Source of the DNA: Picochlorum sp. 'celeri'
Lineage: Eukaryota; Chlorophyta; Trebouxiophyceae
Reading direction: 5' to 3'
NCBI GenBank assembly: GCA_010909725.1
Contig: JAACMV010000011.1
Span: forward strand, 620,001-684,000
Length of the DNA: 64,000 nucleotides
The number at the start of each line of letters is the position of its first letter. Position 1 is the first letter of the stretch. The position numbers and the translations under genes were made by a program. The notes beneath the pieces are model-generated. The model searched no databases and had not been told where the DNA came from. It saw only the letters and a program-made list of their open reading frames with translations. This document shows, one piece after another, positions 1 through 64,000 of this stretch.

Positions 1-1
1 G

Positions 2-493
2 AATTTGGTGTTGGGAGATGCAGAGGAATATAGGCAGCTTCCTCCAAAGAAGGGCGTTCCTGATGATGAGAGAGAGAAGAGGAGGGTCCTGGGGTTGATT
101 ATACTGAGAGGGGATGAAGTGATTGATATGGTGGTGGAAGGGCCACCTCCAGCGGATGAGGCACGAATCGTGAAAGCAGCTGGCGTTGTGCCGGGCCCTG
201 GAATGGGGAGGGCTGCTGGAAGAGGAATGCCAATGATGGCGCCAGGTATGGCACCAGCTGGGCTGGCGGGTCCCGCCCCTGGTGTGGGGGCCCCAGCTCC
301 AGGAAGTATGATGCCGCATGCTAGAGCTCCTCCTCCAGGAGCACGCCCACCTCCACCGGGTATGCCACCGCCAGGTGGAATGCCACCACCACCGGGTGGA
401 ATGCCTCCTCCGCCTGGGGGAATGCCACCGCCTCCAGGAGGAATGCCACCACCTCCTGGATACAGACCAAATTTCAGGCCTCCGCCGCAATAA
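2..493 (+). CDS. Small nuclear ribonucleoprotein SmB/SmN, C-terminal part (5' end outside window)
   Basis: Core Sm-ring subunit of spliceosomal snRNPs. The reading frame is open from base 2 and ends at TAA 491-493, so the gene starts before the window. The visible part begins in the Sm fold with NLVLGDAEEYR, continues with the Sm2-like stretch KRRVLGLIILRGDEVI, then VEGPPP and GRAAGRGMP. All of these are SmB hallmarks. The C-terminal tail is low-complexity, with four to five tandem copies of a GGMPPPP unit, as in plant and animal SmB tails that bind WW/GYF proteins. The stop lies only 60 nt from the stop of the convergent LC1 gene. The family assignment is firm; the start is not visible. Confidence 0.93.
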   Translation, partial: NLVLGDAEEYRQLPPKKGVPDDEREKRRVLGLIILRGDEVIDMVVEGPPPADEARIVKAAGVVPGPGMGRAAGRGMPMMAPGMAPAGLAGPAPGVGAPAPGSMMPHARAPPPGARPPPPGMPPPGGMPPPPGGMPPPPGGMPPPPGGMPPPPGYRPNFRPPPQ

Positions 494-553
494 TATTTGA
501 CAATGATATACATGACTGGTAACATTTATGTCGCACTACGGATGCATCACACT

Positions 554-1231
554 TTATTCGTCTTCTAATCCTTCACTGCCTTGGTTGGTGGTGTCATCAC
601 CATTGTTTTCCTCCTCGTCTTCCTCATCTGTGAGAGTTGCTTGAAGGATTGTACCATCAAGCTTTTTGAGATGAGGGAGACGTTTCATCATTTCTTGAGT
701 ATACTCTGCCAAATTATTCTTCTTCTGATACCTTTTATAGAGAGGGTTACCTATGAACAACACATCCGATAGGTGGGGCAGACAACTCAACCTGTCAATT
801 TCCTGCCAGTCTGAAATCTTGTTGTTTGACATGTACAGTACATTCAGTTTTTGGAGGCACTCAATACCCTCAAGCCGCTCAATAGCATTATAACTGATCC
901 AAAGCTGTTCCAGGGTTCCTGCGACTGGCTGTATTCCATCCAGCTTGCGAATACCATTCCGTCCCACAGACAAGATTTTGAGGGGCATGGTATCAGACAA
1001 ATTCTGGATCCTATCTATATTGTTCGTGGACAATGATAATTTTTCACACGATGTACAATCTTTGAGAATGCTATCCATCACTTGGATGGGAGGATACTGC
1101 CCGCTGAGATCAATGGCGGTGGCTGCACACTGGTCTGAGAGGTCTCCAAGGTTTGACAGGGCAGAAGCACAGCCTTGTACCTTTTTCTTCTTCGGGGCAG
1201 CGGCGCTCTTCGTGCCCTTTTTCGTCGTCAT
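554..1231 (-). CDS. Axonemal outer-arm dynein light chain 1 (LC1/DNAL1), leucine-rich repeat protein
   Basis: 225 aa. LC1 binds the gamma/alpha heavy-chain motor domain of outer-arm dynein and helps control ciliary beating. The protein shows the LC1-specific blocks CEKLSLSTNNI, LWISYNAIERL, LYMSNNKISDW and VLFIGNPL in order (about residues 60-170), spanning roughly five leucine-rich repeats, then the terminal KRLPHLKKLDG. It differs from other family members by a Lys-rich N-terminus (KKGTKSAAAPKKKK) and a long acidic C-terminus (DEEDEEENNGDD), both added to a usual length near 195 aa. It is a single exon. Its presence implies that this organism, or a life stage of it, builds a motile axoneme. 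Confidence 0.93.
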   Translation of the reverse strand: MTTKKGTKSAAAPKKKKVQGCASALSNLGDLSDQCAATAIDLSGQYPPIQVMDSILKDCTSCEKLSLSTNNIDRIQNLSDTMPLKILSVGRNGIRKLDGIQPVAGTLEQLWISYNAIERLEGIECLQKLNVLYMSNNKISDWQEIDRLSCLPHLSDVLFIGNPLYKRYQKKNNLAEYTQEMMKRLPHLKKLDGTILQATLTDEEDEEENNGDDTTNQGSEGLEDE

Positions 1232-1441
1232 TATATTATATTATACGCTGTTGTTTTATAATAGTCAAGATGGATCCATGTATGATACATGTGTTTCCTA
1301 TCATGTGGCAGTGGTCAACATGGGGTGCATGTGTTGTTGACCATCATCATGCATGTATACAACGCACATGGCAATTCAAATAGAAGGCCGTCGGCTATAT
1401 GCGGTACATTCTGTCAGTTCAAGAGGAGAGCGAAGAAAAAC

Positions 1442-1449
1442 AAAAAAAA
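1442..1449 (-). terminator. Pol III terminator (T8) of the permuted tRNA gene
   Basis: Eight consecutive A on the plus strand give T8 on the minus strand. It lies about five bases beyond the 7-nt flank that pairs with the leader, exactly where a Pol III transcript of the order 3' half, spacer, 5' half should stop. The context supports reading the locus as one permuted transcript. Confidence 0.75.
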
Positions 1450-1456
1450 GTTCGAG

Positions 1457-1551
1457 TACGAAGGGCATGCTCTAAGACCACTGAGCTACAGAAGCGTCAG
1501 GTAGAATGTTTTTCGTGCTTCTGGAGAGAATCGAACTCCCGACCCCACCCT
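1457..1551 (-). tRNA. Candidate circularly permuted tRNA-Thr gene (probable anticodon CGU)
   Basis: Read on the minus strand, the 3' half comes first (1551 down to 1516): anticodon-stem strand GGGTG, variable GGGTC, T-arm GGGAG-TTCGATT-CTCTC, acceptor CAGAAGC, discriminator A. A 20-nt intervening segment follows (1515-1496). Then comes the 5' half (1495-1457): acceptor GCTTCTG, TA, D-arm GCTC/GAGC with a GG-containing loop, A26, TGCCC, then TTCGTA. The acceptor strands pair perfectly over 7 bp, the D stem over 4 bp, and the T stem over 5 bp with one G-U. The anticodon stem has 5 bp including two G-U pairs. TAGCTCAGTGG is a consensus A box and GTTCGATTC a good B box. G1-C72, C2-G71 and anticodon CGU fit threonine identity. 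The exact splice point inside the anticodon loop is inferred. Permuted tRNAs are known from Cyanidioschyzon and some prasinophyte algae. Confidence 0.82.
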
Positions 1552-1574
1552 GTTCCGTACCCATCACTCTACCA

Positions 1575-1624
1575 GCTCACCCTGAAAGGCCCTATCGCGA
1601 TAGGAAAGGCCTTTGTGGGTGAGC
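1575..1624. repeat. 50-nt near-perfect inverted repeat (hairpin) beside the permuted tRNA
   Basis: The outer arms GCTCACCC (1575-1582) and GGGTGAGC (1617-1624) are exact complements. Inside them lie a second pair (AAAGGCC against GGCCTTT) and a central perfect palindrome, CCTATCGCGATAGG-like. Almost the whole 50 nt can fold into one interrupted hairpin with short mismatches. It starts about 12 nt upstream (minus strand) of the leader segment of the permuted tRNA. I do not recognise it as a known RNA family. Confidence 0.8.
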
Positions 1625-1896
1625 AAGACGGGACAGCGAGCGAAAATTCGAATTTTTGACTGTACTAATTCAGGTCGAAAACACATTTTGGCTTATACGA
1701 CCTCTAGAGAGGTTAAAAAAGCAAAGTAAAAGGTACCATACGTGACTATAGTGCATCAATATACATGTAGGACAACATGGTGGGGTCAAAAACCAACCAC
1801 GCAATTGGTTGAGGATGGAATTTCATCATTCCACAACACACAGCACATCACCTCCTGTGTGAGAATACCATCACACACGCATGCAGCGTTACATAT
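1625..1896. other. Spacer upstream of the tRNA locus, no gene recognised
   Basis: Apart from the permuted tRNA and the adjacent hairpin, the 1232-1896 spacer shows no coding signal. Bases 1640-1740 are AT-rich. Bases 1232-1290 hold AT-rich sequence with TATAATATAATATA directly before the LC1 start codon. Confidence 0.5.
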
Positions 1897-2508
1897 TTAT
1901 TCCTTTTTATCCGTATTTTTCGGAGGCGGATTTCCACCACTCAACACATTGTAAAACAGAAACAAACTAATGGCCCCACTGGCCACACCAACAATCCCAC
2001 TCAACCATGGGAAGGCACCCAGCCTCCACAAACTGGTACACACATACGCCATGACACTTGAGCATACTCCCCCAGCAACTGTAAAAAGTGTACTATGTCC
2101 ACCTGCTTTCCATGCCTTCAACGATAACGATGACAGAGCAATCTCAAATGCCCCAACACTCGCTGCAGTCAAGCCAAACTTGACTGCACCCTGAATAAAA
2201 ACGCAAGCCAGCAGACCTACTGTAACCATAAAGGCCCCATATGGGATATTCATACAGAAATCATGAAGTACTGCATGGCGAGAACCACCCATGGTATCCG
2301 TGACTGGCGTTGAAGACGAACTAGCTGCAACCACTCTCCCTGATGTTCTTCCTAATCCGCTGATGGACCCTTTCTGGCGCTTGTTCACTACCGTATACAG
2401 CGAGGTTTTTAAAACAGATGAGCAGCGCGTACTTTGAGGAATCAGAGCAACTGTGCCAGGACTCGAAACAATTCTGACAGATGCAGTGCGAAACAAACTC
2501 GTAGGCAT
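1897..2508 (-). CDS. FAX1-like plastid fatty-acid export protein (Tmem_14 family)
   Basis: 203 aa. FAX proteins sit in the plastid inner envelope and move free fatty acids out of the plastid for ER lipid synthesis. Residues 1-75 are Ser/Arg-rich without acidic stretches, as in a transit peptide. Residues 87-190 contain four hydrophobic segments of the Tmem_14 fold, starting with IPYGAFMVTVGLLACVF and including SLSLKAWKAG. The protein then ends with SGGNPPPKN (190-198), the motif that closes land-plant FAX1. It is a single exon. The neighbouring gene on the same strand also encodes a likely plastid protein, but the 286-nt gap and eukaryotic setting argue against co-transcription. Confidence 0.87.
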   Translation of the reverse strand: MPTSLFRTASVRIVSSPGTVALIPQSTRCSSVLKTSLYTVVNKRQKGSISGLGRTSGRVVAASSSSTPVTDTMGGSRHAVLHDFCMNIPYGAFMVTVGLLACVFIQGAVKFGLTAASVGAFEIALSSLSLKAWKAGGHSTLFTVAGGVCSSVMAYVCTSLWRLGAFPWLSGIVGVASGAISLFLFYNVLSGGNPPPKNTDKKE

Positions 2509-2630
2509 CTGAAGCAGGGTTTTAATTCGTGGAATATCTATCCTCCCTGAAAATTGAGTTTATTTCATAATGTAACAACGATGCGGGAAGAGTCAAGGAA
2601 CAGGATCTCAACGCGGTAGTACCCATGAGT

Positions 2631-2685
2631 AGTACTGATCTACTAGTAGACAGTACTGTTGTGTGGGTATCTGCATCTAGATGCA
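2631..2685. repeat. Two adjacent palindromes upstream of FAX1
   Basis: Bases 2631-2657 form a near-perfect palindrome: AGTACTG and CAGTACT flank the 12-bp perfect core TCTACTAGTAGA with one bulged A. Bases 2672-2685 (TGCATCTAGATGCA) form a second, perfect 14-bp palindrome. Both lie between the FAX1 start and the end of the next gene. They could be regulatory sites or transcript hairpins. Confidence 0.75.
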
Positions 2686-2794
2686 ATGCATAATACCACC
2701 AGTGGTTGTTTTTTCATTCTCGCCCAAGAATCAAGTCTTTGATCAATCAATCACACAGCAATTACAAATCTTCATGTACACATGTTCATTATTA

Positions 2795-4021
2795 TTATCG
2801 CATCAAGCGGCTTGGTTTGTGGAGTTTGACAGGCTTGTCCTGCAAGATGACTGTTGTAGGGTCTTGCATAACGACATTCTCCACTTCGTCTAGATTTTCA
2901 CCCGGTTTCTCTACTGGCACTGGTTTCTTCCCATCCTCCTGTGGGGAACTCCCCAGCTCTGTTCCCTCGAGCAAATATGCATGGGTATCGTCAGGCCCAC
3001 CAGAAGCACTGGGACTCATCCGGTATCCTAGCTGCTCCATATTCTCTTGCTTTGCTACCGGCATAGATACACCTTTATTTTCTCCAACACCTCTTCTGAT
3101 TGTATTCCAGACATGCCGTCCACCATAATATGTTCCATGCCGTGTCTGGATGCCATCTTCAGGAGCATGATGATCATGTCTGACATCAGTGGCTGCGTGG
3201 CGACGCGATGATGCAGAAGAAGAAGCGGTTGATTTTCTGTGTGGCACTGGTCCACCTGTTGCCCTCTTGGGACGCGTATGTTCTATATTCCTCATGGGAG
3301 CAAGCCTCATGTCCAGTTCTTCCCGTGACAATCTCTTTGGTTTTGGTTTTCCAGCATCAGATACTTTTGGGGTATTCTTAACAGTCCTCTTTGGTGAGGT
3401 TGATGGCATCAAGGTACTCAGATACCGTTTCAGATGATTCATTCGTGTGGCCACAAGCACACCACACACTGCTACAAACCCAACAATCCCATACACATGC
3501 ACTGGAATCCTTCCTGTATGAGGCATCATAGAACCATTCGCCGAAATACCAACCCGTACTCCATCCAATGCCGCCTTGGGAATGGACACTTTATCCTCCA
3601 TATACTGCGTATACATCATCTTGCTTGTAAAATCAAAAATACCAGTTGGCTGCAAGCCCACATCTCGCTGCCACGATTGCAAGGCCTCCTTCGTCATACT
3701 TCCAAAATACCCATTCACCACCTTGAATGAATCATATGGACTTGCAAACAGGTATGATTCTTCCGACAGAAACTCCTGCAGTGCCAGCACATCAGCCCCA
3801 CTCTGCCCTTGCCGTAGCACCCTGCCTCCAAAATCCTTCACATGAATACCATACGCCTCCTCCAAGTACGCACACCGCTTTTCATATTGATATTTACTCA
3901 TCAGACTGGCTTGACATACCATCCTCTGTCGCCGTGTACGTTGCATAGTACAGCAACGTTGTCTTCCCCGAAGAGAGAGAGGGAGAGTCTTGCATCCAGA
4001 GTTCAATGCCATGACAGGCAT
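2795..4021 (-). CDS. Plastid-targeted protein with peptidoglycan-binding-like domain and one membrane segment
   Basis: 408 aa, single exon. Residues 1-40 are basic and rich in Arg/Ser/Thr (RGRQRCCTMQRTRRQRMVC), fitting a plastid transit peptide. Residues about 68-134 match the PG_binding_1 pattern: VLRQGQSGADVLALQEFL, then GYFGSMTKEALQSWQRD and GLQPTGIFD. This is the same helical unit that follows chloroplast enzymes and lumen proteins in plants. A single transmembrane helix follows at 175-193. The C-terminal half (200-408) is hydrophilic and low-complexity, with basic and proline-rich tracts. No enzymatic domain is visible. The family role is unknown to me; an anchoring or scaffold role at a plastid membrane is only an inference. 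Confidence 0.75.
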   Translation of the reverse strand: MPVMALNSGCKTLPLSLRGRQRCCTMQRTRRQRMVCQASLMSKYQYEKRCAYLEEAYGIHVKDFGGRVLRQGQSGADVLALQEFLSEESYLFASPYDSFKVVNGYFGSMTKEALQSWQRDVGLQPTGIFDFTSKMMYTQYMEDKVSIPKAALDGVRVGISANGSMMPHTGRIPVHVYGIVGFVAVCGVLVATRMNHLKRYLSTLMPSTSPKRTVKNTPKVSDAGKPKPKRLSREELDMRLAPMRNIEHTRPKRATGGPVPHRKSTASSSASSRRHAATDVRHDHHAPEDGIQTRHGTYYGGRHVWNTIRRGVGENKGVSMPVAKQENMEQLGYRMSPSASGGPDDTHAYLLEGTELGSSPQEDGKKPVPVEKPGENLDEVENVVMQDPTTVILQDKPVKLHKPSRLMR

Positions 4022-4439
4022 ACCATACCCTACAATTAGACCGTTGTGATATATATAGTCATATATCTGTTATGAGGGTATATATGGTTACAGAGAGGAA
4101 AGTCTGGAAGTATTTTCTGAAAAAAAACGAGATTCGAGATCGATCAATTAAAGAAACACACCTCGTGCCATGATCCACGAATATATACTGCGACCACAGA
4201 GAATACTGTTTTGTTACTAATAATAATATGTGTATGGAGTGTCCATCTATTGGAAAAAAGAGGCTTGATTACAAATAATCAGGGTGTCTGTTCGAATTTG
4301 AATCGTCTCCAAAGTCCGCGCCCAAATATTAGATTTTGGGAGTTTTGAAACAGACAGCATCCTCGCTGCTTCGTTCCATACAATTATTATTATTGTTATT
4401 ATTGTACTAGTAGTAGTAGTAGTTGAAAGGCATAGAAGA
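4022..4439. other. Divergent promoter spacer
   Basis: 418 nt between two divergently transcribed genes. It is AT-rich with TATATA tracts near 4050-4095. A triplet microsatellite (ATT/TAG repeats, about 4380-4425) lies immediately before the allantoinase start. No RNA gene or convincing short ORF is seen. Confidence 0.5.
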
Positions 4440-6218
4440 ATGGTGGAGACCACGGTGGATCGTGGGGAGGGAGAAGCGTCAGGACTGACAAGGAGGGTAA
4501 AACGTCAAACAAACACCTCTGATGCGGCAACAAGGGTATCAACGAGTCGAACCAAGTCTAAAAAGAATGCTGGAAGTGCACTGAGGAAAATGAAGGAGGA
4601 AGCGCACGTGACGAGGTACTTGTTGTCTGGGGTCATGCATATAGCTGTCCTGGGAGCTGTGGTGCAGATGATGTATATTGGCGGTGTGATTGATTTGATG
4701 AAGAGTTATTATGATGCATGGGCGCCTTGGGTTGTACCATGTGGTTTATTAGAGACTAAAGAATATGTTATATTCTCCGAGCATATTGTTGGGAGGTATG
4801 GTATGGTTGCTGGTGGGATTCATGTTCGGGGTGAGATTATTGCTGGCACATTTCTTGGCAGGCAAGGGTTGAACAGGTCTCTTATTTTGGAGCGATTGGT
4901 CGGATCGAAGAAGAGTTCCTCTATCCATATACTGGATTATAAAGATTATGTGGTTGGACCTGGGTTGATTGATGTGCATGTGCATATGAATGATCCTGGC
5001 AGGGCAGACTGGGAGACCATGTATCAGGCTACACAAGCAGCAGCTGCTGGTGGCGTGACGATGGTGGTTGATATGCCCTTGAATAGTGATCCTGTGACAA
5101 CGACAAAGAAGAGAGTATTGGAGAAGATTCGGATTGGTGCTGGGAAGAATTCGTCGTTTGTTCAGGTTGGTGTCTGGGCAGGGCTTGTTCCAGAGAATGC
5201 TGGGAATCCTTCAGTGCTCAAAGGGCTTGTGGGAGCAGGAGCTTTTGGATTTAAGGCGTTTATGGCTCATAGCGGGATTAATGATTTTGAAAAGGTTTCG
5301 ATAGATGATATCGAGGCTGCACTGCCTGTGATACGGAGCCTGGATGTTCCCTTGTTGGTTCATGCAGAGCTTGAGTTGGATGAGGAGGAGGCGCATGCGG
5401 ATCTTCAGAAGGATTTGTATTCGTCTTGGCTCCAGATTCGACCTCCTGAGATGGAGAGAAGAGCTGTTCAGCAGTTGATTGATGCTTTAGAGAAACTGGA
5501 GAAGACGTCTACTGATGAGAAGAAGGGTTTTAGGATTCATGTGGTTCACATTTCTGATGACAAGGCGCTGCAGATGATTGTAGATGCAAAGAAGCGACAT
5601 TTGCCAATAACTGTCGAAACATGTCCTCATTATTTGTTGTTCTCGAAAGAGATGATACCAAAAGGGGCAACTGAATTCAAATGTGCACCACCTATACGAG
5701 ATGCTGAGAATAGGGATGCATTGAGACGGGGTGTGCTGCGAGGGGATATCGATGGGATGTCCTCGGATCATTCACCATCTCCAGAGTCTATGAAGATGAA
5801 AGATACTGGGGATTTCCTAAACTCCTGGGGTGGTATTTCAGTTGTGCAGTATTCGTTGCCAGCCACATGGGAATCGCTTGTCAGTGCTGATCCATCAGTG
5901 TCGCCATTTGTGCTGCATGCTGCGTTTTCAGGATTTCCGGCATCGTTACTCGGTATAGAGCATCTCAAGGGCCGTATTTCTGATGGAAAGCATGCAGATT
6001 TAGTTGTATGGGATCCAAAGAGCAATGCTGATACGTCTCGAGAGGGTTGCTATCAGACACAGAAGCTGTCACCCTACATGGGACGAGCCATGCGGGGAAA
6101 GGTTGTCTCAACATTTGTCATGGGATCCATGGTGTATGATTCTGGTGTAGGTGTCTCAGCGACATCATGTGGTACAAGTATAGCAAAGAAGTCAATTCGG
6201 AAGAAACGAAAGTCATAG
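4440..6218 (+). CDS. Allantoinase, membrane-anchored
   Basis: 592 aa, single exon. It hydrolyses allantoin to allantoate in the ureide branch of purine breakdown. It belongs to the cyclic amidohydrolase family. Metal ligands are in place: HVH at 180-182, the lysine to be carbamylated in FKAFMAHSG (K272), H308 in LLVHAE, a His in RIHVVHISD (367-370), and D443 in SSDHSP. PGLIDVHVHMNDPGR and CPHYLLF are allantoinase-like rather than dihydroorotase-like. Residues 1-60 are basic and hydrophilic, followed by a single hydrophobic helix at 62-81, so it is probably a signal-anchored ER enzyme, as in plants. Its stop is 34 nt from that of the convergent SEC24 gene. Confidence 0.92.
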   Translation: MVETTVDRGEGEASGLTRRVKRQTNTSDAATRVSTSRTKSKKNAGSALRKMKEEAHVTRYLLSGVMHIAVLGAVVQMMYIGGVIDLMKSYYDAWAPWVVPCGLLETKEYVIFSEHIVGRYGMVAGGIHVRGEIIAGTFLGRQGLNRSLILERLVGSKKSSSIHILDYKDYVVGPGLIDVHVHMNDPGRADWETMYQATQAAAAGGVTMVVDMPLNSDPVTTTKKRVLEKIRIGAGKNSSFVQVGVWAGLVPENAGNPSVLKGLVGAGAFGFKAFMAHSGINDFEKVSIDDIEAALPVIRSLDVPLLVHAELELDEEEAHADLQKDLYSSWLQIRPPEMERRAVQQLIDALEKLEKTSTDEKKGFRIHVVHISDDKALQMIVDAKKRHLPITVETCPHYLLFSKEMIPKGATEFKCAPPIRDAENRDALRRGVLRGDIDGMSSDHSPSPESMKMKDTGDFLNSWGGISVVQYSLPATWESLVSADPSVSPFVLHAAFSGFPASLLGIEHLKGRISDGKHADLVVWDPKSNADTSREGCYQTQKLSPYMGRAMRGKVVSTFVMGSMVYDSGVGVSATSCGTSIAKKSIRKKRKS

Positions 6219-6252
6219 TACCTATTACAACCTTTTAAATGATTGTCTACTA

Positions 6253-9200
6253 CTACTTTGATTGACTTGCCATGAGTCCTTTTTGAACAATTGTCATCCA
6301 GTCAAGATATGATGGCTGGCCAGATGCTCCCATTCTATCTTCAATGAAGAATGGCATCACATGTGCTTCCATTGGAGTCCCTTGACGAATAACATGAACG
6401 TCTTGCACAAATTCTTTGGATTGCCTGAGGGAATGAATAACCTCATGGATACGAGGGGCCAATTTTGATCCCTGTCTTGGAGGTTCGAGTGTCAACGGTT
6501 GGTTCATATTCATGGCATTGTTTCCCAAGACATCCGCGTAAAACTGCTGTGACGTTCCTGATCCGAGCCAAAGAACCAATACTCTTCCAGTATCGATTAG
6601 ATACACGCCTGTTGGATCACAGTATTCCAGACCTGCTGGTGTTGTGCTTGGGAGTACCACCTTATTCTGCTGATTTCTTAATCCCCAGTTTCCTGATTCC
6701 TGATCAACTCTATAGCATGATGGGTACATCAACTTCACCAAATCTCTTATGGTACCCGTGGTGATGTGGTGAGACACTGCAGCTCTTTCATCAGTGTTCA
6801 CATCCCTGCCACTTCCCCTGAGGGCAGCAGTCTTCAAAAGACCTAAAGTCAGGACTGGAAGACTCTTCAGTTTCTCTGGCAACACCATCGATCCTGGCTG
6901 GGGACCGCCACTTCCTCTCATATGTAACATGCGATACTCTTTAAGACTGCTGCACAGTGTTTGTTGGATCTTGTTCCTAACAGCGTCAAGTTTGGATGTA
7001 TATGTCTTCTCAACAAAGACCTTGGCCATGAGCGCCGCGGTACATCCAGCATCACATGCTTTATACAGGTCTATCAATTCAGATACAACAGGCAGAGCGA
7101 TGGTGTGAACACGAATCCGCCTCTCGCCCTGAGATGATGTATACAAAAGAGCAGCTTGCAAATATGCTGTTTGCCCTGTAAGCAATGTTTCCTCATGGGT
7201 GATTTCGACTGAGAATGTCTTGTCCGCATCACACGCAGGTAAAGCAAGTAAATCTGTCGACCGAACAAAGAAATGCCCGAAGAAGGAGGAAATCCGCAGA
7301 CCTTTTGAACACCTGATTCGCATGACAGACTCCCATGCAGTTTCCCTGGTGACATTTCTTTCTAATTCGGCAAGAAGTTTTCTCGAGTCTTTATCTTTTG
7401 AGAATCCTGGGTAATAGTAGCACTGCCCACCAGTGTACTTGGCAAGAGCTCCAATTGACGGAAGATCTTGGTACACAGAGCCACCAGCAAACACATCAAT
7501 ACAAATCTGGAACCTGGATGCTTCCGCTGAAAACCTCTTGTAGAACGGATCATCAGGACATCTGAGTGTATGTTCCCTGTCTGTACCATACAGTGCGGGG
7601 TTATCGCGAGCTTTAATCCTGCCAATCCCAGCTGATGGGGCAGCAGTTTGGAAAAGCATGAGCTTGCCACCAACATGATTCATCACAAGGAATGCGGCCT
7701 GCAATGCTGGTCCCATGGCACTATCTACAATTTGGGTGCTCATAAATGATTTTGGTATCGAGTCCAGGAGGTTTTCCAAGAGGCTGCGAGATTCTGACAA
7801 ATTTACCAGAAGTTCGTCAGGCAGCGGAACAAATGGATCATCTATTTCACCAACCACCATCATCTGCGGGTTGGCCAGTCCCGCCCTCATGTTGTAAAAG
7901 TGGACGGATTTGTCAAAAGTGATGACAGCAACTCTAGTTCTGTCATCACCAGGCAACTTTGAAAGAATTGATTTGATACTCTGGCAAGCTGCAATAATCA
8001 TCCCAGACGATGCTGCTGCGAAAGATACATCAATTGCAAAAACAAATGTCGGTGGCATAGGTGCACGAACCATATACTCTGCTGGAGCCACATATTCGCA
8101 TGACCCTTGGCTCAATTCTGGCCTCTGCTCGTGATCAAGTCTTTTCCCTGAGGCATCAAGTGCACAGAAATAATCCACTGGACATTCATTCACCATTTGG
8201 CACACATTACACGAGAAACGCCTGCCACCGTCCATCCATACCATGAATGGATTCATATATGTCCTGCAGCGCTTACAGCGAACAATTGTTGTATGCCCAG
8301 CATTGGCAATAGGAACCTCTCTGCCAGTTTCAGCAAGAGGATGTACAATGGCTCCATATGGAAGATGCCATCTTGATTTCAATGCCTGGCTATTTGGCAC
8401 CGCATTCGTGGAAAATCTGACAAAGTCTTTACCACAGTTTGCAGGATTCGGCGTTGCAGGAGCTCCAATGGCAGCCTCCTGCTGCTCCTCTGTGCCAGCT
8501 GGCCTTGGAAAGGATGCAGCATTCACAGGCTGTTGCTGCTGCTGTTGCGACCCTGGTGGACCAGGAACAGATTGCGATGGACCGAGAGATAACGTCTCGA
8601 ATGCATCGAGTGTTGCTGCCATCGTATCGCCACCAAACCCTTGAGGGGCCATCATTCCTCCTGGCCTCATTCCACCCATGGCACCTGCCTGCGGTGCCCC
8701 CATGGGAGGAGCAGCACCAGTCATCGTTGCAGCCGGAGGCCTTGGCTGTCCAAAAGACCCAGTCCCTGGTGGACCAGTCGGTGGACCAGTTGGAGGTCCA
8801 GTTGGTGGACCAGTTGGCGGGCCAGTTGGAGGACCTGCAGACTGATTGGGCACAAATCTATTCGGTGCAAATCCACCCATCGATCCAGCTGGCGGCCTTG
8901 CAGCACCTCCCTGAGAACCAGGCTTCTGTGGCTGAAACGTTGATGGCCTCATCATTCCTGGCCCTTGCTGCTGCTGCACTGGTTGCTGCTGTTGAGAAGG
9001 CATCCCTGGCCGCTGCTGTTGCATTTGCCCTGGATACTGAGAAGGCACGCTGGGCCTCATACCGGGCTGAGATGGCTGATATTGCCCCGGAGGAGGTCTC
9101 ATCCCTGGTTGTTGCTGAGGCTGTCCCGGGCCAGGCATACCTGGACGATACATCCCTCCTGCTGGTTGCTGCGCAGTATTCATATAATTTCCACTTACTG

Positions 9201-9439
9201 GTGGTCCACCCATTCCTGCAAGAAGAAGACCAGATTACGCAAAACTCAACGACTTGGCCGGGCGAACAACCAATCTGATCGACGGCAATAAGACGACCAG
9301 ATCAACATCCCATGCTACAGAAAGCCCAAAACTGATAAACTACATCAATCAACATACCTGGATGCCTAAATTGCTGCTGCTGTTGTTGTTGTTGACCCGA
9401 CCCCGGGGGGGCCCACTGATTTGGCTGTTGGCTCCCCAT
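6253..9439 (-). CDS. COPII coat subunit Sec24
   Basis: Cargo-selecting subunit of the COPII coat at ER exit sites. The coding sequence is complement(6253-9215, 9358-9439), 1014 aa. A first exon of 82 nt begins with MGSQQPNQW and ends in phase 1 at a GTATGT donor; the acceptor TTGCAG lies before base 9215. The N-terminal 280 residues are Gln/Pro/Gly-rich. A zinc ribbon follows (about 341-371: VRCKRCRTYMNPF, then RRFSCNVC), then the trunk (FVFAIDVSFAAA), beta and helical regions, and a gelsolin-like end (YLIDTGRVLVLWLGS). This order is the standard Sec24 layout. A start at the internal Met 9213 is less likely, because the upstream exon extends the polyglutamine region in frame through consensus splice sites. 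Confidence 0.93.
8766..8835 (-). repeat. Tandem PPTG-coding repeat inside Sec24
   Basis: About six 12-bp units encode consecutive Gly-Pro-Pro-Thr, at residues about 155-177 of the Sec24 protein. The units differ slightly at wobble positions, so the array is not a very recent expansion. It lies in the disordered N-terminal tail. Confidence 0.85.
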
Positions 9440-9679
9440 TCAACGAGTCTCAAGCCCTTCTGATTGATTCCAATATGTGTCAGATATTGTATCAAGACTA
9501 TCTTGGGGAATACTGACTCTGGAACCATGTAGGCTTGAGAGAATTCAGCGAATTTAATATTCTATTTACAGAAGCAATGCATCTGGCATTCATACACAAC
9601 CATCCAGAGACTCGATCCATCCATCCATCCATCATATTTGATTAATTCCATATTGTCAGAACACAGAACAGAGATTGCG

Positions 9680-10248
9680 ATGGTTCAAGGGGATGAGCAT
9701 ACTCCTAGCAAAGTTGGCGCAGGCCTTTTTATAGTGTATGTTGTCGGACTCTGACTACTCTCTTCATGAAGCCACAGAAATGATCCATTGTGCTTCTATA
9801 AACATGCAGGACTGACGTGGGAAAAGATGCGCCAAAGGTTTTGTTGCTGAAGCGAAGTATGACGAGTGGAAACCCAGGTAGCTGGGGGTTGCCTGGAGGA
9901 AATCAGGACCTGGAGGATGGGGGCGATTTATATGTGACGGCGCTTCGCGAGTCTCGAGAAGAGATGGGCAATGTGCTTCCTGCATTGCGGCAGATTGGTG
10001 CCGTGCTGACGAAGAGGGGTAAGCATTCTCAGAAGCATTATACAGTCTTCTTGGTTGAAGCAGAGGACGAACGGGTTCGAGAGACATGGAGCCCGGCACT
10101 CAATGAGGAGCACTCTGAGTATAGATGGTTTGATGTTGCGACGTTGCACGAGATGCTTGATAGTCTGCATCCTGTGGTGGCACAGATGGTTGAAGAAGGT
10201 CCATTCCGGGACATTGTGCATTCAAGTGTTGGTTTGACATCATCATAA
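9680..10248 (+). CDS. Nudix hydrolase
   Basis: 164 aa from exons 9680-9735 and 9810-10248. The intron (74 nt) starts GTATGT and ends CATGCAG. Splicing joins GLFIV to TDVGKDAPKVLLLKRS and completes the first strand of the Nudix fold. The catalytic box is recognisable in GGNQDLEDGG followed by ALRESREEMGN: the REsrEExG helix with its metal-binding glutamates is intact. The glycine loop before it has about two extra residues compared with the GX5EX7REUXEEXGU consensus. The substrate cannot be told from the sequence. The stop is only 15 nt from the convergent TAPT1-like gene. Confidence 0.87.
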
Positions 10249-10263
10249 AAAAAGAGAGTCATA

Positions 10264-12228
10264 TTATACATCCTTTTTTGTATCATTATTTTGGACACTG
10301 ATTGTCTTCACGTTCACATCCGGGTGGACGCGTACTCTCTTCTTCTTCTTCAGCCTCTTGTCTCGTTGCTGGCTATACGACGTTAGAAAGGCAGTACCAA
10401 TGGCTTTCAGTACATAACCGAGTATCAATGTCAGAGCTGCTACAGTAATCCATAAAACGATCACAGTTGCTGCTATCAAAGCAAAAACCATGACTGATGA
10501 GAATGGTCCTGCCCATGCCATTGGTTTCATGAATATTTCCAATTGCAAGTCTGTGAAGGATACAAGCACTCTGAAAAAGAGAGCAGCACTAGCAAATGGT
10601 TCGATTCCAACTAATTTGTGCATTGTATGGGACTGTGATGTGCTCAAGTTTTCACACAAATCTTTTGTGAATTCGTTGTATACCCCTGGACGAATATCAT
10701 TGAATTTTCCCAGGACTGCATGTTTCGTCACATCAATAATCACCTCTGCAAACAAGACATACAGGCATTGTCTCATCATCCGGGTGCTAGGCAATGGTTG
10801 TCCCAGTCCGATTGATTCTTCAACCAGAACAAATGAGATGATGATGTACAGATGGAAACGTTCAACAATGTCCTGACACGCCAGCACAAATAGCTTTGTT
10901 GGATCAAATCGTTTCAGTACTGTCCCTTTGATTTCTGTGAAATTAGAAGCAATAAGCAATGCCAAGAGAGTATTTTTCTTGCTATTCATCGCGACACCGT
11001 ATACGAGAGCCTGAGCTAATAACACACCAGCATGAGCAACAAGCAAGACGAGTGCCACTATTGCATCTGAGGCCACATGAAGGTAATTCCTTCTGGTAGG
11101 ATTCGTTGACAACAACGTGCAGCTTGCAGCGAGTGCTTCTAGAACATCGACCCCAAAAGAACAGCATATTTTGTCCCCCAATTCAAGGGCTGTATGCAGA
11201 ACAGAGAGCTTTAAGAATTCTTGTGTCAACTCCTTCACCCAGAAATAAATAGCCCCAGCTCGAATGTGCCATAGAAAGAGAATCATGACTGAGAATATAC
11301 TTATACAGATGAGATCATAAATTTGATCACCCCGTAGCAACATGGCACGTTTGTCATGAGCTTGCTTTCTACCACGCACCACCCCACATGCAGCTGTCAA
11401 CATGATCCACAGCACATGAGCCACTCGAAGAGGAAGAACGGTAAACACTCCCAGAAATGAATTCAAACAAATCCCATTCCCAAACGCTAATAATCGCTCT
11501 AGATGATATGGAACATACAACAATGCATTGTATACTCGATCCCTTTCTGTCTGACCCCATATCACATCTGTCGTGTGAAATACTGGTTCTGGGACAAACT
11601 CTCCGTGAATAAACTCATTCAACCCTTGCCTAGAATACGTATCCGACTTTTCTACAATGACATCAGCATCCACACACGGGACATCCTCATGAGCACCCAA
11701 CATGGACCCATCCCTAGCACTATCAAGAACTCCTTGCCTCTTCTTCTCAGTCAACTCTTCAACGATTCCATGGAATGTATTCGCATGCTCGAGCGTCGTA
11801 CTCATCGTCCTTTTGGGGGACTCTCTGGCCGTCAATGCCATTCTCCTGTCCACCTTGCTCACTGCACTGCAGCTTGTCGTTTCTTCCAAATGTTCCAACA
11901 CAGGAACACCAAGATGTCCCCTCTCAGACGCCTGCGTGTCCCTGTGAACATATGATGGCGATGATACATCCTTTTCACTTGCATCCACCCCGATATCCAA
12001 GGCATTCACTGGATTCTCAAGGTTTGCCAGCCTACCAGTAGACGAAGATTTTTTCAGTGAGTCCCCTGAAACAGCGTCATCTTCGATATGACGCTCTTCT
12101 CGTGCTGATAATGGTTCACATATCGTATCTTGTCCAAAATATTCTCCTGAAACCCCTTCTCGGGGCCCAAGAACCGAAGACTCTGTGCCCTCCACGTCGT
12201 TGGGGGCAGGTTTCTGGTCCTCTGACAT
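10264..12228 (-). CDS. TAPT1/EMP65-family membrane protein
   Basis: 654 aa counted from the first in-frame ATG (MSEDQKPAP). The open frame extends slightly upstream but only through a GTG. TAPT1-type proteins are ER/ciliary-base membrane proteins; yeast Emp65 acts in ER protein quality control. The first 200 residues are hydrophilic and Ser/Glu-rich. From about 250 on there are six or more membrane segments. The family signature is clear in NSKKNTLLALLIASNFTEIKG followed by LKRFDPTKLF and DIVERFHLY. A basic tail (RDKRLKKKKRVR) ends the protein. The upstream 185 nt keep another frame open, but no consensus donor site supports an extra exon. Confidence 0.88.
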   Translation of the reverse strand: MSEDQKPAPNDVEGTESSVLGPREGVSGEYFGQDTICEPLSAREERHIEDDAVSGDSLKKSSSTGRLANLENPVNALDIGVDASEKDVSSPSYVHRDTQASERGHLGVPVLEHLEETTSCSAVSKVDRRMALTARESPKRTMSTTLEHANTFHGIVEELTEKKRQGVLDSARDGSMLGAHEDVPCVDADVIVEKSDTYSRQGLNEFIHGEFVPEPVFHTTDVIWGQTERDRVYNALLYVPYHLERLLAFGNGICLNSFLGVFTVLPLRVAHVLWIMLTAACGVVRGRKQAHDKRAMLLRGDQIYDLICISIFSVMILFLWHIRAGAIYFWVKELTQEFLKLSVLHTALELGDKICCSFGVDVLEALAASCTLLSTNPTRRNYLHVASDAIVALVLLVAHAGVLLAQALVYGVAMNSKKNTLLALLIASNFTEIKGTVLKRFDPTKLFVLACQDIVERFHLYIIISFVLVEESIGLGQPLPSTRMMRQCLYVLFAEVIIDVTKHAVLGKFNDIRPGVYNEFTKDLCENLSTSQSHTMHKLVGIEPFASAALFFRVLVSFTDLQLEIFMKPMAWAGPFSSVMVFALIAATVIVLWITVAALTLILGYVLKAIGTAFLTSYSQQRDKRLKKKKRVRVHPDVNVKTISVQNNDTKKDV

Positions 12229-12455
12229 GCTGATGTCGGGCACCCTGCACCTTTATTGCATATTTGAACTTCTGGATGCAGAGTTTCCGCCCAAGAGTCA
12301 TATAGCGCATCCATTGCATCCACAGACACACGAGTTTCGTAAATAAGCATTTGAAATTCCCTCTGCCTCGTTCCAGGATTGATTGCTGTAGAACAGCGCT
12401 CCTTGTCATTCAATAATTAGTCTAGAAATATTTTATATTCCAGTATAAAAGCAAA

Positions 12456-13614
12456 ATGGTTGCAATGAGGATGTCTACTGTTGGCAAATCGTCCAGAATG
12501 GTTGGGACACAGCCATTGGCCACAAGAATGACAGGCTCATTCCGCGGTCACAGTGCTGCTGGCATCATGAATAATTCATTGGTGAATGAAAGGAAATCTG
12601 CCAAGGTTTGCGCTGCAAGTGTGAGTTGGTTTGCTGCAATGGCTTTGCTTCCAAACAAGTGGGCACTGTATGGTTCTCACATCAAATACCATCTGAATGA
12701 TGCAGGGGTCCAAGGTTGCGTTGGCAACGGCTGATGTGACTTTGAGTTTGGATGAGTTGAAAAGTTTGTTGGAGGATACCTTGTGGGGAACAGGGAGGGG
12801 ACTGTCTGCAAACAGTGATATTCGGGCAGAGGTGACAGATTTGGTGTCACAGTTGGAAGCAAAGACTCCGATTTCCGAGCCAAACGAGTCTTTGGATACA
12901 TTGGGAGGAGAATGGAAATTGGTGTACACGTCAAACTCGGAGCTGATGCCATTGCTTGCCTTGGGAAGGTTGCCATTGGTTGAGGTTGGAGATATTACAC
13001 AGAAGATTGATGCAGCATCTGGGAGTGTTGAGAACAAGGTGGAGTTTACTGTTCCATTTTCCAAGACCAGTATTGGATCAACTGCTCGGTTTGATGTTAG
13101 AAGCCCAAAGCTGCTGGAGATTCAATTCACGGATGGAAAGATCTCTACTCCAGAGATCATGTCTGATTTCGAGCTTCCAGACACGGTGGATGTTGCTGGT
13201 CAAGTTGTAGATTTGAGTGGATTGAAGTCTGCATTGCAGCCTTTAGATGGGCCAGTCAGATCAGTGATTCAGCAGGCTGGTACATTTTTGGCTGGGCAGC
13301 CAGATTTCACATTCAAAACCCCGACAACAGTGAATGGCAAGACTCGTTCGACATGGTTACTGAATACCTACCTTGATGAAGATTTAAGGATTGCTCGCGG
13401 GGATGGGGGTAGTTTGTTCATCATGAAAAAGTCACCCATGCTTGAACTGCCAGAAAAGGTGGAAATTGAGGAAGATGTCATGCCGGAACCAGTGCAGCCA
13501 ACAGAGTTTTCAAGTAGCAAGGTAGAAGAGCCAGAGGTAAAAGTTGAAGATCCGCTGGAGGAATTTTGCGAGGAAGATCCATCGGCTGACGAGTGCAGGG
13601 TGTATGAAGACTAG
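12456..13614 (+). CDS. Plastid lipid-associated protein / fibrillin (PAP family)
   Basis: 357 aa from exons 12456-12620 and 12706-13614. The phase-0 intron of 85 nt runs GTGAGT to TGCAG. Fibrillins coat plastoglobules and thylakoids and bind lipids. Exon 1 encodes a Ser/Arg/Thr transit peptide ending near KVCAAS. The mature part has LDTLGGEWKLVYTSNSEL, the conserved PAP start, then VEFTVPFSKTSIGSTARF and a closing WLLNTYLDEDLRIARGDGGSLFIM with the family's lipocalin-like end. A Glu/Pro-rich acidic tail of about 60 residues (EIEEDVMPEPVQP onward) is unusual. A TATAAAAG box lies only 4 nt before the first ATG, so the real start may be a later Met. Confidence 0.9.
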
Positions 13615-13678
13615 GACTTTCTGTGTGAATGAATACGCATTTTTATGATGATTTCATCATCTACTACTACATTACAAT

Positions 13679-14716
13679 TCATTTGTTTAATTCCATTGTG
13701 TAAATTGTTGGCTTCAAACTATATTCGTTGTTTCGATAGATACCCAAATGCGTGTACACATCGGCCTTGTACAGCATTCTCTTGTCCTGCATGTCCTTCA
13801 TGCCTGCATCCTGGAGAGCCTTTTTGATTGCTTCTGCGACAGAACATGCGTCATTTTTATCCGAATAGTTCTCCGTATATGCTAATAATACATGTTTATC
13901 ATCTGCTGAGCTCTTTGTGGATACTTTGATCTCTGAACATGTGTGCAAACCCTTGTCAAAGAGATGGTGTGCTAGAACTGCCCATACACGGTCAACCTCC
14001 TCACTGGTGGGGAAAATCATCCACTTTCCATGCATGAGATTGAACTTTTTTGCTACAATATCTATATCCGATGCTTTTATGGAGCGCTGCGTCACTGACG
14101 GTACGAGAATATCCTCAAAGTATTCAACTGCCTGAAGGATTCTCTTCTCATCTGCCATTGTGGTGTAATGAAGGTGTGGCTTTGTACTACAATGAATCCA
14201 TGCTGCATCACCACAAGATGTTTTCGAAGGAGGCAGTACGTCTAGAAACCTAGCAAATTCTGAATCTTCAGATGAAGAATCTGCCACACGCCTGGTGAAC
14301 ACAACAGCCCTTTCAGGCCCTGAGGTAATTTGCCGAAATGTATGCGTTGGATGCAAACAGGGCACTGCATCTTGCAATGCCTGCCATTTCACCACACAAT
14401 TATCGCTTTTTACCCGTGAAATCCACTTGGAGGGCCTCTCGCTTGTATGCCTTCCTGGTATATCTAACTGACCAATCTCCTGGGAAATTTTTATTTTTGC
14501 TGCCACCAAGGCCCTCATACACTGCTCACACAGATCAATGTCCTCACATACTGTACACTGAAATCGCTTGCCAATGATGGGCTCTGCCTCACATCCATCA
14601 CATGTTATATCAACATGGTGCAGTTGCAACTGAATGTTCCCCTTTGTTTTCTTTGAAACGTCTTTAGAGAGAAATTCCCGGGCTGCAGCGAACACGTCAC
14701 AGTCGGTATCCTCCAT
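13679..14716 (-). CDS. ZZ zinc finger fused to UPF0696 (C11orf68/Bles03-like) domain
   Basis: 345 aa, single exon. A ZZ-type zinc finger at about 36-68 shows paired cysteines (CDGC, CTVC, then CEQC after five residues). The rest matches the UPF0696/DUF1917 fold, which resembles eIF4E: RVKSDNCVVKWQAL early, GKWMIFPTSEEVDRVWAVL in the middle, and ending with LLYKADVYTHLGIYRNNEY-like residues and LKPTIYTM. In animals the second domain is usually a stand-alone protein of unknown function. The fusion suggests that the domain is recruited to a ZZ ligand such as a peptide N-terminus or SUMO. That link is inference. Confidence 0.8.
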   Translation of the reverse strand: MEDTDCDVFAAAREFLSKDVSKKTKGNIQLQLHHVDITCDGCEAEPIIGKRFQCTVCEDIDLCEQCMRALVAAKIKISQEIGQLDIPGRHTSERPSKWISRVKSDNCVVKWQALQDAVPCLHPTHTFRQITSGPERAVVFTRRVADSSSEDSEFARFLDVLPPSKTSCGDAAWIHCSTKPHLHYTTMADEKRILQAVEYFEDILVPSVTQRSIKASDIDIVAKKFNLMHGKWMIFPTSEEVDRVWAVLAHHLFDKGLHTCSEIKVSTKSSADDKHVLLAYTENYSDKNDACSVAEAIKKALQDAGMKDMQDKRMLYKADVYTHLGIYRNNEYSLKPTIYTMELNK

Positions 14717-15152
14717 ATATATTTTTTACTCGTTCAGTTTGTCTGTATTCTGCGTAGAGTACCAGCACAAGAGGGTAGAGCATGCCCCTTTGGAATACAA
14801 AGTCAACGCAACAGAGCATTCAATGCTCTAACGTGTACCTTTGCCATTAAGTAGTGATTAAAACATATATAAATGTATTTCATATGGATGGGGTGGGCAA
14901 TTAGCAAGCATCTAATCGATGCTGGGATGAGTTTTGGGGGATGAGGACAACCCAACAGAGCAATGCATGCATTGCTCTCATCATTCTTGGTCTTTACACT
15001 GGCAAACGCCCCATAGCATGCATAAAATTGCTATTAACACTCATATAGTATCGTCATTCTCAATATCTGCCTGTTTAATAGCAGTGCTGATAGGCAGCGC
15101 ATTGCATGTCAAAGAGTTCCTTTGGATATTTTTACGCTGAAATCCATTCATA
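14717..15152. other. Divergent spacer with two related palindromes
   Basis: 436 nt between divergent genes. Bases 14813-14829 are an 8-bp inverted repeat with a 1-nt centre (AGAGCATT-c-AATGCTCT). Bases 14957-14978 are a perfect 22-bp palindrome whose arms begin AGAGCAATGCA. Both are preceded by the same CAAC, so they look like two versions of one element. A D-loop-like GGTAGAGCATGCCCC at 14774-14788 does not lead to a T-arm, so I call no tRNA here. Confidence 0.7.
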
Positions 15153-16797
15153 ATGGCACGAAAGAAGAGAGAAAGAGTTGAAAAACATAAACAGTCTCTG
15201 GGAGAGGTGTTAGAGGACCCAGAGACGTATGGAGTGAGGGTATGTTGGTGTGCCATGTCCATGCATTGAAGCTGTTTTCTCACATCTGCGATCTATCCGT
15301 GTGCAGACCAAGCCTCGATCGAAAAAGAATAGACAGGAGGATAGCGATGAGGAGGAAGAGGTGCTTCCTCCAGAGCTCACAGGGAAAATCATGCGTGAAG
15401 CTCACTTGCAGCAGGAAGAAATGAAAAAGGATGACGAGGATTCTAAAAAGTCCATGTACAAAGACTCGCTTGCAGGAGCGATTGCGAACTTGAAAGGTGA
15501 TGCAGTAGATAGCGATGAAGAGGAAGCTTGGTCAGAGCCTGAGAGTGATTTCAATCCGGATGATTGGGAGGAAGAAATTGATGCGGAAGATGAGGCTGTC
15601 CTGGCAGCTTTCATGTCAAAAGATGCATCGAACCAGAAGCAAAAGACGTTGGCTGATATCATCATGGAGAAGATAAAAGAGAAGGAAAGTGGTGGTGGGA
15701 CTGTGAGGTGTGTGTGAATGCTTGATAGTGCTTGATGTGCAGCCCTTGTGTACGGTCTCATCATGGTTTGGGTTGATGAGTACCGAAGTGGCGGGTTGCG
15801 ATAGAATTGCATTCCATCATTATTACATATATATTGAGTGTCGCGGTTACGTAGCGTGCTTGATGGGTGATGATTGCAACATTTCTGCCCCGTGTGTAGG
15901 TTTGAAGAGTCTGATGATTTTTTGACTCCTCCTGAATTGAATCCAAAAGTTGTGGAGGTGTACCGCGGCGTTGGGCAATTGATGTCGCGATACACCGCAG
16001 GTAAAGTACCCAAGGCTTTCAAAGTTATTCCAAATCTGAAAAACTGGGAAGAGATACTATATTTGACAGAGCCAGAGTCTTGGAGCCCCCATGCTGTGTA
16101 TCAAGCAACAAAAATGTTTGTTTCTAATCTCAATTCTAGAATGGCACAGCGCTTTCTCGCATTAGTTTTATTGCCACATGTCAGAAATGACATTGAGAAT
16201 AATAAGAGACTTCATTTTGCTTTATTCCAAAGCCTGAAAAAAGCAACCTTCAAAGCTGGAGCTTTCTACAAGGGTATACTTTTGCCACTATGTTCATCAG
16301 GCGACTGTACCCTTCGAGAGGCAGTTATTATTACATCAGTCATTAGAAGATCTTCTATTCCAGTGCTTCACTCTGCGGCTGCAATGCTTCGAATTGCAGA
16401 GATGCCATATTCTGGTGTGAACTCATTCTTTATACGAGTGATTTTAGATAAACGATATGCACTTCCATATCGAGTTATTGATGCATTGGTGGATCATTTT
16501 TGCTCATTTACAAGGGAAGAAAGGCAGTTACCTGTTGTTTGGCACCAGTCACTTTTGTGCTTTGTGCAAAGATACAAGGCAGAGATACGCCGAGAGGACA
16601 AGGATTCCCTCAGAGCCCTTTGCAAAATCCAGCACCATTACCAGATCACCCCTGAAGTCTTGAGAGAATTAGATGCATCCAAATCAAGAGGAGAGAAGGG
16701 CATGGACATAGAAGTTTCCCAAAATATATTCACTGGTACAATAAAGGGAGCAGAAAATCCAAAGGACTTGGCTCCAGTCATCATGCTGGAAGACTAG
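15153..16797 (+). CDS. Bystin (BYSL/Enp1), 40S ribosome biogenesis factor
   Basis: 461 aa from three exons: 15153-15239, 15307-15707 and 15900-16797. The introns are 67 nt (GTATGT to TGTGCAG) and 192 nt (GTGTGT to GTGTAG, phase 2). Bystin binds pre-40S particles and is needed for 18S rRNA maturation and export. The N-terminal third is charged ([13 protein letters not shown]). From [15 protein letters not shown] on, the protein follows the bystin core closely: [78 protein letters not shown] and [18 protein letters not shown]. The two splice joins restore uninterrupted similarity to the family. This is the most intron-rich gene in the window, with two introns. Confidence 0.95.
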
Positions 16798-16861
16798 TTG
16801 GTCCATTTCAAGTCACAGATTTTACACCATCAGTATTTTGTCCACGTTATTATTACATTAG

Positions 16862-18652
16862 TTAGTTTTTGTTAGAACCCGGTGTAAAGTGCATCTTTCT
16901 GCCACTCGATGAATAATCACCGCCACCACCACTGCTTCCAATCATTTGCCCCTTGGACCCAATGCCATCAAGGGCATCTCTCCCTTTCCTCACGTCAGTC
17001 AAAAACTCATCCAACCCAAATGGATCTGCCTCCTCGGCACCCTTCTCAAACTCCACCGGCCCGCTTGCTTTACTTTTATCTCCACTATAATCTACACCTG
17101 TAAAGCCCTTTGATGGCTTGAATTTGCCAGTGTCAACATCATCCTCATCACCCTCTCGAGCATTCCCTTTGCCACGATAGATGTCAGATCTGTCTGTAAA
17201 CAAGGGTTTATCATACAAATTATATGCATCTTCAGCCCCCATACCCGCTGCACCTCCAGTCTCTTGATTGAACAACCGTTGATCGTACATTGCTTCACCT
17301 GCACCAACCTTGGCCATTCCCAGAGCAATCTTTTCGGATATATCACGATCTTTATCCCTGGTGATCTTTGATCTCTTGTATCCATGGGCATTTTTTGCTT
17401 CCAATCGCCTCTCTCGTTCTCTTTCCCTCCTCCTTTCTTCTCTAATCTCATCCCTTCTTCTCTTGTCCTCATCATACGCCCTTCCCCCATCTCTCCCACT
17501 CTCCCTGCGCTCTTCCTCCTCTTCCTCACTTGAATAGCTCTCTGAAGACTCTTCCACAACAGCAACCCCTTGTTCTCTCTCCTGTATTCCACGCGACCCT
17601 TGCATTCTATCCATTCGTGCTTGCATCGCAAGATCACGCAGCTCCATCTCCTTCCTCTCCTTCTCCCTCGACATGAGCTCTTTCTGCATCTTTGCCCTCG
17701 TCTCTACAGCAGTACGCGCCTTCTGCTCTGCGATGTAAAGAGCTTCCGAAAACTTGGCGAACCCATCATTAATCTCCACTTCTTGCAACCCTCTCCCATC
17801 AGCAGCAAGCCTCTTATCCAAAGGAATGGTATACCCCTTGGCATTCTTCCAATTTGACACACATGGAGGAATCTTCCAATCCTTTTGATCCTGAGCAGAC
17901 AATGCCCTAGGCGGCGAATGCATCACTGGCACAGGAGGCGATCCTGACCCTCGTGGTACCTTGATATGAGAAAACTTGGGAGGCTCCAAAGGATCCACAG
18001 GCATATCCTGCATCTTAATAATCCTTGCTTTTGCAGCCCCTCCATTCGCAGGCGTATATTTCACATACTGTGCCTCCCCAGGAACCGTTGGTACATTTTT
18101 AGGATTCACTGCAGCTTGCTTCTTAGTCACCTTGAGAGCCAATGCTGCAGCAGTATCCTTTGCAACTTGATCCTCCTCCTCCTCATCCGGCCTCTCAAAC
18201 GAATCATTCAACTTTTCCAACTTGGGAACCAGCGCTTTATGACCAGTCGCTATCCAACTATTCTCATTCTTCCGGCCACGAGACACAATGGCGTCATAAT
18301 TCACCTCCCCCTCGGCATTCACCGTCAGAGCCAAGGTTTGCTCTCCACGACCCCCTCCAGCACGCTTTTTATCAGGCCTTCCCATATCCAATGGATACTG
18401 CGCTACATGAATCTCAGGATATGCCCCTCCTTGATCGAAATCAGCCAACCGACGAGGAATAAACCCCTTTCTTGCGCCATACGGTGGTGCATGTTCTGCT
18501 ACCCGACGACGATTGGATTCCTTTCCACCGTACTCTCCTCCTTGGGACACCAAAGCCCGCTGCTCATTTTCTAATTCACTATTATTTTTCTCGTCATCAT
18601 GCTCCGCCGCATCTCCGTGACGAGGAGCTGGCAAAGATGCCAAAAGAGACAT
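16862..18652 (-). CDS. SNW domain protein SKIP/SNW1/Prp45
   Basis: 596 aa, single exon. It is a component of the spliceosome's Prp19-associated core and, in plants and animals, a transcriptional coregulator. The SNW domain runs from about 170 to 330, with YVKYTPANGGAAKARIIKM, MPVDPLEPPKF, PVMHSPPRALSAQDQKDWK and the namesake IPPCVSNWKNAKGYTIPL followed by DKRLAADGRGLQ. The N-terminal region has the conserved PPYGARKGFIPR and EIHVAQYPLDMG. The C-terminus is highly charged with ERRR/EERR repeats, then YDQRLFNQ and YDKPLF motifs and a glycine-rich end. Two plant-specific nuclear-type basic clusters are evident. The family call is secure. Confidence 0.95.
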   Translation of the reverse strand: MSLLASLPAPRHGDAAEHDDEKNNSELENEQRALVSQGGEYGGKESNRRRVAEHAPPYGARKGFIPRRLADFDQGGAYPEIHVAQYPLDMGRPDKKRAGGGRGEQTLALTVNAEGEVNYDAIVSRGRKNENSWIATGHKALVPKLEKLNDSFERPDEEEEDQVAKDTAAALALKVTKKQAAVNPKNVPTVPGEAQYVKYTPANGGAAKARIIKMQDMPVDPLEPPKFSHIKVPRGSGSPPVPVMHSPPRALSAQDQKDWKIPPCVSNWKNAKGYTIPLDKRLAADGRGLQEVEINDGFAKFSEALYIAEQKARTAVETRAKMQKELMSREKERKEMELRDLAMQARMDRMQGSRGIQEREQGVAVVEESSESYSSEEEEEERRESGRDGGRAYDEDKRRRDEIREERRRERERERRLEAKNAHGYKRSKITRDKDRDISEKIALGMAKVGAGEAMYDQRLFNQETGGAAGMGAEDAYNLYDKPLFTDRSDIYRGKGNAREGDEDDVDTGKFKPSKGFTGVDYSGDKSKASGPVEFEKGAEEADPFGLDEFLTDVRKGRDALDGIGSKGQMIGSSGGGGDYSSSGRKMHFTPGSNKN

Positions 18653-18947
18653 TGTACCCTCCTTCTACTGTTGGCTTTTTTTTCTGCCTCTAGTTCCTTC
18701 TATATGGAGTACAAATATATAGATACAGTATGTAATACGTATATGGACATGTATATGCCAATACAAGGTGAAATTCATCTGAATATACTAAATTCCTAGT
18801 GCAGTTATATTAAGGAATTAAATATATTCGGCAGCTTGGGATACTCCGCATCGTCGTCAACCTTTGTAGCCTTGCTCATCCCGTACCCATATCATTTCAT
18901 TCAATCATAAATTAAAGATTGAGAACTGAATTCGATATAGATACATC

Positions 18948-20252
18948 ATGAACGCCTCAGCACGCGTCGGTGGCCAAAGGGTAGCTCCCTCCGTCGCCAA
19001 GGTACCTACTACAGGTATCAACCATCGGTTCTCAACCCTCTATGGGAATAAAAATGTCATATATATGAATAATGTGGCTATTAGAAAGTCCATTGTTGCT
19101 CAAATGACGGCAGAGGCGCGGGATGTGTCCACGCCTGAGACTGTTGATGCAGCGTTGCCAAAGGAAAGGGGCGAATTTGCTCATGATCTCACACGTGAAC
19201 AGGAAGCTGCTGTGAAAGCGGTGAGACTAGCGAGTCATTTGTGTGATCATGTGCAGAGTCAGCTGAAAGATGCTGAGAAGGTCGAGAAGGACGATAGTAG
19301 CCCAGTGACAGTGGCTGACTATGGGGCGCAGGCTTTGACATCGTGGAGTCTGTTGCGATCTTTGCCTGATTTGGAATTCAAAATGATTGCAGAGGAAGAT
19401 TCTGATGATCTGAAGGCTCCTGAAGGAGCTGCCATGCTGCGTAGAATCACAGATTTGGTGAATCATACATTGTCCGAGTGCGAAGAGGATGCTCCCTTGT
19501 TGACACCTGATGATGTGATTGATTTGATCGATGCCGGTCGATCCGACGGTGGACCCTCTGGACGATACTGGGTTTTGGATCCTATTGATGGAACGAGAGG
19601 ATTTGTGTCAATGAGGCAGTATGCTGTGTGCCTGGGATTGTTGGTGGATGGAGAGATTGGGTTGGGTGTGCTTGGATGCCCCAACCTTCCACAGTGGAGT
19701 GTGTCTGATGTTGATTGCAACGAAGCTGGAGCATGCGATCCATATGATGAAGTGGGTATTGGGTGCTGCTTTGCAGCTCATCGTGGGCGTGGAGCATTTG
19801 CTGGTCCTCTGTTCAATACGGAAGGATTGCCAACCATTCCAGTTCACTGCAATGATCTGTTGGCTCCAGAGGAAGTTCGTTTCATGGAGTCTGTCGAAGC
19901 AAAGCATAGTAATCATCACCTCTCTGCGGCTGTGGCTGAGGAGATTGGGCTTGAGCTTCCATCTCTCAGAATTGATAGTCAAGCAAAATACGGAGCTTTG
20001 TCTCGAGGTGATGCTTCTATATTCATGAGATTCCCTCCTGATACCTATAGGGAGAAGATATGGGATCATGTCGCCGGGGTTGTTGTGCTTGAAGAAGCCG
20101 GAGGTGTGGTGACGGATGCTCTTGGTAACCCATTAGACTTTTCTCAGGGAAGATATCTTCCATATTTGAATGGCGGATTGATTGCTGCAACACCATCAAT
20201 GCACAGGGCAATTATTGCGGCACTGAAGAAGATCCGTGAAGATTCTTCATAA
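18948..20252 (+). CDS. 3'(2'),5'-bisphosphate nucleotidase, plastid/mitochondrial SAL1-like
   Basis: 434 aa, single exon. It removes a phosphate from 3'-phosphoadenosine 5'-phosphate, a by-product of sulfate metabolism and a plant stress retrograde signal. It is a lithium-sensitive member of the inositol-monophosphatase superfamily. Metal-site residues are visible: EED at 149-151, DPIDGTRGF at 211-219, and WDHVAG near the C-terminus. PVTVADYGAQAL and RQYAVCLGLLVDGE are SAL1/HAL2-type. Residues 1-60 lack acidic residues in the first 50 positions and look like an organelle presequence. The Arg in GTRGF replaces the usual Lys, a conservative change. Confidence 0.92.
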   Translation: MNASARVGGQRVAPSVAKVPTTGINHRFSTLYGNKNVIYMNNVAIRKSIVAQMTAEARDVSTPETVDAALPKERGEFAHDLTREQEAAVKAVRLASHLCDHVQSQLKDAEKVEKDDSSPVTVADYGAQALTSWSLLRSLPDLEFKMIAEEDSDDLKAPEGAAMLRRITDLVNHTLSECEEDAPLLTPDDVIDLIDAGRSDGGPSGRYWVLDPIDGTRGFVSMRQYAVCLGLLVDGEIGLGVLGCPNLPQWSVSDVDCNEAGACDPYDEVGIGCCFAAHRGRGAFAGPLFNTEGLPTIPVHCNDLLAPEEVRFMESVEAKHSNHHLSAAVAEEIGLELPSLRIDSQAKYGALSRGDASIFMRFPPDTYREKIWDHVAGVVVLEEAGGVVTDALGNPLDFSQGRYLPYLNGGLIAATPSMHRAIIAALKKIREDSS

Positions 20253-20313
20253 GTATAGTACTTTGGGAGTCGGAATGATATCCTTTGCCGCCGACGCCGT
20301 CAGCAATTAGTAT

Positions 20314-20370
20314 TGCTTGCAAGCACAACATGACTACTACACCAAAGAAGCAACACATGTGCATGTTGCT
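20314..20370. repeat. Two short inverted repeats between convergent genes
   Basis: Bases 20314-20325 (TGCTTGCAAGCA) are a perfect 12-bp palindrome. Bases 20349-20370 have 7-bp arms AGCAACA and TGTTGCT around an 8-nt loop. Both lie in the 224-nt spacer between two convergent stop codons, where transcript 3' ends must form. Confidence 0.6.
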
Positions 20371-20476
20371 CCATTGTTTCCTTTGAGTGCGGTCATATAG
20401 TCATCATGATTGATTTTTGAACACGTTGTGTTATATATTTACAATGAAAGCATGAACAAAACGTGCACTCGCGGCA

Positions 20477-21580
20477 CTAATAATTGAAAAAGTAGAGTTT
20501 AAGAGCCAATCCCAGGGCAGCGTGCACACCAACCATGCCCAACAACAGAAACGATGCCTTCATTCCAGCAACCTCTGTAATAACCGTTTGGAAATTCCGC
20601 ACTATAAACGTACCAGATATGGCCGTTGCGACACCCACGAATACCCATCGAGCAATCTCAATTGGCACAACACACAAGGCAGCCATGGGAATATACGACA
20701 CCAAAGCATACCCATATGTACACCACACCGTCGCAAGACTCACACCAGCTTTATAATATCGAAGTATTCCATACAAAAGAACTCCAATAATACCTATATA
20801 TCCGTAAAAGAGAGCCATAGACCCACCAACTTTATCAACATCATAATACCATCCAGACCCATCTGCCGCACCATGATGCTTTTTGTGATACGCAATATAA
20901 CTAGCTGTATTCCCAGCAGCTGCTGATATAAAAATAAGAGTCGATGCAATCCAAAATGGACCATACAAATCCGGATTATCATTCATGTGTTCCTTGAAAT
21001 CTGACTTGAAAAAGTACACCACAGGTCTATACATGCGCTCCAGCACATCCTGTGTACTAACATCAAAATATCCTCGATACCTCTTGATGCTATAAAATGG
21101 ATACGATGATACATCTTCTATCTCCTCCGTTTCCTGTTGATTGCCAGATCGTGTCTGTGCAGCTTGAGACGATGATGCAAATACATCCTCTGAAATCAAC
21201 CTGGTTTGCTGCACAGTCTGCTCTTCTTGAAACGAGAAAAGCCCAGGGGCTGCCTTTCGCGCCTCCTCTTCTACTACTTCCTCTTGAACAATAACTGATT
21301 TCTTGGAGTGCACAGGTGTCCCTCTCTGTCCATCATCCACCACAATAGCTGGCACACTTTCCAAATCAGCAGTACTAAAGGGCATGTCAACATCATCCTC
21401 CTCCTCCCTCTTCTGGTTCTCTCCACCCAACAGATCCATAATATTATCTTTATTCCTTACATCTGATACTGGCGCAGGAGGCGGTTGAAAGGTATCTTCC
21501 ATACTGAGATCAATTTCTCCAAAAGGGTCTTCAAACTCCCCAAAGGGATCGTCATCCTTTCCATTCGTATTCGAGGACAT
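20477..21580 (-). CDS. YIPF1/YIPF2-like Yip1-domain Golgi membrane protein
   Basis: 367 aa, single exon. Yip1-family proteins are multi-pass membrane proteins of the early secretory pathway that interact with Rab GTPases. The first 165 residues are acidic and hydrophilic. The Yip1 domain starts with YPFYSIKRYRGYFDVSTQDVL, then DLYGPFWIASTLIF, the conserved YIPF1/2-type entry to the first membrane helix. Five hydrophobic segments follow to the C-terminal YFFNY. YGYALVSYIPMAAL is the family motif in the middle helices. Confidence 0.9.
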   Translation of the reverse strand: MSSNTNGKDDDPFGEFEDPFGEIDLSMEDTFQPPPAPVSDVRNKDNIMDLLGGENQKREEEDDVDMPFSTADLESVPAIVVDDGQRGTPVHSKKSVIVQEEVVEEEARKAAPGLFSFQEEQTVQQTRLISEDVFASSSQAAQTRSGNQQETEEIEDVSSYPFYSIKRYRGYFDVSTQDVLERMYRPVVYFFKSDFKEHMNDNPDLYGPFWIASTLIFISAAAGNTASYIAYHKKHHGAADGSGWYYDVDKVGGSMALFYGYIGIIGVLLYGILRYYKAGVSLATVWCTYGYALVSYIPMAALCVVPIEIARWVFVGVATAISGTFIVRNFQTVITEVAGMKASFLLLGMVGVHAALGLALKLYFFNY

Positions 21581-21796
21581 GTTTATGTATATATGAGACT
21601 AGTCAAGGGGTCTGTAGTAAAACCCAACATACATGCACAGGGACAGAACACATGTGCATTTAAATGTGTCTCTAAGGAATTTAGAATATTTTCTGCAGGC
21701 GGGGCGTGGTCGGATCTGATGATGAGACATCCCTCCTCTCAAGGATCTCATCCACAGTATTGAAATATTACTTTTGCTCATCAGAATAGTGTCATC

Positions 21797-23439
21797 ATGA
21801 GGAACCGACATCGTCTCCCGACTGTCAGTCGCTTGCAGAGTGCCATCACATCTTGGGGTGCCCCATTGGTCGGGGGTATGCCCTCAATCCAACAGTACCA
21901 TACACAGGGTGGGTTGATGATGGCACAGGAAAAATCTGTTTCACCTTCTACTGGCCCATCGACCGGCGGGGTTGGATTTTTTGGTCAGTTGTTTGGGAAG
22001 AGTTCGAGGGTGCAGGTTCCTCTGACGGATCCGCTTCCTGGGGTGGATGTGTCTCATCAGGATGTTCCTGCTGAAGCTCCTCGTACTGAGATGAGTACTC
22101 TTTCGAATGGCGTCAAGGTTGCGAGTGAAAATACACCGGTACGTGGATAGGGTTTCTCTGTATACCAGAGGTGCATAGCACAAGTCTCATGTCTGTTATA
22201 TATATTGTGTAGGGGGCCACCGCGACTCTTGGTCTGTACGTGAATAGTGGAAGCATCTATGAAAACCCTTCGTGTATGGGTGTGTCCCATTTGCTGGAGT
22301 ACATGGCATTCAAGGCAACGACACATAGGACAAGTCTGCGTTTGGTGAGAGAGGTTGAGGCTATTGGTGGCAATGTCATGGCGTCTGCATCCAGGGAGCA
22401 GATGGCGTATACGGTGGATACTACCAAGGCTACTGTACCAGAGGCGTTGGAGATATTGACGGATGCGGTGTTGAATCCAAAGTTTGAGTTGTGGGAGGTG
22501 AAGGAACAGATTGCCAAGATGGAAGAGGATGTGAAGAATCTGGAGGATAACCCTCAGACGACTCTGTTGGAAGCCGTACACAGTGTTGCGTATAATGGTG
22601 GGCTTGGAAGACCATTGATTGCGCCAAAGAGCGTAATTTCTGGTCTCTCTCCAGAAATGGTCCGTGAGTTTGTGAATGAGCATTATACTGGGCCACGCAT
22701 GGTACTTTCTGGTGCTGGAGTGGAACATTCCGAGCTTGTTGGATTCGCTGAACCTCTCTTGGCTCAGGTACCTGGTGGTGCAAGTATTTCAGAGCCACCA
22801 TCACAGTATATTGGAGGAGATTGGCGCCAGTTTGCTGCTGGACCATTGACACATGGTGTTTTGGCATTCGAGTACGCCGGTGGGTGGAATGACATGAAAG
22901 GATCCGTTGTGACGACTGTGCTTCAGTACTTGCTTGGTGGGGGAGGATCATTTTCCGCCGGTGGTCCAGGAAAGGGCATGCACTCGCGCCTGTATACTCG
23001 CGTGCTCAACCAGTACCATTGGATGCACAACTGCACTGCTGTGACATCAATCTACAACAACTCTGGTATCGTTGGTATTTTTGCGTCAGCAGAATCAACA
23101 CATGCTGAAGATATGGTAGCCGTGATGTGCAAAGAGATGGAAGCCGTGGCACAGGATCTAACAGAAGAGGAAGTGGAGAGGGCAAAATCTGCAGCAGCGT
23201 CCTCTGTGTTGATGAATTTGGAAAGCAGAGCTGTCATTTCTGAAGACATTGGACGACAGATTCTGACATATGGACACAGAAAACCGATTTCAGAATTCAT
23301 CACAGCCATTCAAAATGTCAAGGCATCTGATGTCAAGGCTGCCATGGCCAAGATGCTCAAAACACCACCAACCCTGGCAACCATTGGTGATATTGCAAAT
23401 GTCCCACGATATGAGCTGGTGGCGAAACGATTCTCATAA
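21797..23439 (+). CDS. Mitochondrial processing peptidase alpha subunit
   Basis: 522 aa from exons 21797-22138 and 22213-23439 (phase-0 intron of 74 nt, GTACGT to TGTGTAG). The alpha subunit recognises presequences for cleavage by the beta subunit; in plants and algae it may sit in the bc1 complex. Residues 1-70 are basic and Ser-rich, as in a mitochondrial presequence. After the splice join the M16 fold begins with LGLYVNSGSIYE. The zinc motif is degenerate, HLLEY instead of HxxEH, which marks the non-catalytic alpha subunit. The glycine-rich substrate loop GGGGSFSAGGPGKGMHSRLY is present. The C-terminal M16 domain is complete. Confidence 0.94.
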
Positions 23440-23564
23440 TTTTTTAGGATATACTCTATCGCGTAGGCCATGCAGATGAATGTGACTTGTTCTACTGCGT
23501 GGCAAATATTGTAATTACACACAGAAAACATGGGGGATGAAAGAAGCACTCAAACATATATACA

Positions 23565-24092
23565 TTAGGATCCGGTCGTGTAGTCTACATTCTCCTGATC
23601 CATCACACATCGCGAATGCCTCACAATAGCTTTACCAACACTATTAATCCAATCCTCCTTCTCCTTCTCAGAATCTGCAATGAAATACATGCTCACATCA
23701 GGTGTCGACACCTCAAATGCAAACGGCCTATTGATAGCTTCCTCCGCCCCTTTAATGGACAGACACCGGTCAATCTTGACCACACCCCTTGGAACAACAT
23801 CTTGTGTCACGTGGTCAGATTTAAACCAAAACAGACGCCCATCCTTGAGCACAAACCATCTCCTCCTCCAGGACTTTAAAAACTCCCCTGTGAAACACAA
23901 ACCCATAAGAAGAATGGTCAATGTCTTGGTCATACAAACACTGGTGTGTATGAATACCAACAGAGAGAGTGAAACACACGTACCTTGCTTCATAAGCCAC
24001 CCACAACGTTCGGGTTCTTCCCAGTACCGGACATGTCCAACATCCTCCCCTCTTCCGAGTATTTTGTTGAAAACCTGACTAATGTCTTCCAT
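23565..24092 (-). CDS. Small pleckstrin-homology domain protein
   Basis: 143 aa from complement(23565-23887, 23984-24092). The 96-nt intron (GTACGT to TTCACAG) splits the first PH strand; splicing gives GWLMKQGEFLKSWRRRWFVL, a textbook PH start. The basic KSWRRRWFVLKDGRLFWFK loop fits phosphoinositide binding, and the C-terminal helix with its invariant Trp is EKEDWINSVGKAI. The intron length is a multiple of three and holds no in-frame stop, so unspliced RNA would encode a 175-aa protein with a 32-residue hydrophobic insert in the PH fold. Plants have similar single-PH proteins (AtPH1 type), which bind PI3P on endosomes. Confidence 0.87.
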   Translation of the reverse strand: MEDISQVFNKILGRGEDVGHVRYWEEPERCGWLMKQGTCVSLSLLVFIHTSVCMTKTLTILLMGLCFTGEFLKSWRRRWFVLKDGRLFWFKSDHVTQDVVPRGVVKIDRCLSIKGAEEAINRPFAFEVSTPDVSMYFIADSEKEKEDWINSVGKAIVRHSRCVMDQENVDYTTGS

Positions 24093-24193
24093 TGAATGAT
24101 ACTATAGTTTTAATTTGTACAGGAATACAGCTACAGGACTCTATTTTTAGATTTCTCATCATTCTGTTCCAGGTCAGATGGCCATTTCTCACC

Positions 24194-24208
24194 CGGTGAA
24201 TTTCACCG
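24194..24208. repeat. 15-nt inverted repeat in a spacer
   Basis: CGGTGAA-t-TTCACCG, followed by a short CT microsatellite at about 24215-24228. It lies between two minus-strand genes, so it is in the 5' region of the PH gene's downstream neighbour spacer. No function is assigned. Confidence 0.5.
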
Positions 24209-24332
24209 TGTTGTCTCTCTCTCTCTCCCTGATTGCTGGTATTTTTTTATTCCTTGAACAAGGTCAGAAGAAGAAGATGGCTTGAGACGCATACATCATC
24301 AACAAACAAGTTACATCAATAGACGACTATGA

Positions 24333-25481
24333 TCAATCAAAATCCTCTCCTGCTCCATCGTCATCGAATGCATCATCATCAAGATCAACATCATCGTCAA
24401 ACTCAGAATCACTGTCATCGTCCACCTCTGTCAGGAAATCACTGAGCGAATCATCCTCATCATCGTCAAAGGCATCCTCATCCATATCTTCCTCATCTTC
24501 TTCTTGCTCCTCTTCTGCCCTTGTCACCAAGCGCGTGTCGTCCTCAGTATCGGATGAATCCATGGATTCCTCCAGGGCCTGTTCCAGCAGGCTCATGGCT
24601 GGAACTCCATCTAATTTGCTCTGTACGACAGTCTCTGGATCAGGAAGGCTCTCTGAGGTATCAATCGTGATGCCATGCTCCCGTATTCTAATCTGAAGCA
24701 TGTCTTCAGGAGTGCCTGGGGGTGCCAATCGCTTCACTGGACACTGTGCAATGGAACCATCAGCGGCATTCAGAACAAAGACATTATCAAAATCAAGCTC
24801 ATACGGCTCAGTTGACTTGATGGCGATCAAGTACACTTTCAGGACCCATGTGATGGGTTCTTTATCTTCGAATTCGTTGCCAGGGAAGAACGAGGCCCAC
24901 TCTACGTCGTGATACATGGCAGGCGGTATAGATGCTGGCATTGTGTCTGGATTCGTGGTTGGTCTGCGTGTCTCCTCAGTCACACTGTCTACGACATAGA
25001 CATCGTTTAGATCTAATATCGATGATTCTCTGTCTACTTCTTTCACTAAAAAGGAGCATCCATCCTGAAGGGTGGAACATACATAAGTGGCATTTCAAAC
25101 AAAGCAGTGTCATGTTATATGCTGGCGTACCATGTGGAATACTCTGTAGCCTTTGGGCTGCTTTTGCGCTAATGCGTTTGATCCATCATCACCCTGAGTT
25201 TGCTGTGAATCAACACTGCTGCATACCGTGGGCCGCATCGCCCGTGTCATGGTACGCTCGTGTCTCGGTTTCTGGGAACACAGGCCACCCCATGGTCTGG
25301 CTACGAGTAGAGGCCTATCACGCTGGCAGGCCACCATCGGCATATATGATGGTTTACATATGTCAATAATGCATCCGCTATGGCATTTCCTGGAATATAG
25401 TACCGCGTGTCTGTTCCCTGAAAGACTTGGCATGGCATGTGATACACCTATACAAGTCCTCATTGTGTGCCCCATTGCCAT
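24333..25481 (-). CDS. Unknown protein, probably plastid-targeted, with very acidic tail
   Basis: 360 aa from complement(24333-25064, 25131-25481). The phase-0 intron of 66 nt runs GTACGC to CTTCAG and joins KGYRVFHM to DGCSFLVKEVDRES. Exon 1 (117 codons) is Ser/Arg/Cys-rich with few acids, fitting a transit peptide. The central 150 residues (LDLNDVYVVDSV, WASFFPGNEFEDKEPITWVLKVYLIAIKS, YELDFDNVFVLNAADG) form a compact beta-rich domain I do not recognise. The last 80 residues are mostly Asp/Glu/Ser. A plant domain of unknown function is possible, but I cannot name it. Exon 1 rests on splice-site consensus and frame only. Confidence 0.68.
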
Positions 25482-25725
25482 TAATTATGTACTTTATCAA
25501 TTTATTTGATTATTTTTACAGCATGCATTGAGTTTACCCAGCGTTGGTGATCAATACCTCGGCCAGATGGTTCTGAGTAATTCGGTAGTGGGTACGCTTT
25601 CGTGAATCCATTCGACATCGCTGGTAGGACATACCCCGGAATGCCATTAATTCGTCATATATTGTTCCATTTTACTAATTCGGAAAGAGATATTCGTAGA
25701 ATTGTGATCTCAGAGGTTGCAAAGT

Positions 25726-26535
25726 ATGGTTGCCATTGTCAAGTGTCCGACAGCCACAAACGATAGAGCGGTGGTGTTGCGTGGTGGATGTGGATCGACA
25801 CGTACGTCCTCTACAATATACCGATGTAGTATCCAGCAGCGAAGACGAGTGCAATCGGCAGTGGTGACGAATGCCAAGCGTCAGGACTCGGTGAATACGT
25901 GGGTGGGGACCTCCCTGGCTGGAATGGCTGCATCTGTTGCCCTCATGGTGCTGGGTCCAGAATCAGCGTATGCTGATTTGAATAAATTTGAAGCTGAGCT
26001 TGGTGGAGAGTTTGGAAGCGGCACTGCGCAGCAGTATGGCGAGGCTGATATTATTGGGAAGGATTTCAGCAAACAGGATCTGAGGCGATCCAATTTTACA
26101 GCTGCAGACTGTCGAGACTGTAATTTCAAGGATAGCAAATTGGTCGGTGCATACTTTATCAAGTCTGTGGTGGCTCGAGCGAATTTCGAAAATGCTGATT
26201 TGAGTGATACGCTCATGGACAGGGCGGTCATTGTGGATGCAAACCTGAGAAATGCTATTCTTCAGAGAGGGGTGTTCACTCGAAGTGATTTTGCCAGAGC
26301 TGATATCTATGGAGCAGATTTCACGAATGCCCTTGTGGATAAAGCGCAACAAATGGCCATGTGTAAATATGCTGATGGAGTGAATGCATTCACTGGCGTG
26401 TCGACCCGGAAGAGTTTAAACTGTAGCTCAAGGAGACAATTCAAGGCATCGACCCCAAGTAACCCTGACGGACCTCAGGTGTCAAATGAGGAGAAGGATG
26501 CATTCAGATCTTCGTTACCAACGTATAGAGACTAA
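25726..26535 (+). CDS. Thylakoid lumenal pentapeptide-repeat protein (TL17-like)
   Basis: 269 aa from the first ATG (MVAIVKCP). The N-terminus has two parts: an Arg/Ser/Thr-rich stroma-targeting region (about 1-60), then a hydrophobic lumen signal WVGTSLAGMAASVALMVLG ending in the AYA processing site before DLNKFEAE. The mature protein has about ten pentapeptide units of the A(D/N)LXX type, such as ADIIGKDFSKQDLRRSNF, ANFENADL and ANLRNAIL, forming a right-handed beta helix. It ends with CKYADGVNAFTGVSTRKSLNC, the closing motif with two conserved cysteines typical of the TL17 lumenal family. The biochemical role of the family is unclear. Confidence 0.9.
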   Translation: MVAIVKCPTATNDRAVVLRGGCGSTRTSSTIYRCSIQQRRRVQSAVVTNAKRQDSVNTWVGTSLAGMAASVALMVLGPESAYADLNKFEAELGGEFGSGTAQQYGEADIIGKDFSKQDLRRSNFTAADCRDCNFKDSKLVGAYFIKSVVARANFENADLSDTLMDRAVIVDANLRNAILQRGVFTRSDFARADIYGADFTNALVDKAQQMAMCKYADGVNAFTGVSTRKSLNCSSRRQFKASTPSNPDGPQVSNEEKDAFRSSLPTYRD

Positions 26536-26574
26536 TTTGTGTTTGAATTTTAAATAGTGAAAGAAGAGGGTGAT

Positions 26575-28041
26575 TTATTCTTCTTTCTTGCATGTTTCTT
26601 TCAGTTCTATCCATCTGGAAAAGTATTCGGTGGATCTCATCGATTGGGACCATAATATTTCACCAATGTAATTCTTCGAATGCCTCCATGATGTGAGATT
26701 GTCATATCTTGCATGTAGAGATTCGTGCAGTGCGGTCAAGGTACGCTGCTTGTTGTATAATTCATCCAAAAGACGGAATCCTTGAGCTTGGGATTGATTC
26801 CAAACATCTACATCAGTATACAAGGCGATAAAGTCGTGTATGATATCCTGCTCCGTGGTAGCTGTACCAAAACCTCCCCAACTAGTGTTCTCCAGATGCG
26901 TCATCCCCTCTGATCCAATGAGTGTTGTGATCACAGGGCATCCAAAATTCCATGCATCCACAATTTTCCCTTTCAATCCTGCACCAAATCTGAGAGGTGC
27001 AAAGAGAACCCTGTACTGCAACATCATATCGAGGGATGGAGCAAATCCATGAAACTCTATTCCTTGTGCTGGATTGTGTAATGTTGCCTGGCTTTGGCCG
27101 TATGCTCCGTAGATGTGCAGCGATGGTAATGTATCAACTCCCATGCCTTTCATGGCGCTCCTGATGGCAGGCCACAAAACACGACAAGCCCACTGTACTG
27201 AATCCGCGTTAGGAGGATGTCGGAAATTTCCAATCATCATGGCATCTTGACGCTCCCCAAATGATCTATTGTCACCACTGCTTTCAAAATTTGAAGGTCC
27301 ATTGAAAAACGCAGCCTCTACCAGTCTATCTTCATCCACCCCGTAGTGATTATCTAAAATCTCTATTTCCCTCGGTGAGCAGACACACGTTAAATCACAA
27401 CGGTAAATAGATGCTAATTCTCTCAAGCATGGCTCGTACGTCGATGGAGGCATGGACCGAATGACATGCCCCAGGTCAAGCTCACCCTTCTTTTTGCCAT
27501 CCTGTTGCGCAACCACCTTTTGCCTCCATGTCCTCAGAAAATGCACATCTTGCATATCTAATACTCTCATCACATCAGGCATATGATCTCGAACAATATA
27601 TGAAAACATCTCTTCCGCATAAAACCTGTCAAAGATGACTGTAGTTGGCTTTGTGACATCCAAAATCCTTTTAAAATCCTCTTCTCTGTTTGCCTGACAG
27701 GAATACACCCCAACACCTTCGCGCCTTTCTAGAGCCTCAGAATGCTCATTTGGTGATGCCATGGCAGCATAATGCACCTTGTACTCTTTTGAGAGAAAGC
27801 TTTCGATCAAATCGGATGTTCTCACCCCAGCAGCTGAACTCGTTCGTTCAGGCCACAGAGGACTCACAAAAAGGATGGAATCATTCCTCACCCTATCCGA
27901 TGTACTATGCAATCGACTTTTTTGTCTATGATGATGCTTGTTGGAAGAGATTCCTCGCCCATGAGGACAGGAACGTTGAACAAGCGCATGCCGCATGCGC
28001 AAAGAACCATGTCGACACGTTGCCACAAATACCACACGCAT
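26575..28041 (-). CDS. Glycosyltransferase, GT4-like (GT-B fold)
   Basis: 488 aa, single exon. The C-terminal half has the GT-B nucleotide-sugar site pattern: MMIGNFRHPPNADSVQWA, LHIYGAYG, IEFHGFAPSLDMMLQ, then FAPLRFGAGLKGKIVDAW and FGCPVITTLIGSEGM. The E-x7-E motif of classical GT4 enzymes is replaced by the GAGLKGKIVDAW variant, seen in many bacterial polysaccharide glycosyltransferases. The N-terminal half begins with ILFVSPLWPERTSSAAGVRT, a GT-B N-domain with the glycine loop. The first 45 residues are basic and may target an organelle. Substrate and acceptor are unknown. The bacterial look suggests old transfer, but codon use is like the neighbours'. Confidence 0.8.
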   Translation of the reverse strand: MRVVFVATCRHGSLRMRHALVQRSCPHGRGISSNKHHHRQKSRLHSTSDRVRNDSILFVSPLWPERTSSAAGVRTSDLIESFLSKEYKVHYAAMASPNEHSEALERREGVGVYSCQANREEDFKRILDVTKPTTVIFDRFYAEEMFSYIVRDHMPDVMRVLDMQDVHFLRTWRQKVVAQQDGKKKGELDLGHVIRSMPPSTYEPCLRELASIYRCDLTCVCSPREIEILDNHYGVDEDRLVEAAFFNGPSNFESSGDNRSFGERQDAMMIGNFRHPPNADSVQWACRVLWPAIRSAMKGMGVDTLPSLHIYGAYGQSQATLHNPAQGIEFHGFAPSLDMMLQYRVLFAPLRFGAGLKGKIVDAWNFGCPVITTLIGSEGMTHLENTSWGGFGTATTEQDIIHDFIALYTDVDVWNQSQAQGFRLLDELYNKQRTLTALHESLHARYDNLTSWRHSKNYIGEILWSQSMRSTEYFSRWIELKETCKKEE

Positions 28042-28161
28042 TCTTGTTGATAATCACACCATGTCTGTATTTAAACAATATCTACGCAATACAAATCTAC
28101 AATCAAATGAATACAGTACAGATCGAATGATTCCACGTTGAGAAGAAACACACAAGCACCA

Positions 28162-29023
28162 TCACGATGCCAACGGATGAAATTTACGAGCCGCACGAAG
28201 CTGAGCAAGCCTCTTTCTATCTTCCTCAAACCTTTCACGAAGCTCAATAAGCTCTGCACATAGAGTAACGAAATACATCAGCCCATGATTGATGAGCAAA
28301 ACACAAAAAAACAATGAGGTCCAACCACATACCCGATCGCCTCTTTTCTCGCTTCTGAGATGCATAGAAATTCTCGTACACAGCGTCACGCCGCTGCCGC
28401 TTCTTGGCAATCTCCTGCGCCGCTGCAGGTGCCACAGCCCCGACGGTAATCCCAGATGCTTCATCCGTATTCTTCTTCCTTCCTTTATACCTCCTCACCA
28501 CAGTCCAACCATCATCCTCCATCCTCGCCATCGCCTCCTCCTTTTCCCTCGCCTCTCTCTCCTCAAACTCTTCCATCCATCTATCCAACTGCCTCTGCAA
28601 CGCTGCGTTCCCAGGCCTGCATGCCTTGGCATGCCCCTTCACCCAAGCCTTGAGACCAAACAACTCCTGCCGTGGAATCCTCCGTATAATTCTAGGCTTT
28701 CCTTTCTTCGCATCCTTGATCATTTTATCAGCTCCACGAGAACTTTCAAACACGACCAACGCGGAACTCCTCGTCGGATGCATTGCCAAGGTTGTCACTG
28801 GACCAAAGCATGTCACAAACTGAAGGCATTCCTCTTCAGTCAGTCCAGACGGTATTCCACTCATAAATATAGTATTTTTATCATCATGCTCTGGTGTTTT
28901 ATGAGGTTTTATAAACATATACCGAAGAGGACTCTCGTCTGACCAGAGAAAAAAAGGCAATGCATCGAATGCATCAACTCTATTCCCGTCTGAATCATCA
29001 ACACGGTCATGATGCTCCCCCAT
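28162..29023 (-). CDS. Ribosomal RNA-processing protein 7 (RRP7A)
   Basis: 260 aa from complement(28162-28253, 28333-29023). The phase-1 intron of 79 nt runs GTATGT to TGTGCAG. Rrp7 is part of the UTP-C/CURI module of the small-subunit processome. An RRM-like fold occupies about 50-115 (TIFMSGIPSGLTEEECLQF, then ALVVFESSRGADKMI). The Rrp7 C-terminal domain follows, with DDGWTVVRRYKGRK and AVYENFYASQKREKRRS. Splicing adds ELIELRERFEEDRKRLAQL and RAARKFHPLAS, matching the invariant end of Rrp7 (RKFRPY in animals). The match of the short second exon confirms the splice. Confidence 0.93.
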
Positions 29024-29207
29024 CCTGACTACTACTACATAAATATATCTGGATTAGATCAGACCAGTATGGAGGTTTCTGAGACGCATGGACAACCCCA
29101 TTTCTCCTTTTTATTATTCATCTATTTAAGGCATGCATGCATTCAACTCATAACTCACCCCACCATTCCATCATCTGTAACAATCTCCAATACTTTTTAT
29201 AAAAGGA

Positions 29208-30032
29208 ATGCAAAGATCCATGGGTGGACTGTGTTGCAATAGTGGGCCAAGAGGTCTCTTGACATGCAAGCCTCGTCGTGCTCCTCACAGCGTCCCAAAT
29301 GCATCAAACCTGGCAATATATTCACGTCAAAGATTTCGTATCTGTTCGGTGAGTGATGGGGAGGTTCCAGAAGAGGTGCATACCGAGCCAGTTGGTATGG
29401 TGGAAGCCTCAGAGGCAGCGAGCAGCATTCGTGAGGGAGAATTGATTGAAATTGGCGTGGTGGGTCCACCCCATGGTGTCAAGGGAGAGTTCAAAGTACA
29501 GTCCCTTACTGATTGGCCACAAGAGCGATTAGGAACTAGAGGATCGCGGTATTTGAAAGCTCCTGAATCGAAATTGCAGCATAGGCGTGCACAGCAGCCA
29601 GGTATTCAAAAGGTCAAGCTCATGTATGGACGGCAATCTGTATATAAAGGACGAGAGGTATGGATTGTCAAGATTAAAGGCATTAATAGCCCGGAAGAAG
29701 CACAGGAGATACGTGGGTATAGCCTCATGGTGCACGAGTCTGTCAGAGAAGAACTGGATGATGATGATGAATTCTACATTCAAGAGCTCATCGGGCTTTC
29801 TGTCGACATGGCAGAATCTGGAGAGCATATAGGCACCGTTGTAGATCTTCTTGACGGGACAGGAACGTATGATGTCCTGCAAATTCGACTCGCTGCAGAT
29901 GAGGAGTGCATTGCCATGCTTCCATTTGCCAAGGATATTGTACCCATTGTGGATCTGGAACAAGGCGTTATGAAAGTCACCCCTCCGGAAGGATTGCTCG
30001 ATATTTTCATGAAGAACAAAAATACAAAATGA
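29208..30032 (+). CDS. Plastid 16S rRNA-processing factor RimM
   Basis: 274 aa, single exon. RimM binds S19 and assists maturation of the 30S head; the nuclear copy serves the chloroplast. Residues 1-60 (RGLLTCKPRRAPHSV and onward) form a transit peptide. The RimM N-domain is plain: LIEIGVVGPPHGVKGEFKVQ, LTDWPQER, VKIKGINSPEEAQEIRGYSL. The PRC-barrel C-domain follows with DEFYIQELIGLSV, HIGTVVDLLDGTGTYDVL and MLPFAKDIVPIVDLEQGVMKV. About 30 extra residues separate the strands near LKAPESKLQHRRAQQ. A TATAAAAG box is 2 nt before the first ATG; a second in-frame ATG in better context (CCATGG) lies 12 nt on. The stop is 11 nt from that of the SNARE gene. Confidence 0.93.
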   Translation: MQRSMGGLCCNSGPRGLLTCKPRRAPHSVPNASNLAIYSRQRFRICSVSDGEVPEEVHTEPVGMVEASEAASSIREGELIEIGVVGPPHGVKGEFKVQSLTDWPQERLGTRGSRYLKAPESKLQHRRAQQPGIQKVKLMYGRQSVYKGREVWIVKIKGINSPEEAQEIRGYSLMVHESVREELDDDDEFYIQELIGLSVDMAESGEHIGTVVDLLDGTGTYDVLQIRLAADEECIAMLPFAKDIVPIVDLEQGVMKVTPPEGLLDIFMKNKNTK

Positions 30033-30043
30033 TGCAGCATTAT

Positions 30044-30778
30044 TTATACAAGTACGATCAATAGTAATACACCAATCGCCCCACCTGCCAACATGGCCAG
30101 GAAACACCACGTACTCCGCGCACGCCTCTGACTCCTCTCCGCCCGTATCAATTGCGTGTGAGCATCATGCGTCTTGTTCGACGCCCTCGTCAAATTCGCT
30201 TCTATATCATCCACCATCTCCCCCTGATCATGCACCAACACTGCCAAATCCTGGAATATCTGATGCACCTCCCCAATCTGCCCAGTAATCTCTGTAATCG
30301 CCCTATCCCTCTCTTCAATCAACGCTTCATTGTACTGCACCTGATTCTCTATCCGCCGACCATCCACCAACGCGGCCATCTCTTGCACCCCTGACGAGGA
30401 CTCGACTCCCTCTCGGTCACTCACGTCACCCTCCACTTGTCGCCTCTTCTGCTCCTTCGCTTTGGCCGTCTTCATCACAAGCTCCGATCTATGCAGCACA
30501 TTTTGAAAATCTCGTACTATCTTTTGAGTAGAAACCGCGTCCTTTACCCCAGGATGCTCCTCTAAAACCCGTCGAAATTCCTGAGCCAATTCCCCAAACG
30601 TGTGCGCCTCACCTCCCACCTTGGAATAATACTGCGCTTCATCCGTCCGTAGTATATTTGAAACGTCATTTTTCATCCTATTATACGCCGTAACTGCCTT
30701 GAAATGAATTCCTTTCAATTCTCGATTCACGCGTTCTAATTCTTCCTTGTCCCCCCTTGGGGACACCATTGCTGCCAT
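30044..30778 (-). CDS. Qa-SNARE (syntaxin, SYP2/Pep12-like)
   Basis: 244 aa, single exon. It is a target-membrane SNARE of the endosomal/vacuolar group. The N-terminal half has helical segments of a Habc bundle. The SNARE motif at about 160-220 (EERDRAITEITGQIGEVHQIF, QDLAVLVHDQGEMVDDIEANL) has Q at the zero layer (IFQDLA). The membrane anchor (WCFLAMLAGGAIGVLLLIVLV) ends the protein with almost no lumenal tail. The DQGEMVDDIEANL block is typical of syntaxin 7/12 and SYP2. A TATAAAAG box lies 7 nt before the start codon. Confidence 0.92.
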   Translation of the reverse strand: MAAMVSPRGDKEELERVNRELKGIHFKAVTAYNRMKNDVSNILRTDEAQYYSKVGGEAHTFGELAQEFRRVLEEHPGVKDAVSTQKIVRDFQNVLHRSELVMKTAKAKEQKRRQVEGDVSDREGVESSSGVQEMAALVDGRRIENQVQYNEALIEERDRAITEITGQIGEVHQIFQDLAVLVHDQGEMVDDIEANLTRASNKTHDAHTQLIRAERSQRRARSTWCFLAMLAGGAIGVLLLIVLV

Positions 30779-31298
30779 TCTTACGCTTTTATAAACCTTT
30801 TACGAACACAAGAGGCTTCCTTTTGTCGTTTTGGTTCTGGCTCAAGTCCCAAAACCTAGTCACCTGGTTGTTTCGAAACAGAGAAAAAATACCATTGCTC
30901 AGATGCATCGGTCAAATATCTCATTGACCGATGCATTCGAATGCCATTGTTCCCCCAATGACACCACACGGTTTCTGCGAATATTCTCTGATTTCATACC
31001 AGATAGCGCCCAGATTGTATTCAATACTTTCTATGTTTACTTTTCAGACTGGGTTAGGACGGAATACAATGCCTGAGGTTGTACGACGACGATGATTCAC
31101 TCCAACTGTCAGTTGATTTGAACTGTCGGGGTATGGACACTGATTTTGGACCAGTACTGTGTCAATAATATACTTTGATATGGTTTTATGCCGATATTGA
31201 GGCATTGTATGCGGAATTCGTACCAGCCCGTGACACATTGGTAATTTCGAGGGCGAGAGGAACAACACACGGCACGGTGCAGACGAGAGTTTGGAAGG
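30779..31298. repeat. Divergent spacer with a strong hairpin (30903-30936)
   Basis: 520-nt spacer. Bases 30903-30915 (ATGCATCGGTCAA) are exactly complementary to 30924-30936, with the 8-nt loop ATATCTCA, so a 13-bp perfect stem can form. No RNA gene is recognised. The short open frames here show no family signal. The first exon of the ankyrin/RCC1 gene begins at 31299. Confidence 0.7.
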
Positions 31299-34200
31299 AT
31301 GCAGGAGCAAGCAGTTCTTGTGTTGTCGAGTGCGGTGAGGTCGAGTCCAGAGGAAGCATGTCGGGCTATTTTGTCTGCAGAGAGCTTTGCGCGAGAGGTG
31401 AACAGGTGGGTGTTGGCTTGGGTGTGCCGCTACAATGGTGTATCGGGGCTGAACTCATTGATATGATATGATGATGTGCAGAATTGGTCCTGTTGGGGCG
31501 AATGCGTTGCATTTAGCGACGTGGAGGAATCATGCTGGTATTGTTGAGGGCATCCTGGGTGTGCCCCACATTGATTTGGATGCCCAGGATGAAGAGTCTG
31601 GTTGGACTGCGTTGCATCGAGCTTTGTATTTCGGGCATGTTCGGCTCGCGGTGGCATTGGTGGCTGCAGGAGCGAATGTGTCTGTGCTGGATGTGTATGG
31701 GAGGACGCCTGTTGATCTGTTGTCGAGGCATTTGATGCGCATGTATGGGAGAGATAGGGACAGATACGAGAGCCAAGGGCATGTATTTTCCTGGGGAAAT
31801 GGGAGTAATTATACTCTTGGGACTGGGTCTTTGGAAGTGGAATTGGCGCCAACTCGGGTGGATGCGCTTCACATGCATGACGTGGTGTATGTGGCAGCTG
31901 CGAAATTTCATAGTGCTGCGGTGACGACTGATGGAAAAGTGTATACCTGGGGATGGGGTAGAGGAGGTCGTTTGGGACATCCAGAAGCTCATATCCATAG
32001 TGGTAGTAGCGCTGTGATCCATCCACGCTGCCTTGTGTCCTTGGAGCGCTATTGTGTTTCCAGGATTGCAGTTGCCAAGCACCATACACTATTAACAACG
32101 ACAGAAGGAGAAGTCTTCTCTATGGGAAGTAATAGATACGGTCAGTTAGGATATTCAACGGTCGATACCCAGCCTGAGCCACGAAAGATTGCTGCACTGC
32201 GGTCGATGACCATTGTGAGGGTGGCTGCCGCGAACAAGCATTCTGTGTGTGTCTCGTCGAGTGGAGATGTATTTACCTGGGGAACTAATTCTTGCGGTCA
32301 ACTTGGGTATGGCGCGTTTGACTCGATATCGTCGTCGACTCCTAGAGTGGTGGATGCTTTGAAAGGCCGCCCTGTAGTGGAATGTGCTGCAGCCAAGCGT
32401 CATACGGTCGTGTCGACGGATGATGGTGATGTGTTGACGTGGGGACATCGAGGCGTATCTCCTCGAAAGGTTGTACTAAATGGTATTAGAAAGGCAGTGT
32501 CTTTGGATGGGACTCCTCTGAGGTTCCAGAAAGGATACAAAGATGTTTCCAAACCTCGTATTCAGCAGATTTGTGCTGGTGCTGCCCATAGTAGTGCGCT
32601 CACGTCGGCGGGGGTTGTGTTGACGTGGAGGTCTGCAGATCCTCACTGTCAGGTACAAGAGATTAAAGGTCCATTGGCTGGGCTAAAAGTAGTCAGCATC
32701 TCTGCTGGTAAGTATAGAACAGCAGCTGTCACTGACATTGGGACTGTGTACATGTGGGAAGGTAGGGCAGATTTCTTTCCCGCTGAGGGTCGCGTCGCAG
32801 GGAGTGGTAGCAAAAAGTGGTCAAAACCAAAAAGTTATGGAGACTATATCTTGGGCTCGTCGGCAGGGAGCAGCAGTTCTCATGAGTGTTTTGGTACATC
32901 TCCTGGGTCATTCCATCGACATGGATCACCGTCCATGGTAGACCGAATGCAAAGTTTCAAGTCAAAGTTTGGTGCATCACCCTCTGGAAGAACAGCATCT
33001 TCTCCGTCGACGAATTTTTGTGCGACACGACATGTTGAAACAGTCTTTGATCCTATCATTCCTTATAGGGTTGAAGGCCTCCGCAAGGTGACTGATGTTG
33101 CTGTTGGTGAGAAGCATTCGCTTGCTCTTCAGCACTGGCTGCGATCAAGAGATACAAGTACATACGAAACTTTAGAAGAAAGTGTCTCTCTCTCGGGTGA
33201 GCACTGTGGCCCTGGATCGCTGCAAGTCATCTGTCAGGAAACAATTGCAAAGCACATGGTGGATCCATACACAGTGTTGCAAGTCATGCAGTATGCCGAG
33301 GCAGCTTTAGCGGATATGCTCTATAAAAGATGCTGTTGCGTTGCTGCACTGAATTTAGATCTCGTGATGACTGAACATCCTCAAATTTTTGCCGAACTCG
33401 CGATGCATATTGCAGAGGATGTTGAACATGAGCTGAAGTGCATTTTGAATACACCTATTCAAGCAGACAAGAGTGATGACGTCATTTTGTTGACGCCTAT
33501 TTTGAACGGAATACTTCCTACTTGCGCTGAAGTTGAGCTCGGAGATTCCTCTGTGATTCAACAAGAAGAAGAGAGGAGCGATCTGACCCTAGCAGAAGGA
33601 CAGGAACATGTGACCAGTGCACATGCCGAGGCTACTTCTAGTGCAGATGTATCAAATGAGGAAGAGAGAAAATTGAGGCGTTTAATACTGAAAAAGCTGC
33701 AACAAATACATACTTTGGAGGATAAAATATCGCAAGGTGAGGAATTAGATGCCCAACAGAATGCCAAGGTGAGCCAAAAGAGCGTCTTCTTATCGGCCTT
33801 GGCAGCCCTGGATGGTGGAGTGCCCCACGAGCAAGTCAATGCTCTACTTCGAGCTGCATCTCAAGCAGTTGTTGAAGCTCATAAAGGCATTGTGACGGAT
33901 GTTTCAGCACGGCATGCCATTGCTGTGACACACACCACCCCAAAGGCAACATCAAAACCAAAGAGGAAATCAAAAAAGGAAAAGATTGCAGCAAAGGAAC
34001 CGCCCCAAAAGGTGAGGGAGAGTCTCTTGCAATCGAAGGATGAAGAGAAAAAGCCAGCATTGAGGAGACCACCACATCCTGGTCCGGTGGTATCAGCCAC
34101 TATTCCATCTGGCTCACACACAGAAAAGACACCCATTAAACAAGTGGGTTTCAATACCTCGCATGTGGTTAGCCCCAGCTCTCTGAATAAGAAGAGAGCC

Positions 34201-35040
34201 ACCAGGAAAGGGGGATTATCGTTGTTCCTCAGAGGAGGCTTGGAAGACCCCGACTCGAGGTCAGAAAAGCTCGCTTGGGGAGGCAGCACATCTCAGACTC
34301 ACCAATCATCCCCTCTGTCGAAAATCCTGAGCAAGGAGGCACAGGAACAACCAACAGGAAGTAAGCACACCAAGACGCCAAAGATCTCGTCATCAAAACC
34401 CAAGCGACAATTGGGCATCAAGGTGTCCTTGAAAGATTATTTGGAAGGCAATACCAAGGGTACCTCGATGGAAAGTGAGGACACGGTGACTGCATCACCA
34501 ACTCCTTGGGCAAAGGACACATCATTGCCAGCCTCATGTCCGGTCAAGTCGCTAAAGAAGATCCAACTTGAACAAGAGCAACTTCGAGCAGCACAGCAAC
34601 GTGTGCCACAATCACCCAGACTGTATTCAAAGATTGCGGCCACTGATTCTTTTGGTACATCTCCAGGAGCAAGTGCATCCTTTTTTGGCCAGTCTCCATC
34701 CGCAGTAGGATTTCTCTATGGATCATCCCCTGGAAGAGGAAAGGCATTCATCGCATCACCTCAACCCATGGAGAGTAAGTGGTATATTCCAGAGGAAGCT
34801 GCAATGGCTGCAGCCAAGACAAAGACCCTCAAGGAAATCCAAGAAGAAGAGAGTGCCCTGAAAGAAATGGCCGAAATCGAAGCAGCATTGCACCGTTTCT
34901 CATGCAAAGATAACAGTGAAACTGCTACAGACAATAAACAGACCACGCATGATACCAAAAAATCGAAAAGGAACAAGAAGAAGAAGCAAAAGAATACCAA
35001 CAACAAGAGGGGTAATCCCCAACAGCAGCAGCATTCATAA
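31299..35040 (+). CDS. Ankyrin-repeat/RCC1-repeat protein, IBtk-like
   Basis: 1221 aa from exons 31299-31405 and 31482-35040 (phase-2 intron of 76 nt, GTGGGT to TGTGCAG). Exon 1 supplies MQEQAVLVLSSAVRSS. Two to three ankyrin repeats follow (NALHLATWRNHAGIV, GWTALHRALYFGHVRLAVALVAAGA). About six RCC1 repeats run from residue 140 to 480 (GHVFSWGNGSNYTLG, GEVFSMGSNRYGQLG, GDVFTWGTNSCGQLG), giving a seven-bladed propeller. A helical stretch (DPYTVLQVMQYAEAALADML) resembles the BACK-like region of plant homologs. The C-terminal 450 residues are disordered and Ser/Lys-rich, with GIKVSLKDYLEG and TKTLKEIQEEESALKEM motifs shared with IBtk. The partner is unknown; animal IBtk is a Cul3 substrate adaptor. 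Confidence 0.86.
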
Positions 35041-35153
35041 TGCTGTTGATCCGCTCTCGCTTATGACATATTTTGTATTTATTATTATTTTGACATGATA
35101 TATGAACGCAGTAGGCATCCAAAGTAGACAAAATCCTACACAACGACACCCAC

Positions 35154-36351
35154 ATGGGTCTACGAGAGTCATTTGGACTGGTTGGAAGAGATAGACTTCT
35201 TGGATTGTTTTTCGTAGTACTTGTATCATGTATCTGGGTGTTTTCAAGCTTTCTCGTACAAGATATCGAGGCAATAGGGGTTAATCCAGTCATAATTACA
35301 TTTGTTTCAAATTCTCTCTTTGCTCTGTATTTTCCAGTCTACTGGCTAAGCCAGTATATCAAATCAAGAAGAAACGAAGAAAAGGCGGAAACAAGTGACA
35401 ATGGTGTCTTTGCCCTTCCATCATTGGAGAGTTGGAGGTCTGAACCTGGAGTTGCTCTAAAGGCCTTGTTTCAGAACCCACTGTTCAGGGCAGCCTGCCA
35501 GGTATGCATCGTTGGCACGATGGACGCTTCTTCATTTTTTGACATGCTTCTTCTCTACTTTACAGGTCGCTCCCTTGTGGTTTTTTGCCCAGCTCACATT
35601 CAACATGTCCCTCTCAAGAACATCAGTGACATCAAATACAATCCTCTCGTCTGCATCCTCGCTCTTCACATTTTTATTTTCCGTTCTTATGCTTTCTGAA
35701 AGGTTTACATACTTCAAATTGAGCTGCATTATGGCACTCATGGTGGGGACTGGCATGGTGACATATTCTGATGCCACATCTCATGGGACACAGTCATCAT
35801 CAAGTTCTCTGTTTGGAGACATCCTCTGCCTCATATCCGCCGTACTGTATGGACTCTATACAGTTAATATACGGAAGCAGATTGAAGGGGATGACGAGGC
35901 TGTGCCCATGACGCTCTTCTTTGGTATGATGGGAACATTGATTGCTTGCATTGTGGGACCAATGCTGGCCTGGTTTGCCATGCTGGGATTCTCGTTTGGC
36001 ACCTTGGGATGGTCTATATTTGGTATATTGATAGTCAAAGGATGCTTGGATAATGTATTGTCGGATTACTTGTGGGCGAGATCCATCCTCCTCATTGGTC
36101 CCACACTGGCCACATCAGGTCTGGCTCTCCAGGTACCCATTGCAGTCGTCAGCGATGCGCTCATCAAACATCCTGCGTGGATGAGTTCCACACTGACTAT
36201 TCTTCTGACAATGCTTGGTGGGTGTATCATCGTGGGGGCATTCTTTGGTTTGAACACGAACGATTCCCATGAAAAACTGCAGCAAGAAGAAGAGCAAGGA
36301 GAAGCACATCATGAACATGTTCCTCTCGCGAGACGCGAGAATGCGTCATAG
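35154..36351 (+). CDS. SLC35F-type drug/metabolite transporter
   Basis: 377 aa from exons 35154-35501 and 35566-36351 (phase-0 intron of 64 nt, GTATGC to TTTACAG, the shortest here). It is a ten-helix EamA/DMT-fold transporter. LGLFFVVLVSCIWVFSSFLVQ is the first helix. PLWFFAQLTFNMSLSRTSVT followed by SNTILSSASSLFTFLFSVLML is the SLC35F3/F4/F5-type signature. The splice join restores the helix between ACQ and VAPLWFF. A Ser-rich loop separates the two five-helix repeats. The human SLC35F3 relative is linked to thiamine; the substrate here cannot be read from sequence. Confidence 0.9.
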
Positions 36352-36390
36352 AATATTGTATAAATTATTTATTTATGTAATTTAGATGGG

Positions 36391-38322
36391 ATGAATGGGC
36401 TAGATGAGCAACGAAAACAGTTGCCGGTATGGCATGTGAAAGACAAGCTTGTCGATGCTGTCAAATCTTCACCTGTTCTCATCATCGTTGGTGAAACAGG
36501 GAGTGGTAAGACTACCCAGATACCACAATTTCTGTTAGATCATGGATTTAGCTCTGGGAAAGGTATTATTGCATGCACTCAGCCGCGTCGAGTAGCTGCG
36601 TTGACAGTTGCACAGAGAGTTGCCAAGGAGAGGGGTGTCGACGTGGGGGGAGAGGTGGGGTATACAGTTCGGTTCGATGATTGCTCCAGCAAAGATACCA
36701 CGAGACTCAAGTACATGACAGATGGTATGCTGCTGCGTGAGGCATTGCTGGATCCGTTGCTGAGGAGGTACAGTGTTATTATTCTGGATGAAGCACACGA
36801 GCGAACTATTGCGACGGATATTCTTCTGGGTCTGTTGAAATCAGCGCGGGAGAAGCGAAAGGGGTCCTTTCGATTGATTATTATGAGTGCGACGCTGGAT
36901 GTGCAAGGGTATCAGCGATTTTTTCCCGGAGCCCAGGCAGTGTATGTCAAAGGCCGTCAGCACCCTGTACATGTCTTTTATGTCAGCGAGCCGCAGGAGA
37001 GTTATGTCGATGCCCTCGTCTCAGCTGTCCTTCAAATACATATTGATGAAGATCCTGGAGATATATTAGCATTTTTGACAGGGCAAGAAGAGATTGAGGT
37101 GGCACAACGATTGATTGTTGAGCGGGCAAAGAAGGATGAGTCATCACCTGGTGCAAACTTGCACGTGGTCCCCATGTATGCCGCTCTGCCACCAGATAAA
37201 CAGCTTTTAGCTTTTGATCCTGTACCTAAAGGTCATAGAAAAGTAGTACTATCGACAAATATAGCCGAAACCTCCATCACCATTCCAGGGATTCGTTATG
37301 TTATTGACCCGGGGTTTGTCAAGTGTCGATCGTATAATGCTCGATTGGGTGCAGATTTACTTCAGGTAGTTCCTATTTCTCAGGCACAGGCGTGGCAAAG
37401 AACAGGTAGAGCGGGCCGTGAAGGACCAGGGAAATGCTACAGGCTGTTTACAGAGGAAGCCTTTCTCAATCTACGAGATGTGACTGAACCAGAAATTAAG
37501 AGGGCAAATCTGTCATCTGTGGTCCTCCAACTCAAATCCATGGGTATAGAAGATCCATTATCATTCGATTTTATGGATCCACCTCCCAAAGCTGCCCTCG
37601 TGAGGGCCCTGGAGCTCTTGTATGCATTGCAAGCATTGGATTCTTCTGGATCCCTCACACAGCTGGGCAGAGATCTCGCTCGCCTTCCCGTCGACCCGAT
37701 GTTTTCGAGAGCAATTATATTGAGCAAAGAAACGGGATGTATAGACGATGTCATTGCAATCGTGTCCATGATGAGCTGTGATGCGACGGTGTTTGTAACA
37801 CCCTCAAGTGCACGAGAAGAAGCTCGTGATGCACACTCTCGATTTTCAAGCCCGTTCGGTGACCATATGACACTACTTGCAGTATTCATAGCTTGGAGAT
37901 CTATTCCCAAGAAGCAGCGAAAGGCGTGGTGCAGAGAAAACTTTATCAACCCAAGAGCCCTGACCAAATCCAATGACATTTTTGAGCAAATCCGTCAGCA
38001 AGCAGGTAGAATGATGGGATTTCAGCAGCAGGCGCATCTGAGCACTGAGACGGACCCAGTCCTCATCCGCCGATCTCTTGTGTCAGGCCTATTCCCTCAT
38101 GCTGCTCGGCGACAGACGAATGGTGTATACAAGGTCATATCAACAGGCTTGGAGGTGAAAATCCATCCGTCATCAGTCCTACATTCAAAGGCACCAGAAT
38201 GCATCATATTCAACGAAATTATTAGGACAACTAGACAATATGTTCGTGGAATCACCTCCATTGATGCCACGTGGCTGCCCGAGATTGCTCCATTTTTCTT
38301 CATGACCAACACAGCACATTGA
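36391..38322 (+). CDS. DEAH-box RNA helicase, DHX33-like
   Basis: 643 aa, single exon. Motifs in order: I GETGSGKTTQIPQF (about 33-46), Ia TQPRRVAA, Ib TDGMLLREA, II DEAHER, III SATLD, IV FLTGQEEIE, V STNIAETSITI, VI QRTGRAGREGPG. Winged-helix/HA2 and OB domains follow (LDSSGSLTQLGRDLARLPVDP). QHPVHVFYVSEPQESYVDAL fits the DHX33/DHX40 group rather than the spliceosomal Prp helicases, and there is almost no N-terminal extension. In animals DHX33 acts in rRNA synthesis. An ATG six bases upstream is out of frame and stops at once. The stop codon follows the OB fold closely, so the protein is complete. Confidence 0.9.
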   Translation: MNGLDEQRKQLPVWHVKDKLVDAVKSSPVLIIVGETGSGKTTQIPQFLLDHGFSSGKGIIACTQPRRVAALTVAQRVAKERGVDVGGEVGYTVRFDDCSSKDTTRLKYMTDGMLLREALLDPLLRRYSVIILDEAHERTIATDILLGLLKSAREKRKGSFRLIIMSATLDVQGYQRFFPGAQAVYVKGRQHPVHVFYVSEPQESYVDALVSAVLQIHIDEDPGDILAFLTGQEEIEVAQRLIVERAKKDESSPGANLHVVPMYAALPPDKQLLAFDPVPKGHRKVVLSTNIAETSITIPGIRYVIDPGFVKCRSYNARLGADLLQVVPISQAQAWQRTGRAGREGPGKCYRLFTEEAFLNLRDVTEPEIKRANLSSVVLQLKSMGIEDPLSFDFMDPPPKAALVRALELLYALQALDSSGSLTQLGRDLARLPVDPMFSRAIILSKETGCIDDVIAIVSMMSCDATVFVTPSSAREEARDAHSRFSSPFGDHMTLLAVFIAWRSIPKKQRKAWCRENFINPRALTKSNDIFEQIRQQAGRMMGFQQQAHLSTETDPVLIRRSLVSGLFPHAARRQTNGVYKVISTGLEVKIHPSSVLHSKAPECIIFNEIIRTTRQYVRGITSIDATWLPEIAPFFFMTNTAH

Positions 38323-38483
38323 CCACATTGTGACAGACAACAAATTCTCAACGACCCAAAGCGCGCCTAATGTCGATACCACACCAAATCTCTTGACCAA
38401 CAAGGTGCTAGGACCAGAATTGACTTTATTCTTATTCCATTTTCTATAGAATTCGACGTAATAAGAAGAAGACTCGATTCCTG

Positions 38484-38570
38484 GTACGTTGAGAGTGTTT
38501 GAGCTTTTCCAATGATGATGCGTCAAATTCAACAACAACGTGACGTGTTATCTCATATCCTCATGTGCAG
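38484..38570 (+). other. Possible 5'-UTR intron
   Basis: A GTACGT donor (38484) and a CATGTGCAG acceptor (38570) frame 87 nt, matching the window's other introns in style and length. The downstream frame has an in-frame TAA at 38599 before the ATG at 38656, so any such exon is non-coding. The rest of the 38323-38655 spacer shows nothing else. Confidence 0.4.
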
Positions 38571-38655
38571 CCATAGGAAACCATAGTTTTACCTTTTATA
38601 ACATTATTGCGTGTCACTTTTGCCCAAGGCACTGCTACAACGAAACGCGGGATCA

Positions 38656-40053
38656 ATGCTGACGCCAATTCCGCTGTCGGGCCCGTTGTTGGAAGATCAG
38701 ACGCCTCGGACTCCTCCTCGTAGCCATAGATATCAGGTTGATGATGATGGAATTTTACAGTATGGTGGCATGCCTTTCACGAGTGGAGGGCTTCACCAGA
38801 ATGGTCAAAACACGTTGAGGAGTCCACTGAACTGGCCTCCACCAACGTCACCAATCCATACGTATGCTGGATTTGGGCAAGCACGAACACCCCTTCATGG
38901 ATTTGGATTATCTTCTGCTGCCATCGGCGATGGACGTTTATCAATGGGCCAGTTTGAATTTGGGGTTGATGGTGAACTGACTTTTACAAATACCGAGGGT
39001 CCAGCAACGGCACAACCAGTTGCGGTGGAACAAGAGTGCTTGGATACTCAAATAAAGCAGACTTTGGGGTCTGCAAGAGACATGCTCGGATTCGGGGAGA
39101 TGGATACGAGTAAACTGGAGAAGAGGATGCAGACACAGTGCGCAAAATTATCAAAGAGCCCTGGCCCATTGCTGGCTGGTCTGCCACTCCATTGCCTTGA
39201 ACAATCTAACAAGGTGGCAATGACATCAAAGCACGTCAAAGAGGAGCCTAATGGTAAACAGAAGACGTTGACTGACGGAGGACGATGCCGGTCAAAGCGT
39301 GTCAAGTTGGATGACCCTGTCCCTTTGAAGGGTGCAGCATCAAAAGTGGATATGGCAAATGCGACCCCAGAAATGCGCTTTCAAAGAATCCAGTCTTTGT
39401 ATGCGGAGTTTCAGAGGAGCCAAGACGCTGCGTATCTGATGCAAGCATCGATCAAGCAGAGAGATGACCAAATTGCATCGCTGACCAAGGACAACTCCTC
39501 ATTGTGGTCCATGGTTGCTCACATTGCAACTGTCCTACAAATGGCGCTCATACATGAAGCGCACGTACATAGAAAGGTGACTACGACACCAACGCAGCCA
39601 GCACAGAGAAAAAGGCGACGATCCTCACAGGGATGCTATGTAGACAAGGAAAATGCTCAGGTGAACACAACACCAGATGTTACAAAACTAGGCGGCGATG
39701 AGATTATGGAATTGGAAAATCTATTCAATAGCCCAGCAACGAAGGAGCTTTTGGCTTCCTGCAACATGCTTCCTAGCCCCATTCCAGCGCCACAAGTGAC
39801 AGCACAGCATGAAGCCCCAGCAATGCAGTCACTGGCAGGAGGCCTGTCATCACAGTATGCAAAAACTCCAGCCAAACTGCCCTTCCCACCCTTGCCATGG
39901 ACGAACGACCCTCCTCCCTTTGGAAACTATAATCCACCTGGAACGCACACAACAACGACGTTCAATTTGGACGATGATGTGCAGAAATCACCACTCAATC
40001 CCAGGCATGAAGGTGCTGACAAGGAGAATTCTTTTTCATTCCAGAACTTGTAG
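38656..40053 (+). CDS. Unknown Ser/Thr-Pro-rich protein with coiled coil and two KEN boxes
   Basis: 465 aa from the first ATG (MLTPIPLSGPLLED); an upstream GTG is not a likely start. The protein has many S/T-P sites (QTPRTPPRS, RSPLNWPPPTSP, ARTPLHG, KTPAKLPF), a basic cluster RCRSKRVKLDD, and one helical segment at about 245-310 (EMRFQRIQSLYAEFQRSQDA, then QASIKQRDDQIASL). Two KEN triplets occur in disordered regions (YVDKENAQ and ADKENSFSF at the C-terminus). This combination is typical of cell-cycle proteins phosphorylated by CDK and degraded through APC/C. No family is recognised; the role is inference. Confidence 0.72.
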   Translation: MLTPIPLSGPLLEDQTPRTPPRSHRYQVDDDGILQYGGMPFTSGGLHQNGQNTLRSPLNWPPPTSPIHTYAGFGQARTPLHGFGLSSAAIGDGRLSMGQFEFGVDGELTFTNTEGPATAQPVAVEQECLDTQIKQTLGSARDMLGFGEMDTSKLEKRMQTQCAKLSKSPGPLLAGLPLHCLEQSNKVAMTSKHVKEEPNGKQKTLTDGGRCRSKRVKLDDPVPLKGAASKVDMANATPEMRFQRIQSLYAEFQRSQDAAYLMQASIKQRDDQIASLTKDNSSLWSMVAHIATVLQMALIHEAHVHRKVTTTPTQPAQRKRRRSSQGCYVDKENAQVNTTPDVTKLGGDEIMELENLFNSPATKELLASCNMLPSPIPAPQVTAQHEAPAMQSLAGGLSSQYAKTPAKLPFPPLPWTNDPPPFGNYNPPGTHTTTTFNLDDDVQKSPLNPRHEGADKENSFSFQNL

Positions 40054-40164
40054 ATTTGCCTTTTCTTTGATTCATATTGCAGTTGCTCTTTAGAATTGTT
40101 CCTCGTACCCAACCATGCGGTACACATGATACATGTAAAAATTTTGCCTGTTGTGACAGTACTA

Positions 40165-40860
40165 TTATTGTGCACACTGCACAGCAATCTTCCATGTGTC
40201 CAATGTGGCTCGTGCAGCCTCTGCGACATGTGGCCGTTTCGATTGCTTTTTCAGCTCCTTGAGCCACTTCGTCACGCCCTTGTTCTTCTTCAATTGTTCG
40301 ACAGACACCGTTGCCAAACTTATCCTGAACAGCCCTTTCACCAGTCCCACCTCATCTGTCATCTCTCTCACACGAGAAACCTCATCAATATTCAACAATT
40401 CGGCATATGGTGGTACCCCTAGCGCATTTGCACATTCATCCACACAACCATCGCCTTGCACTCGACATTTCTTGGCCATTGACATGCATGTGCCTCCCCG
40501 GGAGGCCCCCACCTGCTTTGACGATGCCTCTCCAATATACACGCACATCAGCGCTGCCAGTCGATGAGCTATATACCTTGATTCCATACTCACTCCAGTC
40601 TCCTGTGTCATGCGACCAAGCAAGCACTGGAGAAGCTTGCTATGACACCGAACCAGGTACCCCCCAGTCAATGACTCTAGTCCCTTCCTTGTGTTGTCAA
40701 TCTCCTCCTTGCTCTTCTCACCAGACACCGTTGCCTCCCCTTCACGATCTTCTTCTTCAGAAGAGGAATCTACAGATACACTGAACTCCACTCCATCATA
40801 GTCCAAACCCTCGTAGCGATTATCAAATTCCTTTTCAAAGTCCAATTTCTCATTGCTCAT
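40165..40860 (-). CDS. Protein with TFIIS N-terminal (LW)-like domain
   Basis: 231 aa from ATG 40860 (MSNEKLDFEKEF). An acidic Ser-rich N-terminus (VDSSSEEEDREGEA) precedes a helical middle with a Cys-rich patch (GGTCMSMAKKCRVQGDGCVDEC). The last 75 residues resemble the TFIIS N-terminal four-helix domain: TDEVGLVKGLFRISLATVSVE, GVTKWLKELKKQSKRPHVAEA, and ARATLDTWKIAV at the end. Such domains (TFIIS, Elongin A, Med26, IWS1) bind disordered motifs in transcription-elongation factors. The rest of the protein matches nothing I know. It starts 238 nt from a divergent gene. Confidence 0.65.
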   Translation of the reverse strand: MSNEKLDFEKEFDNRYEGLDYDGVEFSVSVDSSSEEEDREGEATVSGEKSKEEIDNTRKGLESLTGGYLVRCHSKLLQCLLGRMTQETGVSMESRYIAHRLAALMCVYIGEASSKQVGASRGGTCMSMAKKCRVQGDGCVDECANALGVPPYAELLNIDEVSRVREMTDEVGLVKGLFRISLATVSVEQLKKNKGVTKWLKELKKQSKRPHVAEAARATLDTWKIAVQCAQ

Positions 40861-41098
40861 TCTTGCCACATCCAATTGTATTTTTATGCCCGACCTCCGT
40901 GGTTGAAAGCAGAACTAAAATCCTAAATTTCAAGAGAGAATTCTTGGTATCGTGGAATGAAAAAGAAAACATAAGAAAAAACAAGGGTATCTTGGTTGTC
41001 TCGGAGAAAAGATACAAACCTCGTTTTTGTTTTGGTTTTTTAAGGAAACCTGTGCGAATTGAATGGTCACCGTCCGAGTATAAATTATAGATAATAAT

Positions 41099-42259
41099 AT
41101 GGAGGGATCGATGCACGTGGAGAGGATGCCAGAGGATGACTCTCCTCGAGCACTGAGACGGCATATTCAGGGTTTGGAAAAGAAACTTGCCATGGTTTCG
41201 TTGGAACGGGATGATCTGGCACGCGACGTTGAAGCAATGTGCTTGGATAGTGCGTCGAATACGACGTTTAACATGTCTTCGGTTCTGAATGAGAGGATAT
41301 TTGTGGCAGGTGTGTGTGTGTAGGTGTTGCTGTTACACACTTGGGTGTCTATTGATGTGGTTATTTGATGTGCAGAGAAACAATTATCCAAGGTGAAAAA
41401 GGAGCTGGTGGAATGTGATAGTGAGAGAAAGTCTTTGGTGGAGGATATGTATGCGTTGAAGGAAGCAAAGAGGCGGGGAGATGATGCATCAAGGCAGCAG
41501 AAGGAACGATTGGATGTGTTGGGTCGAGAGGTGGTATTTTATAGAGAGCAAGCGACGCAGGCTATTAGTGAACGGGATGAGATGACGTGGGAGCTAGAGC
41601 ATGTGAGACGGGAATTGGAAGGGGTGAAGGATGCATTAGCGGAAAAGGAATCCATGTGTAGCAAGGTTGAGGTGGAGCGGGATGTGTTGAAGCAGCAGTT
41701 GGATGAGGCAGAGGGAAGGATGTCAGGATTGGAAAAGGCTGCAGCTGTTGCTGAAGAGGTTCCTAGATTGAAGAAAACGATCGAAAAGCTTGAAGAAGAG
41801 ACAAAGGCGTTGGAAAAGACCGTGACTGACGTGACATGTGAACGGGATGTGCTGAAAGAAGCACTGGAGCACCAACGACTGGATTTTGACGAGGAAAAGA
41901 AAAAGTTGATAGATTCGTATACGCATCAGATTGATTCATTGAAGAACGATATGGCTCATTTACAAGAGGAAGTGATGGAAACGAAAGAAGAGTTATCCAA
42001 TGTGACGGAACAAAAGATTGAATCGTTGATGCGGTTGTCAGATTCTGAAAGTTCTACATCGCAAATGCAGCGCGAATTGAAGCGTTTGACGACAAAGATT
42101 GGCTCATTAGAATCACTATTGGAAGCTGCGACGCAGGAGAAGGTCAAAGCGCTGCTTGAAGCGGCAGAAGCACAGGCAGCAGTGACGAGGTCACCTAGCA
42201 ATTCACAGGGATCATCAATTCATGCGTCGCCTTTTCACAGTCCTGTCAAAAAAAGATGA
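41099..42259 (+). CDS. Unknown long coiled-coil protein
   Basis: 364 aa from exons 41099-41309 and 41376-42259 (phase-1 intron of 66 nt, GTGTGTGTG to TGTGCAG). Nearly the whole protein is a heptad-rich helix from RALRRHIQGLEKKLAMVSLER to SLESLLEAATQEKVKALLE. There is one recurrent unit, SERDEMTWELEHVRREL / VERDVLKQQLDEAE / CERDVLKEALEHQ, in which an ERD triplet recurs about every 60-70 residues. The end is Ser-rich with S-P sites (TRSPSNSQ, ASPFHSPVKKR). It may be a cytoskeletal, flagellar or centrosomal protein, but coiled coils do not define a family. Confidence 0.75.
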
Positions 42260-42352
42260 TACTATTTATGAAATCAATGTAACACTGTATATCATTGTAT
42301 GGTTCATTCGAGGATTATATTATAATCTGCTGTGTTTTTCTTTTGCTGAATT

Positions 42353-43978
42353 CTAGTTGGTTTTTTTGGGTCCTGGGATGCCTGCTTTTTTCACCCATGA
42401 TCTAATCACCTGTACCTTTTGTTCATCAGTTGGTTGACGGTATAAATATGCTGCTCGTCTTAAGAGCGCTCCAAATGGCCCTTCAATTGTAATACCGTCA
42501 CTTGCACCACCAAACGTCGTGTTTACAGACACTCCAACTGCTTTCAGCACGTCTCCAAGCGGTCCTTGTTTGATTGCTGCAGAAATTGGAGGTGGAACTG
42601 GGATTGGAAGCGATACAGCACCCTTGGTAGAACCGAGTGACATCATTTCGCCAAGATGTTGGTATTGGAAATTCAAAAGTGGCTTTTTATTAATCGAGGA
42701 CCAAATATTCCATGCTACATAGTCCGCTTGCTGAAAAGCCACTTGAGCTGTTGCTGGTAAATGCATGCCATCCATGCCTCTAACAGCGACATCACCCAGA
42801 GCAAAAACAGTCTCCGTGCCGACAACCTTCAATGTTCGATCTGTTTTAATTGATCCATAGTCATCTGTAGGGAATGGAATAGAATTAGAGTATTCCTTCA
42901 CAGCAGGCACCTGACCAGCAGTCCAAAGAACAATATCAGCCTCCAACACATCTTTTGTTCCATCATCCAACCTCTTTGCCTGTATAATTCTCTTCCCACC
43001 AGACCCATCTTCATCCCCACCAGCAATTTGAATCCTCTCAACAATAGTATTACACATGACTGACACGCCATCGCTGTCCAAAACATTCCTTGCTGCCTGC
43101 CGCTGCCCATATGGTGCAGGCTCCATAATATCCCCTCCAGAAGTAACCAAGCGAATCTGGCACGCACCGGCTAATCGATCGCTCAATGCCGCAGCCAGCT
43201 CTACTCCAGCATACCCCCCACCGACGATGCAAATCTCTGGAAATTTACCCTTCTTCTCCTCTGCAACTCGCTTCAATTCCTCCTGCAACCTCACAGCATC
43301 CTCATACACGGAGAACTGCAGCGCATATTCTTCAACACCAGGCACACCAAAACTATTCGTCTTTGCCCCGAGCGCCATCACCAACCAATCATATGAAATC
43401 TTCTCTCCATCTTGAAGGACCACCTGCCCTCCCTCAATGCCACATACTGTGCCTTGCACAAAAGATACAGAATATGGAGCCAGCATGCTCGAATACAATG
43501 GAGCAACTTCATCACTCGTAGCACTCTCAGTTAATACATCGTATAACAAAGGCTTGAACGAAAACCTGTCATTCTGATCCACCAACACCACCCGAGGCTT
43601 GACCCCACGAGGCCACATCAACTGCTCCAGCTTTATCGCAGTATACAGTCCACCAAACCCTCCACCCACCACGCATATTCTTGGCACTCCATCCGAAGAT
43701 CCATATGCCATAGTATCTGCAGACTCGTGCACTGCTCTCGTTGTGGAAGCTGTCCCTCCAGACCCTGAGGAACCCCCAGAACCACTGGTTGCTCTCATGC
43801 CACGGATTCTATTTCTCCTATTGTTGCAACGATATTTTGCACTATGAAAACATTTTCTTTGGTAATATAAAGAATACGAATGCAGGACAGATGAAGAATC
43901 ACAACCCTCCAGGGGATTCCAAGAGAAATGCCGTGACATTCTCGTACAGAGGGTTGCTGCCATCCGAGCAGTCTTCAT
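42353..43978 (-). CDS. Type II NAD(P)H dehydrogenase, plastid NDC1-like
   Basis: 541 aa, single exon. NDC1 reduces plastoquinone and demethylphylloquinone at plastoglobules and is needed for phylloquinone synthesis. Residues 1-95 form a long Ser/Arg/Gly transit region. The FAD Rossmann motif is ICVVGGGFGGLYTAIKLE. The NAD(P)H motif is ICIVGGGYAGVELAAAL. VVLVDQNDRFSFKPLLYDVL, DWLVMALGA, ADIVLWTAGQ and VFALGDVA follow in the family order. ATAQVAFQQADYVAWNIWSSI and FQYQHLGEMMSLG, then GPFGALLRRAAYLYRQPTDEQ, match plant NDC1 to its end. There is an insert of about 30 residues after GEMMSLG (VPPPISAAIKQG) not recalled from the plant protein. Confidence 0.94.
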   Translation of the reverse strand: MKTARMAATLCTRMSRHFSWNPLEGCDSSSVLHSYSLYYQRKCFHSAKYRCNNRRNRIRGMRATSGSGGSSGSGGTASTTRAVHESADTMAYGSSDGVPRICVVGGGFGGLYTAIKLEQLMWPRGVKPRVVLVDQNDRFSFKPLLYDVLTESATSDEVAPLYSSMLAPYSVSFVQGTVCGIEGGQVVLQDGEKISYDWLVMALGAKTNSFGVPGVEEYALQFSVYEDAVRLQEELKRVAEEKKGKFPEICIVGGGYAGVELAAALSDRLAGACQIRLVTSGGDIMEPAPYGQRQAARNVLDSDGVSVMCNTIVERIQIAGGDEDGSGGKRIIQAKRLDDGTKDVLEADIVLWTAGQVPAVKEYSNSIPFPTDDYGSIKTDRTLKVVGTETVFALGDVAVRGMDGMHLPATAQVAFQQADYVAWNIWSSINKKPLLNFQYQHLGEMMSLGSTKGAVSLPIPVPPPISAAIKQGPLGDVLKAVGVSVNTTFGGASDGITIEGPFGALLRRAAYLYRQPTDEQKVQVIRSWVKKAGIPGPKKTN

Positions 43979-44304
43979 GATGACAAAAATTCAGTCTAAA
44001 ATATGGAATATGCAGCAATCCGTGTCCTTGAGACCTATGCATTGGAATGAACGAGTATTTTATTCTATCGAATTACGAACATTTTGTTCGGTTTGATGGT
44101 AGATGAGGGAATGGATACGATGATCAACCCATCCAAATTAATTGTATACAGTAGTAACTAGAACAATACAATCAGGAAGCCACGGAACGTGGTGGATTGG
44201 TTGGTTTTGTTGCTGCGTTACAACCATTTATTATTACTCTGCAGAGACTGTTTCACATCACCTTTTATTTTCTCTTTTGATTTGAATTTTCTTACCTTCA
44301 ATCA
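43979..44304. other. Divergent spacer
   Basis: 326 nt between the NDC1 start and the oxysterol-binding protein start. It contains a small 13-nt inverted repeat (CCACG-gaa-CGTGG at about 44180-44192), pyrimidine-rich sequence just before the plus-strand start, and no RNA gene that I can see. Confidence 0.45.
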
Positions 44305-45582
44305 ATGAGTTTGTTTAAAAAGGCATTGATCCTTGGGTCGAGTTCCACGGCACAGGAGGAAGCGGTTGTGGATGAAGAAGGGAATTTGTATTACGATGCC
44401 CAGGAAGCCTGCTTGCATCCCGATGCGAGTCCTGATGGAGGTATTCTGTGTACAGATACAGAGGTGATGGATAGACAGAGGAGTGCTGTGATCGATATTA
44501 TGAAGTCATTGGGGAGGAAGCTGTTGTCAGGCAAGTTTGACCTGTTGAATATATCATTGCCTGTCAAGATTTTCGAGCCTCGATCGTATCTTCAAAAGCT
44601 ATGCGATCCACTCGTATTCCCATACATGATGGAGAAGGCGGCAGCGGCAAAAGAGCCAGAGGAAAGGCTGAAATGGGTGGTGACATTTTTCATTGCGGGG
44701 TACCATCGGGCATTTCTGACGTGGTCAAAGCCGTTCAATCCAATCTTGGGTGAGACGTGGCATGCACGTTTGTCGGATGGGACTCAGGCATTTATGGAAC
44801 AGATATCTCATCATCCCCCGATTTCTGCTTTTCAAATAGTTGGGCCGGGTCGCCGGTATTATTTTCATGGGCATTCAAAACCAACTGTGACACACAAGAC
44901 GAATGCCATCACATCGTACGCTGTGGGGGAGAGACAGGTCGAGTTTTTAGATGGAACTTGTATAGAGGTTTCCTTTCCAGAGTATAATATTAGAAACATC
45001 ATGTCGAGCTCTACCACTCGAGCAGATGTGAGTGGCAAGGTTGAGTTTGTAGACAGGCAGAATGGACTCATGGCTAATATCCAGTTGGGAAAGGTTGATG
45101 GCGAAACTGGACTTTTGGGGCGCCCAGATGCGGTGTATGGACATTTGTATAGAATTAGTATCCACCCTGTGCACAGTCGAGTATCATTACAGGCATCGGA
45201 TAGCTGGAGATCTCAAAGCCTGCGTCCACGAATTTCTCACATTAAAATGAAGCCCTCGTCTTCAATGAATGCTTTTGTATTGGGTAATTCAAATGATAGG
45301 ACGGAAAGTATGCATACTGGAGGAGATATGCATATTCCAATTGCAACCTGTTCTGGGAACTGGCTGGCCTATCTTGACTGGGATGACGAACGATATTGGA
45401 CATTGTCAGAGGACACGCCTGATGAGTGGCGAACAGAGGAGCATGTACTGCCCTCTGATTGCTCCCTGCGTGACGATTTGAAATTTTTGGCGCAAGGGGA
45501 TTTTGCTCTGTCCCAGGAAGCAAAAGACAGAATGGAGAACGATCAACGCCGCGATGCCAAAAATAGACCCGTTCCTACATGA
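44305..45582 (+). CDS. Oxysterol-binding protein-related protein (ORP)
   Basis: 425 aa, single exon. ORPs exchange sterol or PI4P between membranes. The ligand-binding domain covers almost the whole protein. RSYLQKLCDPLVFPYMMEKA is the entry; FIAGYHRAFLTWSKPFNPILGETWHA is the lid-adjacent core; EQISHHPPISAFQI is the invariant family fingerprint with the PI4P-binding histidine pair. YLDWDDERYWTL lies near the C-terminus. There is no PH domain or ankyrin region, and no FFAT motif is obvious, so it is a short ORP. The N-terminal 65 residues are acidic and poorly conserved. Confidence 0.94.
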   Translation: MSLFKKALILGSSSTAQEEAVVDEEGNLYYDAQEACLHPDASPDGGILCTDTEVMDRQRSAVIDIMKSLGRKLLSGKFDLLNISLPVKIFEPRSYLQKLCDPLVFPYMMEKAAAAKEPEERLKWVVTFFIAGYHRAFLTWSKPFNPILGETWHARLSDGTQAFMEQISHHPPISAFQIVGPGRRYYFHGHSKPTVTHKTNAITSYAVGERQVEFLDGTCIEVSFPEYNIRNIMSSSTTRADVSGKVEFVDRQNGLMANIQLGKVDGETGLLGRPDAVYGHLYRISIHPVHSRVSLQASDSWRSQSLRPRISHIKMKPSSSMNAFVLGNSNDRTESMHTGGDMHIPIATCSGNWLAYLDWDDERYWTLSEDTPDEWRTEEHVLPSDCSLRDDLKFLAQGDFALSQEAKDRMENDQRRDAKNRPVPT

Positions 45583-45630
45583 ATATGATACACTACTACT
45601 ACGTCTTCTTCTTTATTATTACATACATGG

Positions 45631-46380
45631 CTACTTTTTATCCAAGGATGGCTCACCACCACCACCACTAGTGTCCTGCTCATCCACCTTTTCTTCTTCT
45701 TCTTCTTCTTCTTCTTCACTGGGTGGGTCGAGAATATCAAGCACATCTTTGTCCGCGAAGAAGTCTTTATCTATATAAAATACCTTTTTATTTGCCATAA
45801 ACGTGCTCAACGGGTGCATGCTATTCTCAGCTCCCCCCTCCACACTGTCTAACCGAACAACATCCAAAACTGGCTTGGCAAAAAAGTTTAACGTTTCAAT
45901 CTTCAATTCCTGATCCCCTCCCACAGAAAGCTTATGAACATAGGGGTGTGTAAACCAATGAAGCAAACCAGTTGTCGTAATACCAAACGCCGACAACGTC
46001 CCTGCCAATCCCATCTTTGCAGACAAACTTGTCCCTCCATCCAACAGCAGCATCACAGGCCCAGCTCCCACAGCACACGCACAACTGAACAGACTCAACT
46101 TTTTTACTTTAGTCACAGCTGCAGAGAATGGACCATGATATTCATAGACAGAAGAAGGAGAAGGAGAATGAATCTCCTTGCTCGTACTTGGAGAATTCTC
46201 TTCCCCATCACTGCTCTTTCTACTGCTGCTAAAACTCCTGTTCAAATATCCTTTCTCATGATGTAATCCATCACCAGCATGCTGAGTCACATCATGCACA
46301 GAGCAAGGGAATGCAAAAACACTGGATCGACCCAACACCAGCGCTCTGGCATATCCAATTGCAGTTTTGGACGCAGCCAT
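45631..46380 (-). CDS. TMEM70-family mitochondrial membrane protein
   Basis: 249 aa, single exon. TMEM70-type proteins assist assembly of mitochondrial ATP synthase and complex I. The N-terminus (MAASKTAIGYARALVLGRSS) looks like a mitochondrial presequence. The domain has YEYHGPFSAAVTKVKKLSLFSC, then two hydrophobic hairpin helices (AVGAGPVMLLLDGG; AGTLSAFGITTTGLLHW) and the family motif LLHWFTHPYVHKL. The C-terminus ends in a Glu run coded by a TTC/TTCTTC-type microsatellite (45690-45718) that may vary in length, followed by a Gly-rich acidic end. Confidence 0.85.
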   Translation of the reverse strand: MAASKTAIGYARALVLGRSSVFAFPCSVHDVTQHAGDGLHHEKGYLNRSFSSSRKSSDGEENSPSTSKEIHSPSPSSVYEYHGPFSAAVTKVKKLSLFSCACAVGAGPVMLLLDGGTSLSAKMGLAGTLSAFGITTTGLLHWFTHPYVHKLSVGGDQELKIETLNFFAKPVLDVVRLDSVEGGAENSMHPLSTFMANKKVFYIDKDFFADKDVLDILDPPSEEEEEEEEEKVDEQDTSGGGGEPSLDKK

Positions 46381-46744
46381 GGTATTTTATGTGTATCTAA
46401 CAATGACTGTCATGTGGCCGTTGCATCATGATCATGAACACATTCTGAGGATGACATTATTATCTAATTCCTAAGCAGAGGATTAAAAACACAGTTCACG
46501 ATGCTCAGAGGCATAGGGAGACAATTCCCCACTGACCTCGTCGTCTTGTATATAACTATTTTGTCCACGGTTCTATCGTGAGTTAGAAGATAGTATTGTA
46601 CCATTGTGTGTGCTAGAGAGACGCGAGCACCGGTGGTTGTTGAAAAGTCGTTGCAGTCGAGTACGTCTTGTTTTGGTGTATAAGGCAAATATATACCATT
46701 TCGACGTACTTGATACATTATTTTCTATATAGTACGAGCAAGTG
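46381..46744. other. Divergent spacer
   Basis: 364 nt between divergent starts. It includes a small palindrome CATGATCATG near 46426. An AT-rich stretch with TATATA-like sequence lies within 60 nt of the plus-strand start codon (46745). No RNA gene or short gene was recognised. Confidence 0.45.
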
Positions 46745-49700
46745 ATGGGGGAATCGGAGCAGGGTGGGTTTGTGCTGGATTGCGCATCCCCGGATGTGTT
46801 CTCTAGTCCCATGATTGGGGCAATGCGGGCTCAGAGCGATGCTGATGTTATTAATTTAGTTGATACGGATGACACGAGGAATAGCAGGGATCTGGTGAGG
46901 CGACAGAGTAGGATTCCGAGTCCAGCTGTGGTTGTCTCTTCTGGTGGAAGGGAGAGGGCACAGCGTGCGTCTCGTCTGCGGGTTGCATCGCACAGCAAAG
47001 ACAGCAGTATGATACCGAAGCCTGTGGATATCGTCAATCTACACGAGGAGGAATCAGTGACGGAGAGTATATCGTTTGGAGAGGGCTTCACAGAGTATAT
47101 GAATCCATTGGCAGAGATGGATGAGGATGAGGTGGGGGTGGTGGAGCAACAGGTGGATACGGCATTGCGAATGCAAACACCTGAAGCCGTACAAGTATTG
47201 AATAACATGTCCCGACCTCTTGGGAAGAAGGACCTGAATGTGCTTGATTGTTATCTCAGAACAGGGCCAAAGAAATTGTCCCCTGAGCCTAGCAGGGAGT
47301 ATAGCATCATAGTGCCCAAGAATGCCTCGTATCATGTGCAAGGGAAAGAAAATTGCGGGAATGACGTCGATTTTAAGGAGAACGATTTCGATGCGACCAG
47401 GACAAAAGGATCAGGGGTTGGTCGTGATGACTCGAGCACAGATGAAGAGCAGCAACACATGCCTGGTGACAAGGAGACTGCAGAGGAGCGTGGTGATGAG
47501 AATCATCCGTCTCAAGGAGGAGTGTGCAATGATGTGTCACATGAAGTCAGGGGCAACGTTGTGACAGTAGCATCTCCAGTGATGCATGGTAGGCAGAATC
47601 AGAAGGACCACCACCACCAACAACAACAACAAGGAAATGATTCTGTGGAGCGTGTGCAGTTCACATTGAACAATGGATGTGTACACAAGACTGCAAAACG
47701 AACAGTGTCGCCAGTGTCCTTTAATTTGGGGTCGCCTGATGATGCACCCAAAGAACATAATGTCCAGAAATCCTTTTCCTTTGGCATGGGAAATAAAGCA
47801 TGTGGTACAAACACCACAGCAGAAATTGTTCGAGACAAGAAAGAGGAAGAGGATTCTGGTGGTGAGTCTGTAGATCAACCAAACCCATTCACTACCATGC
47901 TTGGTAAATTAAGAGAAGAGCCGGGGGCTCTTCAGAGTCCAGTTGTCGGTGCACGTCATATGGAAGAAGACCCAAACGTTGATAGTCCAAAGTCTCCCTC
48001 TCAGTGTACTCCGATGAATTTGATATCTGCCAGTGCCGGAAAGGGGACGCCGCCAGAGAGAGGGACACCTCCTCTTGGAGAAGGGGATGTTAGCAGCTGG
48101 ATTGACCATAGGGGTTTGACGGCATCTATAACAACGCCAACTCGAAAAGATTTGGATAAAATGTGGGGTGCTTTGAAGACAATAAACGAGGCAACTGCCG
48201 CGTATCAAGATGCCATGAGAATGAATGCCCAACTTCATGAAGATTTAGCAGAGCTACAGGAAGCTGAGCGACAAGCCAGAGCTGACGCAGAGGAAGGAAA
48301 CAGGTTGGCAACACAGGAGATGAAACGATCGGAAGAAATATCGACACAAATTGCTGCACTGTCAGCTGGAGTATACACCATGTTTCAACGCTGTGATGAG
48401 GAGAGGAGACAATTATCTTTGGAATTGGAAAGAGCCAAACAGGCTCTTTCTGCAATGTCAGGCGAATCAAGCAACGGTCAAGAGGTTGAATCGCTTTGCA
48501 AAGAACTGGAAACGATTCGTCTGGCGGAGGCAGAAGCTCGAGCAGAGGCAGAACAAGCAAAATCCATTGCGAATGAATACAAGGCACAACTGGAAGAGGC
48601 ACAAAAAGTGCTCGTCATCAAGCAAAGTGAGAATGTCTCAAAGGTATGTATACATGACGGTGATATCAAACTATGGGGAAATATTTCATACTTGTCTTTG
48701 TGTCTACAGGAATCCATGGAGGATGCTGACGTGAAGAACAAAGTATCGTACTTTGAGGCCTTGGCACAGCACGTGACACACTCGCTTGAATGCAATGACA
48801 GAGGACTGAGTCCATTGGAAGGACCTCATACTGGACATAAAGCCCCTCAGACAACTCCAGTTGATATAGATGACACCACTACTCCATACAGGATCCATTT
48901 ACAAGCCCTGCAAGCATTCCGACAGACGGTGGGTGACGAGGACCATGGCAGCGAGAATGATGAGTTTACCGACAGCGAGTCTGAGTATCATGTTGAAGAG
49001 ATCTCTGTGAGTCCAATCGATGTGGATGGCATCTCACGCTCAACATTGCGCCAGACAATTAAAGCAAGGCTGTTGAGACTTCGAACAGAACTTCAAGATG
49101 CCAAGGATCGATTGAATCATGTAGAAGTTGGCTTGCATCACAAAAAGAAGCATGACGCCATGACGCCTGTGCTTGCCACACAGAGAGAGTATGAAGAACC
49201 TGTACCATCCCCAGCTCCCCAGGAAATTCCTGAGGAAGATTCGCGTTATATGTTCCCAGAATCGCCTTCTGTTGCCGCAGAATCCATATCATGCGTCATG
49301 GCAACCCCTACAGAGGCAGCAGTCATGGAGGATACATTCTTGCCAAAAGGCTCTGCACGCTGGGACAATAGAGGAAGCAGTGACGAGGAAGAGGATGACA
49401 ACAATCTAGGAAGTAGCGACGATGATGAAAGAGAAGACCATGGACAATTCACGATATCAGCAAATATGGGAACCATGACATGCAGCCGAAGTCGATTTGC
49501 TCGACGAATTGACCCAATGTCAACTCCTCGGGCCAAGCTCATGACACCACACGCGGGCATGTCTGCAATCAAGAGCACTGCCCATTATACGCCAAGATTC
49601 TCCTCCGCTTCGTCATCTCGATCCCCATCAGTTCAGATGTATATGGAACCAATAACTCGACCAAGACGAGGCGGGTATGTGGCAACACAAAGACGCAGCG

Positions 49701-49825
49701 AATCAGAGGAGAAGGAATTCAGGCGCCGAGCTGCAGCGCTCAAAATCCACGTATCCCCATACTTTAAAAAGAAATCAAGGTCATCGATGATGACACACAA
49801 TGATGAAGTAGATACAATGCTGTAA
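46745..49825 (+). CDS. Large unknown protein, S/T-P-rich with central coiled coil and KEN motifs
   Basis: 1004 aa from exons 46745-48643 and 48710-49825. The 66-nt intron (GTATGT to TCTACAG) is in frame and stop-free, so retention would add 22 residues. The N-terminal half is disordered with many S/T-P sites (RIPSPAVV, GKGTPPERGTPPLG, TTPTRKDL) and KEN/FKEN triplets (QGKENCG, FKENDFD). A coiled coil follows (about 475-640), then a Glu-rich region, and a basic C-terminus with STPRAKLMTPHAG and RRRAAALKIHVSPYF-like residues. This layout fits a cell-cycle or spindle/chromatin protein, but no named family is recognised. The first ATG is preceded in frame by a GTG only. Confidence 0.75.
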   Translation: MGESEQGGFVLDCASPDVFSSPMIGAMRAQSDADVINLVDTDDTRNSRDLVRRQSRIPSPAVVVSSGGRERAQRASRLRVASHSKDSSMIPKPVDIVNLHEEESVTESISFGEGFTEYMNPLAEMDEDEVGVVEQQVDTALRMQTPEAVQVLNNMSRPLGKKDLNVLDCYLRTGPKKLSPEPSREYSIIVPKNASYHVQGKENCGNDVDFKENDFDATRTKGSGVGRDDSSTDEEQQHMPGDKETAEERGDENHPSQGGVCNDVSHEVRGNVVTVASPVMHGRQNQKDHHHQQQQQGNDSVERVQFTLNNGCVHKTAKRTVSPVSFNLGSPDDAPKEHNVQKSFSFGMGNKACGTNTTAEIVRDKKEEEDSGGESVDQPNPFTTMLGKLREEPGALQSPVVGARHMEEDPNVDSPKSPSQCTPMNLISASAGKGTPPERGTPPLGEGDVSSWIDHRGLTASITTPTRKDLDKMWGALKTINEATAAYQDAMRMNAQLHEDLAELQEAERQARADAEEGNRLATQEMKRSEEISTQIAALSAGVYTMFQRCDEERRQLSLELERAKQALSAMSGESSNGQEVESLCKELETIRLAEAEARAEAEQAKSIANEYKAQLEEAQKVLVIKQSENVSKVCIHDGDIKLWGNISYLSLCLQESMEDADVKNKVSYFEALAQHVTHSLECNDRGLSPLEGPHTGHKAPQTTPVDIDDTTTPYRIHLQALQAFRQTVGDEDHGSENDEFTDSESEYHVEEISVSPIDVDGISRSTLRQTIKARLLRLRTELQDAKDRLNHVEVGLHHKKKHDAMTPVLATQREYEEPVPSPAPQEIPEEDSRYMFPESPSVAAESISCVMATPTEAAVMEDTFLPKGSARWDNRGSSDEEEDDNNLGSSDDDEREDHGQFTISANMGTMTCSRSRFARRIDPMSTPRAKLMTPHAGMSAIKSTAHYTPRFSSASSSRSPSVQMYMEPITRPRRGGYVATQRRSESEEKEFRRRAAALKIHVSPYFKKKSRSSMMTHNDEVDTML

Positions 49826-49861
49826 ATACAATACATGTTCCATAAGAGCATAGAATATACA

Positions 49862-50491
49862 TCACAGATAGGGACTCGGAGGATTCTCATTTACACGTCC
49901 CAACTCCTCCCGTGTCATACTTCTCGCCAACGGCTCATCCCTCCCACCATCATACGTCTTCATCACCGACAACAGAGTCAGCAAACTACGCAGCAACTTG
50001 CTCACATCCTGGTACTGCTTCTTTGGGAACAGCAACAACTCACTCAATCGCTGAATCATACATGGAGCACCTCGGGCGTATCTATCCAACAAACCATGCA
50101 ATTCCTTCTTCTTCGCATCCACATACGCTCGACTCCCAGGCACATCCTTGCTAATAATAATCTCCGTCTCCTCAACAGTCCCATTCAGCCCTGCTCCCAA
50201 TCTTTCAGTCTCCTCCTCCTCCTCCTCCTCCTTCACTTCCTCCTCTTCCTCCTCGCGATACTCTTCTATACATGAATCAATCAAACCGTGATACACTGGC
50301 TTCATCACATTCCAATCAAACCGCATGCTATTCTGCAGAGCAACTTGTGCTACGAGACATTGAATCCGTTCAGGCACTGGAACACGACCACGATGCTCCT
50401 CTCCTGTCACATGCAACCTAGTGATATATTCTTTTACATCTTCTATGTTTGCAATGGGTATATCAGCATTCTGCGGCTCAAATCTCTCCAT
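49862..50491 (-). CDS. Protein phosphatase 4 regulatory subunit 2 (PPP4R2)
   Basis: 209 aa from ATG 50491 (MERFEPQNADIP); the frame upstream is open only from a TTG. R2 bridges PP4 catalytic subunit and R3 in the complex that dephosphorylates gamma-H2AX and other DNA-damage targets. The diagnostic block is APCMIQRLSELLLFPKKQYQDVSKLLRSL, equivalent to the family's FTIQRLCELL followed by PKRNY and DKFLRG. A Glu-rich loop (EEEEEEVKEEEEEEE) interrupts the domain, coded by a CTC/TCC-type simple repeat. The long acidic tail of animal R2 is missing, so this is a short form. Confidence 0.85.
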   Translation of the reverse strand: MERFEPQNADIPIANIEDVKEYITRLHVTGEEHRGRVPVPERIQCLVAQVALQNSMRFDWNVMKPVYHGLIDSCIEEYREEEEEEVKEEEEEEETERLGAGLNGTVEETEIIISKDVPGSRAYVDAKKKELHGLLDRYARGAPCMIQRLSELLLFPKKQYQDVSKLLRSLLTLLSVMKTYDGGRDEPLARSMTREELGRVNENPPSPYL

Positions 50492-50841
50492 GTTGAATTC
50501 AAATCTACCAATTTGCAACCATCGCTACTCCATGACTCAGTTTTAGGCTCTTACAACATGAATACATCTTTTTAAAGGGTGTATAGCACCGCCATCAGGC
50601 GGTGTCATGTGTTTGGGGAGGGGTTTTCATGGAGACAGTTGCAAATTCTAGTGTTCCCATCAATTGATACTGTTGATAGGAACACAAACCATGGTGGCAT
50701 CTGTCGTTGGAACTGAATTTGAATTTTGGATCAAAAACGCAGCCACCTTCCTCAGTGTCATTATTAGACGTAAAGTATACTTTACCTTTTATTCCCATTT
50801 GTATATATAGTGGTGTAGGAATAGAGGAGGAGGAGGAGGAT
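50492..50841. other. Divergent spacer
   Basis: 350 nt between divergent genes. Bases 50560-50610 include a GCACCGCCATCAGGCGGTG inverted repeat (50586-50604: CACCGCC and GGCGGTG around five bases). A TATATATAG lies about 36 nt before the ORC6 start, a plausible TATA position. An open frame through this region (50707 on) lacks an ATG. Confidence 0.55.
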
Positions 50842-51462
50842 ATGTCGAGTAATGACACAGCAGCAATCGAGGCCATCGTGTCGAAATTGGGTCTTCATGG
50901 GGCGATTGGGAGGTCTGTTTCTGGGAAGGCTATGGAATATTTGAGGAAATATAATTCAAAAATGGGTCGACAGAGTGGTGTGCTGGGGAATGCTCATATT
51001 GCAAAGCCAGCTGTGTGTGTGGACTTGGCTGTGACCTCTGGGGAGGTGTTGGTGGATGTTGCGGTGGATGTGAAGGCGTTGCAGCGTTCGAGTGGGACGA
51101 CGTCGAGTCAGTATAGAAGGGTTCGTAGTGTGATGATGAAGTCATTAGATATTCGGCAAAAGGTGTCTGCGAGGGATGTGTGCATCCAGTTTGGGTGTCT
51201 CAAGCTAGAGCCCATTGTTCGGGAGACGTTGGATGAATTCGAGTTGCGACTAGAGGATGCACGGTCGTCTGAGGAAGAGCGGGTTGATGCTCGTGCGCCT
51301 CGGTTTGTAGGGGCTGCGTTTGCGTTGGTGGCGAGGGCATACAAGGCTCGGTTTGACAAGGGCAAGCTGATGGATAGTTTGGGGATTCAGTCCAAGGAGT
51401 TTCGGGGTGCATTGGAGAGAATGTCGGATGTGATGCATAATGTATTCTTTGATGACGAATGA
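50842..51462 (+). CDS. Origin recognition complex subunit 6
   Basis: 206 aa, single exon. It starts at the ATG of MSSNDTAAIEAIVSKLGLHG. ORC6 joins ORC1-5 at replication origins and carries two TFIIB-like cyclin folds that touch DNA. Both folds are visible: the first with a basic KSLDIRQKVSARDVCIQFGCL, and the second with RFVGAAFALVARAYKARFDK followed by LMDSLGIQSKEFRGALERMSDVMHNVF. The order and length fit plant ORC6 better than the longer yeast protein. GKAMEYLRKYNSKMGRQ follows the start of the first fold. Confidence 0.88.
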   Translation: MSSNDTAAIEAIVSKLGLHGAIGRSVSGKAMEYLRKYNSKMGRQSGVLGNAHIAKPAVCVDLAVTSGEVLVDVAVDVKALQRSSGTTSSQYRRVRSVMMKSLDIRQKVSARDVCIQFGCLKLEPIVRETLDEFELRLEDARSSEEERVDARAPRFVGAAFALVARAYKARFDKGKLMDSLGIQSKEFRGALERMSDVMHNVFFDDE

Positions 51463-51519
51463 TGATGGAATTGAATAATGAAAAAATAAATATGTATTGT
51501 ATCAAATCAAATGAATGTG

Positions 51520-53280
51520 TCAGAGTTTTGATGATTGTGGATGCAGTGGGAACTGTTCCCGTAAATGGCGTTTGGAAATTTTGCCTGTGGCTGTGTACGG
51601 CAATGAATCAACAAATACTACGTCATCTGGCATCCACCAAGATGCTATTTTTCCTCTCAAGAACTGTAGAAGCTCCTCTTTTGTGACAGGAGGCACGTCT
51701 TTTTTCCTGACAACAACCAACAATGGACGTTCGCCCCACTTTGGATGAGGAATGGCAATCACTGCAGCCTCGGCAACGTTTGCATGTCCGCTCACAATAT
51801 TTTCTATTTCTATCGAACTGATCCATTCTCCCCCGCTCTTGATGACATCTTTTGATCTATCCCGAAGAACAATATACCCATTTGTGTCAATGGTTGCAAT
51901 ATCACCAGAGTCAAACCAACCACCCGGCTGGACGCAGTCTTCAGTTTTGTTAAAGTATCTTTTGATTACTGCAGGCCCACGCACTTGAAGGCTCCCTGGA
52001 GTTGTACCATCATGTGGCACAAGACGTCCAGAATCATCCACCAATCGAGGTTCACAGAATATATGGGGCCTGCCTTGGGTTGCTTGCATTGTGCGGTGGT
52101 GTTCTACGGGGATTGAATCCTTCCTGGTACCAAATGTTCCTTTTGGTGAGAGCTCGGTCATCCCCCACGAATGCCGGACCTCTGCCTTGACAATATTTTG
52201 GAAAAAGTCAATGAGGTGGGATGGACACGCAGCACCAGAAATCACCAGAATCCTCAACGACTCGAGTCGTGTCGCAAATTCTGTCCTCTCGATATAATCT
52301 TTCACAGATTGCCACACGGTGGGCACACCTCCACTATGAGTGACCCGGTACCTGTCAATGAGCCTGCAAATGTTTTGCCCATCCAGTCGTGGACCTGGCA
52401 GAACAAGCTTGCCACCAACAAGTGGCAAGGAGAATGCCGTACCCCACGAATTTGCATGAAACATGGGTACAACCATGAGAAAGCACGATGTGGATTTTAA
52501 AGTAAAGCCATCAGGAAGGCACACCGAGAGTGCATGCAAGAAATTGCTGCGATGGCCATACAGGACACCTTTGGGTTTGCCAGTTGTCCCACTGGTGTAA
52601 CAAAGGCCGCAGGCATCCGTCTCCTTGGAAGGATACCATTGGAATTTCCCAAGTATTGGTTCTTCTTCTGCTGAAATCCAATCCTCATAGCACAGGAGTT
52701 GTGAATGGATGGGTGAGTTCTTGGGCATATGGTCTTTGTCTGTTAGCAGAATCACATGCTTTATACTGCTGCAAGCATGGGGAATCAGCCTCTCAAGAAT
52801 AGGAACAAACGTGATATCTGCCATAATAACCACATCTCCCGCATCATTCAGTATGTATTCTATATCATGCTCGAAAAGACGGGGATTCACTGTATGACAT
52901 ACACCTCCCATTCCAGCAATGCCATACCAGGTCTCCAAATGCCTGGTAGTATTCCATGCGAGAGTGGCGACTCGATCCCCCGGAGCTACCCCAAGCCTGC
53001 TTAATGCCAAAGCACATTGCGCAGACCGCACCCAGACTTTCTTGTACGTAGACTCTACAATTGGGCCCTCAGTTGTGTGACAAATGACCTTTTGATCGCC
53101 ATGCCATGTGGCGGCAAAATCAATAATCTACACATTTTGAATTTCTGATCAATTGTTTGAAGTCATCGGAAGCAGTAAAAGCATCCAACCCAATGAAACG
53201 TGACATGTGCTGCATGGCATGGCATTTGTTCATACCTTGCTGACCACCAATGGCCAATCATTTTGCATCAGACTCTCCAT
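51520..53280 (-). CDS. Peroxisomal acyl-CoA synthetase / AMP-forming acyl-activating enzyme
   Basis: 550 aa from complement(51520-53127, 53236-53280). A 15-codon first exon (MESLMQNDWPLVVSK) is joined by a 108-nt phase-0 intron (GTATGA to TGTGTAG) to IIDFAATWHGDQKV. The ANL-superfamily core is complete: P-loop CYTSGTTGKPKGVLYGH, the linker WGMTELSPKGTFG, GWFDSGDIATID, RSKDVIKSGGEWIS with the hinge residue, and the catalytic Lys in TATGKISKRHL. The C-terminus is SKL, a canonical type 1 peroxisomal targeting signal. It resembles medium/long-chain fatty acid ligases; the exact acyl substrate cannot be deduced. Confidence 0.92.
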
Positions 53281-53708
53281 TAGGGGATTTATGATGAATA
53301 GAGAATACAATGTAGCTGGTATTTTGCCATTTGATCTTTTATTGAGGGCCAATCGCAATCTCATCATGGGACGCGTGTTGATCAAACAGTATTGTTGGGG
53401 AATCTCTCTCGCGGGGATTCAGCAAATTGCTGCGGCATGATGTGATGCTGATTGCAGCTGGTATGATATGTATCTTGTGAGGCAGTAATGAAAACACAAA
53501 TGTGCCGAAGGATCGCAGTATAGGAAATTGCCTCGCGTGTAGATTGGCGACGCTGTGTGCCATGTACATTTGGCTAGCCATGTCTGGGCAACTCCGAGAG
53601 AATCTCCAGCCTGTTTGATGTGCCGTATCATCAGCTTTGAGCCAATTGCTTGTATCGTACGTCCTAAAATAGCAAAGTGCAGAATCATTTACATCAAATT
53701 ATGTTCAT
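53281..53708. other. Spacer between two minus-strand genes, no gene recognised
   Basis: 428 nt that should hold the promoter of the acyl-CoA synthetase gene and the 3' end of the hexokinase gene lies at its other side. Two open frames of 80-89 codons exist here on the minus strand, but they lack family signal and overlap each other. No RNA gene or strong hairpin was seen. Confidence 0.5.
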
Positions 53709-55300
53709 TTATGATGATGTTTCGACTGCTGCGACGACTGCAGCTCCAATTACTGACGACCCATGGGCAAGGGTGATGGCCACCCGTGAAGACAGGGAGG
53801 GGTCATCCAGAAGTTCATCAATCGTTTCCCGTACAAGTTGACGATACCCATCAAACTTTGTGAAGGTGGATCCATCGACAGATATTTCTATTTTTTCGGA
53901 GGGCGATGCAGCATTCTCGAATTCTCTGCGGAGAATGGCCACCATGGCTGCTGCGCAGAGCCTTGCACTTCGCCTGGCCACCATGGTGCAGACTGACTTG
54001 GCTACCTGCAACTCGCACATGCTCATCGAATGATGAAGATTAAATGCATCTTGCAATGTACATCTTGTCGTCGTCAAATCAGGAGAGTCGTCGTGATAGA
54101 TTGCAGAGAGGCGGGCACCATCAAATGAATGAGGCGTCGCCAGGCCTGTTGCAGAATGATCTGACACGCCTCCATAGATACCTGTTTCTTCAGCTAGCTT
54201 TAACAAAATTCTTCGAGCGACATCTCCAATATATAATCCAGATATAAGCTTCTCAAAGAGACCATGGCCGGGATTAGCGCTGGAAAAATCCACCCACAAA
54301 TCCTCCTCACATGGTTGTATACCGCTGGCATGCTTGAGCCCACATGCTGCAATATCATGATCGAATATTTTGCAGTCTCCCCACTCGGTATTGATAATCA
54401 TATAATCTCCATGCTTCCTATATGATTTTGGAAGTGTTTTGATTTTATCGACAGATTCGATGTACGAGCAATTGGTTCCTGTCCCAAGAATGACACTAGA
54501 TTTCACCAGAGGTGATCCAAATTGTGCACCAACCAGCGAGGCAACTGAATCGTTCATCAGCGCGGGAATGACGGCATTCACATTCCTTTTTTTGAAGGTG
54601 TCTCGGAGCACCTGAACAACATTTTGGCCAAGAAGGCCTTGTCCACGAAAATTTTTGGTCCACAAAATTTGCTCACCATGATCCAGATTGTTCTGCTTGC
54701 ATGCAAAGCTATAACAAAAGCCAATCACAATTCGAGTGCCCTTCACTGACTTTCCATTCTCTTTTCCAATCATCTCAAGACATTTGTCGACAACCCATTC
54801 CATCAGCATGCCGTTGTCTGTGTCGTAACATTCTTCTGGAATTTTCCACTCCTTGACATGCTTGTCAACAACCTGTTGTTTCTCGAGCACAACCCGAACA
54901 ATTTTGAGGCTTGTTCCTCCTAAATCGATAGCAAAATATTCACCTTGCTCTGTTCCTTTGGGGAAACGATCGACGAATGAAGGGAGCATCATGAGACCTC
55001 CTGGTTTCCCTTCAAGTCCCAGATCCATCTGTTCTAGTATGGCATCACAAACCCGCAAAAGATCCTCCCTTCTGAGATCCAGCTTCGATCGATACTCTTC
55101 AAGCAGATATTCCTACATAGAAAGCAATCTTTGAGCTCGGGGAATGTATGTAGTGGGCAACGATTCGTCCATCGTACCAGTCTTGTCCTTTTCTTCCTTG
55201 TGTGCCACGCGTTGAAGGCTGCCGCGGACAGCAGCACCGAACCCAACGTAGATACAAGTAGCTTTATTGTTTTAGAATTTCTCTCCACTGTTGTCGGCAT
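53709..55300 (-). CDS. Hexokinase, membrane-anchored (type B)
   Basis: 508 aa from complement(53709-55112, 55178-55300). The phase-0 intron of 65 nt runs GTACGA to ATGTAG. Exon 1 gives MPTTVERNSKTIKLLVS followed by a hydrophobic N-terminal helix and Arg/Lys-rich stop (HTRKKRTR), as in plant type-B hexokinases anchored in the outer mitochondrial membrane. The ATP and sugar sites are visible: AIDLGGTSLKIVRV, LMNDSVASLVGAQFG with the catalytic Asp, ILGTGTNCSYIE, INTEWGDC, and SVDGSTFTKFDGY. It phosphorylates glucose; in plants some act as glucose sensors. The lysine-rich LWTKNFRGQGLLGQNV loop differs from the usual sugar-loop pattern, but key residues are intact. Confidence 0.93.
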
Positions 55301-55745
55301 GTCGTATCGTGACCGATCAAGCCAAAGTTTTTGTTTCGTAAGATTTCGTTTTGCTTTGAGCTTATTCTCTGGATAGAGCCGCCGACGGCCTACAATGCGA
55401 GGATATTCTCGATCTGTATTAGAGTTCACAAATGAATTAATAATAAATAATTTATGTGCTCGGTAGGATACCATGAATCCGTTTCGAGATGATGTGATGG
55501 GAGCTTCACCTGGCCCATAAGAATCCTAGGCTCGAATGGAAAGAATTGAGGCCCAAATTGAAATCACACCCAGCTGCGTCTGCATCTTTGCGCTTGGGGC
55601 ATTAGTGTAGTCAATGAGGTCTTAACCGAGGACGCACTTATTGCTAGTTGAAAACAAATCCAATCCCCTCTTGCCTTAGCTGGTAAGAAATTTCTGGCAG
55701 GTCTATTGGACCATCCTCACATCTTTTCATCCTCGACTCGTCTTG
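55301..55745. other. Spacer with no recognised gene
   Basis: 445 nt between the MutS2 end and the hexokinase start on the same strand. A GGGCATTAGTGTAGTCAATG stretch near 55600 faintly recalls a tRNA D arm, but no acceptor or T-arm partners follow. Bases 55420-55460 are AT-rich. No hairpin of note. Confidence 0.45.
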
Positions 55746-58700
55746 TTAGACATTGCGGTGCAAGTACACGACAGCACAGCCTCCCTGGGAGCCCTCCTGC
55801 TGTTCACATTTTTCAACTCGTGCATCTTTCCTGAGGAACTCTAGGACAGCTGCCCTCACCCTTCCCGTTTTCCCCACCCCGTGAACAACAAAAAGGATTG
55901 AGCCAGGTGGAAATGTTCCAAGTGCATCTTGAACGGCCCTGACAGCATCGTCAGCAGACTCTCCGCGGACGTCAACTGTGTTCTGACTTGTCTGAATGGC
56001 AACGCCGCTATACCCAGTTGCAGTAGAGGCTTGATCTGATGGTGCCGCCTCCTTCCTATATTTTTCTTGGGAGGCTCGCGGCTTTTGTGGTTTTTTACGA
56101 CTTGGTCTCAAATCGGTTAGTTTGACTTCCATGGAGAGCATCCCTGCCCGAACAGTTGCCTTGTTTTTGCTCAAGGATTCTATTGTTCCCGTCTTGCCTG
56201 CCATGGTGACAATGAGAACCTCCTCTCCTACTGCCGGCAACCAGTTCTCGGCAGCATTTTTATCTCCTTGTGAATCTTCAGATGTGATTTCTTCGTCGTA
56301 TTCGATGAGTTCAATGGCTCTGGAAGCGGCTACTGCACTAGCTTCATCTGCTATTTTCTTAAGAGCCTTGTCTGCATCTGATATGGACATCTCTCCAGAT
56401 TTGGCCATTTGAACCAAGGATTTGATCTCACGTAATTTTGCATCGACAGCCGGTAGCTTTTCAATTTCGGTTGCTTTTTCCTCTTTCTCGAGGAGAGCCA
56501 GCTCAGCGTTCGCAGAGGACAATTCCTCTTCAACGTGTTCCAGAAGGGCTTGCTCTTTCCGGAGAGAAGCCTTGGCCATTTCAAGGTCTGCCTCAGCAGA
56601 CGATATTTGTTCGGGTAGAGATTCTTTGATCGCATCCACTTGCAAGAATCTATTGTTCGAGTCTTCTTTCAAACGCGCTGCAATCTCTCGAGCATTCTGA
56701 ATCACCTCCATATCAAATCCAAGGCCTTCTGCAACAGCAAGGGCATGCGATTCCCCAGAGGAACCCCAAATCATCTTGTACGTGGGCAGAAATGTCTTCA
56801 CATTGAATTCTACATTCGCATCAATGAAATTTGAGCTCTCTGAAGCCAGTTCCTTCAGTTCAGCATGATGTGTTGTCACATAGGTCATGGCTGCACCTCC
56901 ATATGCAAGCTCTTGCAAGATGGCAGTTGCCAATGCAGCCCCTTCTGTTGGATCTGTCCCACTTCCAACTTCATCCATTAATACCAAAGATTCGCCAGTT
57001 GTATCTGCCAAAATGTCCTTGATCCGTTTCACGTGGCCGCTAAATGTGCTGAGATTTTGCTGCAGACTTTGAGCATCACCCACATCCACCAAAACCTTAT
57101 CAAACCATTTCATTTGAATTTGATCCATCTCTCTTTCAGACGAATCTCCGGCAGTCGGAATAAATAGCCCCGCTTTTGCCATGAGTGAAACCAATCCAAA
57201 TGTTTTGAGGGATGCGGTCTTTCCACCGGTGTTTGGTCCGGTAACGATCACTGCCGTTTTACCAGAAGGGATGAGAAAATCAATCGGCACTGGGTAAAAA
57301 TCATAGTCTTGCTTTGATGTCTCTGCAACTGCATGCTGAGTAGAACTTTGTCGTTTTAACTCACCTTTCTCATCCCTGTCCCATAATTCTGGTATTAAAT
57401 TAATGCCTTCTAATGCACTAGAAAAGGATTCCTGGCTAATTGAAAACCATGAAGCTTGTGGCAGATTTGGTTGTGGCAAAGGCTGTACATGTGGCTCCAA
57501 TAACAGAGGATGGTACACCTGTCTACAGACTATCCCATTGACAGAAGATGAGTTGAAATTTGGCTTCTGCCCCCGCAACCACAGTGCATGCTTTGCTCTT
57601 GCGAAAGCAAGATCAAGCTTTGTCATTGCCGACAGTACCCTTGTGATTTTCCCTGAATGTTTTGCTATTAATTTGGACAATCCTTCTAAAATTAAACTCT
57701 CTTCGCGCTTTTCAGCTTCCGACAAGTATGTTTCTGCGTTATTCAAAGGAATCAAAGGCTCTGGCTCCATATACATGGTGCTCTTTGAACCACTCGTTGC
57801 AAGAACCACTGATCCCTTGGGCAGCTCTCCATTTCTACCAGCTTTGACTGGTATACAACGGCGATCCCTTCGAATGACTACTTGAGCCCTTTCTGACGCG
57901 CCACAAGATTGCATTTTTCTTGCCCATTCATCAGCCATCCGACCGAGAGATTCAAAATTGGCTTTCCTCTCTTCTCTAACCTTGGCCAACTCACTTGATG
58001 CAGAATCCAGAATACGCCCATCCATTACGTTGATTTTTTCATGAATAAGTGCTGCAAAATCCGAGTCAAATTCATCGTGATGCTGAACGATCTTCTTCAG
58101 GTGCACACACCCTTCATGAGCTGCCAACTGTTCAACAATCCTATCAACAGATTCCAACGTGGTTGCAAATGCCCCAATCACAAGGGGATGTAGAATTGCT
58201 CCTTGACGAGAAGCCTCAATCGCCTTTCTCAGATCAAAGACACCATCAAAATTTAATTCAATATCTAATGCCTCTTTTGTTTGCTCTATAAGCTCCTGCG
58301 ATTCTTCCACCGTCTCTCCAATCAAAAGTTTCCCCGTGTAGGCTCGCTGTGCAGCAGGAGGAGTCATAGCAAAACTTGCTACTTGCTTGCACACCTTGGA
58401 CCATTCCAACATGTCCATTGACCTCAATTCAGTTTTAGAAAATCTGTATTTTCTCCGCTTCTTCTTCTTCTTGTTGCCCTTGGCCTTCGTACCATTCTCT
58501 TGTCTTTCATCTGCACCCACTTTGACTTCAGCATGACCCTCTTGAACAGAAGACAATGGCCTTGGCCCTGGACCGCAAGGACTCTGGTGTGACACATTGC
58601 TTTTCAATCTCTCAATATATCTACTTCCCCACAATGGCTTGGCGTGGAGTGGCCATCCATGTTTCTGCAGAACGAGAGGTGAGGAAAGCTTTTCCTGTAG

Positions 58701-58751
58701 CATGGCGCTTGTCCTTCCTCGTAAACGAGAAAGGGACCCACAATCTGCCAT
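55746..58751 (-). CDS. MutS2-type ATPase/nuclease, plastid form
   Basis: 1001 aa, single exon. MutS2 proteins have the MutS clamp and ATPase but not the mismatch-reading domain; bacterial forms resolve stalled ribosome collisions and suppress recombination. Residues 1-95 form a basic, Ser-rich transit peptide. The lever region is followed by Walker A VTGPNTGGKTASLKT, Walker B LVLMDEVGSGTDPTEGAAL, and YVTTHHAELKELA. A long coiled-coil insert follows (about 710-800), then KOW-like VGEEVLIVTMAGKTGTIESL, and a C-terminal Smr domain with VDVRGESADDAVRAV and LFVVHGVGKTGRVRAAVLEFL. The Smr His-Gly nuclease motif is retained (HGVGKTG) though the usual second Gly is shifted. Confidence 0.93.
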   Translation of the reverse strand: MADCGSLSRLRGRTSAMLQEKLSSPLVLQKHGWPLHAKPLWGSRYIERLKSNVSHQSPCGPGPRPLSSVQEGHAEVKVGADERQENGTKAKGNKKKKKRRKYRFSKTELRSMDMLEWSKVCKQVASFAMTPPAAQRAYTGKLLIGETVEESQELIEQTKEALDIELNFDGVFDLRKAIEASRQGAILHPLVIGAFATTLESVDRIVEQLAAHEGCVHLKKIVQHHDEFDSDFAALIHEKINVMDGRILDSASSELAKVREERKANFESLGRMADEWARKMQSCGASERAQVVIRRDRRCIPVKAGRNGELPKGSVVLATSGSKSTMYMEPEPLIPLNNAETYLSEAEKREESLILEGLSKLIAKHSGKITRVLSAMTKLDLAFARAKHALWLRGQKPNFNSSSVNGIVCRQVYHPLLLEPHVQPLPQPNLPQASWFSISQESFSSALEGINLIPELWDRDEKGELKRQSSTQHAVAETSKQDYDFYPVPIDFLIPSGKTAVIVTGPNTGGKTASLKTFGLVSLMAKAGLFIPTAGDSSEREMDQIQMKWFDKVLVDVGDAQSLQQNLSTFSGHVKRIKDILADTTGESLVLMDEVGSGTDPTEGAALATAILQELAYGGAAMTYVTTHHAELKELASESSNFIDANVEFNVKTFLPTYKMIWGSSGESHALAVAEGLGFDMEVIQNAREIAARLKEDSNNRFLQVDAIKESLPEQISSAEADLEMAKASLRKEQALLEHVEEELSSANAELALLEKEEKATEIEKLPAVDAKLREIKSLVQMAKSGEMSISDADKALKKIADEASAVAASRAIELIEYDEEITSEDSQGDKNAAENWLPAVGEEVLIVTMAGKTGTIESLSKNKATVRAGMLSMEVKLTDLRPSRKKPQKPRASQEKYRKEAAPSDQASTATGYSGVAIQTSQNTVDVRGESADDAVRAVQDALGTFPPGSILFVVHGVGKTGRVRAAVLEFLRKDARVEKCEQQEGSQGGCAVVYLHRNV

Positions 58752-59170
58752 TAAGTACTAAATTTAAACTATAAATAACACATCAAGCTGCTTGTCATGA
58801 CCATTACAGGGCTGCAGTCGATCTCTGGAAGGCGCTCTTCATGAAGACACATGATCATGTGGTCAGACGTCTGTTTCAAGCCCATTGCTTGAAATTACAA
58901 AATAGAGAGTGCATTATTATTCCATGGAGTCCATGATTGGCCAATAAATTATACCCTAATTCCTTATCTTCAACAATCTCTCTGGGGGAAGTAGAAGTAG
59001 AATCCTGAAAGAGTCAAGCGAAAGCAAAAGGAATTACCATGTCTTTGTTCCTGTAATGTGCTGCAACAAGCAGCAGAGTATCGGTTCTAAATTTACACAT
59101 ATATAAATATATATTGACCTTCAAAGGAACTGCTGGCAGATCGGTGGGCTTTTCTTGTTGGGTCAGAGGC
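58752..59170. repeat. Divergent spacer with palindromes (58848-58861, 58874-58894)
   Basis: 419 nt. CACATGATCATGTG (58848-58861) is a perfect 14-bp palindrome. TTTCAAGC (58874-58881) and GCTTGAAA (58887-58894) form an 8-bp stem around CCATT. Two hairpins thus lie within 50 nt. An AT-rich TATAAATATATAT tract (59101-59115) lies about 55-70 nt before the XPD start. Confidence 0.7.
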
Positions 59171-61544
59171 ATGAAGTTCCAGTTAGAAGGCCTTACGGTC
59201 TTCTTTCCGTACGAGTACATTTATCCAGAACAATACCAATACATGGTTGAATTGAAGCATGCCCTTGATGCGAAAGGACACTGCTTGTTAGAGGTATGGC
59301 TGTCTGATACTGGGGTTCTCTCTTCTGTGTTGGGAAGCAAAGAAAATCTAATGCATGGGCCTTGGATTGCAGATGCCTACGGGTACTGGAAAGACTATCA
59401 CACTTCTTTCACTGATAACATCATATCAATTGGCACATCCTGAAGTGGGAAAACTGATTTACTGTACGAGAACTGTCCCAGAGATGGAAAAGGTGTTGGT
59501 AGAGCTGCAAGAGTTGATGGATTACAGATCCAAGTATTTTCCTGATGGAAAGGAGCCTAAAATATTAGCTGTAGGGCTTTCAAGTAGAAAGAATTTGTGC
59601 GTCCATCCGACTGTCGCTGAAGAAGGATCGAGAGAGAGCACGGATGCCAAGTGTATGAGGCTCACTGCTCCATGGGTCCGGGAGCGGGCAGCACAGGACC
59701 CTGGATCTGAGGAGACGTGTGAATGGTACGAAGGGCTTGATATCGATGGGCCCACAGCTAGACTCGATCCTGGTGTGTATACTCTGAAAGATATGAGAAA
59801 TCTGGGCAGAAAGAAGAAATGGTGTCCCTATTTCCTTGCTCGGCACATGATTGCCTTTTCAAATATAGTGGTATTTAACTACCAATACATGATTGACCCA
59901 AAAGTGTCGAATATGGTGAGTCGAGAGATGGAAAAAGAATGTGTCGTCGTATTTGATGAGGCCCATAATATTGACAATGTGTGCATTGAGGCTTTGAGCG
60001 TGAATTTACGACAGCAGACTCTGGAGAATGCAAGCAGAAACCTGGGATCTCTTCGACGCAGGATAGATAGAGTGAAAGAGACTGATGCTGAGCGATTACG
60101 AGAAGAATATAGAAAGTTGGTAAATGGATTGGCGAGCCAGGTAGCGCTCCCAGTGGATGGAGATGAGACAACTCAATGGTTGTCTAACCCAGCACTGCCT
60201 CAAGATATTTTGCAGGAAGCTGTTCCCGGAAACATTCGACGAGCAGAACATTATGTGGCCTTCATGCAGCGATTTTTAGCCTTTTTGAAGAATAAAATGG
60301 ATATTAGAACGGTGACGATCGAAGATCCAGGCACGTTTTTAAAGTCCCTTGAGCAGGAAGTAGCCATTGATGGGAAGACGTTGAGATTCTGCTACGATAG
60401 ACTTGTATCCCTCATGAGAACATTAGAGATCTCATCAACAGATGAATACACAGCAATTCATCTCGTCGCTGATTTTGCGACTCTTGTTGCAACGTATTCG
60501 AGGGGATTTGCGATAATCTCAGAGCCATATGATGATAGACTTCCAGCCATACCAGACCCTATCATTCAATTGTCCTGTCTGGATGCATCTCTGGCAATGA
60601 AGCCTGTATTCAGCAAGTATCACACAGTCGTCATCACAAGCGGTACCCTCAGTCCAATTGATTTGTATCCTAGAATTCTGAATTTTCACCCTGTGGCCCT
60701 TGCATCGCTGAATATGACGTTGACCAGGGACTGTCTGTGTCCAGTTGTGTTGACCAGAGGGGCTGACCAACTGCCTGTTTCTACAAAGTTTGACATGAGA
60801 CAAGACCCAGGAGTTATCAGAAATTACGGTAGAATGCTTGTAGATTTAGCAGCAGCGGTTCCTGATGGCATCATATGCTTTTTCGTCTCGTATACATATA
60901 TGGACTCAATTGTGTCCAGTTGGCAAGACATGGGAATTCTGTCAGACCTCATGGCCCACAAACTTGTATTTATCGAAACGAAAGACGTGGTGGAAACAAC
61001 TCTCGCCTTAGATAATTATAGAAGAGCATGTGACTGCGGTAGAGGAGCTATTTTCCTCTCTGTTGCGAGGGGGAAGGTTGCTGAAGGCATTGATTTTGAC
61101 CGCCATTACGGACGGTGTGTTGTCATGTTTGGAATCCCCTACCAGTACACCCTTTCCCGTATCCTCAGGGCTCGATTAGAGTATTTGAAAGAAACGTTTC
61201 AGGTGAAAGAAAGCGATTATTTGGCTTTCGATGCCATCAGACAGGCAGCCCAATGCGTCGGGAGGGTGATTAGATCAAAGGCAGACTATGGCCTCATGGT
61301 GTTTGCTGACAAGCGCTATCAGAGGGGCGACAAGAGAGACAAGCTACCCAAATGGATTACCACAAACTTGAAAGATGCCAATGTCAACCTCTCAACGGAT
61401 ATGCTCGTGTCGATCGCGCGAGATTTCATGAGGGAAATGGCTCAGCCAGTTGAAGGAGACACAGTTGGGAAGAGCCTTCTGTCTGTAGAGGCTGTAAATG
61501 CCCTTGAAATGGCCCGTAATAGTCAGAGCATGGCAATCGACTAA
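59171..61544 (+). CDS. TFIIH DNA helicase XPD/ERCC2/Rad3
   Basis: 764 aa from exons 59171-59293 and 59373-61544; the phase-0 intron of 79 nt runs GTATGG to TTGCAG. XPD unwinds DNA 5' to 3' in nucleotide excision repair and holds CAK on TFIIH. Exon 1 ends [15 protein letters not shown] at the Walker A site, so the intron splits LLE from MPTGTGKT. The four iron-sulfur cysteines are present: LCVHP, KCMRL, TCEWY and WCPYF. Motif II is [10 protein letters not shown]; motif [18 protein letters not shown]. The length is near the 760 aa of animal and plant XPD, so the gene is complete. The frame is open upstream of the ATG but has no better start. Confidence 0.96.
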
Positions 61545-61785
61545 CTTTGTAACAACGTCCGGTACCAAACAATGTCTATATGGGTGAGGATGGCCATCTA
61601 AATCTTGGGCAATCTTCAACCCCGTGGTTCTGTGGGAACATGTCCGATGCAGGACCACTTCCGATGGGACAAGTCTGACACACAATCTCCACCCAGGTCC
61701 CCTGATCCTCTGCAATCTGCCAGGCTAAAATCCGCGACACTATCCACAGGAATGCAGTCTTAAATATAAGATTTAATTGTTAAAG

Positions 61786-62803
61786 ATGCAGACCGCTCGT
61801 GTTTTCGGAGTTAAGCCAGCTACTGGACGTGTACGTTGCACAGTTTCTGACAATATCTTGTGTTATCCACTCTGGGAGGTTTGGGAAAGGTTGTGGTTTG
61901 GCACGATTTTGCAGCGCATAGTAACATCGCAGGCAATAATCTGATATGAAATTATATCGATGATTAGTTTTGGGTAGTTCACGTGCTCCTTTCGGCCTTG
62001 CGGACGACATTTGTGACCTTGTGTCTACTAGTGTCCAAAGACCGAATCCTGGATTTGATGCACGCGAATTTCACACGCTTAGCACGTGCTGACGAAATAT
62101 TTCTTTGTTGTAGGCCACCCGCCAGGTGACCCGCGCCGCCGTGGAGTTCTATGGCCCAGACAGAGCCAAGTTCTTGGGACCATTCACCCCAGAGGTGCCA
62201 TACCTCACTGGTGAGTTCCCAGGAGACTACGGATGGGATACCGCCGGTCTCTCTGCTGACCCAGAGACTTTTGCCCGCTACAGAGAGTGCGAGGTGATCC
62301 ACGCCAGATGGGCCATGTTGGGAGCCCTCGGGTGCCTCACCCCAGAGCTCCTCCAGAACAACGGAGCTGCCAACTTCGGAGACTCCGCTGTGTGGTTCAA
62401 GGCTGGTGCCTCCATCTTCTCTGAGGATGGACTCAACTACCTCGGAAACCCAGCTCTCATCCACGCCCAGTCCATCATTGCCGTGACCTTCACCCAGGTT
62501 GTGCTCATGGGACTCATTGAGGGATACAGAGTCAACGGAGGACCAGCTGGAGAGGGACTCGACCCACTCTACCCAGGAGAGGCCTTCGACCCATTGGGAT
62601 TGGCTGACGACCCAGACACCTTTGCTGAGCTCAAGGTGAAGGAGATCAAGAACGGACGTCTTGCTATGTTCTCCATGTTCGGATTCTTCGTCCAGGCTAT
62701 TGTGACTGGAAAGGGACCACTCGAGAACTTGGCTGACCACTTGGCTGACCCACAGGTCAACAACGGTTTCGCCAACGCCACCAAGTTCGTCCCAGGAAAC
62801 TAA
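61786..62803 (+). CDS. LHCII-type chlorophyll a/b-binding protein, copy 1
   Basis: 244 aa from exons 61786-61830 and 62114-62803; the phase-0 intron is 283 nt, the longest in the window. Thylakoid antenna of photosystem II. Exon 1 encodes the start of the transit peptide ([15 protein letters not shown]). The mature part starts near [15 protein letters not shown]. Helix B has [16 protein letters not shown] and helix A/C-terminal has [20 protein letters not shown], with the Glu/His/Arg/Asn chlorophyll ligands. It is close to core LHCII of green algae. Codon use is extremely biased to C/G-ending codons, unlike other genes here, as expected for a highly expressed gene. Confidence 0.95.
61980..62088 (+). 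promoter_or_regulatory. Two CACGTG (G-box) motifs in the intron of LHC copy 1
   Basis: CACGTG occurs at 61980-61985 and 62083-62088, the second inside the 10-bp palindrome AGCACGTGCT, 25 nt before the acceptor. G-boxes bind bHLH/bZIP factors and are common in light-regulated plant genes. The intron of copy 2 does not show them, so their role is a hypothesis. Confidence 0.4.
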
Positions 62804-63242
62804 GTGCCTGCGCAGTGTTCCATTTAATGATGTCTTCTTTTCATAAGACGTGATTGATACATGTGTTGTTGATCATGTTGCAAATTTTATTGCATTTTAT
62901 CTTGTAAAGATGGGCATCTCATTCACTCAGAACACTGTATACACAATCTAGAAATCATGTGACAACCACTCAAGCGACTTGATGAGTGGCTATGCCGTTG
63001 CGCCACGAAAGTCCCCCAGATGGGATCATATCCCATCTGGATTGTATCTGGATTTTCTGGCCTCAGTAGTCGACGTAAGTCTCCCATCAATAACCGTAGT
63101 TGATGGGAGACTATCCCCAATGACTTGAGATCTGATTCGGGGCAATCCAATCAGCATCATAAAATGCGGATGCCACCGAGGCTCTCAACAATATTTTATT
63201 GCAGTGAACCGATTTTGCCAAACAAATAAATTTCAAACCAAA
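62804..63242. repeat. Spacer between the LHC copies with three hairpins
   Basis: 439 nt. Three inverted repeats stand in a row. 62966-62989 has 7-bp arms (CCACTCA/TGAGTGG, 10-nt loop). 63016-63040 has 10-bp arms (CCAGATGGGA/TCCCATCTGG, 5-nt loop). 63079-63111 has 12-bp arms (GTCTCCCATCAA/TTGATGGGAGAC, 9-nt loop). They share the core CCCATC/GATGGG. They lie 130-280 nt upstream of the second LHC start, where promoter elements would be expected. Confidence 0.8.
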
Positions 63243-64000
63243 ATGCAGTCCGCTATGATTCGCTCCTCTGCTATGCTCAAGGCCAAGGTCTCCACTTCTG
63301 GAAGGGTACGTCTTGTTGCTTTTGTTCTGTTCTCCGTCGCATCTGCTCCCAATCACTTTCACGCACGGAAAACCCAATAAAATTGTTCCAAGTGATAGCA
63401 TATGACAATATCTAGAGGGTTTTTGCTGACTGTGCAACGCGTCGGAGGATGCTATCCGAGGAAGATCCATTGTGGTCAATCTTGTTCCAAGATATGGATA
63501 AACTCACTGTACTTTGTTATTCAGGGAACCCGCCAGGTGACCCGCGCCGCCGTGGAGTTCTATGGCCCAGACAGAGCCAAGTTCTTGGGACCATTCACCC
63601 CAGAGGTGCCATACCTCACTGGTGAGTTCCCAGGAGACTACGGATGGGATACCGCCGGTCTCTCTGCTGACCCAGAGACCTTTGCTCGCTACAGAGAGTG
63701 CGAGGTGATCCACGCCAGATGGGCCATGTTGGGAGCCCTCGGGTGCCTCACCCCAGAGCTCCTCCAGAACAACGGAGCTGCCAACTTCGGAGACTCCGCT
63801 GTGTGGTTCAAGGCTGGTGCCTCCATCTTCTCTGAGGATGGACTCAACTACCTCGGAAACCCAGCTCTCATCCACGCCCAGTCCATCATTGCCGTGACCT
63901 TCACCCAGGTTGTGCTCATGGGACTCATTGAGGGATACAGAGTCAACGGAGGACCAGCTGGAGAGGGACTCGACCCACTCTACCCAGGAGAGGCCTTCGA
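63243..64000 (+). CDS. LHCII-type chlorophyll a/b-binding protein, copy 2 (3' end outside window)
   Basis: Exons 63243-63305 and 63525 to beyond 64000; the phase-0 intron of 219 nt runs GTACGT to TATTCAG. Exon 1 (21 codons) encodes [21 protein letters not shown], a plastid transit start that differs from copy 1. Exon 2 then repeats copy 1: over 63528-64000 I find only two base differences, both synonymous (62269 versus 63680, 62275 versus 63686). The introns, exon 1 and 5' flank share no evident similarity. The same frame stays open to the window end, so the truncation is only the window edge. Function as in copy 1. Confidence 0.95.

Follow-up and report, generated by a model that had tools for sequence, protein, structure and literature searches.

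Can a tRNA gene whose 3' half precedes its 5' half supply tRNA-Thr(CGU) to Picochlorum sp. 'celeri'? The question is raised by a locus in a 64-kb stretch of DNA (64,000 nucleotides, hereafter the window), for which a preliminary description had proposed a circularly permuted tRNA-Thr gene. Read on the minus strand from 1562 to 1442, the locus consists of a leader, the tRNA 3' half, a 20-nt linker, the 5' half, a trailer and a run of eight T. The best supported reading is that of a type II (37/38) circularly permuted nuclear tRNA-Thr(CGU) gene, and we predict from its sequence, with high confidence, that this is a working gene.

All parts of the gene lie on the minus strand, and both halves were delimited by the sequence itself, a covariance model, ARAGORN and the predicted fold. 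The 3' half (1516-1551, nucleotides 38-73 of the tRNA) comprises A38 (1551), the 3' strand of the anticodon stem (1550-1546), the variable region (1545-1541), the T-arm with the B box (1540-1524), the 3' strand of the acceptor stem, CAGAAGC (1523-1517), and the discriminator A (1516), after which no CCA is encoded. The linker (1496-1515) is presumably removed at the acceptor ends. The 5' half (1457-1495, nucleotides 1-37) contains the 5' strand of the acceptor stem, GCTTCTG (1495-1489), T8 of the tRNA (1488), the D-arm with the A box (1486-1469), the 5' strand of the anticodon stem (1467-1463), the anticodon CGT (1460-1458) and A37 (1457). The two acceptor strands form seven pairs out of seven. 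The leader arm GGGTACG (1556-1562), recognised from the sequence and the fold, pairs with CGTACTC (1460-1454) over seven positions, one of them G-T; the last three bases of this strand, CTC (1456-1454), belong to the trailer (1442-1456) and complete the junction helix, and the T8 terminator occupies 1449-1442. The order of the halves, the 20 nt between them, the perfect 7-bp acceptor stem with its discriminator A, the intact A and B boxes, the T8 and the 7-bp pairing of leader and trailer had all been described beforehand and were confirmed base for base. The locus is flanked by two mechanically called open reading frames on the same strand, of 225 codons (554-1231) and 203 codons (1897-2508), and the GC content of the window is 45-49% in 4-kb steps. 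The sole Rfam match above threshold in the window is a U4 spliceosomal RNA (55584-55711, plus strand, 88.9 bits).

Read in genomic order, the locus does not yield a cloverleaf, as had been noted before: ARAGORN called no gene across the 64-kb window, Rfam gave no tRNA match in it at the gathering threshold, and the tRNA model RF00005 had no match between 1400 and 1700 up to E 10. Rejoined at 37/38, the halves are called by ARAGORN as tRNA-Thr with anticodon CGT and all stems intact, which bears out the proposed identity, and the resulting cloverleaf has U8, G18G19, U33 and TTC. We then asked how far chance could account for the arrangement. B-box-like words are generally frequent (one search gave 187 matches, versus 157 in the reversed control), so that tRNA-like fragments might fall together by accident. 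A finder that looks for T-arm, acceptor, linker, acceptor, D-arm and anticodon stem in this permuted order returned a single candidate in the real window, with a score of 22.5, whereas the best score in 200 dinucleotide shuffles was 18.0 and none reached 21. A second covariance model for the permuted order, trained without any Thr row, gave the locus 39.3 bits (E 6.6e-10) as its sole match up to E 10 in the 64 kb; the first, built from permuted class I tRNAs, gave 70.8 bits, a circular figure as its training set included the locus. Thus the finder separates the locus from shuffled sequence and the covariance model singles it out within the window, and an accidental arrangement has a negligible probability. 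The two covariance models also place the 37/38 boundary at the predicted join of 1457 to 1551. The unconstrained minimum-energy fold of 1575-1446 is the permuted cloverleaf together with the leader-trailer helix; the folding energy itself was rejected as evidence (z -0.47; 70 of 200 shuffles fold equally well).

The permuted order is also that of a non-coding RNA. YrlA is a bacterial Y RNA-like sRNA, and its tRNA-like module runs T-arm, acceptor, D-arm, so that the locus could in principle specify a tRNA mimic of this type. In a 301-base search the YrlA family (RF02553) was indeed the best Rfam match to the locus, aligning across the permuted order (31.1 bits, E 4.4e-5). This score is far under the gathering score of 69, and the anticodon loop and the isotype features that appear on rejoining, across 16 anticodons (see below), would be needless for a mimic. 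Our literature search found no paper connecting YrlA with permuted tRNA-like RNA. We therefore regard a mimic as highly improbable, and retain the reading as a tRNA gene.

The leader-trailer helix provides a further test, since its pairing is expected to bring the two ends of the anticodon loop together. Across the permuted genes of this genome, pairing of a leader is stronger with its own trailer than with the trailer of another gene (mean -4.9 versus -3.2 kcal/mol, p 0.002; p 0.003 and 0.008 at two other lengths). The Thr-CGT helix is the strongest of the 16 at all three lengths, and none of 30 non-cognate combinations surpassed it. Ala-TGC, Gly-GCC, Leu-TAA and Leu-AAG have no clear leader-trailer helix, and a strong helix is thus not a general rule in this genome. 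In Thr-CGT, the first four pairs (nucleotides 34-37 with 1559-1556) make up the standard helix length. The next three bases (1456-1454), expected to form the 5' bulge, are paired as well, and the strict bulge-helix-bulge is therefore replaced by a relaxed form in which the 5' cut site lies within a continuous helix, in agreement with the earlier description of a relaxed junction.

How might such a gene be transcribed? A putative extragenic promoter element, AAAAATTCGAATTTT, lies upstream on the minus strand (1643-1657), more distant from the Thr-CGT gene than its counterparts are from other permuted genes. Between this AAATTC element, at -105, and the tRNA gene intervenes a 46-nt hairpin (1577-1622, minus strand), whose arms TCACCC...GGGTGA enclose AAAGGCC...GGCCTTT, making Thr-CGT an outlier. 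The 90 nt upstream contain the motif [AG]AAATTC in 8 of 16 permuted and in 9 of 24 ordinary genes, versus 2.0% of 90-nt stretches drawn at random from the window. Within 120 nt the counts are 10 of 16 and 10 of 24, versus a background of 2.7%, with two permuted leaders and all ordinary leaders covered over less than 120 nt. Of the 16 permuted genes, 11 have one of the shorter words AAATT or AATTC 26-44 nt before nucleotide 39 (background in a span this wide, 4.7%), and 16 of the 24 ordinary genes have one 15-57 nt before nucleotide 1 (background, 10%). In these comparisons the motif and the spans were chosen post hoc, the background is that of the window, and the 24 ordinary loci include both Phe alleles. 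The leaders examined of Thr-TGT, Leu-AAG, Ser-AGA and Cys-GCA carry no AAATT or AATTC site. The similar spacing in both sets indicates that the spacing is tied to the beginning of the coding block, regardless of which half leads, and the presence of AAATTC upstream of permuted and ordinary genes alike suggests that transcription is independent of the order of the A and B boxes. A 1597-codon open frame matches the TFIIIC B-block domain (30.8 bits, cut-off 22), which is weak evidence, since 4 of 14 prokaryote controls also score above this cut-off.

The transcription signals also bear on whether the halves might be separate transcripts joined in trans, as in a split tRNA, for which the same leader-trailer helix could serve. 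A run of at least four T follows all 16 5' halves within 60 nt (background 22.5%), while none of the 16 linkers contains one, and a 20-nt linker would seem to leave little room for a second promoter. A split gene is accordingly very unlikely, and the single permuted transcription unit remains the preferred reading.

We then considered the possibility of a dead gene, that is, a rearranged tRNA pseudogene whose letters persist by chance or youth and from which no tRNA is made. The genome assembly (27.41 Mb in 30 contigs, with the window in contig C11) carries tRNA loci mostly at matching places on contig pairs, as in a phased diploid, and the published phased assembly of Picochlorum celeri is described in its available text as 27.43 Mb in two phases of 15 scaffolds each, with 46% GC (PMC7225527). 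On contig C19 of the second haplotype lies the other allele, with both halves identical. The alleles are 99.27% alike over 3.3 kb, and with so little overall divergence the identity of the halves is on its own weak evidence against a dead gene. Counting against a working gene are the non-strict junction, the weak or absent leader-trailer helix of several other permuted genes, the AAATTC element at -105, the ordinary folding energy, and the 26 of 240 non-cognate joins that ARAGORN also calls. Against decay stand the perfect stems and the leader helix specific to Thr-CGT. ACG codons are in use (159 of 12484 codons across 21 long ORFs), and the searches turned up no second CGU gene. Allowing up to three mismatches, the opening 27 nt of the 5' half are confined genome-wide to the two alleles, and a similarity search with the 301-nt region recovered, besides these alleles, a single pair of relatives, which is the permuted tRNA-Thr(AGU). 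Among the 34 ordinary tRNA matches, the 29 read by ARAGORN include no Thr gene, and the other five lie at partner-haplotype positions; an ordinary tRNA-Thr(CGU) was not found in this non-exhaustive search, which scored 63 of the 866 first-look candidates. Permuted order is shared by the Thr-AGU and Thr-UGU genes that were found, and the alga must therefore have means to use such genes. Taken together, a dead gene appears improbable, if somewhat less so than a mimic or a split gene, and we continue to read the locus as a working permuted gene.

Permuted genes were found in the genome for at least 16 anticodons: Thr AGT, CGT and TGT; Ala AGC, CGC and TGC; Arg TCT, TCG and CCT; Leu AAG, CAG and TAA; Ser AGA and GCT; Cys GCA; and Gly GCC. 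Every Thr and Ala isoacceptor found is permuted. Ordinary genes were recognised for 23 anticodons, 13 of them intron-containing, and the permuted share is thus 16 of 39 identified anticodons. The census combined B-box patterns, D-arm patterns, fetched regions (60 + 8) and the finder; as it relied on exact B-box words and near-consensus D-arm words and covered 37/38 junctions, it gives a lower bound. Many pattern matches are chance, judging from the reversed controls: besides the B-box search given above (187 matches, of which the census used 100 places), two others gave 42 versus 24 and 31 versus 4, and the D-arm searches 19 versus 29, 41 versus 11 and 6 versus 0. Within this lower-bound census, neither form was found for Val AAC/CAC, Gly CCC, Pro TGG, Leu TAG, Tyr, iMet and Sec. 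Inspection by eye led to four corrected ARAGORN labels (Arg CCG, Arg ACG, Leu CAA, Ser TGA). Two calls were dropped: an implausible one at locus L142, and a 92-nt tRNA-Cys(aca) whose stems are broken and which borrows the T-arm of the permuted Gly-GCC gene (locus L037).

All 21 rejoined permuted sequences (the 16 and five alleles or copies) were called by ARAGORN with the matching isotype; among the non-cognate joins that it also called (26 of 240), 11 were within an isotype. Acceptor and anticodon stems pair at 12 of 12 positions in all 16 genes, a count that is partly selected as the finder requires at least six acceptor and four anticodon pairs. The 240 non-cognate combinations average 6.6 pairs of 12, and the six that reach 11 are within-isotype. 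Identity features of tRNAs include G3-U70 for Ala, T73 for Cys and long variable regions for Leu and Ser. After rejoining, G3-U70 is present in all three Ala tRNAs, T73 in Cys, and a long variable region in all five Leu and Ser tRNAs. In a model-fitted alignment of 10 permuted loci the anticodon helix is 100% paired, and all five of its pairs show changes on both sides. The acceptor and D-arm columns of this alignment appeared to be misaligned (paired cells, 52.9% and 28.9%; 64.7% overall after a slide of +2) and were discarded, and acceptor pairs were therefore counted directly. With covariance model R2 (100 of 162 loci), the class II permuted Leu and Ser genes scored 13.5-23.0 bits, inseparable from half-matches to ordinary tRNAs, which reach 26.1, and its span on Arg-TCG, only 80 nt, cannot include the real 5' half. 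The class II genes and Arg-TCG thus rest on the finder, the rejoined ARAGORN calls and the pair counts rather than on this model.

Some members of the set vary in copy or allele. The permuted Arg-TCG gene exists as two inverted copies on one contig (C8:59353 and C8:537665), 99.3% alike over 1273 nt. Its linker of 128 nt is longer than the 1-74 nt in the table of a review, as far as its text is available (PMC3978253), and contains several inverted repeats visible by eye. At the two Ala-CGC places (C10:935339 and C16:932354) the flanks are 99.7% alike and the gene region only 85%, with differing D-arms, and both versions rejoin into a good tRNA. The permuted Ala-AGC gene (C30:266290-266600) was recognised, through its exact B box, on one haplotype.

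The origin of the permuted order was approached through sequences around the halves. Duplication followed by loss of the outer halves predicts that leaders keep traces of the lost 5' half and trailers traces of the lost 3' half. In Thr-CGT, a D-arm-like stretch before the 3' half, AGCTGGTAGAG, was considered as a decayed 5' half left by a tandem duplication, a reading that the alignments do not support (p 0.63 against its own 5' half, 500 shuffles; p 0.06 against the best of the 16 halves, 200 shuffles); the bases immediately before it belong to a hairpin. Among the 16 genes, only the Thr-TGT leader reaches 0.03 against its own half, uncorrected. For the Ala-AGC leader none of 200 shuffles does as well, though this match is to the Thr-TGT half and not to its own. 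Trailers of the 16 genes gave no match to their own 3' half (smallest p 0.11). Leu-AAG and Leu-CAG are 86% alike over 132 nt including the linker, and at least one permuted gene was therefore probably derived from another permuted gene. Two ordinary genes, tRNA-Asn (C3/C23) and tRNA-Phe (C4/C30), carry a T-arm-like GGTCCCGGGTTCAAA directly before nucleotide 1. Exact copies of it are found at only four places genome-wide (two loci on two haplotypes), and either a 3'-half relic or a leader element common to both genes could explain it. A D-arm-like word of the TGGCCGAGCGGTTAAGAC type lies about 2 kb from many contig ends, with a T run within 50 nt downstream in both loci read (L157, L158), and possibly represents a subtelomeric, tRNA-derived pol III element.

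We propose that RNA polymerase III would transcribe the locus into a single linear precursor of tRNA-Thr(CGU), as published algal work leads one to expect, probably with an upstream element, and not A and B boxes in their usual order, directing the start. The splicing endonuclease would cut on the 5' side of A38 (1551) and on the 3' side of A37 (1457), a ligase would join these cut ends into an RNA circle, RNase P and tRNase Z would trim away the 20-nt linker at the acceptor stem, and CCA would be added last. The algal pathway outlined in the available text of the review runs likewise from a linear precursor through endonuclease cutting and ligation to a circle, then RNase P/tRNase Z and CCA addition (PMC3978253). 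Splicing-endonuclease domain matches were found at two distinct genes (C7/C24 and C10/C16). The second is also present, with the same score throughout, on C9, C12, C21, C25 and C26 (on C9, C12 and C26 at the same place, 1564-1779, near the contig start), which reflects either extra copies or repeated assembly.

With modest confidence, we incline to the view that tRNA gene order no longer matters in this alga: the Thr and Ala families would be made only by way of an RNA circle, and AAATTC-set transcription would tolerate permutation, with the TFIIIC B-block seemingly retained. If so, translation as a whole would depend on tRNA circularisation, and the set would be the largest reported that we know of. 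In such genomes much of the set escapes standard tRNA annotation, including every Thr and Ala gene found. The 2014 review, in the text available, calls the transcription, origin and persistence of permuted tRNA genes unclear (PMC3978253). Picochlorum is described in parts of two papers as a fast-growing alga, Cas9-edited by other groups (PMC12301381, PMC10808502), and at least 16 permuted anticodons beside ordinary and intron-containing genes offer many internal replicates in an editable alga.

Comparison with known systems sets the locus in context. By 2014, 34 permuted tRNA genes were counted across all organisms, as far as the accessible text of the review goes (PMC3978253), from which the following comparisons with the red alga Cyanidioschyzon merolae are also drawn. 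Its type II tRNA-Thr(CGT) and tRNA-Thr(AGT) genes are the same isoacceptors with the same 37/38 junction and the 3' half first, and they likewise encode no CCA and have a T-rich end. Their linkers measure 31 and 24 nt, versus 20 and 14-15 nt in Picochlorum, the place of the junction varies (types I-IV), and C. merolae has 11 permuted genes versus 16 anticodons here. Homologues of TFC1 and TFC3 are reported missing in C. merolae, whereas Picochlorum has the weak TFIIIC B-block match. Within the green lineage, the genes of Ostreococcus, Micromonas and chlorarachniophyte nucleomorphs have mostly 37/38 junctions, like those of Picochlorum (PMC3978253, in part; PMC4494063); the part of the review's table that covers them lists 2-6 genes per genome, mostly Ser, Cys, Leu and iMet, and no Thr or Ala (PMC3978253). 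The preliminary description had given the known range as Cyanidioschyzon, some prasinophytes and a few archaea, which stands and is too narrow, as the nucleomorphs (PMC4494063) and Auxenochlorella (PMC12636532, in part) belong to it as well. For Picochlorum we found no report of permuted tRNAs in a search that most subscription papers lie outside of; the SENEW3 genome paper took its tRNAs from tRNAscan-SE, and the word 'permuted' is absent from its main text. Searches on permuted tRNA in Trebouxiophyceae or Chlorella, and on such genes in general from 2015 onwards, returned, within the same kind of accessible literature, Auxenochlorella as the sole trebouxiophyte report. According to the available part of that report, Auxenochlorella UTEX 250-A resembles Picochlorum as a trebouxiophyte with a streamlined diploid genome and permuted tRNA genes, which were found because its tRNAscan-SE set was incomplete; it is another genus, and its permuted set may equal that of Picochlorum in size (PMC12636532). 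Permuted tRNA genes are an already known kind, for which Picochlorum seems to be a new genus and the scale of its set perhaps a new feature.
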